Positions 1 to 64,000 of a DNA stretch of 64,000 nucleotides are shown here, one piece after another. Each line of letters begins with the position of its first letter. The first letter of the stretch is position 1. The translations under genes were made by a program, and so were the position numbers. Source of the stretch: Gammaproteobacteria bacterium (GTDB taxonomy: Bacteria; Pseudomonadota; Gammaproteobacteria; Pseudomonadales; Pseudohongiellaceae); assembly GCA_018661465.1 (NCBI GenBank), contig JABJIC010000018.1, forward strand, positions 62,001 through 126,000. Direction: 5' to 3'. The notes under the pieces were generated by a model. The model saw only the letters and a list, made by a program, of their open reading frames with translations, made no database searches and was not told the DNA's origin.

Positions 1-156
1 GAGAGCCTCGGTGAGAGAGTGGTAGATATGGTTGATAAAGCCTGCGGTGGAGATCCAGAGAAGCTTATGATGGCGCTTTTGGATTATCGCGGTCTCAGTA
101 CTGAGGAAAGTAAACGTATTCGGAAAATTCTCGATGAGGCAGGCAAAAAGTCATAG
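1..156 (+). CDS. C-terminal fragment of a BlaI/MecI/CopY-like transcriptional regulator
   Basis: The open frame runs in from the left edge and ends at TAG at 154-156, leaving the last 51 residues. The tail has a run ending in GGDPEKLMMALL, then a stretch with LSTEESKRIRKILDE. This resembles the dimerisation helix end of BlaI/MecI/CopY winged-helix repressors, which often close with a 'L..L.E...LS.EEL..LR.LLDE' pattern. The DNA-binding part lies outside the window, so the family is an inference from a short tail. A relative of this family would be a small repressor, classically paired with an M56 sensor protease. No such partner is visible downstream. Confidence 0.4.
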   Translation, partial: ESLGERVVDMVDKACGGDPEKLMMALLDYRGLSTEESKRIRKILDEAGKKS

Positions 157-332
157 CTGTATGTTGCAGGCAGCAGTAAAAGAGAGAGTAAAAATCAGTA
201 GGCATGAGAAAAGTTAAAATCACTTGGCTTAGAAGTTAACTGGACTGAAAGTAGGCCGTTACTGATTTGATCAAAGTCTTGAAGATGTCTCTGCATCCCC
301 CTGCGGAGATTCACAAGGGAGAGACCGTTAAG

Positions 333-364
333 GCGGAAGGGCCACAACCCTTCCGCTTTTTTTT
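333..364 (+). terminator. Rho-independent terminator
   Basis: A 9-bp perfect GC-rich stem (333-341 with 348-356, loop CCACAA) is followed by eight T residues at 357-364. It would end + strand transcripts reading out of the regulator fragment. It also lies just past the stop codon of the convergent AP2-like gene, but on that strand there is no T tract after the stem. Confidence 0.85.
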
Positions 365-369
365 CGGTC

Positions 370-804
370 TTATGCTATACGGTTTGCTCTAACAGCACTG
401 CGCCTTGCCTTAATCGCCAATTGCTTTGCCTTCTCATCACCATATTTGTTAATTGAGAAGTAAGCATTTTTTTGCTTCCGGCGAGCGCCTTTACCTTCTT
501 GCCAAGTTGCAACCCATGAATGGTCCTTCTCCGAATAGCTCACGCCAATTTCTCCAGAGCTATTAAGAGGGGATACTTTTCTTGGGCTGAATTTGGCGTA
601 GGGCCAATTTGCACCGTAAATTTTCTTGCCTTCAATATCCCGTTTCTTTTTGGCAGCAGCAATGGCTTTATTCTTGCCGCCAAACTTCTTGAAAGGGAAT
701 GACTGTTGAAAGCTCTTATCGTTGTACTTGATTCTCACCCATGCACAGTTTGTGCCGCGGGATTCGATAATGCTGATGTGGTGGAGCGCGCTTAGTTTTT
801 TCAA
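370..804 (-). CDS. AP2-like DNA-binding protein with two tandem repeats
   Basis: This 144-residue, very basic protein has two related units of about 55 residues. Unit 1 (about residues 8-60) has WVRIKYNDKSFQQSFPFKKFGG then an Ala/Lys-rich helix. Unit 2 (about 86-140) has GVSYSEKDHSWVATW, then YFSINKYGDEKAKQLAIKARR. Three short strands containing W-x-A/R, a 'F.I.KYG' turn and an alanine-rich amphipathic helix are the layout of bacterial and phage AP2 domains, so DNA binding is likely. The only start is TTG at 802-804, since the protein contains no internal methionine. AGAGG lies about 7 bases upstream of it. No integrase or nuclease domain is fused. Role unknown; it may be a remnant or accessory of a mobile element. 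The AP2 assignment is by pattern, not by search. Confidence 0.6.
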   Translation of the reverse strand: MKKLSALHHISIIESRGTNCAWVRIKYNDKSFQQSFPFKKFGGKNKAIAAAKKKRDIEGKKIYGANWPYAKFSPRKVSPLNSSGEIGVSYSEKDHSWVATWQEGKGARRKQKNAYFSINKYGDEKAKQLAIKARRSAVRANRIA

Positions 805-1022
805 AAGAACCTCTCTATCGATCTATGTTTGTCTACAGGTCAAAGTGGTAGTCGGTCGTACCCCAGGTACTGCTGTTATGACTATTATAGACAGCAATGA
901 GTCACTCTTTGTATTGGAATATCCATTTCTCTAAATCATTCCAAAACTCTGCTATAAGTAGGAAATCAATGAAAGGTTTCTTCCATTACTCTAGGTAGTG
1001 TACACCTCTGTGAGAGGCTGGG

Positions 1023-1250
1023 CTAGGCGTGAGATGCCATGTGTTGGATAACACCTGGCTTGCGGCTTTCTACTTTATCTATGCTGTAATCATAGCGTTT
1101 GGCGCTGGGGTCAATATCCAGAGCCTCGTCTATCGCAGCCGATAGATCGGCCTTGGCAGCCTGCTCGGTAAGATAGGGGCCAGATATTTTCACCTGCAAA
1201 CTGGGTTCGTCAGGTGCTGTAGCTACGATGTAAAAGTTTTTTGCGTCCAA
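1023..1250 (-). CDS. Small hypothetical protein
   Basis: This 75-residue acidic protein has a central pattern ATAPDEPSLQVKISGPYLTE followed by an alanine-rich helix, and ends in a charged tail. It has no signal peptide and no membrane segment. The start is a TTG at 1248-1250 with GGTGG a few bases upstream. I do not recognise the family. It stands alone between two gene-poor stretches, so context says nothing about function. It could be a real small gene or a chance frame. Confidence 0.45.
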   Translation of the reverse strand: MDAKNFYIVATAPDEPSLQVKISGPYLTEQAAKADLSAAIDEALDIDPSAKRYDYSIDKVESRKPGVIQHMASHA

Positions 1251-1632
1251 TTTAATATTCCACCCGTTCTATGGCAGATGTACAGATTGCTATCGGCAAG
1301 CTGAACGATAGCTGAAACACTCTGAATTTAAGGCTTTGTCTTGATACACGGCTAATATCGGCCGCGTATTAAAATCCAACAGCTTCCCTTATATAAGAAC
1401 CTGAAAGGGGTATTTTTATTGCTTCTACCCCAAACACAAAATCCAACAGGCACACAGTACAAGGATATTCCCCTTATTCTGGCATTGTGCGTCCCCGGTC
1501 ACATCTTGAGCAATCTTCAATAGAATATGGCTGTGACAGAGCTAAACCTTAAAGATAGTCAGAATCCACTCCAGAAAAGGCTAAGATGCAGTCTGCGCGC
1601 CTAAACCCATAATTCACAGCTGAGCAGCGACA
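1251..1632. other. Intergenic stretch without a recognisable gene
   Basis: No convincing coding frame is seen here. It contains a 12-base direct repeat, AAAATCCAACAG, at 1371-1382 and 1438-1449. A weak hairpin pairs GGGGTA (1407-1412) with TACCCC (1426-1431). It probably holds the promoters of the flanking divergent genes, but I cannot assign them. Confidence 0.5.
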
Positions 1633-2985
1633 TTGAAAGAGCAGAAGAAGCAAGAAGTAGCTGTAGAAAAGATCAGCTTTATTCTTCCAGTATTGAATGA
1701 GAAAAGACTTGTAGGGCCGCAGCTGGAGCGCCTCCAGGTGTATCGGAGCGCTGGGCATGAGGTTTTGCTAATAGACGGAGGAAGCAGCGACGGTAGCCCG
1801 TCCGGCCTGGCTGGGCTAGTTGACTATGTCGATATAGCCCCACCAGGGCGCTCTTCTCAGATGAACCGCGGTGCCGAACTGGCATCAGGGGACATATTAC
1901 TCTTTCTGCATATTGATACGATCTTGCCAGAGTCAGCAGACACTCTTATCCGCGATGCCTGCAAGCAGGCGGAGTGGGGTTGGTTTGATGTTGAACTAGC
2001 TGATGACGGCTGGCCGTATAGGCTAATCTCCTGGATGATGAATCGGCGATCAAGAATCACCGCTGTTTGCACCGGAGACCAGGCATTGTTCGTGAAGAGA
2101 GGCCTTTTTCTCGACGTTGGGGGATTCCCTGCCTTACCGCTGATGGAGGATGTAGCTATCAGCAAGCTGTTACGAGGTCGGTCGGCCGCTATGGCTATTT
2201 CCAGCCCGGTACGCACATCGGCACGCCGTTGGCGCGAGAACGGCCTTATATCAACAGTGATGCAGATGTGGCTGCTAAGGCTGCGATACTTCCTGGGTTC
2301 ATCGCCGGAATCGCTGTCGGCAATGTATTACCCGCCAAAGAGATGCAAATTCCCCCAATCCCGTATCGCGATATTTGCCAGAGAGCCTGTTTTGGGAGCC
2401 GTTAAAACTCGCCTTGCTGCAGATATTGGAGATGATACGGCTCTGGGCCTTTATAAGAGAATGGCAACTCGGATTGTTACCTGTTGTAGGTCCTCTGCGC
2501 TGGCTAAGGTAGAGCTTTGGGTTTCCTCGAATGTAGATAATAAATACTTTCTATCTGTTTGTAATAAAAGGGATATATACTCTCAATGTGACGGGGGCCT
2601 GGGAGCTAAGATGAGCTTCACCGTTGCAGAGGTTTTGGAGAGAAATGGGGCTGAGAACCTAATATTGATTGGAACGGATTGCCCGGCAATGGATTATAAG
2701 TATCTAGAGGATGCGCTTTTTCAGCTTAATCAGGCAAAAGACGGAGTTGCCAGAGTAGTTCTAGGTCCTGCAGAGGATGGCGGTTACGTATTGATCGGCT
2801 TGAACAGGAGTATTCCCGGGATTTTTCAAAATATCAGCTGGGGGTCAAGTGGCGTTCTAGAGGAGACACTTGCATATATAAGGAGCGAGGGTATCGACTA
2901 TTGCTTGCTTCCGCCGCTACGAGATATAGACACGCTGGAAGATCTCGATAGTTTGGCTAGCCTGGACCCTCCAATTCAGTATTGA
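1633..2985 (+). CDS. Fusion of family-2 glycosyltransferase (TIGR04283-like) and DUF2064 transferase (TIGR04282-like)
   Basis: This 450-residue protein joins two domains usually encoded separately. Residues 14-235 are a GT-A glycosyltransferase. It has SFILPVLNE at the N-terminus, a DGGSSDG motif near 48, the FLHIDT metal-site region near 91-96, TGDQALFVKR near 147-156, and GGFPALPLMED near 163-173. Residues about 244-450 match the DUF2064 nucleotidyltransferase-like family. They have AIFAREPVLGAVKTRLA near 246-262, IGTDCPAMD near 346-354 and LGPAEDGGYVLIGL near 377-390. These two families are known as the 'rSAM/selenodomain-associated transferases 2 and 1', often near a radical-SAM protein, and DUF2064 members are also implicated in arsenosugar formation. 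No radical-SAM gene is visible nearby. The start is TTG at 1633 without a clear ribosome site, so the first residues are uncertain. Substrate unknown. Confidence 0.8.
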   Translation: MKEQKKQEVAVEKISFILPVLNEKRLVGPQLERLQVYRSAGHEVLLIDGGSSDGSPSGLAGLVDYVDIAPPGRSSQMNRGAELASGDILLFLHIDTILPESADTLIRDACKQAEWGWFDVELADDGWPYRLISWMMNRRSRITAVCTGDQALFVKRGLFLDVGGFPALPLMEDVAISKLLRGRSAAMAISSPVRTSARRWRENGLISTVMQMWLLRLRYFLGSSPESLSAMYYPPKRCKFPQSRIAIFAREPVLGAVKTRLAADIGDDTALGLYKRMATRIVTCCRSSALAKVELWVSSNVDNKYFLSVCNKRDIYSQCDGGLGAKMSFTVAEVLERNGAENLILIGTDCPAMDYKYLEDALFQLNQAKDGVARVVLGPAEDGGYVLIGLNRSIPGIFQNISWGSSGVLEETLAYIRSEGIDYCLLPPLRDIDTLEDLDSLASLDPPIQY

Positions 2986-3051
2986 GCCCCTGCTGCGAAT
3001 GGCTCTTAAGTCCTCGAACTGACTGAGCTCTGGGTGTTTTATTCCCTAAAG

Positions 3052-3396
3052 CTATTCATCTCTTGTTTCATCACCGCTGGCTACATCAATACTGGTTTCA
3101 AAGGCGAACAGCTTTTCAGCGACACGAGCAGGATCGATCTCATATTCACCTGCTTCAATGCGGTGATGAAGACTAACCACCCGTGAGGCATTGATATCGG
3201 GGGATTGCCGGATGATAGTCTCCAGCTTTTCCATATCGACCTGTGATTTCAGAGCTTCCAGGGATATCTCGCCTTCCAGCTGTCTTCGCTGGGCCGCTGA
3301 ATCCCTGGCACTGCTAAATCGCGCCACTACAGAGTTCTTTGCAGGGTTTGATTTCTGCTGATTAAGATTAGGTGGTGAATTCTTCACTAAAAGCAC
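3052..3396 (-). CDS. flgM: FlgM-like anti-sigma-28 factor
   Basis: This 114-residue protein has the typical FlgM C-terminal pattern, R(V/I)..L...I..G.Y.ID...VA.KL..FE, at about residues 73-101 (RVVSLHHRIEAGEYEIDPAR). FlgM binds and inhibits sigma-28 (FliA) until the flagellar hook is finished, when it is exported. The N-terminal half is polar and low in order, as usual for this intrinsically disordered family. The start is GTG at 3394-3396, because an in-frame stop lies directly upstream. FlgM is usually encoded next to flgA and flgN. Here it stands alone, 2.4 kb from a fleQ-like regulator. Confidence rests on the C-terminal motif. Confidence 0.72.
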   Translation of the reverse strand: MLLVKNSPPNLNQQKSNPAKNSVVARFSSARDSAAQRRQLEGEISLEALKSQVDMEKLETIIRQSPDINASRVVSLHHRIEAGEYEIDPARVAEKLFAFETSIDVASGDETRDE

Positions 3397-3716
3397 TCAT
3401 ATCCGTTATGGGGCTGGGGAAAATCCCCACTTCCCGTTTTGCTGGTTCTAGAAGGGTAGCTTGGATAGAGCGGCTTCGAGGCCTTGTTAGCCATCGAAAT
3501 CGCGTTTTTTCCAAAGCTTCCAACCCTGATAAAAAGGGCTGGTTCTTCAGCGGGTCTAATTTATAACGACTGTTGATTGAATATCTTTAAGCGGTTTGGG
3601 GAGCTAAGGGAGTCATGTTTAAGGGGCATGAATAAATGCCGCGAGACAGCTTAAGCATTTGAAATATATGAAAATTAATCAGCTGATTTGATCTGCTGGT
3701 GTACTGGAGCGACGGG
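3397..3716. other. Intergenic stretch between flgM and the thioesterase gene
   Basis: No supported gene. A short + strand frame (3372-3566) overlaps flgM antisense and has no recognisable domain. A 12-bp perfect palindrome, AATCAGCTGATT, lies at 3677-3688 close to the thioesterase stop codon. Confidence 0.45.
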
Positions 3717-4163
3717 CTAAGTTACTGATTTTGCTACAACAGCTCCGCCGTAAATATCTATAAACTCCTGAGGAAATCTGGTGGCCTTGCCGGTGCTCAA
3801 TGCAACACAAATCAACTGCCAATGTCCTCGCAGTACTATTTGCTCCGTGCGGGCATTTACAAATTGAAACCGGCGTTCCAATCGTAATTTCCCATCACAT
3901 GAAGTTAGCCAGGTTGATGCTATTAACTGGTCATTTTCGAATGTCGGTAGGTAATAGTCGTATTGGGCCTTGTTAATGGCAACACCCCGATCGAGCTGTT
4001 GATAATCTAAAACGCTTAGGCCAAGGCTTTCAGAATGTGCCCAGGCAGTCTGCTCACACCAGACAACATAACAGGCGTTATTTGTGTGGCCCATGCCATC
4101 AATATCACTTGCTTGAACAGTTATCTCGAATTGAAAAGGAGAAGGGTAATCCCAGTCGGTCAT
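3717..4163 (-). CDS. 4HBT-family acyl-CoA thioesterase (YbgC/FadM-like)
   Basis: Starting at the ATG at 4161-4163 gives 148 residues, the usual size of a single hotdog domain. The N-terminal FEITVQASDIDGMGHTNNACYVVWCEQ carries the aspartate and the 'GH.NN..Y..W.E' signature of 4-hydroxybenzoyl-CoA-type thioesterases. Later strands (LRLERRFQFVNARTEQIV) fit the hotdog sheet. It likely hydrolyses an acyl-CoA thioester in the cytoplasm; substrate unknown. An upstream TTG at 4229 would add 22 residues that do not look like the family. In many gammaproteobacteria a YbgC paralogue sits just before tolQ. That position is empty in this window (see tolQ), so this gene may be a relocated or separate homologue. 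Confidence 0.75.
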   Translation of the reverse strand: MTDWDYPSPFQFEITVQASDIDGMGHTNNACYVVWCEQTAWAHSESLGLSVLDYQQLDRGVAINKAQYDYYLPTFENDQLIASTWLTSCDGKLRLERRFQFVNARTEQIVLRGHWQLICVALSTGKATRFPQEFIDIYGGAVVAKSVT

Positions 4164-4710
4164 AGTTTGAGCCAATGATTGCAGGAAACTGAAGTGTATT
4201 TCCGGGAAGAAGCGATCGCAAGCACACAATCTTCCCGAATCGAAAATAGCACGAAGTTCATGGCATCGAATGAGAAGTGGTTCACAAGATTATTGAGCGC
4301 AGGTCTAAATTCAAAGTTTTAATAGATTCTTACCCGTTAAACGAAAATTGATCCCGGCAAAGGATTGTGCGGGCACCAGTATAACTAGCCCATATGTATC
4401 AATGGCTTGGGCTGATTCTGGCTATTTTTACCCGCACCGTCCCGTAAAAGAAGTCGACATTTTAACGTTCTCGCTACACTCTTGAGGCTCGGAAAAAAGC
4501 GTCGCTGATTGTTTTGTAAGAGGACGTTGATTGTTTGACAAAAAATGCCAGCTGAATCTTTGTACAGAGCGAGCCAATCTTTACACAAGGGTTGGATAAT
4601 ATTAGTAAGCTCGATGTCAAACTAAGGTGGTTCATATAAGTTATTCAGAATTATTAGCTGTGAACTGTTAATTGAACTTAGACAAAGGCCTTAACGAGAA
4701 AAACAAAAAT
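4164..4710. other. Intergenic stretch, divergent promoter region
   Basis: It lies between the divergent thioesterase and FemAB-like genes. A 67-codon frame on the minus strand (4385-4588) shows no domain and is probably chance. I see no clear hairpin, repeat or strong sigma-70 promoter. Confidence 0.4.
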
Positions 4711-5721
4711 ATGCACTGCGTTATCGAATCGAATGACACAAGGTTCTTTCAGTACTGGAACATGCTGTATGCAAATGATCCTGTGCAGAATCCAATGTAT
4801 CTGCAAATGCAAAGAAGGCATGAGCGATCGCATTCAAAACTCGAGTATAAAGATCGCTCGTTTTTGGTAATGGCAGCAGATGAGCCAGTATTTGCCTGCA
4901 GCCTGACAAGTCATGTGGATGAACATGGGCGCAAGTGTGTGGGTTATTTTGGCGCTGAGGCTAGCAGTCACGTGAATCAGTCTTCACTGCAAACACCGTC
5001 AAATAATTTTGAGCCAGAATCAATTCGCTTGCTTCAGCAGCACATCAATCAGTTAATTGAAGAGATTCAACCGGATTCTCTGGATTATCTGGACCCGGTT
5101 AGTCACGGAATTATGTCGCCGGTTACTCAGTTACTTCTTCAGCGCGGCGCGGTTCCTACCGTTCAAAGCGCGCAAATTATCGATCTCACTCAATCGCAAG
5201 AAGCACTCTATAGTAATATGAATGAAGATTGCCGCTCACGAGTGGATTGGGGGCTACGATCTTTGTCTATAGATATAGTTTCAGGTAGGCGTTTTAACAA
5301 GTTGAAGCAAACGGAAGTGGATAGATTATTTGTTGAGTCTAAAGGAAATGACAGTAATACCATTCTTCATAACAAGAGAGTCTATGAAAGCCTGATTCGC
5401 GAGGGAATGGGTTTTCTGATTCAGGCGAGATACCAAGGTGAATTGGTATCCAGTTCTCTCTTCGTACATACGGAGAAAACGGCACACTTTGTTTTCGGTG
5501 ATATTCTGCCAGCAGCCCCCCAAAAGCCGGTTATGAATGCGCTGATATGGCAGGGAATCCTTCACAGTAAGGCTAAGGGATGTGAGCGATTCGACTTTGG
5601 TTGTTCGGCTTTTGCAGGTGCCAGCAAATCTAAACAAACTCAGGAAAGGTCTCAATCAACTCAATATGGTGGCAAGCCCCAGGCTCGTCTAAAAGTAAGC
5701 CTCGATAGATTGACTAATTGA
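4711..5721 (+). CDS. FemAB/GNAT-fold acyltransferase-like protein
   Basis: From the ATG at 4711 this gives 336 residues; an upstream TTG at 4672 would add 13. The C-terminal half carries a GNAT-like core: a helix-rich segment (SRVDWGLRSL, about residues 175-190), then GMGFLIQARYQGELVSSSLFVHTEKTAHFVFGD, a beta-hairpin with the ligand-binding strand, then a helix and FDFGCSAFAG. This layout is that of BioF2/FemAB-type acyltransferases found in peptidoglycan cross-bridge and exopolysaccharide systems ('FemAB-related' proteins). Substrate unknown. It lies 53 bases upstream of fleQ on the same strand, so co-transcription is possible. No glycan-export genes are near. Confidence 0.6.
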   Translation: MHCVIESNDTRFFQYWNMLYANDPVQNPMYLQMQRRHERSHSKLEYKDRSFLVMAADEPVFACSLTSHVDEHGRKCVGYFGAEASSHVNQSSLQTPSNNFEPESIRLLQQHINQLIEEIQPDSLDYLDPVSHGIMSPVTQLLLQRGAVPTVQSAQIIDLTQSQEALYSNMNEDCRSRVDWGLRSLSIDIVSGRRFNKLKQTEVDRLFVESKGNDSNTILHNKRVYESLIREGMGFLIQARYQGELVSSSLFVHTEKTAHFVFGDILPAAPQKPVMNALIWQGILHSKAKGCERFDFGCSAFAGASKSKQTQERSQSTQYGGKPQARLKVSLDRLTN

Positions 5722-5774
5722 AGGTGAGCGGGTCTAATTGAGCGCTAAACTTGCTTCTGAATTCTTGATGATCT

Positions 5775-7310
5775 ATGTCCGAAACCTCCCGAATACTGCT
5801 CATCGATGACGACCCGGAATCGAGTCAAAATTTAGAAACCGTACTATCCTTTCTCGGCGAATCTACCATAAGTGCACACTCCGATAATTGGCAGCGTGTA
5901 GTTTCTGTGGCTGGAGAGTTGAACGACGAAGCCACAGTTGCTCTTATCGGCAAATGCACCCATACACCTCTGGAAAAATTGCTGGATGAACTCTATCAGT
6001 GGGAGGCAGCAGTTCCCTACGTATTGGTAGGCGAGCATCCCATTTCGGGGTCGCTAAACGAGGATTTGCTTAGCCGAATTACGGCGATCCTACCGGTAAA
6101 CCTCAGCTATCAACCTCTGCTGGACGCACTTCACAAGGCGAAAGTCTTTCATGAGCATTTCAATCGCCTAAGAAATTATGAAGGGGTTCGTGATTACTCC
6201 ATGTTTCGTTCTCTTGTCGGTGAAAGCGATGCGGTGCAGCAAGTGCGATATATGATGGGGCAGGTCGCGAATAAAGAAGTTAGCGTGTTGATCACGGGTG
6301 AATCGGGAACAGGAAAAGAAGTAATCGCTCGAAACCTTCATCTTAATTCTTCCCGGGCAGAGAAACCTTTTGTTCCTATTAACTGCGGTGCTATTCCAAG
6401 AGAGTTGCTCGAAAGTGAATTATTTGGCCACGAGAAAGGAGCGTTTACAGGAGCTGTAGCTGCGCGAATAGGTCGATTTGAATTAGCTGAGGGAGGCACA
6501 CTGTTTCTTGATGAGATTGGCGATATGCCTCTGAGCATGCAAGTAAAAATGCTGAGGGTATTGCAGGAAAGAAGTTTTGAACGAGTAGGTGGAGTAACTA
6601 CCATAAAAAGTGATGTACGTATTTTGGCCGCAACCCACAAAGACCTCGAAGTAATGATAGAGCAGGGAGATTTCAGGCAGGATCTCTATTATCGGCTGAA
6701 TGTTTTTCCTATCGAGATGCCGCCACTTAGGGAAAGAGGCGCTGATATTCCTTTGTTGCTCAACGAATTGATCTCAATTATGGAAACAGAGAACCGCGGA
6801 TCAGTTCGTTTTAACTCCGCGGCTATTACATCCCTGAGAAAATATTCCTGGCCGGGCAATGTTCGGGAATTGGCAAATCTCATCGAACGAATGGCGATTT
6901 TGTATCCACACGGAATTGTCGGCTTGAATGAATTGCCAGAAAATTTCCGACCTCTCAATAAAGGCCCCGATGAAAAATTGGGTTTGGGGAATGTTGAGGA
7001 AGAGGTAGACAGCACAAAAACAGAATCAACCATGTTGCCACCCCAAAGTCTGGATTTGAAAGAATATCTCGCCAGACTGGAGAAGGATTTAATCGAGAAG
7101 GCGCTCAAGGATTGTGGCGGAGTTGTAGCTCGAGCAGCAGATCGTTTGAATATTCCTCGAACAACACTGGTAGAAAAAGTAAGAAAGTATTCTCTGCAAA
7201 GAAAATCATCAACAGCGGATGCCGATTCCAAACCGGAAGCGACGCAAGAGTCAGATTCCTCAGAAGGCGACGAGGCAGATTTGGATTCCGCAGGTTCCGC
7301 CAAGTCCTAG
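5775..7310 (+). CDS. fleQ: FleQ-type sigma-54-dependent flagellar master regulator
   Basis: This 511-residue protein has three parts. Residues 1-130 form a receiver-like FleQ domain (KILLIDDD-type start, here RILLIDDDPES at 6-16, and FLGE at 26-29). About 145-385 is an AAA+ domain with Walker A GESGTGKE at 175-182, the sigma-54 contact loop GAFTGA at 222-227 and Walker B LFLDEI at 243-248. Near 440-485 is a Fis-type helix-turn-helix with AADRLNIPRTTLVEKVRKY. FleQ activates flagellar class II genes with sigma-54 and in Pseudomonas also binds c-di-GMP to control exopolysaccharide genes. Unlike typical FleQ, the C-terminus carries an acidic low-complexity tail of about 30 residues after the HTH. 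The flgM-like gene nearby supports a motile organism. General NtrC-type regulators are the alternative, but the N-terminus favours FleQ. Confidence 0.82.
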   Translation: MSETSRILLIDDDPESSQNLETVLSFLGESTISAHSDNWQRVVSVAGELNDEATVALIGKCTHTPLEKLLDELYQWEAAVPYVLVGEHPISGSLNEDLLSRITAILPVNLSYQPLLDALHKAKVFHEHFNRLRNYEGVRDYSMFRSLVGESDAVQQVRYMMGQVANKEVSVLITGESGTGKEVIARNLHLNSSRAEKPFVPINCGAIPRELLESELFGHEKGAFTGAVAARIGRFELAEGGTLFLDEIGDMPLSMQVKMLRVLQERSFERVGGVTTIKSDVRILAATHKDLEVMIEQGDFRQDLYYRLNVFPIEMPPLRERGADIPLLLNELISIMETENRGSVRFNSAAITSLRKYSWPGNVRELANLIERMAILYPHGIVGLNELPENFRPLNKGPDEKLGLGNVEEEVDSTKTESTMLPPQSLDLKEYLARLEKDLIEKALKDCGGVVARAADRLNIPRTTLVEKVRKYSLQRKSSTADADSKPEATQESDSSEGDEADLDSAGSAKS

Positions 7311-7341
7311 GGTAATCAGTAAGTCTGCTTGGAGTCCAAGA

Positions 7342-7992
7342 CTAGTTTGGATGGACTTCGATACCCGTGGCAGGTAGCGGCTCGTGATCCATCACAGCCT
7401 TATTGGATTCCATTTTTATTCTGCCAGCGGCGAACCATGAAATCACTTTGGGATAGATAATGTGTTCCTTGATGTGCACTTTATCCGCCAGCGTGTCCGC
7501 AGTATCGTTCTTCTCAACACTAATCTTTTCCTGCGCAATAACCGGACCTCCATCGAGCTCTTCAGTAACAAAGTGCACAGAAACGCCATGTTCTTTTTCG
7601 CCAGCGTCTAATACGCGCTGGTGGGTATCGGTGCCAGTATAGGCAGGTAGCAGGGACGGGTGAATGTTAAGTACTTTGCCAGCATAGTGCTTAACAAATT
7701 TGGGACTGAGAATTCGCATAAAACCTGCCAGAACAATGAGGTCTACCTGTTCCTGATCAATAAGGTCTATCAATGCGGAATCAAAGTCTTCTCGAGAGCC
7801 ATAATCGCGGTGGTCGATGACGGTGGAAGGAATGCCGGCCTGCGCAGCACGAGTGAGGCCATAGGCATCTGCCTTGTTACAGATAACGCGGCACACCTTG
7901 TAATTGGAGTGGATGCTATCGTCAATAATGGCCTGGAGATTGCTGCCGTTTCCGGAAATTAATACAAGGACGGAACAATGGGTAAGCTGCAT
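7342..7992 (-). CDS. purN: Phosphoribosylglycinamide formyltransferase
   Basis: PurN transfers a formyl group from 10-formyl-THF to GAR, the third step of purine synthesis. The 216-residue protein has ISGNGSNLQAIID near the N-terminus (phosphate-binding loop), LAGFMRILSPKFV, the NIHPSLLPAYTG active-site block with the catalytic His, and GVSVHFVTEELDGGPVI with the catalytic Asp. It starts 7 bases after the purM stop, so the two genes form an operon. The stop codon faces fleQ, 31 bases away. Length and motifs are normal. Confidence 0.97.
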   Translation of the reverse strand: MQLTHCSVLVLISGNGSNLQAIIDDSIHSNYKVCRVICNKADAYGLTRAAQAGIPSTVIDHRDYGSREDFDSALIDLIDQEQVDLIVLAGFMRILSPKFVKHYAGKVLNIHPSLLPAYTGTDTHQRVLDAGEKEHGVSVHFVTEELDGGPVIAQEKISVEKNDTADTLADKVHIKEHIIYPKVISWFAAGRIKMESNKAVMDHEPLPATGIEVHPN

Positions 7993-7999
7993 CCTATGT

Positions 8000-9073
8000 T
8001 CACCTTCCTGTTAAGACCACTGATTCGTCATCTTCATTGTCCTTGGCACTTATGCTGCCGACCAGAAATGCTTGTTGAGATTCTCGATTCAGGATATCAA
8101 GTGCCTTCTGAGCAGAGTCAGGGGCAACACAAATAATCATGCCGAGGCCGCAATTGAAAGTGCGATACATCTCCATGTCTTCTACATTGCCTTTTTGCTG
8201 CAGCCAATTGAAGATTTCCGGTCGTGACCAGGACTGTAAATCGATGGTGGCCTGGGCATTTTCTGGAAGTACCCGTGGCAGGTTTTCGGTTATGCCGCCA
8301 CCGGTAATGTGGGCCAGGGCATTTATCTCCACTGACTCTGCTAATTCGGCAATGGCTTTCACATAGATCTTGGTAGGAGTGAGCAGGGTCTCACCCAGAG
8401 TGCTATCGGCAAAAGGCTGGGCGAGATCGGCACCGCTTACTTCAATTATCTTGCGAATGAGGGAATAGCCATTGGAGTGAGGCCCGGACGAGCTAAGACC
8501 GATAAGGCAATCTCCAATTTTAACCTTGCTCTGGTCGATAATTTTTGATTTTTCAACTACACCAACTGAGAAGCCAGCCAGGTCATAATCTTCACCGGAG
8601 TACATGCCCGGCATTTCGGCGGTTTCACCGCCTATCAAGGCGCAGCCAGCGAGCTCACAGCCGGCACCGATTCCGCTAACGACGCTGGTTGCGGTTTCAA
8701 TATTGAGTCCACCAGTCGCATAGTAGTCCAGGAAAAATAAGGGCTCACCACCACAGACAATGAGGTCATTGACGCACATCGCCACCAGGTCTATGCCTAT
8801 AGTGTCGTGCTTGCCCATCATCATCGCCAGCTTCAGTTTGGTGCCTACTCCATCCGTTGCAGAAACCAGAACGGGCTGTGTATAACCGCTGGGGATTTCA
8901 CAGAGAGCACCAAACCCACCCAATTCTGACATGACTTCTGGTCTGTTGGTCTTGCGAGTGACCGACTTGAGCTTCTCTACCAGAGCATTTCCGGCATCGA
9001 TATCGACGCCGGCATCACGATAACTTAAAGATTCTGCTGAAGTGTTTTCGTTCTGCTCACCATCGAATGCCAT
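8000..9073 (-). CDS. purM: Phosphoribosylformylglycinamidine cyclo-ligase
   Basis: PurM closes FGAM to AIR with ATP, the fifth step of purine synthesis. The 357-residue protein shows the family blocks: [19 protein letters not shown] near the N-terminus, [26 protein letters not shown] (ATP site), [11 protein letters not shown] and [16 protein letters not shown]. It is the first gene of the purM-purN operon and is divergent from the DUF2066 gene. The 158-base gap must hold both promoters. Confidence 0.97.
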
Positions 9074-9202
9074 TTGCTAAATCCTTAAGAGTCTGGAAGG
9101 GAATATGTAGCTCGAGAAGGGCGCTATTTTATCAAGAAGCGACAGCCTAGTCAGTGAAAAAAAACGCGAATTTGGATTCTGATTGTCTCACCCTATGCCC
9201 GA

Positions 9203-9230
9203 GGTAGGGATATACAGTATTATCCCTGCC
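9203..9230. promoter_or_regulatory. 28-bp imperfect palindrome just upstream of the DUF2066 start codon
   Basis: AGGGATA at 9206-9212 is mirrored by TATCCCT at 9221-9227, with further GG/CC pairing at the edges and an 8-base spacer. It ends one base before the ATG at 9232. It could be an operator for a dimeric regulator or an RNA hairpin over the ribosome-binding region. Confidence 0.45.
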
Positions 9231-9231
9231 A

Positions 9232-10461
9232 ATGAGCATTGTGCACAAAAAATTCCTTTCAAATACGACCTTTTGGCGGACGACACAGTTAACGCTGGTG
9301 ATTATGCTGTTCTTCGGAATGTTGCCGTCTGGTTCTGCGCTGCAGATAACTGACTTGTACAGCCATCAAGTTCCAGTCACTAACGAGAGTGATGCGGAGC
9401 GTAATCGCGCCTTTGGGGAGGCACTGGCTGCAGTGATACTCAAGGTTAGCGGAGATAGGAGATCCCTGGAGATTCCGGCAATAGAGCGTGCCTTAGCGGA
9501 TGCCCAAAACTACGTCGAAGGCATTAGTTATTCCAGTGAGCTAGTCAGATCCGAAATTGAAGTAGATGAAAACGGAGATGGAGCGCAAGACCAGCTGCCA
9601 ATTGCTGATCCGGGTTCCGTAGTCGATCCTGTGCTGGATGATGGGGAGCCTGATGCTCCAGTAGCCGCAGAGTTTTTAGAGCAGCGATATATCAATGTTG
9701 ATTTCGCCTCCAGCCTTATAGATGAGTTGCTGGTGCAAGCGAATATACCGGTATGGGATAGCAACCGGCCCAGTGTACTTGTATGGATGGTCTTGCAGGA
9801 CGCAGCTGGAAATCGAAGCTTTCTAACGGCGGATAGCAATCCAGAGATCATTGAGATTATGCAAGGGTTCGCGAGCAATAGAGGGCTTCCAATTATTTTT
9901 CCCTTATTGGACTTTGAGGATCGCCGCAGCTTATCGGAAGATATCATCTGGACACTGGATCAGGATGCTATCACTACGGCGAGCGAGCGATATGGGGCTG
10001 ACAGTATTCTTTCTGGCAGGCTTCATTTTACCGCAGGAGGAGAGCTGGTTGGTCTGTGGCAGTTTATCTTTCAGCAAGAGTCTGAGGTCTTCGATGGATT
10101 CGATGAGGAGCTTGAATCCTACATCAATCAGCCCCTGGATCGCATCACCAGTCAATTGTCTTCCTATTTTGCCTTCGAGCCTGAGGCTGCTAGCGCGCAA
10201 GTTGTGAGACTTCGAGTGGATGGCGTTGGGGACCTGACCGCCTATTCTGCGTTACTCAACTATGTGAGAGGACTGGCTGTAGTTGAGAATGTCAGCACGG
10301 CTGCACTTGACGGGGATAGGCTTGATCTTCAGCTTGATCTACTTGGAGACAGCAGGCAATTATCGGAGCTGATTGATTTGGATAGAGACCTATTGCCAAT
10401 TTCTTCGTCTTCGAATGTTTTCGGTGATGATCCGCTCCTGCATTATCGCTGGACTCGATAG
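9232..10461 (+). CDS. DUF2066 secreted protein
   Basis: This 409-residue protein has a hydrophobic N-terminal segment (about residues 17-36, LTLVIMLFFGMLPSGSAL) that looks like a signal peptide. It is followed by DLYSHQVPVTNESDAERNRAFGEAL and VILKVSGD, the typical start of DUF2066 proteins. A middle insert of acidic residues (about 105-140) is not conserved-looking. The family has no established function. It is probably periplasmic, perhaps anchored by uncleaved signal. It is followed 3 bases later by hda, as in Pseudomonas, suggesting an operon although the functions look unrelated. Confidence 0.8.
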   Translation: MSIVHKKFLSNTTFWRTTQLTLVIMLFFGMLPSGSALQITDLYSHQVPVTNESDAERNRAFGEALAAVILKVSGDRRSLEIPAIERALADAQNYVEGISYSSELVRSEIEVDENGDGAQDQLPIADPGSVVDPVLDDGEPDAPVAAEFLEQRYINVDFASSLIDELLVQANIPVWDSNRPSVLVWMVLQDAAGNRSFLTADSNPEIIEIMQGFASNRGLPIIFPLLDFEDRRSLSEDIIWTLDQDAITTASERYGADSILSGRLHFTAGGELVGLWQFIFQQESEVFDGFDEELESYINQPLDRITSQLSSYFAFEPEAASAQVVRLRVDGVGDLTAYSALLNYVRGLAVVENVSTAALDGDRLDLQLDLLGDSRQLSELIDLDRDLLPISSSSNVFGDDPLLHYRWTR

Positions 10462-10464
10462 CCA

Positions 10465-11184
10465 ATGTCGGTATCCGATTTGAATTCATCTCTTCCTATT
10501 TCAAACCAATTAACTTTAGGTGTTGGTCTGGATGATGACGCCACCTTCGAAAACTTTCTGATTGGTTTTGAGAATCAACAAGCAGTGGAGTATCTACAAT
10601 ATTCAGGTAGCGAGCAATTTGTGTATATCTGGGGTAACAGTTCTCCAGGCTTAACTCATCTTCTCCAGGCAGCATGTCATCAAGCCGCAGAGCAAAGCCG
10701 CGGAGCGATATATCTTCCTATGAAGGAAAAGGAAAGCCTGTCCTCGCAAATTTTACAAGGAGCTAACAGTCTTTCTTTGGTATGCATTGATGATATTCAA
10801 GAAATAGCGGGCGACGCTGAATGGGAGGCGGCTCTTTTTACGGCATTTAATAGTATCAAAGACAGTGATGCCAAATTACTGATAGCTGCAAATTCCTCGC
10901 CCCAGGTTTTGGATATCGACCTGGCGGACCTTCATTCCAGATTGCAATCGGGGCTGATTCTCCAGTTGGTTTCGCTGACTGATGAAGAAAAAATTCTTGC
11001 GCTGCAGCTAAGAGCAAGGAATAGGGGCATGGATTTAAGCGATTCGGTGGCAGACTTTATTCTGTTGCGTGCAGAGCGAAGCGTACAAGCGTTAATGGAC
11101 ATACTCGATGAGTTGGATAAGAGTTCGCTTGTGCAGAAGCGAAAACTAACTGTACCGTTGGTTAAGTCAACACTTGGCTGGTAA
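10465..11184 (+). CDS. hda: Hda, DnaA regulatory inactivator
   Basis: Hda is a DnaA-related AAA+ protein which, with the DNA-loaded clamp, stimulates ATP hydrolysis by DnaA and so prevents re-initiation. The 239-residue protein starts with a polar N-terminus (LPISNQLTLGVGLDDDATFENFL; the clamp-binding QL motif is visible). It then has YIWGNSSPGLTHLLQAACH at about 52-70 (a degenerate Walker A), LVCIDDIQEIAG (Walker B), a sensor-1 LLIAANSSP and a C-terminal helical lid. Length matches the family. It follows the DUF2066 gene by 3 bases. Confidence 0.93.
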   Translation: MSVSDLNSSLPISNQLTLGVGLDDDATFENFLIGFENQQAVEYLQYSGSEQFVYIWGNSSPGLTHLLQAACHQAAEQSRGAIYLPMKEKESLSSQILQGANSLSLVCIDDIQEIAGDAEWEAALFTAFNSIKDSDAKLLIAANSSPQVLDIDLADLHSRLQSGLILQLVSLTDEEKILALQLRARNRGMDLSDSVADFILLRAERSVQALMDILDELDKSSLVQKRKLTVPLVKSTLGW

Positions 11185-11226
11185 GCGGTTTAAGAGAATG
11201 CTTCAGGAGTTAAAATAGAGAGTAGT

Positions 11227-11604
11227 CTAGAGAGGAACTTGATAATGCTTGCGATACTCTCGTATGAATAAGATCAGGAATAGAAACAGAAAGACACAGA
11301 ACAGCACTTCGATTAAACCCAGCCACAATCGCTCAGCATCGTAAGCCATCATCACTCCCTGGATAAAATACAGCAGAACAACGAAACTCATCCAAGCATA
11401 ACTGCGAAGATATGCTACATACAGACCTCTGGCGAAAAGCAGAAGTGGCAGTATTTGTAATAACCAGATAACGATACTGGATAGACGAATTTCGTCAAAG
11501 ACAAAGAAAGTACTCAATAGAAACGAGAGTATTAGGCCGTAGTAGGTGACCAAGGTCGCTAGCCTAAGCCTTTGCAGGCTCGTTGGTAATTCACTTGTTT
11601 TCAT
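11227..11604 (-). CDS. DUF2069 inner-membrane protein
   Basis: Starting at ATG 11602-11604 gives 125 residues with four hydrophobic helices (about 12-35, 43-62, 68-88 and 92-115), ending in a basic tail. This is the pattern of DUF2069. Function unknown. An upstream in-frame start would overlap wrbA and add 14 polar residues. It lies 10 bases after the wrbA stop, in the same order as in Pseudomonas, so wrbA-DUF2069 are probably co-transcribed. Confidence 0.8.
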   Translation of the reverse strand: MKTSELPTSLQRLRLATLVTYYGLILSFLLSTFFVFDEIRLSSIVIWLLQILPLLLFARGLYVAYLRSYAWMSFVVLLYFIQGVMMAYDAERLWLGLIEVLFCVFLFLFLILFIREYRKHYQVPL

Positions 11605-11614
11605 AGGTTTCTTA

Positions 11615-12247
<633 letters not shown>

Positions 12248-12255
12248 TTACTGTG

Positions 12256-12606
12256 TCAGATAAGATCAAGCACGTTTTCAGGTGGGCGACCGATGATGGC
12301 GCGCTCACCTTTAACCACGATTGGTCTTTGCATCAGGTTTGGGTGTTCCGTGACATAATCAAAAATAATTTCTTCACTTAGTGACTCATTATCCAAGCCT
12401 AGTTCGCCGAACTCTGCCTCATTGCTTCGGACCAGGTCGCGAATACCAAGCCCCAGTTTAGTCAGCAAGGACTTTAGTTCATCGCGGCTGGGAGGTGTTT
12501 CCAGATAATAAACAATTTCTGGACTAACATCGTTTTCTTCCAGCAAAGCTAATGTGGCTCTTGATTTCGAGCAATTAGGGTTATGGTAAATCTTTATGTC
12601 GGCCAT
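12256..12606 (-). CDS. arsC: ArsC-family (glutaredoxin-coupled) reductase
   Basis: The 116-residue protein has the thioredoxin-fold ArsC start YHNPNCSKSRATLALLEE, with the catalytic Cys at residue 12. It also has YLETPPSRDEL, LVRSNEAEF and a QRPIVVKGERAIIGRPPE block with the conserved arginines. Glutaredoxin-dependent arsenate reductases of this type reduce arsenate to arsenite. No arsB, arsR or acr3 gene is adjacent, and in Pseudomonas the same gene sits in this housekeeping block. It may therefore have a general role rather than belong to a resistance operon. Confidence 0.88.
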   Translation of the reverse strand: MADIKIYHNPNCSKSRATLALLEENDVSPEIVYYLETPPSRDELKSLLTKLGLGIRDLVRSNEAEFGELGLDNESLSEEIIFDYVTEHPNLMQRPIVVKGERAIIGRPPENVLDLI

Positions 12607-12646
12607 TGAGCCTCCCCGAGTTTTGTGATTCTGGGTATTAGCGACA

Positions 12647-13984
12647 CTAAATCTTGTCGGTGAACTTTTTCTTTCCCATTTCTCTATCGATTATAGCGTC
12701 CAGTTCCTTATGAAACTGCTTAATTTTTAATAAGTCTTCTGAATCAGACTTTTCACTTAGTTTGTCAGCTTCATGGTTGCGCAAAGCTCTCCAGATATCT
12801 ACAAGAGTACAGTCTTTAACTGATTTCAAAGGTAAATACCGAACAGGTTCATCACTGGTATGGGTAATTAGCGCTATTGATTCCAGTGTATCCAATGAGT
12901 GTTCTATATCAACCGGATTGCTGCTTATAGTCTCAGCGAGCTCGTCTTCACTCAGGGGCTCTTTGCCATCTATGAAACGATTGATAATGATTGAGGCAAT
13001 GGAGAGACTCAATTCTTCCTGCTGAGAGATGCTGAGCTTACTCGGTCCTCTTCCCGTTCGAGTCTTGGCGGGGTTTTGATGATAGAAGGCGATGCTGCTG
13101 CCAATTAATGCAACCAGCCAGCCAATGTAGGCGAAAAACATCACCGCCACGACCGTTGCGAATGCGAGATAAATTGATTCCCGAGCAGAAGAAACGAAAA
13201 ACCCCTGAAAAACCGAGCCCATCAGTTTCCAGATAATAGTTGTTACAAGGCCGCCGATGAACGCAGAGCTAAATTGCACGCGAGTGTTGGGCAAGAAACC
13301 ATAGGCAAAGGCGAATGCCAGTGACATAAGCAAAACAGGGGCAAGGAAAGCCAGAATTTCGATTAGCACTACGCCGTAACTCAGGTTTTCCAGAAAACTC
13401 TGAAACAGATTGGTATTAACCGAAGAAGTAATACTAATAGAAAGGAATAGCAGTAATGGGCTGACAATTACGGCAAACAAATATTCGCTAACTCTGCTGG
13501 AGAAGGAGCGGCCTCGTTTTACGGCCCAGATATAGTTAAATGAAGACTCAATCTTGTGCATCATCTCCATGACGATATACAGCAAGAGGCCCATACTGGT
13601 TATGCCTATCAGCTCAACCTGAATTGCATCCACATAGCTTAATATCTCGGCAGTAAACTCATTAGCCCGCTCTCCCAATGGCTGCAACAAGGCCAGCAGG
13701 CTCGGTTCCAGAGCATTATGGACTCCTAGTCCCTTGAGTATTGCAAAGACCAGTGCGAGGAGGGGGAAGAAACCTATGACCGTAGTAAACACCAGGCTCA
13801 TGGCGCGAAGAGAGAGCTGGCCCTGAATCAAGTCACGAATAATAGCGATAGTGATTTGACAGCTTCGCACCAGGAATCGACGCCAGAGAGGCAGCCCATC
13901 GATATTCTGCTGCCATAGAAAGCGATTCACTACCCTGCGGATACTGTCGGTCCGCTTCTGCAGTCGCTCGAATTGGATAGCCAT
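12647..13984 (-). CDS. YihY/BrkB-family inner-membrane protein
   Basis: This 445-residue protein has about six membrane helices in residues 40-290. They include LSLRAMSLVFTTVIGFFPLL, a hallmark of the YihY/BrkB family, and FGFLP-type (AYGFLPNTRVQFSSAFIGG) segments. The C-terminal 150 residues are a cytoplasmic extension with a winged-helix-like stretch, also seen in the longer Pseudomonas-type members. The family was once wrongly called ribonuclease BN. Its real function is unknown; transport has been proposed. It is convergent with nothing and precedes arsC on the same strand. Confidence 0.85.
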   Translation of the reverse strand: MAIQFERLQKRTDSIRRVVNRFLWQQNIDGLPLWRRFLVRSCQITIAIIRDLIQGQLSLRAMSLVFTTVIGFFPLLALVFAILKGLGVHNALEPSLLALLQPLGERANEFTAEILSYVDAIQVELIGITSMGLLLYIVMEMMHKIESSFNYIWAVKRGRSFSSRVSEYLFAVIVSPLLLFLSISITSSVNTNLFQSFLENLSYGVVLIEILAFLAPVLLMSLAFAFAYGFLPNTRVQFSSAFIGGLVTTIIWKLMGSVFQGFFVSSARESIYLAFATVVAVMFFAYIGWLVALIGSSIAFYHQNPAKTRTGRGPSKLSISQQEELSLSIASIIINRFIDGKEPLSEDELAETISSNPVDIEHSLDTLESIALITHTSDEPVRYLPLKSVKDCTLVDIWRALRNHEADKLSEKSDSEDLLKIKQFHKELDAIIDREMGKKKFTDKI

Positions 13985-14030
13985 AGGCTGACTTTACCTG
14001 ATTTCTCTAAACTTTTTTCTCTTCTCTAAT

Positions 14031-15773
14031 CTATTCACTCGAAACGATGCTGTTGAGAAACTCCAAGCTCATATCCTTGTCGATAAGCTGCTTTTCATCT
14101 TCGCCTCTTCTCTTGTACTCGATGACGCCGTCGGCCAGCGAGCGAGGAGATACAACGAGTCGATGTGGGATACCCATTAATTCAGAATCAGCGAATTTGA
14201 CTCCGGGGCTGGTTTTTTTGTCTCTGTCATCCAGCAATACTTCCATGCCCAGTGTCTGCGCCTTTACATACAGTGCCTCCGAGATTTCGGATACTGTTTC
14301 AGATTTTTGAGCATCGATTTGAACAATAACCAAATGGAACGGAGCGATGTTTTCCGGCCAGATGATTCCCTGTTTGTCATTGTTTTGTTCGATGCAGGCA
14401 GCAACGATTCGGGTTACACCAATGCCATAACAACCCATGGTCATCAGCACTGCTTTACCATTCACATTCAAGACCGAAGCTTTCATGGACTCGGTATATT
14501 TGGTGCCCAACTGAAAGATATGACCAACCTCGATACCGCGCTTTATAGACAGAGTTCCTTTACCGTCAGGGCTGATATCTCCTTCCTGAACCTTTCGGAT
14601 GTCGGCAACTTCATCGTATTTACATTGCTCGTTCCAGTTTGCGTTCAGCAAGTGGTGACTTTGCTGATTAGCGCCGCATACAAAATTCTGTAGGTCGACT
14701 ACGCTATGATCGGCAACAGTTCTGATTTTTAAGCTCACAGGGCCTAAGCATCCAGGAGGGCAGCCTATGGCTTTTTCTATGGATTCATCACTGGCAAATT
14801 CGATGGGAGAGGAGATGCCTGGAATTTTGCTAGCCTTGGTTTCGTTTAACTCCTGGTCTCCGCGAAGAAGTAGGGCTATGAGATCTTCTGTTCGTTCTCC
14901 ATCATCATTGCAGGCGTGAACAAGTAGAGTCTTAATTAGTGTGTCACTGCTTCTATTAAGAAGGTCAGAAACCTCTTCAATGGTTTTGGCGTCGCCAGTA
15001 TCGACAGTTTCACAAGTTGCTTTGTCGCTTTTGTCAGATTGAGCCTTGGCAGGAATATCTCCCTCGGCGAGTTCAATATTGGCAGCATAGTCGCTGTCGC
15101 TACTGAAGACGATTTCATCTTCGCCAGAGTCAGCCAGCACATGAAACTCGTGTGAAGTACTGCCGCCAATATTGCCGGAGTCAGCAATAACTGGTCTAAA
15201 TTCCATGCCAAGTCGACTGAATATATTGCAATAAGTCTGATGCATTATTTTATAGGTTTCATCGAGACAATCTTGGCTTGCGTGAAATGAATAAGCATCC
15301 TTCATAGTAAATTCGCGCGCACGCATCACGCCGAATCGTGGTCGCCTTTCATCTCGAAATTTGGTCTGGATCTGATAAAAAATTGCTGGCAGCTGTTTAT
15401 AACTGCTGTATTCATTTCTTATCAGGTCGGTAATCACTTCTTCGTGTGTTGGGCCGAGGCAGAAATCCCTATCGTGTCGATCCTTGAAGCGCAGTAACTC
15501 GTGCCCCATGGTTGGCCAGCGACCTGATTCTTCCCATAATTCAGCAGGTTGCACAACAGGCATGATAACTTCCATAGCGCCGGATTTATCCATTTCTTCA
15601 CGTACTACTTGGCTTACTTTGCTTAGTACACGAAGCCCTAGCGGCAACCAGGTATACAGTCCACTAGCGAGTTTTCGGACTAGTCCGGCTCGTAACATGA
15701 GTTGATGGCTGATAATTTCAGCGTCCGAAGGGGTCTCCTTAACCGTCGCTATTAAATATCTACTGGCTCGCAT
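14031..15773 (-). CDS. proS: Prolyl-tRNA synthetase
   Basis: This class II synthetase charges tRNA-Pro. The 580-residue length is that of the bacterial type, with the editing domain inserted between catalytic motifs 2 and 3. The N-terminus, [20 protein letters not shown], is canonical. Motif 1 is near [20 protein letters not shown]. Motif 2 is in [23 protein letters not shown]. The editing region runs from about 225 to 405. Motif 3 includes [13 protein letters not shown]. The C-terminal anticodon-binding domain has [17 protein letters not shown]. It starts at ATG 15771-15773. Confidence 0.97.
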
Positions 15774-15819
15774 GGAAAATCCTGTTTGTAACTAAATAAT
15801 ATTTAAAAAACACATAAAA

Positions 15820-15844
15820 GAAAGGCAGCCCAAGGCTGCCTTTC
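15820..15844 (-). terminator. Rho-independent terminator of the HU-like gene
   Basis: A 10-bp perfect stem pairs AAAGGCAGCC (15821-15830) with GGCTGCCTTT (15834-15843) around a 3-base loop. Read on the minus strand it is followed by a T-rich run, 27 bases after the HU-like stop codon. Confidence 0.85.
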
Positions 15845-15870
15845 AAGTTCTTCAAAAACTGAGTATTGCT

Positions 15871-16260
15871 CTATAGGGCAAATTCTTTCAGTTTCTTAAG
15901 TGGCAGAACCTTAACTCGGGTTGTCGCTCCCTTTCTTGGGATGTCCATCATCTCTCCAGGTCGGAAAGGATTAGGTACATTCTTTCTAGCAGGTCGAGCT
16001 GGACGAACTACCGACTTAATCTTAAGAAGTCCTGGCAGGGTGAATTCACCAACAGCGCGCTTCTTCACGTGACGTTCGATTAGAATTCCCAGTTCGTCCA
16101 ATACTGAAGCAACTTCTTTTTTGCTTAGCTCAGTGTTGGCAGAAATTTCGTTAAGAATTTCAGTCTTGGTAAATTTCTTTTGAATTGCTGGAGTCTTTCT
16201 TTTTGGTGCCGCAGCAGTCTTTTTTGCAGCAGCTTTCTTTGTTGATTTCTTTACAGCCAT
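15871..16260 (-). CDS. HU/IHF-family DNA-binding protein with Lys/Ala-rich N-terminal tail
   Basis: This 129-residue protein combines an N-terminal tail of about 28 residues rich in Lys and Ala (KKSTKKAAAKKTAAAPKRK) with an HU-like domain. The domain has FTKTEILNEISANTELSKKEVASVLDEL as helices 1-2 and FTLPGLLKIKSV...RPAR...NPFRPGE as the beta-arm region. The tail resembles the basic tails of histone H1-like proteins and probably strengthens DNA binding. It has its own terminator (15820-15844) and long upstream spacer, so it is monocistronic. It is not the canonical 90-residue HU. Such extended HU-like proteins occur in several gammaproteobacteria. Confidence 0.88.
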   Translation of the reverse strand: MAVKKSTKKAAAKKTAAAPKRKTPAIQKKFTKTEILNEISANTELSKKEVASVLDELGILIERHVKKRAVGEFTLPGLLKIKSVVRPARPARKNVPNPFRPGEMMDIPRKGATTRVKVLPLKKLKEFAL

Positions 16261-17006
16261 GCCCGTTCTCTTTATTTAGTGTGTATGTGTTGTATTAAAA
16301 GAAACTAATTAGTCTTCAGAATATTACCTTTCTGTTATGCAATTCCAGTTAAGGAATTCAGCTAATCAGCTCATCGAAAAATAGTTAAGAAGTTACTTGG
16401 ATACCTGCTTTTTGTACTAATTTATTAACTAGTTGGAAACAGATTCCTTTGCCGCTTCTCAGGGGGTGTATTTATAAATCATTCGTCATGCGCTAGCAAG
16501 TAATTCTGTGAAAATGAGTACATTAGTTTGCATAATTCCTTGATCAAGCAATTATTCATTCCGATTCGTAATTTATCGAGTAAAATGGTAACCATCCACA
16601 GCTCCTCTCTAAATAATAATCCAGCAATTCCTTGTCAATGTCTTGACAGAGAAATACTGCTATGAACGATAAAAACTACTCCCAAAAATTGAGTCGGGGA
16701 AGGACCTTTATAAAAAGGTCAATTAGCCTTTATGGAAATTACAGTATTAGCCCTAATTGAAATTCCAGCGCCTGAACTCCAGTGTTTAAATATGTTTGGT
16801 TTCAGCTTCCTCTGCTTCGGTGTTTTTCAATGATCCATATCCCTGTGATGATATTGAAGCATCTGTTACTGCCTGGGCTATGTGCCTAGTATTTCTTATA
16901 CAGATAAAAAAATGCTTCATATTCGGGGTGCGAGGATTTTCCGATATAAGGTATAATTCGCGGTTTTTAGCGGCTAAATGCCGTCAGAACGGAATTGAAA
17001 CCTGAG
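16261..17006. other. Long AT-rich intergenic stretch
   Basis: About 750 bases with no convincing gene. It contains a TTGACA at 16643-16648, a 32-codon frame at 16662-16760 with no recognisable domain, and a 7-bp hairpin (16703-16709 with 16714-16720) without a T tract. A 69-codon frame from 16796 looks like chance. The promoters of the HU-like gene and of the FmdB-aspS run should lie here. A small RNA is possible but not supported. Confidence 0.4.
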
Positions 17007-17333
17007 ATGCCAATATACGAATATCAATGTAATAGCTGTGGCCATAAGCTTGAAGCATTGCAGAAAATAAGCGATAAGCCGCTAAAAGACTGCCCCAAAT
17101 GTGAAAAAGCAGAGCTGAATAAGTTAATTTCAGCTGCGAGTTTCCGGCTTAAAGGTGGTGGCTGGTACGAAACTGATTTCAAGACCGGCAACAAGAAGCA
17201 ATTAGCTGAATCGGATTCAGCTTCGAATAGTTCTGCAAAGGATTCCGGCTCAAAGCCGTCTAAGGACAAGCCCAAAAGCAATACTGACAGCAAGAGTAAA
17301 ACGTCACCGGAGAAGTCGACGGCCGGAAAATAA
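17007..17333 (+). CDS. FmdB-type zinc-ribbon protein
   Basis: From ATG 17007 this gives 108 residues. MPIYEYQCNSCGHKLEALQ and DCPKCEKAELNKLIS supply two CxxC pairs of a putative regulatory zinc ribbon (FmdB/CxxC_CxxC_SSSS family). After a short GGGWYETDFK motif, the last 45 residues are Ser/Lys-rich low complexity, which gave the family its name. Function is unknown; zinc binding is inferred. It stands directly before aspS, as in many gammaproteobacteria. A TTG at 16995 is in frame but would spoil the conserved MPIYEY start. Confidence 0.88.
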   Translation: MPIYEYQCNSCGHKLEALQKISDKPLKDCPKCEKAELNKLISAASFRLKGGGWYETDFKTGNKKQLAESDSASNSSAKDSGSKPSKDKPKSNTDSKSKTSPEKSTAGK

Positions 17334-17433
17334 TAGCTGATTTAGGCTTATTCGTAGCGAAAATTTTGTAACAGACCCTATATATAGAACAGTGGGCATT
17401 GACTCACTTCATTTGATTAAACAGGAATTAGAT

Positions 17434-19242
17434 ATGCGCAGTAACTATTGCGGTGAACTCAACGAATCCTTCGTTGACCAGGAAGTGGAACTCTGTGGCT
17501 GGGTTCATCGGCGCCGGGATCACGGTGGAGTGATCTTTCTCGACGTGCGAGACCGAGAGGGAATTGCCCAGGTGGTTTACGACCCGGACATTGAAGACAG
17601 CTTTGCAACTGCAGAAAGCGTTCGTAATGAGTTTGTTATCAAGGTAACCGGCATAGTGCGATTGCGTCCGGAAGGAACTGTAAATAATGACATGCCTACG
17701 GGCAAGATCGAAGTTCTTGGTAAGAAGCTTGAAGTACTCAATGCCGCTAATACCCCACCAATCCAATTGGATGAGCATACTGAAGTCGGTGAAGATATAC
17801 GTCTGCATTACCGCTATATAGACCTACGCCGTCCTGAGATGGCGGAGCGGCTCAGGTTTCGCTCGAAAGTAACAAACACTGTAAGAAATTTCCTGGATAA
17901 CCATGGGTTTCTGGATATTGAGACGCCGCTGCTGACAAAAGCTACCCCGGAAGGGGCTCGCGACTATCTTGTTCCAAGCCGAACTCACCCCAACAGGTTC
18001 TTCGCTCTTCCCCAGTCGCCTCAGCTTTTCAAGCAGATACTGATGGCAGCTGGCATGGATCGTTACTACCAGATTGCCAAATGTTTTAGGGATGAGGACC
18101 TTCGAGCCGATCGTCAGCCGGAATTTACCCAGATTGATGTAGAAACTTCATTCATGGATGAAGATAAGATCATGGCCGTAATGGAGCAGTTGATTCGGGA
18201 AGTCTTCATGACTCACCTGGATGTAGATCTCGGCGAATTCCCGCGGATGGCACATGCTGAAGCCATGAACCGTTACGGTTCGGATAAACCTGATTTAAGA
18301 ATTGACCTCGAATTAGTGGATATAGCCGACTTAATGAAATCCGTTGATTTCAAAGTATTTAGTGGGCCAGCTAACGATCCCGCAAGTCGAGTAGTCGCCT
18401 TGCGAGTTCCTCAGGGTGCCAGTATCAGTCGTAAAGTAATCGACGCTTACACAAAATTTGTCGGCATATATGGCGCCAAAGGCTTGGCTTGGGTAAAGGT
18501 AAACGACATTTCGGCGGGTCTGGAAGGTTTGCAATCTCCAATACTGAAATTTATGCCTGAAGATGTCGTTACTACCCTGATGAAAACCCTTGGTGCCGAA
18601 ACAGGAGATATTATTTTCTTCGGTGCAGACAAAGCAAAGGTTGTAAATGAAGCGATTGGTGCATTGCGTATTAAAGTCGCTGAGGATCTTGGCCAGGTAA
18701 GAGAGGGCTGGGCGCCGCTATGGGTAGTAGACTTTCCCATGTTTGAAACTGCTAGCGATGGCAGCCTGACGTCACTGCACCATCCGTTTACAGCGCCTTC
18801 CTGTGACTCCAAGCAATTAGCCGCAGATCCACAAGCGGCCTTATCCCGAGCGTATGACATGGTACTCAATGGTACCGAGCTTGGTGGTGGTTCGATTCGT
18901 ATTAACAAGCCAGAAATGCAGCGCTCTGTATTTGAAGTATTGGGTATCGGTGAAGAGGAAGCCGCTGAAAAATTCGGTTTTCTGCTGGAAGCATTAAGCT
19001 ACGGCTGTCCTCCCCATGGCGGTATTGCCTTCGGTCTGGATCGATTGATTATGTTGATGACTGGTGCCAGTTCGATTCGTGACGTCATCGCTTTTCCTAA
19101 GACTCAGTCAGCGGCCTGTCCATTAACTGATGCGCCGGGTGCGGTTTCGGCCAAGCAGTTGCGTGAACTTAATATTCGACTGAGAGAGCAACCCAAAGCT
19201 GAAGAGGCTCAGGCAGCAGTGGGTACTGAAGAAGCTTCCTAA
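17434..19242 (+). CDS. aspS: Aspartyl-tRNA synthetase
   Basis: This class IIb synthetase charges tRNA-Asp. From ATG 17434, preceded by AGGAA, it has 602 residues, close to the usual 590. An N-terminal OB-fold anticodon domain comes first ([24 protein letters not shown]). It is followed by motif 2 [18 protein letters not shown], the bacterial GAD insertion (about 290-430), and motif 3 [13 protein letters not shown] near the C-terminus. A further in-frame start 42 bases upstream is rejected because the family starts near MRSNYCG. A tRNA-Asp gene lies at 51.2 kb in this window. Confidence 0.97.
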
Positions 19243-19398
19243 CTTATAGTCGCCTGCTCCGTCGGTTGTACTAGCTAGTCAGGCTACTAATTGCTCTTAA
19301 GCCAGGCAGTATCCCGATTGAATAGTGGGTAGTGAGAAGCAAGAACAGGGATAAGAGATAAAGAGTGCTGCGAACAAAGCGGCCGACGAGAGGTTTGT

Positions 19399-20142
19399 AT
19401 GGCGGGTCACAGCAAATGGGCCAATATAAAGCATCGCAAGGCAGGGCAGGACGCCAAGCGTGGCAAGGTATTTACCAAGATAATTCGTGAACTGACTGTC
19501 GCCGCCAAGGCTGGTGGTGGCAACGCAGACGATAACCCCCGTTTGAGAGCAGTTGTCGATAAAGCCCTGGGCGCCAATATGACTCGGGATACTATCGACC
19601 GGGCTGTTGCTCGTGGTGCAGGAACTGCTGAGAACGATAACCTCGAAGAGCTCACTTACGAAGGCTATGGCCCCGGCGGTGTTGCGGTTCTGGTAGAAAC
19701 CCTTACTGATAACAAAAATCGAACGGTTGCCGAGGTTCGTCACGCTTTTACTAAATATGGCGGAACACTGGGTACTAATGGCTCGGTTGCCTATCTATTC
19801 GAGAAGACCGGGGTCATACATTTTGCCTCGGGAGCCGACGAAGACCAAGTTCTTGAGCTGGCACTGGATGCTGGCGCTCATGATGTGGTCACCGGTGACG
19901 ATGGTTCTATAGATGTAATGACGACTTTGGAAACTTTTGGTGCTGTACAAGATGCATTAAAAACTGCCGGTCTTGAGGCAGAGAGTGCTGAGATGACAAT
20001 GCTGGCTTCCACTGAAGCAGAGCTAGATCTCGAAGGGGCTCAAACACTGCTTGGTTTGGTTGAGCTCATGGAAGATCTCGATGATGTGCAAAACGTTTAC
20101 TCCAATGCCAATATTTCCGACGAGATCGCCGGTCAGCTTTGA
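19399..20142 (+). CDS. yebC: YebC/PmpR-family protein
   Basis: This 247-residue protein has [23 protein letters not shown] at its start, then [14 protein letters not shown] and [14 protein letters not shown], all typical of YebC/PmpR/TACO1. Members were described as transcription regulators, and some act on ribosome stalling at proline runs. It sits between aspS and ruvC, its common position. Confidence 0.95.
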
Positions 20143-20194
20143 GCTAGCTACTGAATTTAGCTTGGGCTTTTCAGCCAATAAATAAGGAATACCG

Positions 20195-20713
20195 ATGGCC
20201 ATAATTCTGGGTATTGATCCCGGTTCTCGAATTACAGGTTATGGCCTGATCAACTCTGTCGGTAACAAACTCGAATATGTGGATTGCGGATGTATTCGCA
20301 CAGCCACACCTTCCCAGCCTGAACGACTGAAAATCATCTTCCAAAGTCTTTGTGAGGTAATTGAACGTCACTCTCCCCAACAAGCTGCAGTTGAGGATAT
20401 CTTCATGGGCAAGAATGCAGCATCTGCTTTGAAACTTGGACAGGCACGCGGCAGTGCCATGGTTGCCTGCCTATCTCACGATTTGCCAGTGGAAGAATAT
20501 TCCGCGCGAAAGGTAAAACAGGCTGTTGTAGGGTCAGGCGGTGCCGACAAGACTCAGGTACAACATATGGTTAAAGCTCTGTTGTCCATAAGTGATAACA
20601 TAGCTGAAGATGCGGCCGACGCTTTGGCGGTTGCTATCTGTCATGCAAATACTCAAACAAGCTTGATTCGCATGGCCGGGGCAAAATCATTTAGCAGGAA
20701 GAGATTCAGGTGA
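20195..20713 (+). CDS. ruvC: Holliday junction resolvase RuvC
   Basis: RuvC cuts four-way DNA junctions moved by RuvAB. The 172-residue protein has the RNase H-like start ILGIDPGSRITGYG with the first catalytic Asp at residue 7, AVEDIFMGKNAASALKLGQARG with the catalytic Glu, and EDAADALAVAICH with the last acidic residues. Its TGA overlaps the GTG start of ruvA, so the two are translationally coupled. Confidence 0.96.
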   Translation: MAIILGIDPGSRITGYGLINSVGNKLEYVDCGCIRTATPSQPERLKIIFQSLCEVIERHSPQQAAVEDIFMGKNAASALKLGQARGSAMVACLSHDLPVEEYSARKVKQAVVGSGGADKTQVQHMVKALLSISDNIAEDAADALAVAICHANTQTSLIRMAGAKSFSRKRFR

Positions 20714-21315
20714 TAGGAAAGATTCGCGGTATTCTTGTTGAGAAAAACCCCCCGGAAGTTCAAATAGATGTGGGTGGTATCTATTATGAAGTACAGGTGC
20801 CGATGAGTACGCTGTATCAATTACCTGAACTTGGCAAAGAATTAATTCTCCACACCCATTTCGTCGTCAGAGAAGATGCCCAACTACTCTACGGGTTTTA
20901 CGACGCCAAAGACAAATCAATGTTCCGTTCACTGATTAAAGTGAATGGTGTTGGCCCTAAGATGGCGCTTGGTATTTTGTCCGGAATGGAAGCCGATGAT
21001 TTTGTTCGAACGGTTCGTGGCAATGATATTAATGCGCTGGTGAATATGCCGGGCATAGGTAAGAAGACTGCTGAAAGATTGATCGTGGAAATGCGCGATC
21101 GATTAGGTGACTGGGATAGTTCGGCAGAGGAAGGTGGCTCAGCTGTATCTTCTGTATCCGGCGCAGGTATTAGTAAAGATGCCGAGACTGCTTTGGTAAG
21201 CTTAGGCTATAAGCCCCAGCAAGCGGCTCATGCTATTGCGCTGGTGCTTAAACAACATTCGGATCTGCAAGATAGCGAAGAGCTGATTCGGCAAGCATTG
21301 AAAAGCATGGCATAA
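20710..21315 (+). CDS. ruvA: Holliday junction branch-migration protein RuvA
   Basis: RuvA tetramers hold the Holliday junction and load RuvB. The 201-residue protein has the OB-fold N-terminal domain (MIGKIRGILVEKNPPEVQIDV), two helix-hairpin-helix motifs (LIKVNGVGPKMALGILSG and LVNMPGIGKKTAERLIVEM), an acidic linker and the C-terminal RuvB-binding domain (LVSLGYKPQQA). The start is GTG at 20710, overlapping the ruvC stop by four bases. Confidence 0.96.
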   Translation: MIGKIRGILVEKNPPEVQIDVGGIYYEVQVPMSTLYQLPELGKELILHTHFVVREDAQLLYGFYDAKDKSMFRSLIKVNGVGPKMALGILSGMEADDFVRTVRGNDINALVNMPGIGKKTAERLIVEMRDRLGDWDSSAEEGGSAVSSVSGAGISKDAETALVSLGYKPQQAAHAIALVLKQHSDLQDSEELIRQALKSMA

Positions 21316-21341
21316 AACTGTCTGATGACATTACATAGATT

Positions 21342-22418
21342 ATGAGTATGGAAGAAGAAAGACTAATCGACGGCAGTGGGTCGGCAATGGAAGACAATCA
21401 GGATCGGGCAATCCGACCTCTGCGTCTTGCCGACTACGTGGGTCAGCAAGTAGTGAAAGAGCAGATGGATATTTTCATCAGCGCTGCACGCAATCGCAAT
21501 GAGCCGCTAGATCATACTCTGGTCTTCGGTCCTCCTGGCTTGGGCAAGACTACATTGGCGAACATTATTGCCCATGAGCTCGACGTTGCCATCAAAACAA
21601 CTTCAGGTCCTGTTCTGGAAAAGGCAGGTGACCTGGCAGCTATGCTGACCAATCTCGAAGAAGGCGATGTGTTGTTTATCGACGAAATTCACCGCCTGAG
21701 TCCGGCTATCGAAGAAATTCTTTATCCGGCAATGGAAGATTATCAGTTGGACATCATGATCGGAGAAGGGCCGGCGGCAAGATCAATAAAGCTGGATTTA
21801 CCTCCGTTTACACTGGTTGGTGCTACCACCAGAGCGGGTTTGTTAACCTCACCTTTGAGAGACCGTTTCGGTATTATCCAACGTCTGGAGTTTTACTCGG
21901 TGGAAGAGCTGAGCAGCATAGTGAGTCGTTCTGCAAATATTATGGGTACCGGTATAGATGAAGAAGGTGCAACAGAAATTGCTCGACGTTCCAGAGGAAC
22001 TCCGCGAATAGCAAATCGATTATTGCGTCGGGTTAGAGATTATTCAGAAGTTAAAGCTGACGGCTTGGTAAATCTGCATTCTGCAGGCCTCGCTTTGGAT
22101 ATGCTCAGTATTGATAAAAATGGATTTGATCACATGGATCGGCGTCTATTGATGACCATGATAGAAAAATTCGAGGGCGGTCCTGTTGGCATCGATAGCC
22201 TGGCCGCGGCCATAAGTGAAGAGAGAGATACTATAGAAGATGTTCTGGAGCCTTATCTGATTCAACAAGGTTTCATCATGCGAACTCCCCGTGGCCGAGT
22301 TGTTACTCAATTTGCCTATCGACATTTTGGTATTAAGCCTTCAGATTCATTAACTGATATGTTCTCTCAGCAGGAGCTTACAGAAGAAAACCAAGAGCAA
22401 AACCAGGCGGAAGACTAA
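21342..22418 (+). CDS. ruvB: Holliday junction branch-migration helicase RuvB
   Basis: RuvB is the AAA+ motor of branch migration. The 358-residue protein has [11 protein letters not shown], Walker [13 protein letters not shown], Walker [10 protein letters not shown], the sensor-1 block [19 protein letters not shown] with the arginine, sensor 2 [15 protein letters not shown] and a C-terminal winged helix ending in [14 protein letters not shown]. It lies 26 bases after ruvA. The tail after the helix is Gln/Glu-rich. Confidence 0.97.
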
Positions 22419-22636
22419 ATTTCTCCCTAAAACGGTTGTGGGCATAATCTCGCCACAATTCATCAGCTATTTACCCTTATTTATCTCCAGGTAGTTACTT
22501 TTGGCTAGTTAAATGCCATTTCACAAAACTATTTTTCATTTTGGCCGAATATACACTTTGAAGTAATGGATTTTCAGCGGGATTCTGTTGTCTCAGATAT
22601 GTAAACAAATAACAAAGAAGTTCGGAGTGTTAAAAC

Positions 22637-23323
22637 GTGAATGAGCAGATAAGCGTCATACAGCTGATTCTGGAAGCAAGTATTCCAGTTCAAATCGTAA
22701 TGCTGATACTTTTGCTGTTGTCGATAATCTCCTGGGTGATGATTGTGCAGCGCTGGATGGTACTTTCGTCTGCCTCCAAGGGAGTGCTTAGTTTTGAGCA
22801 GCGCTTCTGGTCTGGCATGGATCTTAGTCAGCTATATAAAGAAGGCTCCCAAATGCAGAAAGAGAACATTCCTGTCGTCGGAATGGAGAATATCTTTCGA
22901 GCAGGTTTTAAAGAATTCATGAGACTGCGGCAACAAGCCTCTGTGGATGCTGAAGCTATTATGGAAGGTGCGCAGCGAGCGATGCGTGTTGCTTATGCCA
23001 GAGAAGAAGAGAAGCTGGAAAAGCACCTGTCTTTTCTGGCAACCGTAGGATCTGTTTCGCCCTATATCGGTCTGCTTGGAACGGTAATTGGCATTATGAA
23101 CGCATTTATAGGCCTGGCGACTCAGGCACAGGCAACTCTTCAAGTAGTTGCGCCAAATATTGCCGAAGCACTTTTTGCTACAGGCTTGGGTTTGTTTGCA
23201 GCTATTCCAGCAGTAGTGGCATATAACAGATACACCTCCACAGTGGATTCCGTATCAAGCAGCTATATTACTTTTAGTGATGAGTTTTCCAGTATCCTTC
23301 ACCGTCAGATTCACACGAGCTAG
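22637..23323 (+). CDS. tolQ: Tol-Pal system protein TolQ
   Basis: With TolR, TolQ forms the proton-driven motor of the Tol-Pal complex in the inner membrane. The 228-residue protein has three membrane helices: about 17-37, then 135-160 with FLATVGSVSPYIGLLGTVIGIM, and about 172-195 with IAEALFATGLGLFAAIPAVVAYN. The last two are the family signatures. The start is GTG at 22637. A ybgC thioesterase gene, which usually stands directly before tolQ, is absent: the 218 bases between ruvB and tolQ hold no frame. Confidence 0.96.
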   Translation: MNEQISVIQLILEASIPVQIVMLILLLLSIISWVMIVQRWMVLSSASKGVLSFEQRFWSGMDLSQLYKEGSQMQKENIPVVGMENIFRAGFKEFMRLRQQASVDAEAIMEGAQRAMRVAYAREEEKLEKHLSFLATVGSVSPYIGLLGTVIGIMNAFIGLATQAQATLQVVAPNIAEALFATGLGLFAAIPAVVAYNRYTSTVDSVSSSYITFSDEFSSILHRQIHTS

Positions 23324-23349
23324 TGCGTTGTGATCAGGAATACTAAATC

Positions 23350-23790
23350 ATGGAATTAATGGTCCGCAAAAAACGCAGGCCCATGAGCGAAATCAATGTC
23401 GTGCCTTATATCGACGTGATGCTTGTTCTGCTTATTGTGTTTATGGTGACTGCACCTTTGCTTAATCAAGGTATTGAAGTTGACCTTCCGGAAGCGAACA
23501 ACGAGCCTCTACAAGTCGACGAAAATCTTGAAACTTTAGTGGTCTCTATTACGTCTAATGGAGAGTATTTCCTGAGTATTGGTGCCACAGGCGATGAGCG
23601 TCAGTCGGTAACTCTGGAAACGGTTGGTTTGCAAGTGAGTAGGATTGTCAGTGCTAATCCCAGTATTCAGGTAATGCTGGAAGGTGACACCGAAGCCAAT
23701 TGGGGAGCGATGATTACTCTGATAACTACGCTGCAGCAAGCTGGGGTTTCGAATCCCAATTTTATTACGCAGCCACTGAGTAGCCTCTAG
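23350..23790 (+). CDS. tolR: Tol-Pal system protein TolR
   Basis: TolR is an ExbD-type single-pass protein that uses proton flow with TolQ. The 146-residue protein has the N-terminal RRPMSEINVVPYIDVMLVLLIVFMV, in which the Asp in the membrane helix is the proton-carrying residue. A periplasmic domain follows. It lies 26 bases after tolQ. A second in-frame ATG three codons in could also serve as start. Confidence 0.96.
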   Translation: MELMVRKKRRPMSEINVVPYIDVMLVLLIVFMVTAPLLNQGIEVDLPEANNEPLQVDENLETLVVSITSNGEYFLSIGATGDERQSVTLETVGLQVSRIVSANPSIQVMLEGDTEANWGAMITLITTLQQAGVSNPNFITQPLSSL

Positions 23791-23813
23791 CATCGGTCGC
23801 AAAGGGCAAGTTA

Positions 23814-24713
23814 ATGACACATACAGCCAGTAGCCCATCGACCGGCGCATTTAACAATTTGGTGATCTATAACGGTTACCCTATATCGGTAATAGTTGCT
23901 GTTGCATTTCACAGTATTTTGCTTGCGGGTCTGGTGTACTTTCAGGGTAATTATAATCCCGACACTTTAGAGTTGATTCAACCGACAGTTATCAAAGCGC
24001 TTTTTATCGATGAAAATCCGCAGGATCGGAATGAACGAATCATCGAGCAGCAAAGAGTCCAACGTCAGGAAGATCAGCGTCGGGTCAGGGAAGAAGAAAC
24101 TCAACGGCAGCAACAGCTAGAGAGAGAACAGCAGGAAGCAGCGGAGCAACAGCGAAGAGAGCAAGAAGCTGATCGCGAACGTACTTTGCTCTTAGAGCGA
24201 GAGGCACTGGAAAGACAGCAAGAACTAGAGCGGCAACGAACAGAAACAGAAAGGCTGGAGTTGCAACAACGAGAGAGAGATCGTCTGGCGGAGGAACAGC
24301 GTCAACGGGATCAGGCAGAAACACAAAGGCGTCAGCAGGAAACCGAAAGGATTCGGCAGCAACAAGATGCTGCCAATGAGGCCGCGGCGGTTGAAGCCGC
24401 AAGAACAGAATTCGAATTAGTGCAGAGCGCTACCGCATTAATTCAACAACTAGTACAGGAGCAGTGGTCACGACCGCCGAGTGCCAGAAATGGGATGCGA
24501 GTAGTGGTGCAAATAAGCATGCTGCCCAATGGCGATTTGCTCGGCGCAACTATTACTGAATCCAGTGGCGACCCGGCATTTGATAGGTCGGCAGAGAATG
24601 CCGTATACGGAGCTGCACCGTTCAGAGAATTAACTACACTGCCGATTAATGTGTTTAACCAGAATTTCAGAACTTTGTCTCTGATCTTCCAACCAGAGGA
24701 CTTACTGAATTGA
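23814..24713 (+). CDS. tolA: Tol-Pal system protein TolA
   Basis: TolA spans the periplasm from TolQR to Pal and TolB. The 299 residues hold one N-terminal membrane helix (about 22-42, ISVIVAVAFHSILLAGLVYF), a long Gln/Glu/Arg-rich helical domain (about 65-200) and a compact C-terminal domain. The last contains WSRPPSARNGMRVVVQI and DPAFDRSAENAVYGAAPF, as in TolA/TonB C-domains. The central helix is Gln/Arg-rich rather than the Lys/Ala-rich one of E. coli, as seen in other gammaproteobacteria. Its TGA overlaps the tolB start. Confidence 0.95.
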   Translation: MTHTASSPSTGAFNNLVIYNGYPISVIVAVAFHSILLAGLVYFQGNYNPDTLELIQPTVIKALFIDENPQDRNERIIEQQRVQRQEDQRRVREEETQRQQQLEREQQEAAEQQRREQEADRERTLLLEREALERQQELERQRTETERLELQQRERDRLAEEQRQRDQAETQRRQQETERIRQQQDAANEAAAVEAARTEFELVQSATALIQQLVQEQWSRPPSARNGMRVVVQISMLPNGDLLGATITESSGDPAFDRSAENAVYGAAPFRELTTLPINVFNQNFRTLSLIFQPEDLLN

Positions 24714-26023
24714 GAATACGTGCTGTCATCGTAGGTGCATTTTTGTGCCTTTTATCAGTTTCTGCCACTGCTGAATTAAGTATTCAGATTACTCAGGGCG
24801 TAGATAATCCAATTCCCATAGCCATCGTTCCATTTTCCTGGGAAGGCAGTGGTGTGCTCAGTGAGGATGTTGATGATATCGTCCGCGCTGACCTTGAGCA
24901 GGTTGGTGAATTTCGCTCGCTTTCTCTGTCCAATATGATTGCGACTCCCCATGATGAATCCCAGGTTTTCTATCGTGATTGGGACATCCTTGCTCAGGAC
25001 TATTTATTAGTTGGAAAGATTAATCGCGCCCCAGGAAGTCAATTGGTGCAGGTTCAATATGAATTTTTCGACATAAACAGACAGGTCAAGCTGGCAGGCG
25101 AGGTTCTTACAGGCAGTGTGACTCAATTGCGTGATATTGGTCATGAGATCAGTAATGTGGTTTTTGAATCAGTCACCGGCACGCGGGGAGCCTTTACTAC
25201 AGAGATTCTCTACATCGTGTCCGAGTTTATCTCTCCTACAGAGTCTATTTTCCGTTTGGAAAAGGCAGACTATGACGGTCAGCGAGCCCAAGTGCTATTG
25301 GAATCACCTGAACCCATCATGTCGCCAAGCTGGTCTCCCAATGGCCAAGACGTAGCCTATGTCTCTTTCGAAACCGATCTGCCGCGAATCTACATCCAGA
25401 ACATCGCCACCGGGCAGAGGTCACAAATTACCAACTACCCCAATATCAATAGCTCACCAGTATGGTCGCCGGATGGCAGCAAGCTGGCCATGGTGCTCTC
25501 GAAGGATGGTAGCCCGGACATATACGTTCAAGATCTCAACACTAACGAATTGATGCGGGTTACCGAGCACCCCCTGATCGATACTGAGCCTAGCTGGAGC
25601 ACAGATGGGCGCTCTATTGTCTTCATGTCTGATCGTACAGGTCAGCCCCAGATCTATCAGATGGAATTAGGGGCAAACTCCTATGACGTCGAACGCTTAA
25701 CCTATGACTGCTTTCAGTGCATGAAAGCAGCATTTTTGCCTGATGGAGTGAATTTAGTGCATGTTCGTCGGGAAACCCGACAAAGCCCTAACTATCAGAT
25801 TGCTATACTCAATATAGAGACCCTGCGGGTGATTACCCTCACCGATACCTCGCTGGATGAATCACCCAGCGTGGCACCCAATGGCAGCATGATTATGTAT
25901 GCCACTAAGTTCGCGGGAAGAGGGGTGTTAGATGCCGTATCCATTGACGGCCGCGTGAAGTTCCGTTTACCATCCACGCAGGGCGACGTGCGGGAGCCAT
26001 CGTGGTCTCCGTTCTTTAATTAA
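24710..26023 (+). CDS. tolB: Tol-Pal system beta-propeller protein TolB
   Basis: TolB is a periplasmic beta-propeller that shuttles between Pal and TolA. The 437 residues show a signal peptide (about 1-21), an N-terminal domain (PIPIAIVPFSWEG), and then propeller repeats of the type SPSWSPNGQDVAYVSFE, SPVWSPDGSKLAMVLS and EPSWSTDGRSIVFMSDR. The start is a TTG at 24710 that overlaps the tolA stop by four bases, indicating coupled translation. Confidence 0.96.
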   Translation: MRIRAVIVGAFLCLLSVSATAELSIQITQGVDNPIPIAIVPFSWEGSGVLSEDVDDIVRADLEQVGEFRSLSLSNMIATPHDESQVFYRDWDILAQDYLLVGKINRAPGSQLVQVQYEFFDINRQVKLAGEVLTGSVTQLRDIGHEISNVVFESVTGTRGAFTTEILYIVSEFISPTESIFRLEKADYDGQRAQVLLESPEPIMSPSWSPNGQDVAYVSFETDLPRIYIQNIATGQRSQITNYPNINSSPVWSPDGSKLAMVLSKDGSPDIYVQDLNTNELMRVTEHPLIDTEPSWSTDGRSIVFMSDRTGQPQIYQMELGANSYDVERLTYDCFQCMKAAFLPDGVNLVHVRRETRQSPNYQIAILNIETLRVITLTDTSLDESPSVAPNGSMIMYATKFAGRGVLDAVSIDGRVKFRLPSTQGDVREPSWSPFFN

Positions 26024-26104
26024 GCTCGAATAACACCAATAAAGAATCAATAAGTGCCGATATAGAATTCAAGATAACGATAAAAGTCTTTTGGAGGACT
26101 GCAA

Positions 26105-26650
26105 GTGGCAAAGCAAACACATAAAATACTAAAAATGGGCCTTATGGTCATTTCCCTATTTGTCCTGGCGGCATGTAGCTCAACTAGCGACACTGAAGGC
26201 GATATGTCCGGTTCTGAAGGCTCTTCGTCCAGTGCGAATAGCAGCGGTTCTTCTGCTCGCTCTAGTGCAGGCTCAAACAGCGGGCAACTGTCGCAGGAAG
26301 AAATTCGTGCACAGAATGCACTAAGGCAGACTGTGTTCTATTTCGATTTCGACATAGCCGAATTTAAGACAGAAGATCGCAATACACTAACTTTTCATGC
26401 TCGCGACCTAGCATCCAGTCCTAGCAAGCGCATTCGCCTTGAAGGCCATGCAGATGAGCGTGGAACTCGCGAATATAACCTTGCCCTGGCTGAGCGTCGT
26501 GCCAACGGCATTCTTAACTACTTAATCGTTAATGGGGCTTCACGTAGCCAGATTGAAGTAGTGAGCTATGGCGAAGAGCGCCCAGCTCAGAGCGGTTCAA
26601 GTGAAAATGCTTACTCTAGAAATCGTCGAGTTGAAATAGTCGGTCGATAA
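26105..26650 (+). CDS. pal: Peptidoglycan-associated lipoprotein Pal
   Basis: Pal is an outer-membrane lipoprotein that binds peptidoglycan and TolB. The 181-residue protein has a lipobox near LFVLAAC (Cys at about 24), a Ser/Gly-rich linker (about 25-62), and an OmpA-like domain with VFYFDFDIAEF, RLEGHADERGTREYNLALAERRA and YGEERPA. It starts with GTG at 26105, with a strong ribosome site GGAGGA at 26094-26099. Confidence 0.96.
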   Translation: MAKQTHKILKMGLMVISLFVLAACSSTSDTEGDMSGSEGSSSSANSSGSSARSSAGSNSGQLSQEEIRAQNALRQTVFYFDFDIAEFKTEDRNTLTFHARDLASSPSKRIRLEGHADERGTREYNLALAERRANGILNYLIVNGASRSQIEVVSYGEERPAQSGSSENAYSRNRRVEIVGR

Positions 26651-26655
26651 ATTTT

Positions 26656-27684
26656 ATGAATAAAATCCTGAAGGCTGCAGCCAATAAAGTTCATTACACA
26701 TTTTGTATTAGCATTATTGTAACTTTATATAGCACGGCAGCAGCCGCACAGGGTACTGGCTCGGTTGTGGAATCCCGCGGATTCTCACCGGGTCAACAAT
26801 CAAGTCAATCCTCTGGTTCAAACTCTGGCTCTAACTCTGGCTCTAACAACGACGCCTTATCTTTGCTGCTTGATCAAAATCGCCAGTTACAGGCTGAGGT
26901 TATGGCCTTGCGTGGTTTGGTAGAAGAACAAGGGTTTGAGATACGCAAACTGCAGAGAGATTCACTAAGCCGCTATACCAATACTGATGAGCGCTTGTCT
27001 TCACTTGAGTCGGGTGCTTCTACTGTAAGCAATGTAGCTACAACACCAATTACCACCCCTGACGCTAGTATCAATAACGAAACGGGAATTAATGGGAACA
27101 TCCCGGCCAGCAGAGGAATATCCGGAAGCTCATCTGCCAGTAATTTTCCAGCGACGTCGGCCGCTACGGATACCAGCATCGGTGCGTTGAATAACAATTC
27201 ATCTCTTAGCAGTTCATCTCTTAACAACAACCCTACATCGAGTTCATCTACTAACAGTCGAGCTCCGATTTCAAGAAGTGGCGGAAGAGGCACTCTTCAG
27301 CCGGCGGTATTAAGTGAGCAGCAACTCTATCAAATGGCCTATGATTCAGTAATCAATAGCAACTTTGATCGATCGGTTGCTGAATTTGATCAGTACCTAA
27401 GTATTTATCCTCAAGGTCGTTTCGTAACCAATGCGTATTACTGGAAAGGGCAGGCATATCTCTATCTAAACAGATACGAAGAAGCCCGCGACTCTTACGA
27501 AATTATTTTGAATCAGTATACCGATTCGCCAAAACTTCCTGACGCCATGTACGGTTTGGGTTTAGCATATCAAGGTATGGGTAATATTCCCCAGGCGCGA
27601 ACACTGCTGACAGACATTAAAAGAAGATTTCCGAATACAGGTGTCGCCAATCTGGCAGATACCCGGCTTCTCTCTCTAGATTAA
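26656..27684 (+). CDS. cpoB: Cell division coordinator CpoB (YbgF)
   Basis: CpoB links Tol-Pal energy use to peptidoglycan synthesis at the septum. The 342-residue protein has a signal peptide (about 1-31, ending AAAAQG), a coiled-coil trimerisation segment (about 65-115, LLLDQNRQLQAEVMALRGLV) and a long Ser/Asn/Thr-rich linker (about 115-205). A C-terminal TPR domain follows, with YYWKGQAYLYLNRYEEARDSYE and DAMYGLGLAYQGMGN. The linker is longer than in E. coli and is likely disordered. It directly follows pal. Confidence 0.93.
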   Translation: MNKILKAAANKVHYTFCISIIVTLYSTAAAAQGTGSVVESRGFSPGQQSSQSSGSNSGSNSGSNNDALSLLLDQNRQLQAEVMALRGLVEEQGFEIRKLQRDSLSRYTNTDERLSSLESGASTVSNVATTPITTPDASINNETGINGNIPASRGISGSSSASNFPATSAATDTSIGALNNNSSLSSSSLNNNPTSSSSTNSRAPISRSGGRGTLQPAVLSEQQLYQMAYDSVINSNFDRSVAEFDQYLSIYPQGRFVTNAYYWKGQAYLYLNRYEEARDSYEIILNQYTDSPKLPDAMYGLGLAYQGMGNIPQARTLLTDIKRRFPNTGVANLADTRLLSLD

Positions 27685-27740
27685 TTCACTTCAATACTCT
27701 TAATATGTTCCTTACTTAGAAAGTGAGGATCGGACAACAT

Positions 27741-28394
27741 ATGGCGAACGCCAACACATTACGAATCACTGAAATATTCTACTCTCTACAGGGGGAGGCA
27801 AAGACTGCGGGCATTCCCACGGTATTTGTAAGGCTTACCGGTTGCCCACTTCGATGTCAGTATTGTGATACTGAATACGCTTTTGAGGGTGGAAATGTTT
27901 TAGAGTTGGAAGCAATTGAAGAAGATATTGCCAAGCATAATTGTAAATTAGTAACTGTTACCGGTGGAGAGCCATTGGCACAAGCTAACTGCAAAAAACT
28001 ATTAGCTCGACTCTGTGATAAAGGCTATGAAGTTTCACTTGAAACCGGCGGTGCGATGCCAATATCTGATATCGATGAGCGTGTGTCGATAGTTATGGAT
28101 CTAAAGACACCTGGATCTGCGGAGTGTGACAGGAATGATTTCGACAACATTCCTTTGTTAAAAGCCATTGATCAAATTAAATTTGTCATCTGTGATCGAG
28201 CTGATTACGAATGGTCTAAAGCGAAGCTCATGCAATATGACTTGAGCAACAGGGTGGAAGAAGTGCTTTTTTCTCCTTCATTCGATGAACTAAACACAGC
28301 TGATCTGGCTAGCTGGGTTTTACAAGATCATTTGCCAGTAAGAATGCAGCTGCAGATGCATAAGCAAATTTGGGGAAATGAGAGCGGACGATAG
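27741..28394 (+). CDS. queE: 7-carboxy-7-deazaguanine synthase
   Basis: QueE is a radical-SAM enzyme that makes 7-carboxy-7-deazaguanine from QueD's product on the way to queuosine. From ATG 27741 it has 217 residues, with [20 protein letters not shown], the cluster motif [15 protein letters not shown] (three cysteines of the [4Fe-4S] site) and [14 protein letters not shown] lies 11 bases upstream. A GTG at 27723 would add six residues. queC follows 26 bases later. Confidence 0.95.
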
Positions 28395-28420
28395 ATTCGC
28401 TCTTAATTGAGATTCGATAT

Positions 28421-29092
28421 ATGAAGAAGAAGGCTGTCGTACTAGTTTCAGGGGGATTGGATTCGGCAACTTGTCTTGCCATTGCCAGGGAACATGACCA
28501 TGAGTGTTATGCGCTAAGTTTCAATTATGGCCAGCGCTCAAGCAGTGAGTTGGATGCCGCAAAAGAAATATCCACCAAAGCGAAAGTAATAGAACACAAG
28601 ACAATTGCTCTTAATATGTCCGAGATCGGTGGTTCAGCTCTAACCGACGATAGCATCGAGGTTCCAGAGACTGAGACGAAAGGCATTCCTGTCACCTATG
28701 TGCCGGCTCGAAATACAGTGTTTCTTTCCTACGCATTGGCATGGGCAGAAGTAGTGGATGCTCAAGCTATCTATATAGGTGTCAATGCCTTGGATTACTC
28801 GGGTTACCCGGATTGCCGGCCAGAATACATCGCCGCTTTTCAACAATTAATGAATCTTGCTACCAAGGCGGGAGTTGAAGGTAAGCCCATCACCCTCATG
28901 ACTCCCCTGATAGACCTGAGTAAGGCAGAAATTATTCGCAGTGGGACTCGATTGGGAGTGAATTACGGACTAACAGTGTCCTGTTATCAAGCTGACGCAG
29001 AGGGCAGGGCATGTGCTCGATGTGACAGCTGTCGATTGCGTTTGAAGGGCTTTAAAGATGCCGGTGTGGATGATCCAACCCGATATCAGTAA
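28421..29092 (+). CDS. queC: 7-cyano-7-deazaguanine synthase
   Basis: QueC converts 7-carboxy-7-deazaguanine to preQ0 with ATP and ammonia. The 223-residue protein has the PP-loop [44 protein letters not shown], and the zinc-site cysteines in [21 protein letters not shown] near the C-terminus. It forms an operon with queE. queD is 19 kb away in this window. Confidence 0.97.
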
Positions 29093-29095
29093 GAA

Positions 29096-29115
29096 AAATG
29101 CCTGATCAGGCATTT
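29096..29115 (+). terminator. Probable terminator after queC
   Basis: A perfect 20-base palindrome AAATGCCTGA/TCAGGCATTT starts four bases after the queC stop codon and can fold with a GATC loop. The T tract is only three to four bases, so termination may be weak. Confidence 0.55.
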
Positions 29116-29141
29116 CTATGTTAAAAAATACGCGGCATGAC

Positions 29142-29169
29142 TTGTCTTTTTTTATTTTGATAGTACTAT
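29142..29169 (+). promoter_or_regulatory. Sigma-70-like promoter of tRNA-Lys
   Basis: TTGTCT at 29142-29147 and TACTAT at 29164-29169 are spaced by 16 bases. The predicted start near 29176 is about 7 bases before the tRNA. Confidence 0.5.
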
Positions 29170-29182
29170 GTCGGCCTTTCTT

Positions 29183-29258
29183 GGGGCGTTAGCTCAGTCG
29201 GTAGAGCAGTTGGCTTTTAACCAATTGGTCGTGCGTTCGAGTCGCACACGCCCCACCA
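29183..29258 (+). tRNA. tRNA-Lys (anticodon UUU)
   Basis: This 76-base cloverleaf has a GGGGCGT/ACGCCCC acceptor stem, a D-loop with AGCTCAGTCGGTAGAGC, the anticodon loop CTTTTAA giving anticodon UUU, a T-loop GTTCGAGTC and an encoded CCA end. In Pseudomonas the tRNA-Lys gene next to queC is a known insertion site for genomic islands. Here no integrase follows, and I see no second copy of the tRNA 3' end downstream. Confidence 0.97.
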
Positions 29259-29288
29259 TTTTCTTTTTCTCCTTGTGTTCTTTTGTTG

Positions 29289-29312
29289 CCAGCCTTCGGG
29301 CTGGTGCTGTCG
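29289..29312 (+). repeat. REP-like hairpin, copy 1
   Basis: CCAGCC-TTCG-GGCTGG forms a 6-bp stem with a stable UUCG loop and is followed by TGCTGTCG. Copy 2 at 29532-29555 has the same stem and a similar 3' flank (TTCTGCCG). Confidence 0.6.
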
Positions 29313-29325
29313 CGTTATACTTTTT

Positions 29326-29452
29326 GGTTTTGTTGGAGAGTCTGGCTGTGCTTCTTACCGGCACGCTCGAGCACATCCATGTGGCGCTTCGCTTCGGCCG
29401 TCCATGGCCGAAGAGAGCCGTCCAGAAACACAGCCAAACTCTCCTTGAAACC
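29326..29452 (+). repeat. Structured palindromic element, copy 1
   Basis: An outer stem pairs 29335-29350 with 29429-29444 (15 of 16 positions). It can be extended by GGTTT/AAACC to the ends given here. Inside lie short stems (TTCT with AGAA, GGC with GCC), the conserved 32-base segment at 29362-29393 that contains CACATCCATGTG, and a hairpin at 29392-29413 with stem CTTCGGCC and loop GTCCAT. The same 32-base segment recurs inverted in copy 2. Confidence 0.85.
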
Positions 29453-29531
29453 GGATGTTTCGTTACTTATTCAAATCGGATCCTATTTGCATCTGCGTAT
29501 TGATGGTGGACGTGTTTGGGGTAGGGGATTA

Positions 29532-29555
29532 CCAGCCAGACGGCTGGTTCTGCCG
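29532..29555 (+). repeat. REP-like hairpin, copy 2
   Basis: CCAGCC-AGAC-GGCTGG followed by TTCTGCCG. Same orientation as copy 1, with the loop sequence changed and the stem kept. Confidence 0.6.
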
Positions 29556-29609
29556 TGTGAGCTGGTTAGGGTTGTATGCTGAAAGAATCTTCTACCTTCC
29601 ACACTATGA

Positions 29610-29723
29610 GGGAGGGGGTTGGATAGTTTCCTGAGTGACTCTCTGAGGCCAGGGACGGCCTCAGCGAAGCGCCACATGGATGTGCTCGAGCGTGTCACGA
29701 AGGAAGCTATCCAACCCCCTCCC
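29610..29723 (-). repeat. Structured palindromic element, copy 2 (inverted)
   Basis: The outer stem pairs 29610-29626 with 29707-29723 in 17 perfect pairs, and continues with 29628-29632 on 29701-29705. The inner stem GTGAC/GTCAC lies at 29635-29639 and 29694-29698. The hairpin at 29643-29664 has stem CTGAGGCC and loop AGGGAC. The 32-base segment 29663-29694 is the exact reverse complement of 29362-29393 in copy 1. Outer stem sequences are unrelated to those of copy 1. Confidence 0.85.
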
Positions 29724-29854
29724 GCCCAGCTACAGAAAAGAACACTAGACTGAACGATAGCTGTCATTTCCCTCAGTAGTTAAAAATAACACTACACCGC
29801 CCCATTCATAACAATCCCAATCCCTGTGATAAACTACGCCTTCGTCAAATCGGC

Positions 29855-30958
29855 ATGAGAATATTCATGAGTGAAGTAGAAACACCAGAAACAGATGATC
29901 GCTTAGCTGCGGATACTGACCTGGTGCGCAATTATTTAGATAAAGCGATTTGCCCACCTCAGATGAGCGAGGCGGAAACAGCGCGTTATATTTCTTTGAT
30001 TAAGGAATTGCTTAAGTCGAAGAACGCGCGACTTGTTGCTCACTACTATACCGATTCAGTACTGCAGGACCTCGCTGAGGAAACTGGCGGCTTTGTCGGC
30101 GACAGTTTGGAAATGGCGCGTTTTGGTCGAGATTGTGATGGGGAAACTCTGGTGGTAGCCGGAGTTCGGTTTATGGGTGAGTCTGCGAAGATTCTTAGTC
30201 CGCAGAAGAAAGTATTGATGCCGACTATTGAAGCCACCTGCTCACTGGATATTGCCTGTCCTATCGATAAGTTTTCAGCATTTTGTGACCAACATCCAGA
30301 CCGCACTGTCGTGGTCTATGCAAATACCTCTGCGGCTGTGAAGGCGCGCTCTGATTGGGTGGTAACTTCGAGTATTGCGCTTGATGTGGTTGAGCATCTA
30401 ATGGAGCAGGGTGAGAAAGTGCTATGGGCGCCTGATCGACACCTTGGATCATATATTCAAAAAGTAACCGGGGCAGACATGCTGCTTTGGGATGCAGCTT
30501 GTATTGTTCATGAAGAATTTAAGGCTCGAGGCTTGAAGGATATGCTGCAGATGTATCCGGACGCCGCTATCTTGGCTCACCCGGAATCACCTGACGCGGT
30601 GCTGGAAATTGCGGACCATATTGGCTCTACAACTCAAATTATTAATGCTGCTCGAGATCTGCCCAATAAAGACATAATCGTTGCAACTGATCAGGGGATT
30701 TTTCATAAGTTGCAACAAGTAGCTCCGGATAAGAATTTCATCGTTGCGCCAACGGCGGGAAATGATGCTACCTGTCGTAGCTGTGCTAACTGTCCTTGGA
30801 TGGGTATGAATACGTTAGAGAATCTTTATCATTCTCTAAAGACGGATAGCAATGAAATTGAAGTGGACGCAGAATTGGCAAAGAAAGCCATGATCCCGCT
30901 TCAGCGTATGTTGGATTTTGCTGCAGAACTACAGATCAAGGTGAAGGGTAAGGCCTAA
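29855..30958 (+). CDS. nadA: Quinolinate synthase
   Basis: NadA condenses iminoaspartate with dihydroxyacetone phosphate to quinolinate, using a [4Fe-4S] cluster, in NAD synthesis. The 367-residue protein shows [34 protein letters not shown], the first cluster Cys region [11 protein letters not shown] and the C-terminal [15 protein letters not shown]. The start may be ATG 29855 or 29867; neither has a strong ribosome site. It is the first gene after the tRNA-Lys spacer, so the hairpin region may supply its leader. Confidence 0.96.
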
Positions 30959-31018
30959 AACTTATCCAGGCATTGTCCGCAAGCTTCTCGTTTCTAATCT
31001 CTTCCCTAAGCTTTTTTC

Positions 31019-32479
31019 CTAGCCTCGTTGTTCACGGGCTAATTCTTCTACTTCTCTTATTCTCTGGCGAAGTCTGGCAGCTTCAGCTGGTGCAGCACCG
31101 TTTTCGGTTTCAATGCGTAACGCGAACTGCAGTTGCTGTCTTGAACTTAGATAGTCTCCTAGCAATCGAAAATATTCTGCTCTTGCCTTGTGAACCTCGC
31201 TGATATTCCCAGCTTGTCCCTGAGTTTCTGACAGGCGGAACCAGAGTTGGTCATCGTTAGGTCGCTGTTGAATGTGTCTCTCCATCAGCTGTGCCGCTTC
31301 ACCATAGGATCGCGCCTCGGTCAGGGCATCGACAGCCGCCATGGTGAGAGGGTGATTATCAGGATTGATCTCCAGATGCCGCTGTAAGAAATTTAGTGAC
31401 TGACCCGGCTCATTTTGTGCGGTGAGAATCTCAGCTTGGGTGACAGCATAGCTTATGCGATTGGGATCTTTGTCCAGAAGGGGAGTCAGAGTTTGGCTTG
31501 CCAAGTTATATTGCTCGTTTTCATAGTAGGCGACGGCAAGTGCGTAACGATTAACATCGAGAGTAAAAGGGCTAGAGCTATCTTCCAGTAGTTGACGATA
31601 CTCGTTTACCAGAGCGGACTTGTTAACGGCATAATGTGCGACTACCCGGGCACGCATGACCTGATATTCGAGATTGGCGTAGTAGTCTTTGCCAGGATAA
31701 CGATAGGCGCGAGCCCTGGCATCGGAAATTCGAGACTCAGTTACCGGGTGAGTTAATAGGAATTCAGGTGGTCGACGACCGAATCGATTAATGGCAGCAA
31801 GCCTTTCAAACAGAGAAGACATACCGTCGGGATCGAACCCTGCTCTGTACATCGTATCCTGGCCAACTCTGTCGGCTTCCGCTTCGTTGCTTCTACTGAA
31901 ACGTAATTGGTTGTCTACGGAAAGACCCTGGGCTGCGGTGACTGCGGCTACACCATGGCCGCCATCAGATGTTGCCATGATTAATACGCTGGCTAGAAGC
32001 GCTCCCATTTGGGGGATTCTTCCAGCCTGAGCTTCATCCACTGACCTGGCGAAGTGACGTTGGCTTACGTGGGCAATCTCGTGGGCCATCACCGAGGCGA
32101 ATTCTGCTTCGCTCTGGGCATTGAGAAACAAGCCGGTGTTTACGCCTATTATTCCACCAGGGGCGGCAAAGGCATTGAGTTGTTCGCTGTCGATTATGAC
32201 GAATGAAAGGCGGTGATCTTTCAGCTGGCTGCGGGATGCCAGTTTGTAGGTGAGAGTTTCCAAGTATGAGTTCAGCAGGGCGTCTGGAATTGCCGGTGTA
32301 CTACGACGAATTTGGGAGAGAAACCGCTGCCCCATATCGTATTCCTCATCCAGAGAAACAGTACCGGAAATGCGATCACCCAAAGACGGCAGTGCAGGCT
32401 GACCATAAGCCGATATCGAGACTATGGATAGCAGTCCTAAAAATAGCCCTGTTGCTGTGTGTAAGCCGTGCTGGCGCAT
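31019..32479 (-). CDS. bepA: BepA-like M48 metalloprotease with TPR repeats
   Basis: BepA is a periplasmic protease and chaperone that helps assemble or degrade outer-membrane proteins such as LptD. The 486-residue protein has a signal peptide (about 1-26), the zinc motif HEIAH in ASVMAHEIAHVSQRHFARS, a third ligand in SNEAEADRVGQDTMYRAGFDP, and a C-terminal TPR region from about 300 on. It is convergent with nadA. It is divergent from the TusA-like gene, with a 295-base spacer containing a large hairpin. Confidence 0.9.
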   Translation of the reverse strand: MRQHGLHTATGLFLGLLSIVSISAYGQPALPSLGDRISGTVSLDEEYDMGQRFLSQIRRSTPAIPDALLNSYLETLTYKLASRSQLKDHRLSFVIIDSEQLNAFAAPGGIIGVNTGLFLNAQSEAEFASVMAHEIAHVSQRHFARSVDEAQAGRIPQMGALLASVLIMATSDGGHGVAAVTAAQGLSVDNQLRFSRSNEAEADRVGQDTMYRAGFDPDGMSSLFERLAAINRFGRRPPEFLLTHPVTESRISDARARAYRYPGKDYYANLEYQVMRARVVAHYAVNKSALVNEYRQLLEDSSSPFTLDVNRYALAVAYYENEQYNLASQTLTPLLDKDPNRISYAVTQAEILTAQNEPGQSLNFLQRHLEINPDNHPLTMAAVDALTEARSYGEAAQLMERHIQQRPNDDQLWFRLSETQGQAGNISEVHKARAEYFRLLGDYLSSRQQLQFALRIETENGAAPAEAARLRQRIREVEELAREQRG

Positions 32480-32538
32480 AAATATATACCTGGTTCTTCA
32501 GCCGAGAGTAGCATATTTCCATGAAACTGGCTTGCCGA

Positions 32539-32620
32539 TGCTTTAGCTAGTTACCCTGTGTTTAGGGCCTCTTCATGGACATGCACATGTCCATATATAT
32601 AGAAACCCACTAGCTAAGAC
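32539..32620. repeat. Large hairpin structure with two inner stems
   Basis: An outer stem pairs TTAGCTAGT (32543-32551) with ACTAGCTAA (32609-32617) and extends by TG/CA. Inside lie CCCT-GTGTTT-AGGG and the 9-bp stem ATGGACATG-CA-CATGTCCAT (32575-32594). The layout, with an outer stem enclosing two hairpins one of which is rich in CATGG/CCATG, resembles the elements at 29.3-29.7 kb, but the sequence identity is low. Confidence 0.55.
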
Positions 32621-32774
32621 AGCGATTTAGGAAAATTTCTTCGGCTAATGGGGTGAATTACCATAATGTGGCGTTAGACAGAGCCGCTGAAGCGGTTTGA
32701 AGACCCATTGGGAAGATGAGGACAAGATGCACAGAAAGGAGGCGAACACCGCCTCGAATTGCTAAAATGCCGGA

Positions 32775-33008
32775 ATGACAATGCATGTAGATATAGAACT
32801 GGATTTGAAGGGCTTGGAATGTCCAATGCCTCTGCTCAAAGCCAAGCTGGCACTGAATAATATGGAGTCCCAGCAGATATTAAAGGTAGCGGCGACAGAT
32901 CCCGGTTCAGAGAGAGACTTCCATCTTTTTGTTGAGCAAAGTGATCACCAGATTCTGGATTTTCAGAAAGACGACAGCGCCTATTTTTACTGGATTAAAA
33001 AAGGCTAG
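32775..33008 (+). CDS. TusA/SirA-family sulfur carrier-like protein
   Basis: This 77-residue protein has DLKGLECPMPLLKAKLAL, the CPxP motif with the reactive cysteine at about residue 15, and ends with an HQILDFQ..D...YFYWIKK strand, typical of TusA folds. TusA passes persulfide sulfur for 2-thiouridine in tRNA or for molybdenum cofactor. In Pseudomonas the homologue at this position has been linked to nitrate respiration and molybdoenzyme maturation. The usual TusBCDE partners are not in this window. perM follows on the same strand. Confidence 0.88.
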   Translation: MTMHVDIELDLKGLECPMPLLKAKLALNNMESQQILKVAATDPGSERDFHLFVEQSDHQILDFQKDDSAYFYWIKKG

Positions 33009-33044
33009 CAGCGGTCCTGACAGCAAGAGCGGAGAATTCTGGAA

Positions 33045-34151
33045 ATGAAGAAATTGCTTAACGATTTTCTAGATCGTTATTTTCACGACGAAGAATCAAT
33101 CATTTTGATGATCTTGTTAGTCGTCGGTTTGGGCGTGCTTCTCTTTCTAGGAGGAATGTTAGCGCCCTTGATCACTTCCGTGATCATTGCCTATCTGATG
33201 CAGGGTCTGGTCAATATCCTTCTTAAATACAATTTGTCGCCGAGACTGGCTTTTGTTCTTGTATATATCCTGTTTTTTGGTGTGTTCATTTTAATGTTGC
33301 TGGTTCTGTTGCCAAGCGCATGGGAGCAGCTACAAAGGCTTGCCTCAGAACTGCCCAACCTGATCAGTCAGTGGCAAGGTTCGCTGATGTTGTTACCGGA
33401 GAATTACCCTAATCTGTTTTCCGAGCAGCAGATTCAAGAATTTATAGTCGGCATCCGTGGAGAGTTGGGCGGCTACGGTCAGTCGGTTCTCCAATACTCG
33501 CTCGCTAGTATCCCCAGCATTTTTGGCTGGATTATTTTTATTGTTCTGGTGCCTATTCTGGTCTTCTTCATGATGAAGGATCAGTCGGAGCTTGTACTTT
33601 GGGCGGGTAATTTTCTTCCGCGTAATCGTCCCATGATGAGTCAGATATGGCGAGAGATGGATCAGCAAATATCCAATTACATTCGAGGTAAGGCCCTTGA
33701 AATATTTGTTGTTGGCAGTGCCAGCTATGTGTTGTTTGTAATATTGGGAATTAACTACGCCTTGCTGCTGTCAGTTCTGGTGGGGCTCTCTGTAATCGTG
33801 CCCTACATCGGTGCAACAGTAATTACCATCCCGGTGGCGGCCGTGGCCTATGTGCAGTGGGGAATAGGGGGTGAATTTTATACAGTGCTCATCGCCTACG
33901 GTATTTTGCAAATGCTGGACGGCAATGTTCTGGTGCCGGTAATTTTTTCCGAGGCGGTTAATCTGCACCCGGTAGCGATCATTTCAGCGGTATTGGTATT
34001 CGGCGGAATTTGGGGGCTGGCGGGTGTGTTTTTTGCCATACCACTGGCGACCCTCATCAAGGCTATTATTAATTCATGGCCTGGTCGGGTACAAACCCTC
34101 AATAGCGAGAGAATAAATCGAGAACCCGTCGCCGAAGCCGATGATGCCTAG
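33045..34151 (+). CDS. perM: AI-2E/PerM family permease
   Basis: This 368-residue membrane protein has about eight hydrophobic segments. Two lie near the N-terminus (ILLVVGLGVLLFLGGMLAPLI). A long amphipathic middle follows (about 95-150). The C-terminal cluster includes YALLLSVLVGLSVIVPYIGATV and VFGGIWGLAGVFFAIPLATLIKA, which match the AI-2E transporter/PerM family. Substrate unknown; some relatives export peptides or quorum signals or act as sodium antiporters. It follows the TusA-like gene by 36 bases. Confidence 0.88.
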   Translation: MKKLLNDFLDRYFHDEESIILMILLVVGLGVLLFLGGMLAPLITSVIIAYLMQGLVNILLKYNLSPRLAFVLVYILFFGVFILMLLVLLPSAWEQLQRLASELPNLISQWQGSLMLLPENYPNLFSEQQIQEFIVGIRGELGGYGQSVLQYSLASIPSIFGWIIFIVLVPILVFFMMKDQSELVLWAGNFLPRNRPMMSQIWREMDQQISNYIRGKALEIFVVGSASYVLFVILGINYALLLSVLVGLSVIVPYIGATVITIPVAAVAYVQWGIGGEFYTVLIAYGILQMLDGNVLVPVIFSEAVNLHPVAIISAVLVFGGIWGLAGVFFAIPLATLIKAIINSWPGRVQTLNSERINREPVAEADDA

Positions 34152-34228
34152 CTTTATGCTTGTTTTACTTAGGTTCGAAAAGCCGCAATGTGCTAAAGTC
34201 AGCGGCTTGATTAAACACTGGAAATGTA

Positions 34229-35128
34229 ATGTCTAAAGAGATTCGTGGCAGCATTGTAGCGATAGTGACCCCGATGCATGATGACGGTTCGCTGGATTTG
34301 CCTGCCCTTAACAAATTGCTGGAATGGCATATTGAATCAGGCACTCATGGTGTGGTGATCGTTGGCACAACAGGAGAGTCTGCTACTCTCAGTACCGAGG
34401 AGCACTGTGACCTGGTAGGCCATTGTGTCGATCAGGTAAAAGGGAGGGTTCCGGTAATAGCCGGAACCGGCTCCAACAACACACAGGAAGCGCTTTATTT
34501 TACTGAGTCTGCGCGGCAAAACGGTGCCGATGCGGCATTGTTGGTAGCTCCATATTACAATCGCCCTTCTCAGGAAGGTCTCTATCAGCATTTTAAAGTG
34601 CTGGCCAAAGGCGTAGATATTCCTCAAATTCTTTATAACGTTCCAGGTAGAACAGCCTGTGACTTGTCTCTGGAGACTGTGGACAGGTTGGCAGACCTCG
34701 AAAATGTTGTAGCGATAAAAGATGCAACTGGAGATATACCGAGGGGAATTGAACTAGTTCGAAAGTGTGGCGACAGATTGGCGGTCTATAGTGGGGAGGA
34801 TGCCATTACTCTGCCTTTGATGATGGCCGGTGCCCTGGGCACGATATCTGTTACTGCGAATGTGGCGCCGATGATGATGTCACAAATGTGCAGTCTCGCA
34901 CTTGCCGGTGAAGAAGCGGCCGCTCAAGCAATTGATGATAAGTTGATGTCGCTGCATCAGAATCTTTTTCTTGAGGGAAATCCGGTTCCCGTTAAGTGGG
35001 CTATGGCTCAAATGGGTTTAATCGGTAGTGGAATTCGATTGCCACTTGTGGAACTTGATAGCAAGTTCCAACTCCAAGTAAGCGAGGCACTAACAGCGGC
35101 AGGAATTGTACTGTCCGATGTGGCCTAA
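34229..35128 (+). CDS. dapA: 4-hydroxy-tetrahydrodipicolinate synthase
   Basis: DapA makes the first committed intermediate of lysine and diaminopimelate from pyruvate and aspartate semialdehyde. The 299-residue TIM barrel has GSIVAIVTPMHDDGSLD, GTTGESATLS, the catalytic tyrosine in APYYNRPSQEGLYQHF, and the Schiff-base lysine in VVAIKDATGD. bamC follows 17 bases later, the standard pair in gammaproteobacteria. Confidence 0.97.
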   Translation: MSKEIRGSIVAIVTPMHDDGSLDLPALNKLLEWHIESGTHGVVIVGTTGESATLSTEEHCDLVGHCVDQVKGRVPVIAGTGSNNTQEALYFTESARQNGADAALLVAPYYNRPSQEGLYQHFKVLAKGVDIPQILYNVPGRTACDLSLETVDRLADLENVVAIKDATGDIPRGIELVRKCGDRLAVYSGEDAITLPLMMAGALGTISVTANVAPMMMSQMCSLALAGEEAAAQAIDDKLMSLHQNLFLEGNPVPVKWAMAQMGLIGSGIRLPLVELDSKFQLQVSEALTAAGIVLSDVA

Positions 35129-35145
35129 CACTCAGGAATTTATTA

Positions 35146-36201
35146 ATGATTAGAATATTGTCCGTTGCCTTGCTAGCCGTAGCTCTTCAAGGCTGTAACT
35201 ATTTGATGGGAGACGATGGAATGTTTCCAGATCGCTCCGATGAGTATGCTAAGGCTCCAGTAACTCCGATAATGTCAGTTCCCGAGGATCTGGATAGCTA
35301 TACTCTGGATCAGCTTTATGTCGTCCCTGCTCAGATTTCCAGCACAGCAACAGCGTTTGAAGAGATTCCTCTACCTACGCCGCTTGAAACACGACGCCAG
35401 GAAGGTGTGATTATCCAGAATCTGGGAGATAAGGAGTGGGTTGTGATCGACGCCACCCCTGGTCAGGTATGGCCACTGGTTCGGGATTTCTGGACTCAGC
35501 TTCAGGTGATTCTTGATTATGAGAATCCAGGAACTGGAACAATGGAAACGTCCTGGCTGGAGGTAGATAGCGATCAGGAAATGCGCCACAAATATCGAGT
35601 TACTATTGAGCCCGGTCTGCATTCAGGCTATTCAGAAATCTATATTCTGCATATGGAAGATCTGCGTAGCGAACCTGAGCCTATAATTCTTACTTGGCCA
35701 GAAGCGTCAAATTCCGGAGAAAGAGAAAATCAGATAATGACCAACTTGTCTCAGTATCTGGCTGATAGAAATGATGTCTACCAGGCTTCTTCTGCGAGTT
35801 TACTGGCAGGAAGCATTGAGGCTGAACGCAAGGCAAACATTATTGATTCGGAACAGGGCGGTCAGCTACTGACCCTGCGCATGGACTTTAATAGGGCATG
35901 GGTTCAAGTAAGACAGGCAATCGAAGAGGCGGACATTGCCATTCTGGAAACTGATCGAGATGAGCGCTACTACAATGTACGTTTTTCCGGAATCGAAGAC
36001 GATGAGGAAGACACAGGTTTTATTGGAAGGCTTTTCGGTGGCTCAGAAAATGAAGCAGCCGTTGAAGAGCAAGATTTTGTGGTTAGGTTTCAGGAATCAG
36101 GAGGCATCATCAGTGTAGAAGCTACAGCGATAGATTCTTCATCAGATCTGAGCCAGCTAACAGCAGAGCTTCTGCAGGTCATTAACGATAATCTTGGATA
36201 G
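35146..36201 (+). CDS. bamC: Outer membrane assembly lipoprotein BamC
   Basis: BamC is a lipoprotein of the BAM complex that inserts outer-membrane beta-barrels. The 351-residue protein starts with a lipoprotein signal ending in ALQGCNYLMGDDG (Cys at about 17). It has an unstructured N-terminal stretch and two helix-grip domains: about 85-200 (VVIDATPGQVWPLVRDFW) and about 240-350 (MDFNRAWVQVRQAIEEADIAI). It lies downstream of dapA in the same operon. Confidence 0.88.
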   Translation: MIRILSVALLAVALQGCNYLMGDDGMFPDRSDEYAKAPVTPIMSVPEDLDSYTLDQLYVVPAQISSTATAFEEIPLPTPLETRRQEGVIIQNLGDKEWVVIDATPGQVWPLVRDFWTQLQVILDYENPGTGTMETSWLEVDSDQEMRHKYRVTIEPGLHSGYSEIYILHMEDLRSEPEPIILTWPEASNSGERENQIMTNLSQYLADRNDVYQASSASLLAGSIEAERKANIIDSEQGGQLLTLRMDFNRAWVQVRQAIEEADIAILETDRDERYYNVRFSGIEDDEEDTGFIGRLFGGSENEAAVEEQDFVVRFQESGGIISVEATAIDSSSDLSQLTAELLQVINDNLG

Positions 36202-36215
36202 CCTTGATTGCTTTA

Positions 36216-36244
36216 GATAACTATCGATAGTTATCGATAACTAT
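36216..36244. repeat. Triple alternating 10-base palindromic repeat
   Basis: GATAACTATC, its reverse complement GATAGTTATC, and again GATAACTAT(G) follow each other without a gap. The first two form a perfect 20-bp palindrome. It lies in the 94-base gap between bamC and rmuC, 52 bases before the rmuC start. Confidence 0.7.
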
Positions 36245-36295
36245 GTCGATTTACGTTTTCAAATACTCGGGAAAAGTATTGAGGTTGAGCGATAA

Positions 36296-37696
36296 ATGAA
36301 TAGCGAAATTCTCATACCCGTTGGCATAGTGGCTCTCGTTGCTGCTGCCATTGTTATCTATCTAATCCGCCAATCTCAAAAATTAAAACTCTCTGAAGTT
36401 TCCCATCAAGAAAAGCTATTAGCCAGAGAGGCTGAAGTAGAATCTCTCCAGCAACGTGCCCAGCAGCTGGAAGCCGACAACAGTGCACTCAAGCATGACT
36501 ATCAACTGGTCAGGGAAGAAAAGGCCAGCTTGACTACTTCTCTGGATCTTGAAAAAAAACAATTTCAGGAAAAATTAAAAATCATCGATGAGTCGAAACA
36601 AGTGCTGGGTGATGCCTTTAAGAACTTGGCGAATGAGATTTTCGACGAGAAAAGTAAAAAGTTCGAAGCCAAGAATAAAGAAAGCCTTTCATTGGTCCTT
36701 AGCCCCCTGCAGGAAAAAATCAGCCAGTTTGAGAAGCGAGTTGAGGAAACTTACGACAAGGAGTCCAAGGAGAGGTTTTCTCTAGGAAAGGAAATCGAAA
36801 CCCTTCGTGAGTTGAATGCCCAGATTAGTATGGACGCCGTAAACCTTACCAATGCACTTAAAGGCGATAACAAGGCGCAGGGAAATTGGGGAGAATTGGT
36901 GCTTGAATCTGTGCTGGAGAAATCAGGATTAAGCAAGGGTAGGGAGTATGAAGTTCAGGTTAGTCTCGAGGCGGATGATGGCTCTCGATCTCAGCCTGAT
37001 GTGATAGTTCATTTGCCTGAGTCCAGAGATATCATAATTGATTCCAAAGTTTCTCTTAAAGCCTGGGATTCTTATTGCTCTTCTGAAGATGAAGAAGAGA
37101 GAGCGGAGTTACTGAAGCAACACCTGCAATCCATTCGCCTGCACGTTAAAGGTCTGTCAGCAAAAGATTATCAAAAGCTATCGGGGATTAATTCTCTGGA
37201 TTATGTTTTCCTATTCATGCCGATTGAAGCCGCTTACCTTCAAGCGAACCAGCTTGACCCGGAACTCTCTCAATACGCTTTCGAAAAAAACATCATATTT
37301 GTCGGGCCAACAATGCTGCTTACGACATTGAAGCTGGCTCAAAATTTGTGGCGTCTCGATCAGCAGAACAAGAACGCCAATGAGATTGCCCGGCAAGCAG
37401 GGAACCTCTATGACAAGTTTGTAAACTTTGTCGATGATCTAGATGATATTGGCAAAAAAATCGATTCCAGCAAGAAGAGCTTCACTGATGCTCAAAACAA
37501 GCTGGTTTCAGGTACTGGAAATTTAGTAAAGAGAGTGGAGACACTCAAGCAGCTAGGGGCCAAGACATCCAAACAGCTTAAGGCTGATACCCTTAGTCAG
37601 TCAGGTGTCGATGACGAGGCTGAGGGAGCCATGGCTGTCGACATCGATAAAGCAAATAAAGAAAACAAAGAGCAGAAGGATAAGACTCGACACTGA
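36296..37696 (+). CDS. rmuC: DNA recombination protein RmuC
   Basis: RmuC limits inversion of short inverted repeats, probably as a membrane-tethered nuclease-like protein. The 466-residue protein has one N-terminal membrane helix (about 5-24), a long coiled coil (about 30-190) and the RmuC core. The core has NWGELVLESVLEKSGLSKGREYEVQ, SQPDVIVHLPESRDIIIDSKVSL and FMPIEAAYLQA, which contain the PD-(D/E)xK-like residues. The C-terminal tail is Lys/Glu-rich. Confidence 0.95.
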   Translation: MNSEILIPVGIVALVAAAIVIYLIRQSQKLKLSEVSHQEKLLAREAEVESLQQRAQQLEADNSALKHDYQLVREEKASLTTSLDLEKKQFQEKLKIIDESKQVLGDAFKNLANEIFDEKSKKFEAKNKESLSLVLSPLQEKISQFEKRVEETYDKESKERFSLGKEIETLRELNAQISMDAVNLTNALKGDNKAQGNWGELVLESVLEKSGLSKGREYEVQVSLEADDGSRSQPDVIVHLPESRDIIIDSKVSLKAWDSYCSSEDEEERAELLKQHLQSIRLHVKGLSAKDYQKLSGINSLDYVFLFMPIEAAYLQANQLDPELSQYAFEKNIIFVGPTMLLTTLKLAQNLWRLDQQNKNANEIARQAGNLYDKFVNFVDDLDDIGKKIDSSKKSFTDAQNKLVSGTGNLVKRVETLKQLGAKTSKQLKADTLSQSGVDDEAEGAMAVDIDKANKENKEQKDKTRH

Positions 37697-37754
37697 GTCG
37701 CGGTCTCCGCTATTTCTCTCTCAAGCTCATATTTAATATCTCATCCCACAACTT

Positions 37755-38354
37755 ATGATCGACCATATTCTAGACTTTCTTCCATGTGCTACTCCTCAAG
37801 CTTGGCTTGAAAAGGCTGTTGATGAGCAGGATATATTACTTATCGATCACGCCAATTGTGAGAAGAAAGCGGCGGCTACGGCAATGAATTTGATGTACCG
37901 ACATACGCGGAAAACTGAGTTATTGAAGAAAATGTCCCAGCTTGCCAGAGAGGAGCTGCTGCATTTTCAGCAAGTGGTAGAAATCATGGAGCGGCGAAAT
38001 ATTGACTACAAGCGAATAAGTCCTTCTCGCTATGCCTCAGGCTTGAGGGAAATGATTTCTCAAGAAGAGAAGAAGCAGTTTATCGATACTCTTATCATAG
38101 GGGCAATTATTGAGGCTCGATCCTGTGAGCGCTTTGCTGCATTAATTCCCTTGCTAGACGATGACCTGGCGAAATTTTACAAGAGCCTGCTTAAGTCTGA
38201 GTCCAGGCACTATGAAGATTACCTTTCCCTGGCTGCACTCTATAGTGAGAATGATATAGGAGAAAGTCTGGATATGTTTCTGGAAAAAGAGAGAGAGTTA
38301 ATCACGAGTCCCGATGAACTATTTCGATTTCACAGTGGAGTGCCGGTTAACTGA
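37755..38354 (+). CDS. miaE: tRNA hydroxylase MiaE
   Basis: MiaE is a diiron enzyme that hydroxylates the ms2i6A37 side chain of tRNA. The 199-residue helical protein has the ferritin-like ligand set: EKKAAATAMNLMYRH, REELLHFQQVVEIMERR, EARSCERFAALIP and ESRHYEDYL. Its presence suggests oxygen-dependent tRNA modification. It lies 58 bases after rmuC on the same strand. Confidence 0.93.
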   Translation: MIDHILDFLPCATPQAWLEKAVDEQDILLIDHANCEKKAAATAMNLMYRHTRKTELLKKMSQLAREELLHFQQVVEIMERRNIDYKRISPSRYASGLREMISQEEKKQFIDTLIIGAIIEARSCERFAALIPLLDDDLAKFYKSLLKSESRHYEDYLSLAALYSENDIGESLDMFLEKERELITSPDELFRFHSGVPVN

Positions 38355-38370
38355 TGTGAGTTCATGGAAA

Positions 38371-38937
38371 TCAGTTTCTGCAGGAAGAGGAAGCTTGCAG
38401 GTTGTCCCCCAGTTTTTCTCTCAAAATTTGCAGCTGCTCACAGGGAATTTCGAAATTCCCAAGAAGATTTGCAGAATTAAGTGCTGGAATATTAAGTAGA
38501 GGGCTGGCATCTCTAATCTGATTGTTTGCCAGATTAATTCCCGATAACTGATTCAGCTGTTCCAGAGGTGTGATATTGCTTATGTTGTTGTTTCCTAAGT
38601 CGAGAAAGCGAAGTCTGGATAGCTGTCCTATATTTTCGATTGTGCGTACTTCTGAGTCGGCGCAGGAAAGAACGGGAAGTTGATCAATCCCCATCAGCTC
38701 TTGCTGGCTCAGGGCATAATTCGCACAGCCCTGCAGATTAGGATCACTCAGTTGGCTGCTTAGAAGTCTGCCGTCGGGATCGTAAACGGCTTGATCATTC
38801 AATGAAATCGTAAATTTCTGAGAGCAGGCTGTTGCAGTTATTAAGACAATTGAGCAGGCAATTAGTAGTCGATTGCCTAGTAAGTGTATGCAAGGGTTGA
38901 GTCTGGCAATAAAGCTGTGTCTTTTCTGCAGCGGCAT
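38371..38937 (-). CDS. Leucine-rich-repeat lipoprotein
   Basis: This 188-residue protein has an N-terminal basic stretch, a hydrophobic segment (about 22-36) and a lipobox ITATAC (Cys at about 38), so it is likely lipid-anchored. Residues about 95-170 contain short leucine-rich repeats of the internalin-like type: LRFLDLGNNNISNITPLEQL, LSGINLANNQIRDASPLLNI and LNSANLLGNFEIPCEQL. A pair of cysteines caps the repeat region. A protein-interaction role at the envelope is inferred; no partner is known. It is convergent with miaE. Confidence 0.75.
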   Translation of the reverse strand: MPLQKRHSFIARLNPCIHLLGNRLLIACSIVLITATACSQKFTISLNDQAVYDPDGRLLSSQLSDPNLQGCANYALSQQELMGIDQLPVLSCADSEVRTIENIGQLSRLRFLDLGNNNISNITPLEQLNQLSGINLANNQIRDASPLLNIPALNSANLLGNFEIPCEQLQILREKLGDNLQASSSCRN

Positions 38938-39130
38938 AATCGTCTCAGGGTGTCTCGGCTAGGTTAATGGTGGTCTTATAAGATTTGCTAACCGGGATGA
39001 AAGCATATCCAGATTGAGGCTAACACACTGGTATTTATCAATATTCCCAGTTAGTATGCCCAACTCTTTACCATAGGCAGGATTGAAACCCTTTCCTCGG
39101 TAATTGTCCAATGAATCTAAGGAAATACCT

Positions 39131-39832
39131 ATGAATACCATGATACGCAAGATTGTACTGATTCCGGCATTGCTTGGCCTGATGGCTTCCGCCCAGAGCT
39201 TTGCGCAGGGAGATGTAGATCTTGAAAACGAAGACAATCGCATTGCCTATTCAATAGGCGTGAACATAGGGCAGAATCTTGTGGCCCAGGGTTTGCTGGA
39301 TGGAATCGATCTCGACATTTTTATAGTTGGCATGTTGGATGCGGCAAACGACGACAGCAAATTGAGCGAAGAAGAGATGTTCGCGGCCCTGCAGATCTTT
39401 CAGGAAAGATTAGCGAGTCAGGCTCAGGCAGCATTGGAGCAATCCAGAGCCGCCAGTGCTTCCTTTCTTCAGGAAAATTCTGCGAAAGACGGCGTAGTTA
39501 CTCTAGCGTCAGGTCTTCAATATCTGATTCTGGAATCGGGTGACGCGAGTGGTGCTTCACCGACTGCTGATAATTCGGTACTTGCTCATTATCACGGCAC
39601 TCTTATCGACGGTACGGTATTCGATAGCTCTGTTGATCGAGGCGAGCCCGCTCAATTTGGCCTAAGTCAGGTTATCTCTGGTTGGACTGAAGCCCTGCAG
39701 TTGATGAAAGTGGGTGACAAGTGGCGCCTTTTCCTACCTTCGAACCTGGCTTATGGAGAACAATCTCCTACTCCAGCAATTCCGCCTAATTCAGCATTGA
39801 TTTTTGATGTTGAGTTGTTGGAAATTCGCTAG
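39131..39832 (+). CDS. FKBP-type peptidyl-prolyl isomerase (FkpA/Mip-like)
   Basis: From ATG 39131, with AAGGAA 6 bases upstream, it has 233 residues. A signal peptide (about 1-22, ending SFAQG) precedes an N-terminal dimerisation helix domain (about 35-110). The C-terminal FKBP domain has VLAHYHGTLIDGTVFDSSVDRGEP, VISGWTEALQLMKVGDKWRLFLP and LIFDVELLEI. It is probably a periplasmic or outer-membrane foldase. A TTG at 39104 is in frame but weaker. Confidence 0.93.
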   Translation: MNTMIRKIVLIPALLGLMASAQSFAQGDVDLENEDNRIAYSIGVNIGQNLVAQGLLDGIDLDIFIVGMLDAANDDSKLSEEEMFAALQIFQERLASQAQAALEQSRAASASFLQENSAKDGVVTLASGLQYLILESGDASGASPTADNSVLAHYHGTLIDGTVFDSSVDRGEPAQFGLSQVISGWTEALQLMKVGDKWRLFLPSNLAYGEQSPTPAIPPNSALIFDVELLEIR

Positions 39833-39861
39833 AGTTTATTGCTTAAGAGTATTGTATTGAG

Positions 39862-41184
39862 ATGAGTAAGAAAGCTATGGACTCGAAGGATTTCAATGAG
39901 GGGTTGCTGCAATTTTTGCATCAGTCCCCAACTCCTTTCCATGCTGTCGCGAACCTCGCGGCGATGCTTGAAGAAGCTGGATTTTCCAGATTAGACGAGA
40001 GTAAAGCCTGGCAACTTGAAAAAAGCTGCTCCTACTACGTAGTTCGTAATGACTCGGCAATAATAGCCTTCAGAACAGGAAGGTCAGCCCTCGCTGATAG
40101 CGGTGTCAGGTTGAGTGGAGCTCATACCGATAGTCCCTGTCTTAAAGTGAAACCTACTCCGCTTATCAAGAAGCAGGGTTACCTGCAATTGGGAGTGGAA
40201 GTTTACGGCGGCGCCTTACTTCACCCCTGGTTTGATAGAGATCTTTCTATAGCCGGGCGGGTTGATTACCTGGCCGAAGACGGAAGCTTGCAATCAATCC
40301 TGCTTGATCTGAAAGAGCCTATAGCCTTCATTCCCAGTCTCGCTATTCATCTGGATAGAGAAGCAAACACTGGGCGAAAAATAAATAAGCAAAAAGAATT
40401 GCCACCGCTTGTTCTTCAGCTGAACAACGACGAAGAATTCGACTTTGATGCTTTCTTGCTTGAGCAAATATGTAGTCAGTCAGCTGTTGAATTTACCAGT
40501 CAGCCAAAGAAAGTGCTTTCCCATGAGCTTTTTTGTTACGACACGCAAGAACCGGCTTTAGTTGGATTGAATAAGCAATTCATAGCCTCGGCACGTCTCG
40601 ATAATTTATTGAGTTGTTATATTTCCTGCACCTCACTAATAGATAGCAACGATGAACATGCCAGTCTCTTGGTTTGTAATGATCATGAGGAAGTGGGTAG
40701 TGCATCCACCTCAGGTGCTCAAGGTCCATTTCTGAAGTCGGTGCTTGAGAGAATGATTAGCGCGGAGCTGGGCGGGGCTGATGATTTTGAAAGAACAATT
40801 AGGCAATCTGTATTACTGTCAGTAGACAATGCTCATGGTGTGCATCCAAATTTCAGTGATAAGCACGATGAAGAGCATAAGCCGCAATTGAACTCTGGGC
40901 CTGTCATTAAAATAAATGCCAATCAGCGATACGCCAGCAATAGTCGATCCGTAGCATTATTTAAGTCGATCTGTGAGCAGGAAGGAATTCCCCATCAGTC
41001 ATTTGTTATGCGTAGTGATATGGCTTGCGGCAGTACTATCGGCCCGATAACGGCTTCGGGAATCGGTGTCGATACGGTGGACATAGGCTTGGCAAGTTTT
41101 GGCATGCATTCCATTCGCGAACTCGCTGGCGCCGAAGATGGGGTTCTTCTTTTTCGACTTATTGAAGCTTTTTATAATCGCTAG
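39862..41184 (+). CDS. apeB: M18 family aminopeptidase
   Basis: This zinc aminopeptidase favours acidic or neutral N-terminal residues in the cytoplasm. The 440-residue protein has the metal ligands in SGAHTDSPCLKVKPTP, CNDHEEVGSASTSGAQGPFL and DNAHGVHPNFSDKHDEEHKP, plus the C-terminal LASFGMHSIRELAG block with the last His. It follows the FKBP gene by 29 bases and is convergent with mnmC. Confidence 0.93.
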   Translation: MSKKAMDSKDFNEGLLQFLHQSPTPFHAVANLAAMLEEAGFSRLDESKAWQLEKSCSYYVVRNDSAIIAFRTGRSALADSGVRLSGAHTDSPCLKVKPTPLIKKQGYLQLGVEVYGGALLHPWFDRDLSIAGRVDYLAEDGSLQSILLDLKEPIAFIPSLAIHLDREANTGRKINKQKELPPLVLQLNNDEEFDFDAFLLEQICSQSAVEFTSQPKKVLSHELFCYDTQEPALVGLNKQFIASARLDNLLSCYISCTSLIDSNDEHASLLVCNDHEEVGSASTSGAQGPFLKSVLERMISAELGGADDFERTIRQSVLLSVDNAHGVHPNFSDKHDEEHKPQLNSGPVIKINANQRYASNSRSVALFKSICEQEGIPHQSFVMRSDMACGSTIGPITASGIGVDTVDIGLASFGMHSIRELAGAEDGVLLFRLIEAFYNR

Positions 41185-41262
41185 TTTTTTTGCCTCTCTT
41201 TGAGCTTTCTTTGATCCCTGCTTTAAGCCTTCTTTGACTCTTTTTGGCTGGGCTGCAGCTGC

Positions 41263-43242
41263 TTAATTCTTCTTTTGTTTTTTCAAGTCTCTGATCAGAA
41301 ATCTCGCTGGATTTAAATCGTTAACCATCTCTCTGCTTATTGGAAGATTTTCTCTATTTATTAGGCTGGCGAGAAATTCGGCGCCGAGACTGCTAGTGGC
41401 TAAGCCGTTTGAGCCATGGGCAATATTAATAAATAAGCCGGGCAGATATTTTCCCGGCGTCTGGAAGGATGTGCTCGCATCCAGGCTAAGCGGCGAATAA
41501 ATTTCCATCATCGCTTGATGGTCGGGTACGGCGCCGATTATTGGTAAATGATCTTCACTATTACATCGTATCGCTACAAGGTCTGAATCAACTTCATTGC
41601 CGAGAAAGCCCTGGTCATGAAAGTTTTGAGCTAGTAATTCCATGTTCTCTTGATTATCGATTGGCCTGGATTCCAAATTTGCGTCATTGGAATAGGAGGC
41701 TGCAACAGTGTGCAAATTTTCAAAGATAGGGAACACGCTCCTCTCTCCATTGATAACCGTCTTAAGTTGCCCGCTCAGGTGACTGGGAGAGATACGGCTG
41801 ATCTGCCCTCTGACTTTTTGAAGGGGGAACCTAGAGCTCTGGGTAAATTTTTCGCTGTCATGGCTAGTGGCAAGTATCACGACCTCGGCTTGGACCGGTT
41901 CCTTAGCGGATGAATCAATTCTCCATTCATTGTCGGTATGTTCAAGCTTGAGTACTTCGTGATTCAGGCTTAGCTTGATATTTGGATGGTCCAGGTAAGC
42001 CTCGCAAAGGCTTTTCGGGTGTAACCATCCACCTTCACCATGAAGCCATGCGTCGCCGGTTAATCGCGCTCCAGACATGACTGAGGCTTCATCACAGGAG
42101 ACGCGTCGCAGTACATCCTCTGGATACAAAGCCTCCAAAGTAGCAGAGTCGAATGATTTACCTTTATTGACGGCAGCATCTAATTGCAGGACGCCACCGG
42201 CTTGCCAGGAAAAAGCAGCATGTTCATTGGCCAGGTTGGAATATTGCCTCGCGGCAAACAGGAAACTGTGAAGGAAAAACTCAGCCATGGGGATGTGCTT
42301 TCGGAAGAATCGATTGCGTAAAGCCATTTGCGGTATTCCCGAGGCTCCCCCGCAGATATCTCCAGCTTTTTCTAACACCTCAACCTGCCATCCACGCTTG
42401 GCAAGACTATATGCCGTGCTACATCCTGCTAGTCCTGCACCTATAACGACAACTTTCTTATTTTTAATTTCGAAATCCGGCAAACGAAACCAAGGTTTAG
42501 AGCTACTACTCTCTTCAGGGGCCGTGGGTGAATTAAATCTGGCCCGCAACATATGCCGTTTGCGACTAAAGCCCTCGCTTCTAGTCACATCGAAGCCCAC
42601 TGCTTGCAAACCTCTTCTGACATGACCGGCAACACTGTAACTGCTTAAGCTAGAACCTGACTTGCTGCTTTTTGCTATGGCTGAATATAATTCTTCACTC
42701 CATAAATCTGGATTTTGGTTTGGGGTGAAGCCGTCGAGAAACCAACTATCTACAGCTGGGCATCGATCCCAATAACGAGTGGTGAGCTGTTGGTGGGCAT
42801 CGCCGTAGTAGAGATCCAAAACAACATCTTTGCCCAGCAGTATGCGATGACATCCCGCACTGTTTTGAGGATAGGAGGAGAGCAGCTCTGTAATTAGCGG
42901 TTGCAGGTCGGTATGGGCTTTGAAGGTCTCTAGCAGTTGATTACGAGTCAAAGGGTGTTTCTCAAACCCGAGGTAGTTGAGTCTTCCTGGTTTGGCGGGA
43001 CAGCTTCGCCATAGTTTCAAGGTTTCGAGAAAGTTTAGTCCGGAACCGAAGCCCAGTTCCGCTATGGTAAACAGAGAATTCTTGTCTGATTCTGCCCAGC
43101 GCTCGCTTAAATCATTGCCGTCGATGAATATATGGCGACTCTCGGCAGCGGCATCGTCGCAGGAATGATAGATGTCATCATAGAGTGAAGAGTAGGGCAG
43201 ACCGGATTCAAGCCATTTGATATCTGCATTTTCAATCTTCAT
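41263..43242 (-). CDS. mnmC: Bifunctional tRNA mnm5s2U methyltransferase/oxidoreductase MnmC
   Basis: MnmC completes the mnm5s2U34 modification: the C-domain removes the carboxymethyl group using FAD, and the N-domain methylates the product. The 659-residue protein has the methyltransferase domain at about 1-240 (FTIAELGFGSGLNFLE and WFLDGFTPNQNPDLWS) and a DAO-type FAD domain from about 262 (VVVIGAGLAGCSTAYSLAKRG) to 645. Both domains look complete. It faces apeB and lies upstream-divergent from prfB. Confidence 0.95.
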   Translation of the reverse strand: MKIENADIKWLESGLPYSSLYDDIYHSCDDAAAESRHIFIDGNDLSERWAESDKNSLFTIAELGFGSGLNFLETLKLWRSCPAKPGRLNYLGFEKHPLTRNQLLETFKAHTDLQPLITELLSSYPQNSAGCHRILLGKDVVLDLYYGDAHQQLTTRYWDRCPAVDSWFLDGFTPNQNPDLWSEELYSAIAKSSKSGSSLSSYSVAGHVRRGLQAVGFDVTRSEGFSRKRHMLRARFNSPTAPEESSSSKPWFRLPDFEIKNKKVVVIGAGLAGCSTAYSLAKRGWQVEVLEKAGDICGGASGIPQMALRNRFFRKHIPMAEFFLHSFLFAARQYSNLANEHAAFSWQAGGVLQLDAAVNKGKSFDSATLEALYPEDVLRRVSCDEASVMSGARLTGDAWLHGEGGWLHPKSLCEAYLDHPNIKLSLNHEVLKLEHTDNEWRIDSSAKEPVQAEVVILATSHDSEKFTQSSRFPLQKVRGQISRISPSHLSGQLKTVINGERSVFPIFENLHTVAASYSNDANLESRPIDNQENMELLAQNFHDQGFLGNEVDSDLVAIRCNSEDHLPIIGAVPDHQAMMEIYSPLSLDASTSFQTPGKYLPGLFINIAHGSNGLATSSLGAEFLASLINRENLPISREMVNDLNPARFLIRDLKKQKKN

Positions 43243-43440
43243 GACTTGTCAGTAGGTCTCTGTGGTTCGAGGGATGAAAGTGAGGGCATTGTAAGCAAGT
43301 CGGCCTGGATTTGCATCGTTGCAAACTGGGCCTTAGTGCCCGCGCTGATGACAGCTAGTGTTTATGACAGAAAGAGGTGATTTGATGTAAAATGCCGCTT
43401 TTCCAAATCTCAACTATAAACCTTAGCAGGAACAGGCAAA

Positions 43441-44539
43441 ATGCTGGAAATCAACAGCCAATTAACCAGGTTAAAGGACTTACAAACTCGTACCGATAGT
43501 CTCAGGGGGTACCTTTGACTACGATGAAAAGAAGGATCGCTTGGCGGAAGTTGAGTTAGAGCTGGGGGAATCGTCTGTTTGGGATAAGCCTGAATACGCA
43601 CAGGCTCTGGGCAAGGAAAGGTCATCACTGGAAATTATTGTTGGAACTATCGATAAATTGAATTCCGGCATTGCCGAAGTAGGAGAATTACTAAGTCTAG
43701 CCCAAGAAGAAGATGACGAGGAGCTTTTTGATGCGGCAAACTCCGACCTTGAGGGGTTTCAGCAAGACCTGGAAAAGTTGGAGTTCCGGCGCATGTTCTC
43801 GGGGGACATGGATGAAGCTAATGCCTATCTTGAGATTCAAGCCGGCTCCGGTGGTACGGAAGCACAGGACTGGGCAGAGATGCTGCTGCGAATGTACCTG
43901 CGCTGGGGTGAGAGCAAAGGCTTCAAGACTGAGTTGATTGAGGTCTCTGGAGGGGATGTTGCCGGTATCAAGAGCGCAACCCTGCACATAAGTGGTGAAT
44001 TTGCTTTTGGCTGGCTAAGAACAGAGACAGGTGTGCACCGATTGGTTCGAAAATCTCCTTTTGATTCCGGTAGCCGGCGCCATACTTCATTTGCTTCAGT
44101 CTTCGTCTCGCCAGAGATCAATGATGATATAGAGGTCGATCTGGATATGTCGATGGTAAGAATCGATACCTATCGATCTAGCGGAGCAGGCGGGCAGCAT
44201 GTAAATAAGACCGATTCTGCGGTACGTCTGACCCATGAGCCCAGCGGAATTGTGGTTCAGTGTCAAAATCAGCGCTCTCAGCATAAGAACAAGGATATGG
44301 CCATAAAACAACTCAAGGCCAAGCTGTATGAGATGGAAGAATTAAAGCGCAAGGAAGAGGCGCAGGATGTTGAAGAATCCAAGGCAGACATCGGTTGGGG
44401 TAGTCAAATTAGATCCTATGTGCTCGATGCCTCAAGAATAAAAGATTTAAGAACTAATATTGAAGTTACTAACACTGGAGCGGTGTTGGATGGAGATCTG
44501 GATAAGTTTATTGAAGCCAGTCTTAAGATGGGCTTGTAG
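43441..44539 (+). CDS. prfB: Peptide chain release factor 2, with programmed +1 frameshift
   Basis: RF2 releases peptides at UGA and UAA. Translation starts at ATG 43441 and reads 25 codons to an in-frame TGA at 43516-43518. A +1 shift on CTT-T continues in the frame of 43517-44539, giving a 365-residue product, the same as E. coli RF2. Family marks are the hydrolysis loop GGQ in [20 protein letters not shown] and the UGA-recognition SPF in [17 protein letters not shown]. The frame after the shift alone lacks the normal N-terminus. The shift gives autoregulation: RF2 shortage favours frameshifting. Confidence 0.97.
43501..43519 (+). promoter_or_regulatory. prfB programmed frameshift site
   Basis: The internal Shine-Dalgarno-like AGGGGG (43504-43509) is three bases before the slippery CTT (43513-43515), followed by TGAC (43516-43519). 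This is the classic arrangement: SD-like element, CUU codon, and UGA with a following C that weakens termination. Confidence 0.97.
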
Positions 44540-44596
44540 GTTTTTATTCCATTGGAATAAAAAATAATTTGAATTTGTAAGCTGAGAACTGAAGTG

Positions 44597-46090
44597 ATGA
44601 CAGACGAAAATCAACATGACGAGAACAAGCTCATTGCCCAGCGCAGAGATAAGCTGGACGCTATTCGTGAGCAGAGGGTTGCTTACCCGAATGATTTTGA
44701 TCGTAAAGATCAATCCGCCGATCTAGTTGAAAAATTTGACGCCAAGGAAAAAGAAGAGCTGGAGTCACTTGCTCAACAAGTAAGCGTAGCGGGTCGGATA
44801 GTGCGAATGCGTGGTCCATTTACTGTTATTCAAGATGGTGGTGGTCAAATTCAGCTATACATCAATAATAAATCTTTTTCACCAGAGCAGGCAGAAGAAC
44901 TCAAGGCGTTAGACCTCGGGGACATCATCGGTGTTGAAGGTGAGATGTTCAAAACTGGTAAGGGCGAGCTCACAGTGCGAGCGGCATCATTCAGATTGCT
45001 GAGCAAGTCACTGCGGCCATTACCGGATAAGCATAAAGGCTTAACTGACACCGAGATGCGTTATCGTCAGCGTTATGTTGATTTAATAGTTAACGAGGAG
45101 TCTCGCAAGGTCTTCGAGACGAGATCGCGTATCGTTCGCTGCATCCGTAATTATTTTGAAGATCTCGGATACATGGAAGTTGAAACCCCTATGATGCAAG
45201 TTATACCGGGTGGAGCAACGGCTCGGCCTTTTATTACCCATCATAACGCGCTCGATCAGGACATGTACTTGCGAGTGGCGCCTGAATTATTCCTCAAGCG
45301 TCTTGTCGTAGGCGGTTTTGAAAAAGTGTTCGAACTTAATCGTAATTTTCGTAACGAGGGATTGTCTACTCGTCATAACCCAGAATTTACTATGCTGGAG
45401 TTCTATCAAGCCTATGCCAGATATGAAGATTTGATGGATATTACCGAAGAGCTTTTTCGCAAAATATCAATGGAAGTATCAGCTAGTACTGAAATAATTT
45501 ACCAGGGGATGACCCTGGATTTTTCCAAGCCTTTCGCCCGTCTTTCTGTTCGAGATTCCATAAGACAATATTGTGGCGTGGATGATGAGGCGGCATTTGA
45601 TAGCAAGGAAACCGTTGTTGCATTAGCGAATTCACTGGATGTTCATTTCGATGAAGCATGGCCAAAAGGCAAGGTGCTTATGGAAATATTCGATCAGAAA
45701 GTAGAGGATCAATTGGAGCAGGCTACCTTCATCACAGAATATCCTATCGAGGTTTCTCCTCTAGCGCGATGCAATGAAGACAATCCCGAAATTACTGATC
45801 GCTTCGAACTATTCGTTGGAGGCAGGGAATTGGCTAATGGCTTTTCAGAGTTAAATGATCCGGAAGATCAAGCAGAAAGGTTTCAGCAGCAAGTAGAGCA
45901 AAAAGACTCCGGCGACAATGAAGCCATGCACTATGATGAGGACTATGTGACCGCGCTTGAGTATGGTATGCCTCCGACAGCGGGAGAGGGCATAGGCATC
46001 GATAGGCTGGTGATGTTGTTTACTGATTCGTCCTCCATTAAAGATGTGTTGCTCTTTCCCCATATGCGACCACAGCATGAGTCCAGCTGA
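44597..46090 (+). CDS. lysS: Lysyl-tRNA synthetase (class II)
   Basis: This synthetase charges tRNA-Lys. The 497-residue protein has an N-terminal anticodon-binding OB-fold ([22 protein letters not shown]). Motif 2 is in [30 protein letters not shown], and motif 3 is in [21 protein letters not shown] three bases upstream is an alternative start. prfB precedes it with a 10-bp AT-rich hairpin between (44541-44563). This prfB-lysS pair is common in gammaproteobacteria. Confidence 0.97.
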
Positions 46091-46796
46091 GTTCAGAGAA
46101 ATCAAGCTCGATGAGTCATGGAAGACTCCACTGCATGCTGACTTTGCCTCAGCCTATATGCAGGACCTTCGAGACTTTCTTCTTCGTGAAAAATCACAGG
46201 GAAAGACGATCTACCCCGAAGGCAGCCAGCTATTCCATGCCTTCAATGCAACTGCCTTTGATAAAGTAAAAGTCGTCATTCTTGGTCAGGATCCATACCA
46301 TGGGCCGGGTCAGGCTCACGGTCTCTGCTTTTCTGTTTTGCCGGGCGTCTCTATCCCGCCCTCATTAAGAAATATCTATAAGGAATTGCAGCAAGACATT
46401 GCCTTCGTGCCTCCTGACCATGGCTGTCTGGATTACTGGGCAGATCAGGGTGTGTTGCTGCTAAATTCAGTGCTCACTGTTCAGGCAGGGTTGGCGGCCT
46501 CTCATCAAGGTAAGGGTTGGGAGCGTTTCACCGACCGAATTGTTGAATTGCTTAATCAGCAAAGCGAGGGGCTGGTATTTATACTCTGGGGAAATTATGC
46601 GCAGAAGAAGGGTGCGATGATTGATAGAAACCGGCATCTGGTGCTGCAATCTCCCCATCCTTCTCCTTTGTCTGCGAGTCGAGGCTTTTTTGGTAATCAT
46701 CATTTTTCACTAGCTAATGACTATCTGGATAAGCACGGCAAGAAAGTAATTGATTGGCAATTGCCAATGGACGCTGCGTCTATTAAAAATTTATAG
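46077..46796 (+). CDS. ung: Uracil-DNA glycosylase
   Basis: Ung removes uracil from DNA at the start of base-excision repair. From ATG 46077 it has 239 residues, with [18 protein letters not shown] (catalytic Asp), [22 protein letters not shown] and [17 protein letters not shown] (catalytic His). The start overlaps the end of lysS by 14 bases, so translation may be coupled. A start 33 bases further upstream lies deep in lysS and is less likely. Confidence 0.96.
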
Positions 46797-46822
46797 AATT
46801 GAATTCAGGATCGTAGAAAACT

Positions 46823-48061
46823 ATGAGTGAAAAGGTTTGTGTAATTATTGGTGCGAGCCATGCCGGAGTCTCCCTTGCTTTACAGCTTCGAAAAGAAGGG
46901 TGGGAAGGGCTAATCGAGCTTATTGGTGAAGAAAAAGAGCTTCCCTACCATCGCCCGCCTTTGTCGAAGGAACATTTATCGGGCGACAAAGGTCTGGATG
47001 CTATGCGTCTTCGCCCTGAGAAAATATATCAGGACAATAGTATTAATTTGAGAACTGGACGAAGTGTTGAATCCATAGATCGAGATGGTAAGAAAGTCAC
47101 AATGGACAATGGGGAGTCATTAGCTTATGACAAGTTGGCTCTTTGCACAGGAGCTCAGGTTAGGAAACTTTCGATTGGGGGTCAGCAGGACTTAATCTTT
47201 TATATTCGTACCGCGAACGATGTCGCCAATCTAATGAAACAGCTGGAAGCTGGTAAGAAAGTTGTTGTTATCGGTGGCGGATACATCGGACTTGAGGCCG
47301 CAGCGGTGCTAAGCAAGAATAAGCTGGATGTGACTGTGTTGGAGATGGCTGACAGAGTGCTTCAGCGAGTCACCAGTTCGGCGATGTCAGATTTCATAAC
47401 AGAGTTGCATAATCGCCATGGTGTAAAAATAAAAACGGCTTGTCGAGTCTCGGAAATATCAGAACTGAATTCCGGGGCCAAAGTTGTCTGCGAGGACGGC
47501 TCTGAGTATGAGGCGGATTTTATTATCGCTGGCATCGGAGTTTTTCCAAGGACAGAATTGGCGGAAAAGGCCGGGCTGGATTGCGACGAAGGTATTCGGG
47601 TTGACGAATATACGCAGACTAAGGATAAGGATATTTTCGCTGCAGGTGATTGCACCAGTCATCCAAGTTTTATCTATGACCGTCATCTAAGACTGGAGTC
47701 GGTGCAGAATGCTAACGATCAAGCGAGAGTGACAGCTGCGAATATATGCGGAAAAAAAACCAGCTATGACGCTGTGCCCTGGTTCTGGTCTGATCAGTTC
47801 CATATAAAGCTGCAAATGACTGGCCTTAGCGCAGGTTATGATGAGTTGGTACACAGAGGCAGTGATGATTTTGATCAGCAGTTGGAATCTGGCTTTGCCT
47901 TGTTTTACTTTAGAGAAGGTAAGATGATCGCGGCTGATTGTATTGCGCGGCCAAAAGAATTTATGGTGAGCAAGAATTTGATAAAGAATGCTGTGACGGT
48001 TGACCCGGCTGTTCTCAAGGATGAGTCAGTGGAGCCGATTAATTTTCAGTCGCCGATTTAG
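46823..48061 (+). CDS. FAD-dependent ferredoxin/rubredoxin reductase-like oxidoreductase
   Basis: This 412-residue flavoprotein has an N-terminal FAD loop (VIIGASHAGVSLALQLRKEGW), an ELPYHRPPLSKEHL stretch and an NAD(P)H loop VVVIGGGYIGLEAAAVL near 150. The second FAD motif is DIFAAGDCTSHP near 272-283, and a C-terminal domain includes VPWFWSDQFHIKLQMTG. This is the pattern of reductases that feed electrons to ferredoxins, rubredoxins or P450s (the PdR/BphA4 family). No cognate ferredoxin or oxygenase is adjacent, so the partner is unknown. Confidence 0.88.
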   Translation: MSEKVCVIIGASHAGVSLALQLRKEGWEGLIELIGEEKELPYHRPPLSKEHLSGDKGLDAMRLRPEKIYQDNSINLRTGRSVESIDRDGKKVTMDNGESLAYDKLALCTGAQVRKLSIGGQQDLIFYIRTANDVANLMKQLEAGKKVVVIGGGYIGLEAAAVLSKNKLDVTVLEMADRVLQRVTSSAMSDFITELHNRHGVKIKTACRVSEISELNSGAKVVCEDGSEYEADFIIAGIGVFPRTELAEKAGLDCDEGIRVDEYTQTKDKDIFAAGDCTSHPSFIYDRHLRLESVQNANDQARVTAANICGKKTSYDAVPWFWSDQFHIKLQMTGLSAGYDELVHRGSDDFDQQLESGFALFYFREGKMIAADCIARPKEFMVSKNLIKNAVTVDPAVLKDESVEPINFQSPI

Positions 48062-48086
48062 TCAGCTGTTAAGTGCAGCTAAGCTA

Positions 48087-48443
48087 TTAGTCACCTATAT
48101 AAATGCAGCCACTGGTGCAGGTTTCCCTGATTTCAATTTCTGCCAACTGAGGCAGCTCTGGTTTAAGTTTCTGCCATATCCAGCGAGCGAGGTTCTCACT
48201 GGTGGGATTTTCCAGACCTTCGATTTCGTTTAGGTAGTAGTGATCTAGCTGAGAGTAAATCGGTTTGAACGCCGCAGCGATTTCCGAGAAGTCCATTACC
48301 CAGCCGCTATCCGCTCCAATTTCTCCTTCTACTGTCAGTTTGATGGAAAATGAGTGGCCATGGAGCCTTGAGCACTTGTGATCAGGTGCAACATTGGGTA
48401 ACCGATGTGCCGCTTCGAAGCGAAATTCCTTGAATATTTTCAC
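48087..48443 (-). CDS. queD: 6-carboxy-5,6,7,8-tetrahydropterin synthase
   Basis: QueD converts dihydroneopterin triphosphate to 6-carboxytetrahydropterin, the first specific step to preQ0. From GTG at 48441-48443, with AAGGGT upstream, it has 118 residues, matching the family length. A longer frame upstream adds 21 unlikely residues. It has FRFEAAHRLPN, HKCSRLHGHSF (zinc His residues and catalytic Cys), LDHYYLNEI and ETCTSGCIY. The other pathway genes queE and queC lie at 27.7-29.1 kb. Confidence 0.94.
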   Translation of the reverse strand: MKIFKEFRFEAAHRLPNVAPDHKCSRLHGHSFSIKLTVEGEIGADSGWVMDFSEIAAAFKPIYSQLDHYYLNEIEGLENPTSENLARWIWQKLKPELPQLAEIEIRETCTSGCIYIGD

Positions 48444-48570
48444 AGTTTGACCCTTGTTCTGAGGCTCTAAGCTTTGCCTTGCTTCAAAATTGCCTGTCAC
48501 ACTCACTAATGTTGTAAGTCTCGTTCTAGCGACAGGGCGGTAAATCTACCGAATTTCCTATGACTATTCC

Positions 48571-48609
48571 AGTCGATTGTACTAGTCGATTATGTCAGTT
48601 GATTATGTC
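48571..48609. repeat. Three tandem 13-base repeats at the cyclase promoter
   Basis: AGTCGATTGTACT, AGTCGATTATGTC and AGTTGATTATGTC follow without gaps at 48571, 48584 and 48597. The third copy contains the probable -35 element of the downstream promoter. Confidence 0.75.
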
Positions 48610-48629
48610 CCCGCGCTTTGGCATATAAT
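48599..48629 (+). promoter_or_regulatory. Probable sigma-70 promoter of the CHASE2 cyclase gene
   Basis: TTGATT at 48599-48604 and a perfect TATAAT at 48624-48629 are separated by 19 bases. Initiation near 48636 would place the TTG at 48618 before the transcript, which supports ATG 48672 as the real start of the gene. The spacer is longer than ideal. Confidence 0.55.
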
Positions 48630-48671
48630 GCTTGGAATAATAAAACGCTTATTTCGTACCCTGGACGCGCC

Positions 48672-51023
48672 ATGTCTCGAACTCATTCTCTGCGACGATT
48701 TTTCTCTGAAGGGAAACGACTGCCGATTTATCTAGGTATTTTCGGTACCGTGTTCGTGCTCTGGCTGCAAATTGGTGCTCCTACGATTGTTGATAGCCTT
48801 ATAGCCAGACTTGAATTTCTGGTATACGACCAGCGATTAAGTGCCATGCCTAAAACCATAAAGTCGGCTGACAACAAGATTGTTATAGTGGATCTAGATG
48901 AGCGCTCTTTACAAGCAGAGGGGCAGTACCCCTGGAACAGGATTAAGGTTGGGCAGCTGACAGAAAAGCTTCGTGATAATGGCTCTCTGGTAGTGGGTTT
49001 TGATATTACATTCCCGGAACCTGATCGAAATATTAGAGATTTGCTTGCTCCAGTCGATCTCGACGCTCTGGACAGCTCATTTGCTGAAACTCTCCTGCAA
49101 ATTGAACCACAGATAAACGCTGATCAGTATTTTGCCAATGCCATGCAGAGCGGGATCGATGTGGTCCTCGCGATTAACTTCAATCCCCAATCCACCGTAA
49201 GTTACAACGAACTCCCGGAGTCTATTGTCGATATTGGTAGTGATTTGGCGGAACGAATCACTGTAGTCGATATGTCGGGCTTCACTGGCAATTTGAAAGT
49301 ACTGCAGGACGCAGCCTTAGGTAATGGAAGCATGAACCAGCTGCCTGATGCTGATGGAATTGTAAGGCGAGTTCCGCTGGTTATCCGCTATGGCAGCGAG
49401 CTATACCCCACGCTCTCATTGGAGATGATCCGAGTTTATAACTTTGCTGAAGGTTATGAATTGATTACTCAGAATTATGATGGCCTGGAAGTAGTCACAG
49501 GAGTCAGAATTGGCAGAGGAGCTGGTGCATTTGAGATTCCTACGGATGGTTCAGCTCAAGTGAACGTGCCCTATGTGGGCGACTCTTCCCTCGGTGACAA
49601 TATTCATTTTCCCTATATCTCAGCCACCGATGTGCTCAGAGACACCTTAAGTGAGGAGGAAAAAGAGGCCCTACAAAACTCATTGGTACTTGTGGGTACC
49701 AGCGCGCCGGGTTTGGGAGATATTCGGTCAATGCCTCTGCAGCAAGTTTATCCAGGGGTGGAAGTCCATGCCAATATGCTAAATGCCTTGCTGAACTCGG
49801 TGGCAACGGTGAATGTTGAGTCTGGGGCAGCCTCCACTCAGTCCGTATTCGCGAATTTTAGAACTCCAGATAATGTTTATTTTCCGTATAAACCTGATTG
49901 GGAATCCGGAGCACTGTTTATTGTATTCATGGTGCTTGGCTTGGCGATGTCCATGGCGTTTCCGTTCTTTGGAGCGGCAACGATGGCCGCGACGGCAATT
50001 GCATTGATGGTGGCGGCAGTTTGGATTAATTTTCAGCTCTGGGATATCTACAAACTGGATTTTTCCGTGGTTCTCTTGCTGTTTCTGGTTATGTTGATAA
50101 GTGGTATTAATTTGATCTACGGTTTTTTGGCAGAGAGCCAAACCAGAAAGGCGATCAAGGGCATGTTCGATCAATACGTCCCTCCGGCCCACATCGATTC
50201 CATGTTGAAAGATCCGGATAACTATAGTTTTGAAGGGGAGAGCAAGGAGCTTACGGTGTTGTTCTCTGATATTCGCAGCTTTACTTCAATATCGGAAGTG
50301 TTGAGTGCAACCCAGCTTAAAACACTTCTGAATGACTTCTTTACCCCGATAACAGGCATAATTTTCGAACACAATGGCACTATCGACAAATATGTTGGGG
50401 ATATGGTGATGGCCTTCTGGGGAGCGCCACTGGATGATCCGGACCATAGGGTCAATGCGATAAAAGCAGCATTGGTAATGCTGGAAAAGGTAGAGGCGCT
50501 TAAACCGGAATTTACGGAGAGGGGATATCCCGAAGTTAATGTCGGAGTGGGCATCAATACCGGCATGATGAATGTGGGTGATATGGGTTCAACCTATCGT
50601 CGCTCTTATACCGTGCTCGGTGATGCGGTAAACCTTGGCTCGAGACTGGAAAGTCTTACCAAATTCTATGGCATAAGATTGTTGGTTGGAGAAGACACTG
50701 TAGATGGACTCGATGGCTTTCTTCTAAGACTTATCGACAAGGTGAAGGTGAAGGGTAAAGACAAGGCCGTTACCTGTTATCAGCCCATGTGCCTGATCGA
50801 AGATGCCGATGATGAGTTAAAGCAGCGCGTCGAGGATTATCATAAGGCGCTTGATTACTATCATGATCAAAATTGGGACGAGGCTGAGCAGGGATTGAAG
50901 GAGCTGCTAGAGGCTGAGCCGGATACCTTACTTTACAAAGTATACCTGGAGAGAATTGAGCATCTTAGAGAGGAAGATTTGACCACAGATTGGGATGGCT
51001 CGTTCACCCATACGAGTAAATAA
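48672..51023 (+). CDS. CHASE2-domain adenylate/guanylate cyclase
   Basis: From ATG 48672 it has 783 residues. One N-terminal membrane helix (about 17-35) leads to a periplasmic CHASE2 sensor (about 36-400, with VDLDERSLQAEGQYPWNR and VVGFDITFPEPD). Three membrane helices follow (about 405-480). The class III cyclase domain (about 525-690) has LFSDIRSFTSIS and DKYVGDMVMAFWGAP, which supply the two metal aspartates, and SYTVLGDAVNLGSRLE. A short TPR-like helical tail ends the protein. It would make cAMP (less likely cGMP) in response to an unknown periplasmic signal. Three 13-base repeats mark the promoter. Confidence 0.92.
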   Translation: MSRTHSLRRFFSEGKRLPIYLGIFGTVFVLWLQIGAPTIVDSLIARLEFLVYDQRLSAMPKTIKSADNKIVIVDLDERSLQAEGQYPWNRIKVGQLTEKLRDNGSLVVGFDITFPEPDRNIRDLLAPVDLDALDSSFAETLLQIEPQINADQYFANAMQSGIDVVLAINFNPQSTVSYNELPESIVDIGSDLAERITVVDMSGFTGNLKVLQDAALGNGSMNQLPDADGIVRRVPLVIRYGSELYPTLSLEMIRVYNFAEGYELITQNYDGLEVVTGVRIGRGAGAFEIPTDGSAQVNVPYVGDSSLGDNIHFPYISATDVLRDTLSEEEKEALQNSLVLVGTSAPGLGDIRSMPLQQVYPGVEVHANMLNALLNSVATVNVESGAASTQSVFANFRTPDNVYFPYKPDWESGALFIVFMVLGLAMSMAFPFFGAATMAATAIALMVAAVWINFQLWDIYKLDFSVVLLLFLVMLISGINLIYGFLAESQTRKAIKGMFDQYVPPAHIDSMLKDPDNYSFEGESKELTVLFSDIRSFTSISEVLSATQLKTLLNDFFTPITGIIFEHNGTIDKYVGDMVMAFWGAPLDDPDHRVNAIKAALVMLEKVEALKPEFTERGYPEVNVGVGINTGMMNVGDMGSTYRRSYTVLGDAVNLGSRLESLTKFYGIRLLVGEDTVDGLDGFLLRLIDKVKVKGKDKAVTCYQPMCLIEDADDELKQRVEDYHKALDYYHDQNWDEAEQGLKELLEAEPDTLLYKVYLERIEHLREEDLTTDWDGSFTHTSK

Positions 51024-51055
51024 AAGCGGCTCTAGGCCTCTAGGATACTCGCTTG

Positions 51056-51083
51056 TTGACATCCCGGGAGGAGTCGGTAGAAT
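51056..51083 (+). promoter_or_regulatory. Strong sigma-70 promoter of the tRNA-Val/tRNA-Asp unit
   Basis: A perfect TTGACA (51056-51061), a 16-base spacer and TAGAAT (51078-51083) are followed by a GC-rich GCGCC discriminator typical of stable-RNA promoters under stringent control. The first tRNA starts 20 bases downstream. Confidence 0.85.
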
Positions 51084-51102
51084 GCGCCTCTCTCAATGTT
51101 CT

Positions 51103-51178
51103 GGGTGATTAGCTCAGTTGGGAGAGCGTCGCCCTTACAAGGCGAATGTCGGGGGTTCAAATCCCTCATCACCCACCA
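51103..51178 (+). tRNA. tRNA-Val (anticodon UAC)
   Basis: This 76-base cloverleaf has acceptor GGGTGAT/ATCACCC, the anticodon loop CTTACAA giving UAC, the T-loop GTTCAAATC and an encoded CCA. It shares a promoter and transcript with the following tRNA-Asp. Confidence 0.96.
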
Positions 51179-51202
51179 AACATTGAAGCAAGAGCATGTA
51201 GC

Positions 51203-51279
51203 GGGCCGGTAGTTCAGCTGGTTAGAATGCCGGCCTGTCACGCCGGAGGTCGCGGGTTCGAGTCCCGTCCGGCCCGCCA
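51203..51279 (+). tRNA. tRNA-Asp (anticodon GUC)
   Basis: This 77-base cloverleaf has acceptor GGGCCGG/CCGGCCC, the anticodon loop CTGTCAC giving GUC, the T-loop GTTCGAGTC, discriminator G and an encoded CCA. It lies 24 bases after tRNA-Val. Confidence 0.97.
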
Positions 51280-51375
51280 TTTTCCCCCTCCTAAGTTAGT
51301 AAGCTCAAAACTCTCACTGAGTGTCCCTGTGCTTCGTTCTGTTTCAATTCACTAACAGCTGGTGTTTGATATTCC

Positions 51376-52302
51376 ATGGAAGATTTGAAACTGGACAAAG
51401 CTCCAATCCAGTCTGTCCATCATCAGATACTGACCGAGGCAGATGTCTCTCTCGATGTTCTTCGCCTTGACCTTATCCACCCCTTAATCCATGGCAGCAA
51501 ATGGTTTAAGTTAAAACATAATCTTCTTCAAGTTCAAAAATCCGGAGCTACTCGCGTCCTTAGTTTCGGCGGAGCCTGGTCCAATCATATTCTCGCCCTG
51601 GCTGCGGCTGGAAAATACTACGGTTTGGAAACAATAGCTGTTATCAGGGGTGAACTAGTTGAACCTCTAAATTCTGTTCTGAGTTTCGCGAAGGAGCAGG
51701 GCATGCAGTTATATCCGGTAAGCAGGGAAGACTACCGACGTAAATCAGAGGCTGAATTCATTGATGAGCTACATGATGAGCTGGGTGAGTTTTATCTCAT
51801 CCCTGAAGGAGGAAGTAATGCTCTTGCTCTCAAGGGCTGTGAGGAGATATGTGATCTTATTTTCAAAAGTGAGTGGCTCAAGGAAAGCAGTTCATTGACG
51901 CCTAATTTTGTAGCGCTCGCTTGCGGTACCGGAGCGACTATGGCCGGACTGATATCGGGATTCTCAAAATCAAGGAATTCGATTCTACCCGAGGTTCTCG
52001 GTTTTTCTGTTCTCAAAGGTGAGGGTTACTTATCATCTGAGGTGACCCGGCATCTGGATGGTGTTTCTCTGGAGGGCTCAGTGCCCTGGAGAATGATCGA
52101 AGACTATCACTGTGGTGGCTACGCAAAATCTAATGAAAAACTTCGGAGTTTCCTTCAAGCATTTTCGAGCATTAGTGATATTCCAATAGAGCCAGTTTAT
52201 ACAGGCAAGGTATTTTTTGGATTATTAGAGATGGTTAAGAGCGGGGAGTTTAAGTCGGGTAGTCGAATTTTGGCGCTACATACCGGCGGCATCCCTCGGT
52301 AA
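51376..52302 (+). CDS. ACC deaminase/D-cysteine desulfhydrase-family PLP enzyme
   Basis: This 308-residue fold-type II PLP enzyme has DLIHPLIHGSKWFKLKHNLL, where the lysine after W-F is the likely PLP Schiff base. It also has FGGAWSNHILALAAAGKYYGL, PEGGSNALALKGCEEI and the glycine-rich phosphate loop ALACGTGATMAGLI. Members either open the ACC ring or release sulfide and ammonia from D-cysteine; the sequence does not decide. The gene is monocistronic, between the tRNA pair and nadK. Confidence 0.85.
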   Translation: MEDLKLDKAPIQSVHHQILTEADVSLDVLRLDLIHPLIHGSKWFKLKHNLLQVQKSGATRVLSFGGAWSNHILALAAAGKYYGLETIAVIRGELVEPLNSVLSFAKEQGMQLYPVSREDYRRKSEAEFIDELHDELGEFYLIPEGGSNALALKGCEEICDLIFKSEWLKESSSLTPNFVALACGTGATMAGLISGFSKSRNSILPEVLGFSVLKGEGYLSSEVTRHLDGVSLEGSVPWRMIEDYHCGGYAKSNEKLRSFLQAFSSISDIPIEPVYTGKVFFGLLEMVKSGEFKSGSRILALHTGGIPR

Positions 52303-52621
52303 ATCTATTGAGTGAGTAGAACTTGAGAGTAAAGTTCGAAAGGGAAAGTTCAAAATACTGCTATACGTGTTCCCGGTGAGAGAGGCGTAGAGCTCGTTGT
52401 AGGTTTTCACTCTCCGATTCATTTAACATCATTAAAGTGCCAATCAGCGTAAATTCTGTCTTTGAATGGATTCTGCTCGATATTAGCCGTTCTTAGCGAT
52501 CTCCATTGGCGGTTTGAGCTCAGGCTCGTGATATACTTCACGCTCTGTAAGCGGTGAAAATTTATACATTTTTGATTATTATCGTCGGGAATCTGAGTAG
52601 GTATTAAGTGTAAGAAAACAA
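52303..52621. other. Intergenic stretch before nadK
   Basis: No gene or clear hairpin is seen. The AT-rich part after 52555 (TTATACATTTTTGATTATTATCG) is a reasonable place for the nadK promoter, but no clean -35/-10 pair stands out. Confidence 0.35.
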
Positions 52622-53512
52622 ATGGCTGAATTTAAGAAAATAGGTTTGGTGGGTCGCCCAGGCCATAGTGGTGTGGTGGAGACGCTCAATCGTTTATTGA
52701 GCTTTCTCGGTGATCGCAAGCTTTCAATTGTTCTCGATGAGCAAACCGGCTCTCTTGTGTCTGGCCATGGTCAGGAACAGTGCCGCCGTGAAGATTTGTC
52801 CAGCCTTTGTGATCTGGTGATCGTAGTAGGCGGCGATGGCAGTATGCTTAATGTGGCCAAACACATGGTGAAGGAACAGGTTCCGGTCATAGGCATTAAC
52901 CGTGGTCGGCTCGGCTTCCTTACCGATATTCTCCCAGATGAATTAGAGTCTGGCATAAGCGAAGTGCTTGAAGGCAAATACAGCATCGAATCGCGATTCC
53001 TGTTGGACGTGGAAATCAGAAGAGAAGGTAAGCCCCAGCCTGTTGGGTCGGCGTTGAACGATGTCGTGCTGCATCCGGGCAAGGCGGCGCAAATGATTGA
53101 ATTCGAATTGTTTGTCGATGATAAATTTGTTTACAGTCAGGAATCAGACGGTTTGATTGTGGCAACCCCTACGGGCTCAACTGCTTATGCCTTATCTGCC
53201 GGCGGCCCCATCATGCATCCTGATCTCAATGCCGTCGTACTTGTCCCCATGTATCCTCATTCTCTCGGCAACAGACCTCTGGTTGTTGGCGGGGATGCAG
53301 AAATTCGAATTGTTGTCTCGGCGCAGGAGAGCCTGGAACCACAAGTAAGTTGTGATGGTGAAGTGATGTATACCGCCAAGGCGGGCGATGAAATCCTGGT
53401 CACTAAAAAAGCTTCACCACTGCAGTTGATTCACCCTCAGCATTATAGTTTTTATCAGGCTTGTCAGAGCAAGCTGGGTTGGGGTAATCGCTTGGTTCGC
53501 CTTGATGATTAG
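52622..53512 (+). CDS. nadK: NAD kinase
   Basis: NadK phosphorylates NAD to NADP. The 296-residue protein has VVVGGDGSMLNVAKHM (the GGDG catalytic loop), INRGRLGFLTDI, NDVVLHPGKA, and VATPTGSTAYALSAGGPI. The last eight bases overlap the rhomboid gene that follows, so the two are likely coupled. This nadK-rhomboid-yeaC-DUF2797-pepN order matches Pseudomonas. Confidence 0.97.
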   Translation: MAEFKKIGLVGRPGHSGVVETLNRLLSFLGDRKLSIVLDEQTGSLVSGHGQEQCRREDLSSLCDLVIVVGGDGSMLNVAKHMVKEQVPVIGINRGRLGFLTDILPDELESGISEVLEGKYSIESRFLLDVEIRREGKPQPVGSALNDVVLHPGKAAQMIEFELFVDDKFVYSQESDGLIVATPTGSTAYALSAGGPIMHPDLNAVVLVPMYPHSLGNRPLVVGGDAEIRIVVSAQESLEPQVSCDGEVMYTAKAGDEILVTKKASPLQLIHPQHYSFYQACQSKLGWGNRLVRLDD

Positions 53513-54386
53513 AGCGGCCTCGGTGGCTGTTGATGTCAATCTGCGAAACTACAGCCTATATCTTCAGAATCAGGGCGTTCCTCATCAGATAAGTGAAGAA
53601 TCCGGTAAGCAAATTATTTGGGTGGCGAACGAGCTTCATCAAGAATTTGTCCAAAAAAGCCTGACGGAATTTCCAATGGGCGAAACGGCAGGGCAGCAGT
53701 CTGCCGGCACAAGCTCTCATAGCTCAGGAACGAAATCTGCCGGACGCGCAGCAGCGGCTTTAACTGGAGCGTTCTCGCGAAGCCCGATTACTTTTGTTTT
53801 AGTAGTCCTGTGCCTTCTGGTAGCCGTGATTACCGGCCTCGGTAATTCACCGTCGCGAGTTCCATGGCTCTTTTTTCCGCTGGTTTCATCGAACGATCTT
53901 GGCAGTCTAATTTCTGGTTTGCTGAATCCTGTTTACGCCTTGCGTAGCTTAACGCCTATGTTTCTCCACTTTGGTGAATTACATTTGGTATTTAATATGC
54001 TCTGGCTTTGGTATTTCGGCAGGCAATTGGAGCCCAGTCATCCACTGTGGCTGTATTCCCTGATTATTATTGTGACTTCTTTTACAAGTAATGTTTCCCA
54101 ATACCTATACAGTGATTACAATAATTTTGGCGGCATGTCCGGAGTTGTGTATGGCCTGGTTGGGTACACCTGGATAATTCACAATTTCATGCCAAGATCC
54201 AATCTCTTGCTGAACAATAGTATGTTTGCCATTTTTGTAGTTGCTTTGGTGGCGATGGAAGTTCTTGCCTCCTCCTGGATTGCCAGTGCCGCTCATTTAG
54301 GTGGCCTGGTAAGTGGCTTGGCCTTAGGCATTGGTAGCGTTGTTTATTATCGGTTTATACTTAAGCTAGAGATAATCTCCAGGTAG
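53505..54386 (+). CDS. Rhomboid-family intramembrane serine protease (GlpG-like)
   Basis: From ATG 53505 it has 293 residues. A cytoplasmic N-terminal domain (about 1-60, like GlpG's) and a Ser/Gly-rich linker (about 62-85) are followed by six or seven membrane helices. Catalytic residues are visible: FGGMSGVVYGLVGYTW holds the serine in the GxSG motif, and SAAHLGGLVSGLALG holds the histidine. The H-x-x-x-N motif (HLVFNMLWLWYFG) is also present. It should cut transmembrane substrates in the inner membrane; targets unknown. Confidence 0.92.
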   Translation: MIRAASVAVDVNLRNYSLYLQNQGVPHQISEESGKQIIWVANELHQEFVQKSLTEFPMGETAGQQSAGTSSHSSGTKSAGRAAAALTGAFSRSPITFVLVVLCLLVAVITGLGNSPSRVPWLFFPLVSSNDLGSLISGLLNPVYALRSLTPMFLHFGELHLVFNMLWLWYFGRQLEPSHPLWLYSLIIIVTSFTSNVSQYLYSDYNNFGGMSGVVYGLVGYTWIIHNFMPRSNLLLNNSMFAIFVVALVAMEVLASSWIASAAHLGGLVSGLALGIGSVVYYRFILKLEIISR

Positions 54387-54475
54387 TGAATGAAGTAAAA
54401 AGATGGATCCGAGATAATTTCTAGATAGTTTCGAGATAGTGAAAGAAATAGAGCGATAGATTCGAAAATGAGTGT
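54369..54475 (+). repeat. Degenerate AGATA-rich repeats at and after the rhomboid stop
   Basis: GAGATAATCTCCAGGTAG, the last codons of the rhomboid gene, is echoed 42 bases later by GAGATAATTTCTAGATAG, and then by GAGATAG- and GCGATAG-type units up to about 54460. This looks like local duplication in the spacer before yeaC. Confidence 0.5.
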
Positions 54476-54514
54476 AGAAAAACTAATAAGCAGAGATGAG
54501 CGGAATTAGTAGAG

Positions 54515-54826
54515 ATGAATGACAAGTTTGATATTGGTGACCTGCAAAAACCTGACTCCCTGGCTCAGCTAGTTGATGGGATAAGCCCGGAAATTTACCA
54601 AAGCCTGAAGACGGCTATCGAGCTGGGAAAATGGGAAGATGGATCCAGGCTAAGTAGTGAGCAACTAGAGTCCTGCATCCAGGCTATCATTCTATATGAG
54701 GCTAAAAACATACCCGAAGAGCAGCGCACTGGGGTTGACCTGAGTGCAGCTTGCTCCAGCAAGGAAGCGGCTGCTGATTCTGTGCAGCCATTAATCGTAA
54801 CTCAAGGTAGTAAAGACATTCACTAA
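54515..54826 (+). CDS. yeaC: YeaC-like DUF1315 protein
   Basis: This 103-residue acidic protein has SLAQLVDGISPEIYQSLKTAIELGKW, the key block of DUF1315 (YeaC), then LSSEQLESCIQAIILYEAKNIPEEQRTG. Function unknown. Its stop TAA overlaps the ATG of the DUF2797 gene by one base (TAATG), showing coupled translation. The last 25 residues are not conserved-looking. Confidence 0.9.
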   Translation: MNDKFDIGDLQKPDSLAQLVDGISPEIYQSLKTAIELGKWEDGSRLSSEQLESCIQAIILYEAKNIPEEQRTGVDLSAACSSKEAAADSVQPLIVTQGSKDIH

Positions 54827-55653
54827 TGAAGCAAGTAGCCCAAGGCATATTACGCAAGATGAGTAGCCGACTCGAGCAGCCGGTAAATTATGGTATTCGT
54901 CTTGGTGAGGAAGATATTCCGTTGAATCCTTACATAGGCAAGAAAATCCAGTTGTTGTACAGCGGGGTGATTAATTGCGTTCACTGTGGAAGGAAAAGTA
55001 ATAAGAGTTTCAATCAGGGCCATTGCTATCCTTGTTTCCAAAAATTGGCTCAATGCGATTCTTGTATCATCCATCCTGAAAAATGCCATTTCGATCAAGG
55101 AAGTTGTCGAGAGCCAGCCTGGGGTGAGCAGTTCTGCATGCAGGATCATATAATCTATCTAGCGAATTCTTCAGGGCTTAAGGTGGGGATCACGAGAGCC
55201 ACTCAGGTTCCTACCAGATGGATTGATCAAGGGGCGACTCAGGCTCTGCCAATTATTCGAGTACGGACTCGGCTGCAATCCGGCGCGGTCGAAGTAATGT
55301 TCAAACAACATGTTGCGGACAAGACGAATTGGCGGGACATGTTAAAAGGCAGTCCTGCGACTTTGGACATGAAGGCTGAGGCGACTCGTTTGATTGAGTT
55401 GTGCAAAACTGATCTTAAGCAACTAGAAGATCGCTTCGGGTTTTTCGCCATAAGTTTATTGGCCGGCATGGAGCAAGTTGACATCGAGTACCCAGTGGAT
55501 ACTTATCCAGAAAAAGTGAGCTCCTATAATTTCGACAAAACACCCGTAGTCGAAGGGCTATTACAGGGTATCAAGGGTCAGTACCTTATTCTCGATTCCG
55601 GCGTTATTAATCTAAGGCGCTTTTCCGGGTATAACGTCGCATTCAGTCATTAA
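54826..55653 (+). CDS. DUF2797 protein with Cys-rich and GIY-YIG-like segments
   Basis: This 275-residue protein has a Cys-rich region at about 46-110. It includes NCVHCGRKSNKSFNQGHCYPC, CDSCIIHPEKCHF and SCREPAWGEQFC, probably binding zinc. It is followed by IYLANSSGLKVGITRATQVPTRWIDQGA (about 109-137). The latter resembles the 'Y........KVGIT....R' core of GIY-YIG nucleases, as known from T5orf172-type domains, though the family assignment is inference. Members are annotated only as DUF2797. It is translationally coupled to yeaC and lies upstream of pepN, an arrangement shared with Pseudomonas. Confidence 0.85.
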   Translation: MKQVAQGILRKMSSRLEQPVNYGIRLGEEDIPLNPYIGKKIQLLYSGVINCVHCGRKSNKSFNQGHCYPCFQKLAQCDSCIIHPEKCHFDQGSCREPAWGEQFCMQDHIIYLANSSGLKVGITRATQVPTRWIDQGATQALPIIRVRTRLQSGAVEVMFKQHVADKTNWRDMLKGSPATLDMKAEATRLIELCKTDLKQLEDRFGFFAISLLAGMEQVDIEYPVDTYPEKVSSYNFDKTPVVEGLLQGIKGQYLILDSGVINLRRFSGYNVAFSH

Positions 55654-55747
55654 GAAAATTTCTTACAAATATTTAATTAACTATTTCAACTACTTTTTCA
55701 ACTAATCAGTCTGCTTATAACAAACTGCAACTCACGAGTAATCACAA

Positions 55748-58453
55748 ATGAAAAACGCTCAGGCGCGCACGACCTACCTTAAAGATTATCAGCCATCGGA
55801 CTTTCTCATTGAGACTACAGATCTCTCTTTTGATCTTTACGAAGATCATGCCAAGGTAGTTTCCAAGCTGTTGATTAAGCGAAACTCGCTGCGCCAGGAG
55901 TCTTCAGTTGATACCTTGGTTTTGAATGGTCAATTGATGGTTCTTGAGGGACTGTTAATCGACGGAAAAGAATTGAGCGATCAGGATTACTTGCTCGACG
56001 ATGAGACCTTAAGCATTCCAAACATATCCTCCTTTACCGAGAACGGTGGCGCTGAATTTAGATTGCAATGTCACACTCGTATAGAGCCCCAAAACAATAC
56101 CGCCCTTGAAGGTTTATACAAGTCTCAGAAAATGTTCTGCACGCAATGTGAAGCTGAAGGCTTCAGACGCATTACCTATTACCTGGACCGGCCAGATGTC
56201 ATGTCGAAGTTCACTACAACTATCAGTGCCGACCGTAAAAAATATCCTGTACTTCTTTCCAATGGAAATAAGTTCGATGGTGGTGAAGTGGAAGGAGACA
56301 GTTCAAGGCATTGGGTGAAATGGGAAGACCCCTTTAAGAAACCCTGTTACTTGTTTGCGCTGGTGGCCGGAGATCTTGTGAGCCTCGATGACAGTTTTAT
56401 CTCGAGTAGTGGTCGAGATATTAAGTTGCAGATATTTGTGGAAGAAAAGGACATAGATAAATGTGATCACGCCATGCTCTCCCTGAAGAATTCAATGAAA
56501 TGGGATGAGGATGTATATGGCCGCGAATATGACCTGGACATATTTATGATTGTAGCCGTTGACGATTTCAACATGGGAGCGATGGAAAACAAGGGTTTGA
56601 ATGTCTTCAATACTTCTTGTGTATTGGCTAATCCTAAAACCACTACCGATCTTTCATTTCAGCGCGTGGAAGCTGTGGTTGCTCATGAATATTTTCATAA
56701 TTGGTCAGGCAACCGTGTTACTTGTCGAGACTGGTTTCAATTAAGTTTGAAGGAAGGCTTTACGGTTTTTCGGGATTCGGAATTCTCCGCCGATATGGGT
56801 TCGCGCACGGTAAAGAGAGTAGAAGATGTGTCTTTTCTGCAGACGATTCAGTTCGCTGAGGATGCTGGTCCAATGTCTCATTCAGTGCGGCCTGACTCAT
56901 ATATGGAAATTTCCAATTTCTATACAGTAACTATCTATGAGAAAGGCGCTGAAGTCGTAAGGATGATCAATTTACTGGTTGGCGCCGAAGGTTTTAGAAA
57001 GGGCAGTGACCTTTACTTTGATCGTCACGACGGGCAGGCGGTTACAACTGAAGATTTCGTAAAGGCGATGGAAGATGCTAACGATGTTGAGTTAACTCAG
57101 TTTCGCAACTGGTATAGCCAAGCTGGCACGCCGGAGCTGACTGTCAGCGGAGAATACGATGAGAGTGCAAAGCAATATACGCTAAACATTTCTCAAAGTT
57201 GTCCTGATACCCCGGGGCAGAGCAATAAAGCAGCATTCCACATTCCTTTTCGATTAGGGCTGATATCCCCCGATGGCAATGAGTATTCTCTACGACTATC
57301 TGGTGAGGATGAAAGCCTTGCCAGCAGTGATCGGGTTCTGGATGTTAAGAAGGGGACGGAGCAGTTTGTTTTTGAAGGTGTCGATGCAGAACCTGTACCT
57401 TCCTTACTTAGAAGTTTCAGTGCTCCAGTAAAGCTGCATTACGAATACACTCGCGAACAGCTGTTCTTCCTAATGGTGCATGATAGTGATGGCTTCAATC
57501 GATGGAATTCATCTCAGTTGTTGGCAATCGATATTATGGATCAATTGCAACAGGACTTGGCGGATGGTGTTGAGTTAGATATACCGTCTATTCTTATTGA
57601 CGCCTATTCGGGTGTGCTCGAGTCAGCACTCAATGAGCCTGACATCGACAAGGCAATGGTGGCTCATTTACTATCCCTGCCTGTTGAAGGTTTTCTGATA
57701 GAGAGAGCCGAGTGTGCCGATGTGGATCGGATTCATCGGGTGCGAGAGTTTCTTGCCAACGCTTTGGCCGATCGCTTGCGAGAGTCTTTCAGTAAAATAT
57801 ATCTGGCGAATCAGAGCGAGGAAGAATTCAGTGCTGATGCGAGTTCTGTGGCAAGGCGTACACTAAAGAATCTGGCTTTGTCATATCTCGTGAGAACAGC
57901 TGATGATGACTGGCTTCAAAGCTGTAAGGTGCAGTTTGAGTCAGCAACAAATATGACGGACCAGCTTTCAGCTCTGCGTAGCCTAACCGGCAGTGGTTCT
58001 GAAACCGCTTCCTTGCTCAAGGGCGACGCTCTAGATGATTTTTACCGACAGTGGAAACATGAGCCATTAGTAGTAGATCAATGGTTTGCAATGCAGGCAA
58101 CAAATCAATTGCCAGGGTCGTTGGATAGAGTGAATGCCCTGCTAACGCACGAGGATTTCAATATTCGAAATCCTAATAAGGTTCGCTCACTTATAGGAGC
58201 CTTCTGCGGGCAGAATCATATTGGCTTTCACGATTCCTCCGGTAGTGGTTACAAGTTTCTTGCGGATAAAGTTCTTGAACTCGATAAGCTAAATCCTCAG
58301 ATTGCGGCACGTCTATTGACGCCGCTTACTCGATGGAAGAATTTTGATGAGAAACGAACCGCGATGATGATTGCTGAACTAAATAGAATTAAGGCAGATA
58401 CTTCGCTTTCCAAAGACGTATTCGAAGTCGTGGAGAAGAGCACGAAGGTTTAG
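55748..58453 (+). CDS. pepN: Aminopeptidase N
   Basis: PepN is the main cytoplasmic M1 aminopeptidase. The 901-residue protein has the substrate motif GAMENKGLNVFN, the zinc motif HEYFHNWSGNRVTC with the downstream glutamate in LSLKEGFTVFRD, and the C-terminal helical domain from about residue 550 (DUF3458-type). The length is close to the family's 870-890 residues. A strong terminator follows the stop codon. Confidence 0.96.
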   Translation: MKNAQARTTYLKDYQPSDFLIETTDLSFDLYEDHAKVVSKLLIKRNSLRQESSVDTLVLNGQLMVLEGLLIDGKELSDQDYLLDDETLSIPNISSFTENGGAEFRLQCHTRIEPQNNTALEGLYKSQKMFCTQCEAEGFRRITYYLDRPDVMSKFTTTISADRKKYPVLLSNGNKFDGGEVEGDSSRHWVKWEDPFKKPCYLFALVAGDLVSLDDSFISSSGRDIKLQIFVEEKDIDKCDHAMLSLKNSMKWDEDVYGREYDLDIFMIVAVDDFNMGAMENKGLNVFNTSCVLANPKTTTDLSFQRVEAVVAHEYFHNWSGNRVTCRDWFQLSLKEGFTVFRDSEFSADMGSRTVKRVEDVSFLQTIQFAEDAGPMSHSVRPDSYMEISNFYTVTIYEKGAEVVRMINLLVGAEGFRKGSDLYFDRHDGQAVTTEDFVKAMEDANDVELTQFRNWYSQAGTPELTVSGEYDESAKQYTLNISQSCPDTPGQSNKAAFHIPFRLGLISPDGNEYSLRLSGEDESLASSDRVLDVKKGTEQFVFEGVDAEPVPSLLRSFSAPVKLHYEYTREQLFFLMVHDSDGFNRWNSSQLLAIDIMDQLQQDLADGVELDIPSILIDAYSGVLESALNEPDIDKAMVAHLLSLPVEGFLIERAECADVDRIHRVREFLANALADRLRESFSKIYLANQSEEEFSADASSVARRTLKNLALSYLVRTADDDWLQSCKVQFESATNMTDQLSALRSLTGSGSETASLLKGDALDDFYRQWKHEPLVVDQWFAMQATNQLPGSLDRVNALLTHEDFNIRNPNKVRSLIGAFCGQNHIGFHDSSGSGYKFLADKVLELDKLNPQIAARLLTPLTRWKNFDEKRTAMMIAELNRIKADTSLSKDVFEVVEKSTKV

Positions 58454-58471
58454 CTGAAGTAAATGGATTAG

Positions 58472-58509
58472 AAAAAAGGGGTAGAGAACAATTCTCTACC
58501 CCTTTTTTT
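58472..58509. terminator. Bidirectional Rho-independent terminator
   Basis: GGGGTAGAGAA (58478-58488) pairs with TTCTCTACCCC (58492-58502). It is flanked by six A residues on the left and seven T residues on the right. It can serve both pepN (+) and acnB (-). Confidence 0.93.
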
Positions 58510-58567
58510 ATCTCTTTTTTCGTAACCGTTTGCTCCAATTACGAGTTCCAGCTGTTAGCTCCTAACT

Positions 58568-61162
58568 TTAGGCGGAAACCTGTACATCAGTTAGAGGGAT
58601 ATCAGCAGCTCTTCCTGCCGCTTCCATATAATCCGCGATCTCATTGAAATTGAGATAGCGATATATGCTATCGGACATGGTGTTGATATTTTCCATATAC
58701 CCCATGTATTCATCCGTGGTTGGAATCTTGCCAAGAGCGGCACTTACCGCGGCTAGTTCGGATGAGGAGAGATAGACATTCGCGTCTTGTCCAAGTCGAT
58801 TAGGAAAGTTTCGAGTAGAGGTCGATACAACAGTAGATTCCGGTGCAACTCTGGCCTGGTTGCCCATGCAGAGAGAGCAACCTGGCATTTCAGTACGAGC
58901 TCCTGCTACGCCAAATACATTGTAGATACCTTCCTCAGTTAGTTGATGCTCATCCATTTTAGTTGGCGGGGCAATCCACAGTCTTGTTGGAATGGCGCCA
59001 TCCACTTGCTTGAGCACTTCACTGGCGGCACGAAAGTGACCAATATTAGTCATGCATGAGCCGATGAAGACTTCGTCAATCTTGGTTCCCTGAACATCCG
59101 AGAGGGTCTTTACGTCGTCCGGGTCGTTGGGGCAAGCCAGCAGGGGTTCCTTGATCTCATTAAGATCAATTTCTATCACCTTAAAATATTCGGCGTCGGC
59201 ATCCGGCTCCATTAGCTGCGGATCCTGCAGCCACTCTTCCATTGCTTGAGCGCGACGTTCCAGAGTTCGCGCATCTTGATAACCTTCGGAAATCATCCAG
59301 CGCAACATGGTGATGTTGGATTTAAAGTATTCGATGATGGGATCTTTGCCGAGTCGGATTGTGCATCCGCCCGCCGAGCGTTCAGCCGAAGCATCAGATA
59401 TTTCAAATGCCTGTTCTACCTTCAAGTCTGGCAAGCCCTCTATCTCTAAGATGCGGCCTGAGAAGATGTTCTTCTTGCCTTTCTTTTCCAGAGTGAGATC
59501 TCCGCTTTGAAGGGCGGCGTAAGGAATGGCGTTTACCAGGTCACGTAGTGTGATTCCCGGCTGCATCTCGCCGGAGAATCTCACTAATACTGATTCAGGC
59601 ATATCCAGAGGCATGACCCCGGTGGCAGCGGCAAAGGCTACCAATCCAGAACCGGCCGGAAAGGAAACGCCGATAGGGAATCGAGTGTGGGAATCTCCGC
59701 CGGTGCCAACTGTATCTGGCAATAGCATCCGGTTGAGCCAAGAGTGAATAATTCCGTCGCCAGGACGCAGGGCTACTCCGCCTCGTGTATGGATAAAATC
59801 GGGCAGGCTGTGTTGGGTTTCAATATCCACTGGCTTTGGGTAGGCCGCAGTGTGGCAGAATGACTGCATCACCAGGTCCGCTGAAAAGCCGAGACAGGCA
59901 AGATCTTTCAATTCGTCTCTGGTCATAGGGCCAGTGGTGTCTTGTGATCCCACTGTGGTCATACGTGGCTCGCAGTAACTTCCAGGGCGTACGCCTTCAA
60001 CGCTGCAAGCCTTCCCGACCATCTTCTGGGCCAGAGTAAAGCCTTTGCCTGATTCTTCTGCAATGACAGGTGAGCGGAATATATCTGAAGGAGCTAGATC
60101 TAAAGCCTCCCGTGCTCTCTGCGTCAGCCCGCGACCAATTATGAGAGGGATTCGTCCCCCAGCTCTTACTTCATCCAGAAGCACTTCGGTCTTTAGCTCA
60201 AATTCACTGACAACTTCATCGCTGCCGTTGCGGGTAATTTTTCCGTTGTAGACATCGATGTCGATGATGTCGCCTGTATTAAGATTATCAACATCGCATT
60301 CGAAGGGCAGGGCGCCGGCATCTTCCATGGTATTGAAGAATATTGGTGCAATCTTGCCGCCGATACAGACTCCGCCGTCGCGCTTGTTAGGGATATGGGG
60401 GATATCATCGCCGATGAACCACAGCACTGAGTTGGTGGCCGACTTTCTGGACGAGCCAGTTCCCATGACATCGCCCACAATGGCTACAGGATGTCCTGTT
60501 TTCTCCAGTTCGTTGATTTGCTGCTCGGCATTCTCCGCGCCTTCCCGTGGATTCTTGTACATTGCTTTCGCATGCAATGGAATGTCAGGGCGAGACCAGG
60601 CATCTTGAGCAGGTGAAAGGTCATCTGTATTGGTTTCTCCAGGTACTTTAAAAACCGCTACAGTTAATTTCTCGGGCAGAACAGGTTTGGATGTAAACCA
60701 TTCTGCATCGGCCCAGGATTGCATCACGCGTTTCGCCTCTGCATTGCCTGCTTCGGCTTTCTCGGCTACATCGTGAAAGGCATCAAACATCAACAGCGTG
60801 TGGCATAGCTCGTCTGCTGCAGCCGTTGCAAGGTCTGCGTCATCAAGGAGTTCGACCAGGGTTGAGATGTTATAGCCACCAAGCATGGTGCCAAGTAATT
60901 CAACCGCGAGCTTAGTGTTTATTAGTGGAGAACTGGCTTCGCTTTTGGCGAGAGCTGAGAGAAAACCTGCTTTTACATAAGCGGCTTCATCCACACCGGC
61001 AGGAACACGATTAGAAATAAGGTCGAGAATAAATTCTTCTTCACCGGCTGGAGGTGACTTTAATAGCTCGACTAGATCGGCAACTTGTTCGGCGGAAAGT
61101 GGTTTAGGGACTATTCCCTGTTCGGCACGTTCTGCAACATGCGCTCTATAGGCTTCTAACAC
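58568..61162 (-). CDS. acnB: Aconitate hydratase B
   Basis: AcnB interconverts citrate and isocitrate in the TCA cycle; it also acts as an iron-sensing RNA binder as apoprotein in E. coli. Starting at GTG 61160-61162, preceded by GAGGG, gives 864 residues, and the N-terminus [16 protein letters not shown] aligns with E. coli AcnB (865 residues). The longer frame from TTG 61207 adds 15 residues and is unlikely. Cluster cysteines are seen in [15 protein letters not shown] and [13 protein letters not shown]. The swivel domain has [20 protein letters not shown]. Confidence 0.95.
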
Positions 61163-61636
61163 ATTAATACCCTCTGTGTGTTTGGCGTCGGTGAGCAATG
61201 CACTCAATAGGCTCGATAATTTGTTTCGGTCGAGGCAGTGAGAGCGATATCACCGAACTTGGAATGGTGTGAGACCTGCTTTTGAAGTGTTCGAGTTGTA
61301 ATTTATGGAACACTTTTTATGGCCCATAAACTATGGGGCAGGCGCGTAAAACGTGCGCGTATTCTACTGTAATTTGGCTAAAAAATCCAGTTAGGCTAAC
61401 TATATTGGCAGTTGTGGGAAGCGATTGTGCTGATCATTTAAGGGAAGGCTGCTTGTGTATGAATTATTCGGATTTGTAAAAACTAAGGTCGTTTCCTGGC
61501 ATGAACCAATACAATAATCATTGTTAAGGTCGTCTACTGCTGGCAATTTTGTTAAAGTCTGTTTTTCGTCTTCCGACAATCTTAGTATAATTATTTATTA
61601 GTATTTTCCTGGCACACATTCCGGTTATTCGATTTT
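61163..61636. other. Divergent intergenic stretch upstream of acnB
   Basis: About 470 bases without a gene. A 15-base palindrome, TTTATGG-C-CCATAAA, lies at 61316-61330, and another TTTATGG at 61302-61308. These are candidates for an operator of acnB. The spacer also holds the AGTTAGGCTAACT palindrome around 61390. Confidence 0.4.
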
Positions 61637-62095
61637 ATGGCAGCTGTAAAAACACCTTGTATTGGAATTTGTTCAACAACTTCTTTTGGCGACGCTGTGT
61701 GCCGTGGCTGTAAGCGCTACTCTTATGAAGTTATCGACTGGAATACCTACGACGCTGATGCAAAGTTTGCGGTGTTAAAGCGAATCGAAAAATTGAATAC
61801 TCAGATTCTGGAAAACAAGCTGCGCATATTTTCCGTTCCGAACCTTGTGGCCGGCCTAAATCAGTTTTCTATTCCTTACGATTCGTCATTGTCTCCCTAT
61901 TGCTGGCTGCATAACCTATTGAAGAAGGCGCATCAACGCATAGAGAGGCTGGAAGATTATGGGGTTTATGCCTTGCCGCCCGTGAGCAATTTGTCCTTAC
62001 GCGAGTTAAGCGAACAGATCGAAACAGAAATCTTGGCGCTGTGTGAAGCGCATCATTCTCGATACTTTGCTATGGATGGCGGGTCCAGGGCTTAG
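61637..62095 (+). CDS. DUF1289 small protein with Cys-rich N-terminus
   Basis: This 152-residue protein begins with VKTPCIGICSTTSFGDAVCRGCKRY, a four-cysteine cluster typical of DUF1289, then a tryptophan-containing helix (IDWNTYDADAKFAVLKRI). The usual DUF1289 protein is about 60-100 residues. The C-terminal 80 residues are an extra helical part that I do not recognise. Function unknown; metal binding is inferred. It is divergent from acnB and convergent with lpxH. Confidence 0.85.
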   Translation: MAAVKTPCIGICSTTSFGDAVCRGCKRYSYEVIDWNTYDADAKFAVLKRIEKLNTQILENKLRIFSVPNLVAGLNQFSIPYDSSLSPYCWLHNLLKKAHQRIERLEDYGVYALPPVSNLSLRELSEQIETEILALCEAHHSRYFAMDGGSRA

Positions 62096-62164
62096 TCTTG
62101 CCGAAGTTGTGAACATGAGTTACTGCTGTTCTACGCAGCGAAGACTGCTAGTCCTCATGCCTTC

Positions 62165-62908
62165 CTAAGAACTTAACGGTAGTTGCTTCAACTCGACTGT
62201 GTCGTATGACACCTCCCCATACCAGAGAAACTTATCCCAATCCCCAAGCACAACACGAGTTGCCTGGAGTGTATGGCCGTCGGTATCGAATGTGAATTGA
62301 TGACTGGCGGGGCGATGAGTATGACCATGTATCATGGTTGTCTTGGCAGCTGTTCTTAATAGTTTCTCTACTTCGTCCTGATTCACATCCATTATGCTGC
62401 TGGTTTTATTGGCATTTGCCAGCTGGCTTTGTTTTCTTGCCTCGCGAGCGAATTCCCGTCGCTGCTCCAGTGTCTGACCAAGGAATTCCTGTTGCCATTG
62501 CTGCTGCCTTACCATGTCGCGAAACTTCATGTAATCCACATCATCGCTGCAGAGGCAGTCACCATGTACTAAAACGATTGATTGAGAGCCGGTCTCCAGG
62601 ATATACGGTTCTTGAATCAATTTGCCGCCACAGAGCTTGATGTAGTCGTTTCCCAGCAGGAAGTCTCGATTACCATGCATAAAGAATAATTGAGTAGTCT
62701 GAGAGAAGTCTTTAAATGCCGCTGAGACTGTCTGGGTTAGTTCGCTGCTCTCATCATCTCCAATCCAGACTTCGAACAGGTCTCCCAAGACATAGAGTGC
62801 ATCGCAGCGATCCCTGTTGTCTTCGAGGAAGCGAAGCAAGGATGCTGTGATGTCAGGTCGGGATTCCTCCAGGTGGAGGTCAGAAATGAGTAGGATTCTG
62901 GAAGGCAT
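62165..62908 (-). CDS. lpxH: UDP-2,3-diacylglucosamine hydrolase
   Basis: LpxH cleaves UDP-2,3-diacylglucosamine to lipid X in lipid A synthesis, at the inner face of the inner membrane. The 247-residue protein has the calcineurin-type metal motifs ISDLHLEESRPD, LGDLFEVWIGDD, HGNRDFLLG, LVHGDCLCSDD and HGHTHRPA. It is preceded by ppiB on the same strand with a 19-base gap. Confidence 0.94.
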   Translation of the reverse strand: MPSRILLISDLHLEESRPDITASLLRFLEDNRDRCDALYVLGDLFEVWIGDDESSELTQTVSAAFKDFSQTTQLFFMHGNRDFLLGNDYIKLCGGKLIQEPYILETGSQSIVLVHGDCLCSDDVDYMKFRDMVRQQQWQQEFLGQTLEQRREFAREARKQSQLANANKTSSIMDVNQDEVEKLLRTAAKTTMIHGHTHRPASHQFTFDTDGHTLQATRVVLGDWDKFLWYGEVSYDTVELKQLPLSS

Positions 62909-62926
62909 TAGCTATTCCTGGTTGGC

Positions 62927-63421
62927 CTAGTCTGAAACCTCAACCGACTCAATGATCACTTCGTTAACCGGTACGTCCTGATGGCCGCCCATGGAACCGG
63001 TTTCGCAGGTCTTGATCTTGTTTACAACATCCATGCCGTCAGTAACCTTGGCGAATACCGCATAGCCCCAGCCTTGATCAGTCTTATTGCTGTGATTAAG
63101 AAAATGGTTGTCACCGACATTGATAAAGAATTGCGAAGTAGCGGAATGTGGATCCCCAGTTCTTGCCATCGCCAAGGTTCCTGTGAGATTTGACAGGCCA
63201 TTGTCTGCCTCATTTTCAATAGGCTTGCCATTGTCTTTCTGCTTGAGGCCCGATTCGAAGCCGCCGCCCTGAATCATGAAATCATTGATTACCCTGTGGA
63301 AGATTGTGCCATCGTAAAACCCATCCTTGGCATATTGCATGAAATTCGCAGCAGAATTAGGTGCTTTCTCAAAATCTAACTCGACTGAAATTGGTCCGTA
63401 ATTTGTCTTTATAACGATCAT
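62927..63421 (-). CDS. ppiB: Cyclophilin-type peptidyl-prolyl isomerase B
   Basis: This cytoplasmic isomerase has 164 residues with no signal peptide. It has [48 protein letters not shown] and [15 protein letters not shown], the typical cyclophilin core of the bacterial PpiB type. It is divergent from glnS, as in Pseudomonas. Confidence 0.95.
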
Positions 63422-63577
63422 ATGACGTCCTGGTGGTGGAAAGAATTGCAGAAAATCGGCAGCGAGCAGATTTCCCTCTAAACTTTTTCTTATGAGATTG
63501 CTGTTGAACCGTTATAATACGGGTTTTACGAGCTTCACAAAAGTCCGAATAAACCTACGGAAAGTTGAAAACCCCAA

Positions 63578-64000
63578 ATGAATGATTCCAATACGGATAA
63601 TAGCGGCGATTCCGGCGCCAATCCTGATACAAAAGTATCGTCAAATTTTATTCGCAATAAGATAGCGCAAGACTTGGCAGACAATAAGCACGGCGGTCGT
63701 GTGCATACGCGATTTCCGCCAGAGCCAAATGGTTTTTTACACATTGGCCACGCGAAGTCTATTTGCCTGAACTTTACGGTAGCTGCCGAGAACGGTGGTC
63801 TATGCAATCTGCGTTTCGACGATACTAACCCCGCTAAAGAAAGTCAGGAGTTCGTTAACTCTATTGAAGAAAACATTCGCTGGCTGGGCTTCAACTGGAA
63901 TGGCGATGCCCGCTATTCTTCGAGCTATTTTGATGCATTGTACGAATTTGCTGTTCAGTTGATCGGTAAAAACCTGGCCTATGTTTGCAGCCTCAGCGCT
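63578..64000 (+). CDS. glnS: Glutaminyl-tRNA synthetase, N-terminal part
   Basis: The frame starts at ATG 63578 and runs off the right edge after 141 codons. After a polar leader of about 20 residues it has [39 protein letters not shown] (the HIGH signature of class I synthetases) and [19 protein letters not shown], all characteristic of GlnRS. The catalytic KMSKS-like motif and the C-terminal domains lie outside the window. Confidence 0.95.

Follow-up and report, generated by a model that had tools for sequence, protein, structure and literature searches.

Two copies of a structured element lie between a tRNA-Lys(ttt) gene (29183..29258, plus strand) and nadA, which encodes quinolinate synthase (29855..30958, plus strand), in the window, that is, the whole 64-kb stretch of DNA analysed here; both genes, one upstream and one downstream, are probably incidental neighbours. 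Copy 1 spans 29335..29444 and has its AYGGAY strand, defined by the loop motif, on the minus strand, and copy 2 spans 29610..29723 and has it on the plus strand, so that the copies face away from each other across an unstranded spacer of 165 nt (29445..29609). The preliminary description had reported two facing copies with an exact 32-base common segment, and the core of copy 1 (29362..29393) is indeed the reverse complement of the core of copy 2 (29663..29694) over 32 nt, as read from the sequence and a repeat search, neither core being assigned a strand. The repeat search of the window also returned arms of 76 nt that are 82% complementary (29362-29437 and 29619-29694), and an outer stem of copy 2 that is 86% complementary (29610-29644 and 29689-29723).

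On its AYGGAY strand, each copy consists of a variable outer stem, a short inner stem, hairpin 1 with eight pairs and a weak hairpin 2 with three pairs adjoining its loop, over a length of 110-114 nt; this layout was read from sequence, fold, repeat search and alignment. In copy 1, the hexaloop of hairpin 1 is ATGGAC on an 8-bp stem (29400..29405, minus strand; sequence and fold), and that of hairpin 2 is ATGGAT on a weak 3-bp stem (29375..29380, minus strand; sequence and alignment). Copy 2 has an outer stem of 17 pairs, and its hexaloops are AGGGAC in hairpin 1 (29651..29656, plus strand; sequence and fold) and ATGGAT in hairpin 2 (29676..29681, plus strand; sequence and alignment). Folding gave -57.6 kcal/mol for copy 1 (29330-29450, + strand; z -5.35) and -72.2 kcal/mol for copy 2 (29606-29727, - strand; z -7.81), and in neither case was any of 200 shuffled sequences as stable. 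Intrinsic terminators were set aside as an identity for the elements, neither arm being followed by a T-run in the sequence of both copies. Open frames at 29283-29582 (+) and 29483-29767 (-) cross the palindromes and have the peptide SSTSMWRFA in common; such frames are probably spurious and could give rise to false hypothetical proteins.

A search by the core alone found four copies in the window genome (3.26 Mb), two in the window, a third on contig 2 and a fourth on contig 4. The latter two were collected without regard to their arms, and only these four own copies are free of arm-selection bias. Among them, 139 of 140 cells pair, and double changes occur at 16 of 35 pairs, compared with a mean of 8.0 in 500 shuffles, none of which reached 16, and with one to six pairs in a control in which the partner was shifted by 1-3 columns. 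The hairpin and stem replacements that had been described for the window pair, with stems that differ and still pair, are likewise present in the sequence. Five of the six non-wobble mismatches in the four copies are A.G or G.A, counted irrespective of tandem arrangement, and the GGA-to-GGA distance is 25 nt in all four, being mostly 23 elsewhere. In 53 copies from genome G352, 37 of 42 pairs show double changes, in 392 cells against a shuffle mean of 97.8, with the caveat that these copies were picked by a detector demanding complementary arms, which thus misses decayed copies. By ORF reading, of the copies on contigs 2 and 4, one is flanked by divergent genes, and convergent ysxC- and polA-like genes flank the other. 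There is no tRNA within the 3-kb loci of these two copies, so the proximity to tRNAs that had been raised did not extend to them; the nearness of the window pair to tRNA-Lys looks incidental, and a tRNA-linked element was set aside.

The detector, defined as two CANGGANG hairpins plus complementary flanks, made two calls in the 64-kb window, exactly the two copies, and 61 in 980 kb of a relative, compared with none in six 980-kb Markov sequences. In 980 kb of G352, a strict detector found 60 elements, and extrapolation from these gives about 260 copies per G352 genome, which supersedes a figure of about 600 per genome derived from 19 and 22 elements in stretches of 144 and 180 kb. The exact twin-loop pattern CATGGATG-N8-38-CATGGATG occurs in 111 of 293 genomes of the window's order, an upper bound for presence by this pattern, because some matches are due to chance or lie in genes. 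The high-copy genomes are clear by the same pattern, led by G324 with 106 copies (52 forward and 54 reverse; none for the reversed-pattern control), and the window genome itself scores zero because its hairpin 1 loops differ.

Further copies, which the preliminary description had proposed to seek in the genome and its relatives, thus exist: besides the four in the window genome, whose arms pair, the layout, in which a long variable stem encloses two hairpins with ANGGAN hexaloops, is recurrent across Gammaproteobacteria. At least 38 flagged folds were obtained among 118 stretches of named genomes, a few of the flagged rows being tandem repeats and not an element of the TwoAYGGAY/YPAL type (see below); the flagged stretches include Luteimonas, Stenotrophomonas maltophilia, several Pseudomonas, Alteromonas, Glaciecola, Moritella and a Ruminiclostridium MAG. 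A 20-nt core pattern, with three mismatches allowed, matched in 27 of 97 relatives. When 15 of these loci were folded, the element was found in four (L020, L029, L035 and L044), and the remaining 11 look like chance matches; seven of the 15 belong to the window's genus, with the element in G018 and G021 among them. Spread by plasmids was set aside, since blastn searches of plasmid sequences with one G324 element and with window copy 2 as queries gave no match.

The genomic context was analysed mainly in G352, whose genes were called by codon usage. None of the 60 elements detected in its 980 kb lies mostly inside a called gene. Whatever their orientation, the elements lie close to stop codons, with median distances of 40-60 nt, and only 3 of 59 occupy divergent gaps, which is rare compared with 88 divergent gaps among the 316 gaps of at least 150 nt; a cruder and smaller set from G324, G343 and G221 gave 6 of 51 in divergent gaps. 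Neighbouring elements less than 400 nt apart are arranged as (-,+) in six of six cases in G352, and those farther apart are mixed (+- 17, ++ 14, -+ 12, -- 10). Across seven groups, neighbours within 550 nt comprise 26 (-,+), one (+,+) and no (+,-) pairs, orthologous pairs included. The window pair is (-,+), as are two clostridial pairs, another clostridial pair being (+,+). Contigs 5 and 12 of G221 (L090 and L092) hold tandem same-strand copies with near-identical arms 250-340 nt apart, unlike the (-,+) pairs elsewhere. Near an element of G055, a strong Rfam match to the 5' ureB sRNA (122.6 bits) was recorded at L011:1048-1334.

To compare the two strands, arms were aligned without credit for wobble, which makes the mismatch count strand-neutral. 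On the AYGGAY strand, stem mismatches comprise 255 G.U against 26 A.C in 152 detector calls, 119 against 7 in the 60 elements of G352, and 330 against 33 in 195 elements of seven groups, these three sets being overlapping. By group, the G.U:A.C counts are 7:0 for the own copies, 52:2 for G324, 187:12 for G343/G352, 23:1 for G221 and 31:6 for other loci of the order; they are weaker in the named genomes (28:11) and too small to judge in Clostridia (2:1). The orientation of G352 elements on their contig is balanced (32:28), and their orientation to genes is near random, which makes it unlikely that the G.U excess stems from a replication or transcription bias. A ratio of about 10 to 1 on the AYGGAY strand thus indicates that one strand is the selected fold. 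This strand would most simply be selected as RNA; G.U makes up about 6% of pairs in the 152 detector calls, in our judgement an RNA-like level. Single-stranded DNA tolerates G.T better than A.C, and selection on single-stranded DNA would likewise favour G.T over A.C.

Elements at loci common to two species could be compared directly, because contig 10 of G343 and contig 1 of G352 are syntenic, with alignment blocks mostly 76-91% identical. For 13 of 19 G343 elements, the detector also finds an element at the corresponding position in G352, and at further positions an element folds and fails the detector. In ten elements common to both genomes, with helices of at least six pairs, Watson-Crick double changes account for 46 of 66 and 40 of 67 changed pairs in the two directions, and the same comparison gave 9 and 12 G.U against 2 and 4 A.C. 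With helices of at least four pairs, the counts were 11 and 18 G.U against 10 and 10 A.C, and with weak helices included they were 21 and 27 against 17 and 17; this last count is noisy, and helices of at least six pairs were used for that reason. The G.U/A.C asymmetry, the double changes between orthologs and the pairing counts of the four and the 53 copies all uphold the preliminary description's proposal that a folded single strand is under selection, as opposed to simple duplication.

The same two genomes provide evidence of mobility. Among the common loci, the element is inverted at one and has different arms at another, which suggests that the element was replaced in place. Near-identical arms and core occur at separate G352 loci, such as 402711 and 591241. 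An inverted repeat of 19 nt is found on both sides of 591241 and on one side of 402711; such terminal repeats, which in a MITE would be common to the copies, accompany a minority of G352 copies, and short inverted repeats lie beside some copies. By these sequence features, some copies look like transposed duplicates. One site is filled in G352 and gaplessly closed in G343, a second candidate empty site looks like a deletion scar, and neither of the two candidates has a clear target duplication. Between G324 and G352, eight elements could be aligned and four have no counterpart, the genomes being too diverged for junctions to be read. Where G343 has an element, G352:C1:131520-131906 (L137) carries a different, tandem palindromic repeat, with the stem AGGAGGCCA...TGGCCTCC and without AYGGAY loops. 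The option of a mobile REP-like sequence, one of those listed in the preliminary description, is borne out as far as mobility goes by the dispersed copies, the duplicates at different loci and the sites filled in one species and empty in another.

Loops were counted by stem and flank context only, contig 1 of G352 (980 kb) having been chosen by synteny and not by loop; a first count (103 of 105 and 62 of 62, with seven unpaired-stem matches dropped) had included G324 and G343 loci fetched by loop pattern, and the census was therefore redone on the G352 and G343 contigs. On the G352 contig, the hairpin 2 loop is ANGGAN in 54 of 56 cases (the exceptions being ATGAAT and ATGGTC; another five context matches, which lacked a paired stem, were left out), and the hairpin 1 loop is ANGGAT in 41 of 41; the corresponding counts on contig 10 of G343 are 15 of 15 for hairpin 2 and 8 of 8 for hairpin 1. 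Position 2 of the loop is variable in both hairpins and position 6 in hairpin 2. An insert of about 73 nt with GGA-loop hairpins follows directly after the hairpin 1 ANGGA in seven of seven copies examined (including L082:13168-13240 on contig 10 of G343 and five places on contig 1 of G352); this stretch has many long matches within the genus, and it may be either a subfamily or a loop-targeted insertion.

According to the accessible part of one study, RsmE/CsrA ligands are ANGGAN hexaloops whose N positions vary, the sites that CsrA bridges lie 10-63 nt from each other with an optimum above 18, and most SELEX hairpins have at most four pairs (PMC7652899). The ANGGAN hexaloops and the 25-nt spacing of the own copies fit this form, and the 7-8 pairs of hairpin 1, compared with the four or fewer of most SELEX hairpins in that text, count against CsrA. 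A motif-based CsrA proposal has already been published for TwoAYGGAY RNA, as an excerpt of PMC4333381 indicates. The csrA gene is present in the window genome and in 31 of 31 genomes tested in its order, with or without elements, so its co-occurrence there cannot discriminate; it was also found in eight of nine genomes of named loci. In the order of the Ruminiclostridium MAG, csrA occurs in 25 of 29 TwoAYGGAY-positive and 25 of 29 negative genomes, or in 18 of 19 genomes with matches over the cut-off and 32 of 39 others; it was not found in G409 (TwoAYGGAY over the cut-off) or G354, two genomes whose completeness is not established. Co-occurrence with csrA does not support CsrA binding, and on loop sequence and spacing we regard CsrA as a tentative candidate ligand of the two loops, slightly harder to accept than to doubt.

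Sequence analysis as such establishes the dispersal of the element, near-identical copies at separate loci, an intergenic position near stop codons, strand-specific selection of the fold, and a near-invariant A and GGA with a free N. On these grounds, the window structures are very probably copies of an RNA-folding mobile repeat of the TwoAYGGAY/YPAL type that is non-coding. The AYGGAY strand would be transcribed, and its RNA would fold into one long hairpin, in which a variable outer stem, apparently kept paired by compensatory change, carries a stable hairpin 1 and a weak hairpin 2 with an ANGGAN hexaloop each. The two loops would most likely dock to both RNA-binding faces of a CsrA/RsmA dimer; the RNA might then serve as a small CsrA trap or rely on CsrA for its own stability, and some gain presumably maintains the element. 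Taken as a whole, a mobile repeat of this type, an RNA from the AYGGAY strand and loops docking a CsrA/RsmA dimer together make up the best explanation, one that we hold to be probable with some reserve.

The strongest competitor is a selfish repeat acting at the DNA level, in which a transposase or recombinase would recognise the hairpin of one DNA strand as it is replicated, the ANGGAN loops being the ligand of that enzyme and the RNA having no function. Such a repeat would account for dispersed and near-identical copies at different loci, for positions near stop codons with few elements in divergent gaps and near-random gene orientation in G352, and for the terminal inverted repeats in a subset of copies of one genus; the tolerance of single-stranded DNA for G.T over A.C suits it as well. 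However, double changes keep pairing at loci common to two species, which is unexpected for inert resident copies, the G.U share resembles that of RNA, and a search covering the Y1/HUH transposase family PF01797 found no member in several element-rich genomes. We consider this reading unlikely, if still to be taken seriously. A further speculation, to which we give still less credit, is a selfish RNA: the folded AYGGAY transcript itself would be copied to new sites in a SINE-like manner and carry paired CsrA ligands, YPAL, TwoAYGGAY and window-type repeats would form one superfamily in Gammaproteobacteria and Clostridia, and an extended variant would add GGA loops within hairpin 1. If so, CsrA traps would be scattered in their hundreds through element-rich genomes.

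A cis-acting mRNA 3' element, whose hairpin protects or destabilises the transcript of the preceding gene as proposed for YPAL and ERIC, would suit the short distance from stop codons in G352 and the crude count in G324, G343 and G221, which leaned to sense (23 against 13 in co-directional gaps). In G352, however, orientation to the upstream gene is 34 against 25 (p 0.30) and that in co-directional gaps 24 against 22, and yet selection on the fold is strongly strand-specific, which makes this explanation improbable. For the same near-random orientation, and because the window genome's own copies stand in differing contexts, the structured 5' or 3' leader of flanking genes suggested in the preliminary description is not supported. 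A neutral palindrome whose arms stay perfectly matched through template switching or conversion from one to the other would produce the blocks of paired changes seen in them, but it is very hard to credit, since arm copying predicts no G.U excess on one motif-defined strand, where 255 against 26 are seen, and leaves the near-invariant loops unexplained.

The mismatch asymmetry shows that one of the two strands is maintained as a folded structure. Should CsrA bind, mobile repeats would add or remove CsrA sites genome-wide, a direct route by which they could tune a global regulator. CsrB/RsmZ-type RNAs carry many CsrA sites. Like these CsrA-sequestering RNAs, as far as the sources consulted describe them, the window elements have GGA in hexaloops with a spacing fit for a CsrA dimer; they differ in that CsrB/RsmZ is one regulated gene, whereas the window elements are a dispersed multicopy repeat with two loops whose CsrA binding is predicted only.

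The elements also resemble REP/RAYT sequences and the R0/R1/R2/R178 repeats of P. fluorescens, which the available part of PMC2718517 presents as high-copy intergenic palindromes that are rare between divergent genes. REPs, however, are 20-40 nt long with a GTAG or CGTC tag in the passages available from PMC3733652, and the window elements, with 110-114 nt and two inner hairpins, fall outside them in length and layout. A link to a RAYT transposase, raised in the preliminary description, found no backing, because no Y1 transposase was detected at E up to 0.001 in the element-rich G181, G221, G269 and G313, and a REP/RAYT identity was set aside on that ground. The same search at E 0.001 (PF01797) was negative in G018 and G021, all six genomes having elements or twin-loop matches; for G000 itself, two Y1 matches were recorded, of which one contains a stop.

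Closer parallels are found in the Yersinia palindromic repeats YPAL/RU-2, reportedly treated by De Gregorio et al. in 2006. The RU-2/YPAL sequence printed in PMC2759123 forms a long stem that encloses an AAGGAT hairpin and, after it, a weak ATGGAT hairpin flanked by TTTACGGCG. Like the window copies, YPAL/RU-2 is an intergenic mobile repeat with internal inverted repeats and the same two-hairpin fold, core motifs being compared by eye; it is about 168 nt long compared with 110-114 nt, and its outer arms differ. The consulted portion of a review (PMC2229807) describes YPAL as mobile, in or beside dyad symmetry and with target duplications of 3-26 bp; the two candidate empty sites compared between G343 and G352 showed no clear duplication. 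Most Yersinia genomes have 37-144 copies, according to an excerpt of PMC2847712.

The other near relative is TwoAYGGAY RNA (RF01731), introduced by Weinberg et al. 2010 (PMC2864571) and, in the accessible parts of the sources, catalogued as a probable RNA and not as a mobile repeat. The corresponding excerpts give it one stable and one weak hairpin (PMC11661157) and tandem G.A mismatches (PMC4333381). As far as these texts go, it has in common with the window copies two terminal A-N-GGA-Y loops, a long, poorly conserved and variable outer stem, G.A mismatches and the pair of a stable and a weak hairpin; (-,+) pairs, like that in the window, occur in Clostridia. TwoAYGGAY has the AYGGAY loop twice, as does copy 1 with ATGGAC and ATGGAT, whereas copy 2 has AGGGAC, which is not AYGGAY, beside ATGGAT. 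Against RF01731, copy 2 scored 34.3 bits and copy 1 32.5 bits, both below the gathering cut-off of 43, and an Rfam search of the contig 2 and contig 4 copies and four G324 loci gave no TwoAYGGAY match at E 0.05. At that E value, 5 of 58 genomes of relatives have a match, one over the cut-off (control, 0 of 14), and in the order of the Ruminiclostridium MAG the motif is multicopy, with matches in 29 of 58 genomes, 19 of them over the cut-off, and up to 19 matches. Our literature search, beyond whose reach lay subscription papers and De Gregorio 2006, found no report joining TwoAYGGAY with YPAL or describing the strand asymmetry. The nearest described families are thus Rfam TwoAYGGAY and YPAL/RU-2; in view of the sub-threshold RF01731 scores, the multicopy clostridial TwoAYGGAY and the same fold in RU-2/YPAL, the window elements are placed as a variant of the TwoAYGGAY/YPAL kind and not as members of RF01731, which ties an orphan Rfam motif to the YPAL mobile repeats and to repeats that are abundant in many Gammaproteobacteria and for which we found no name.
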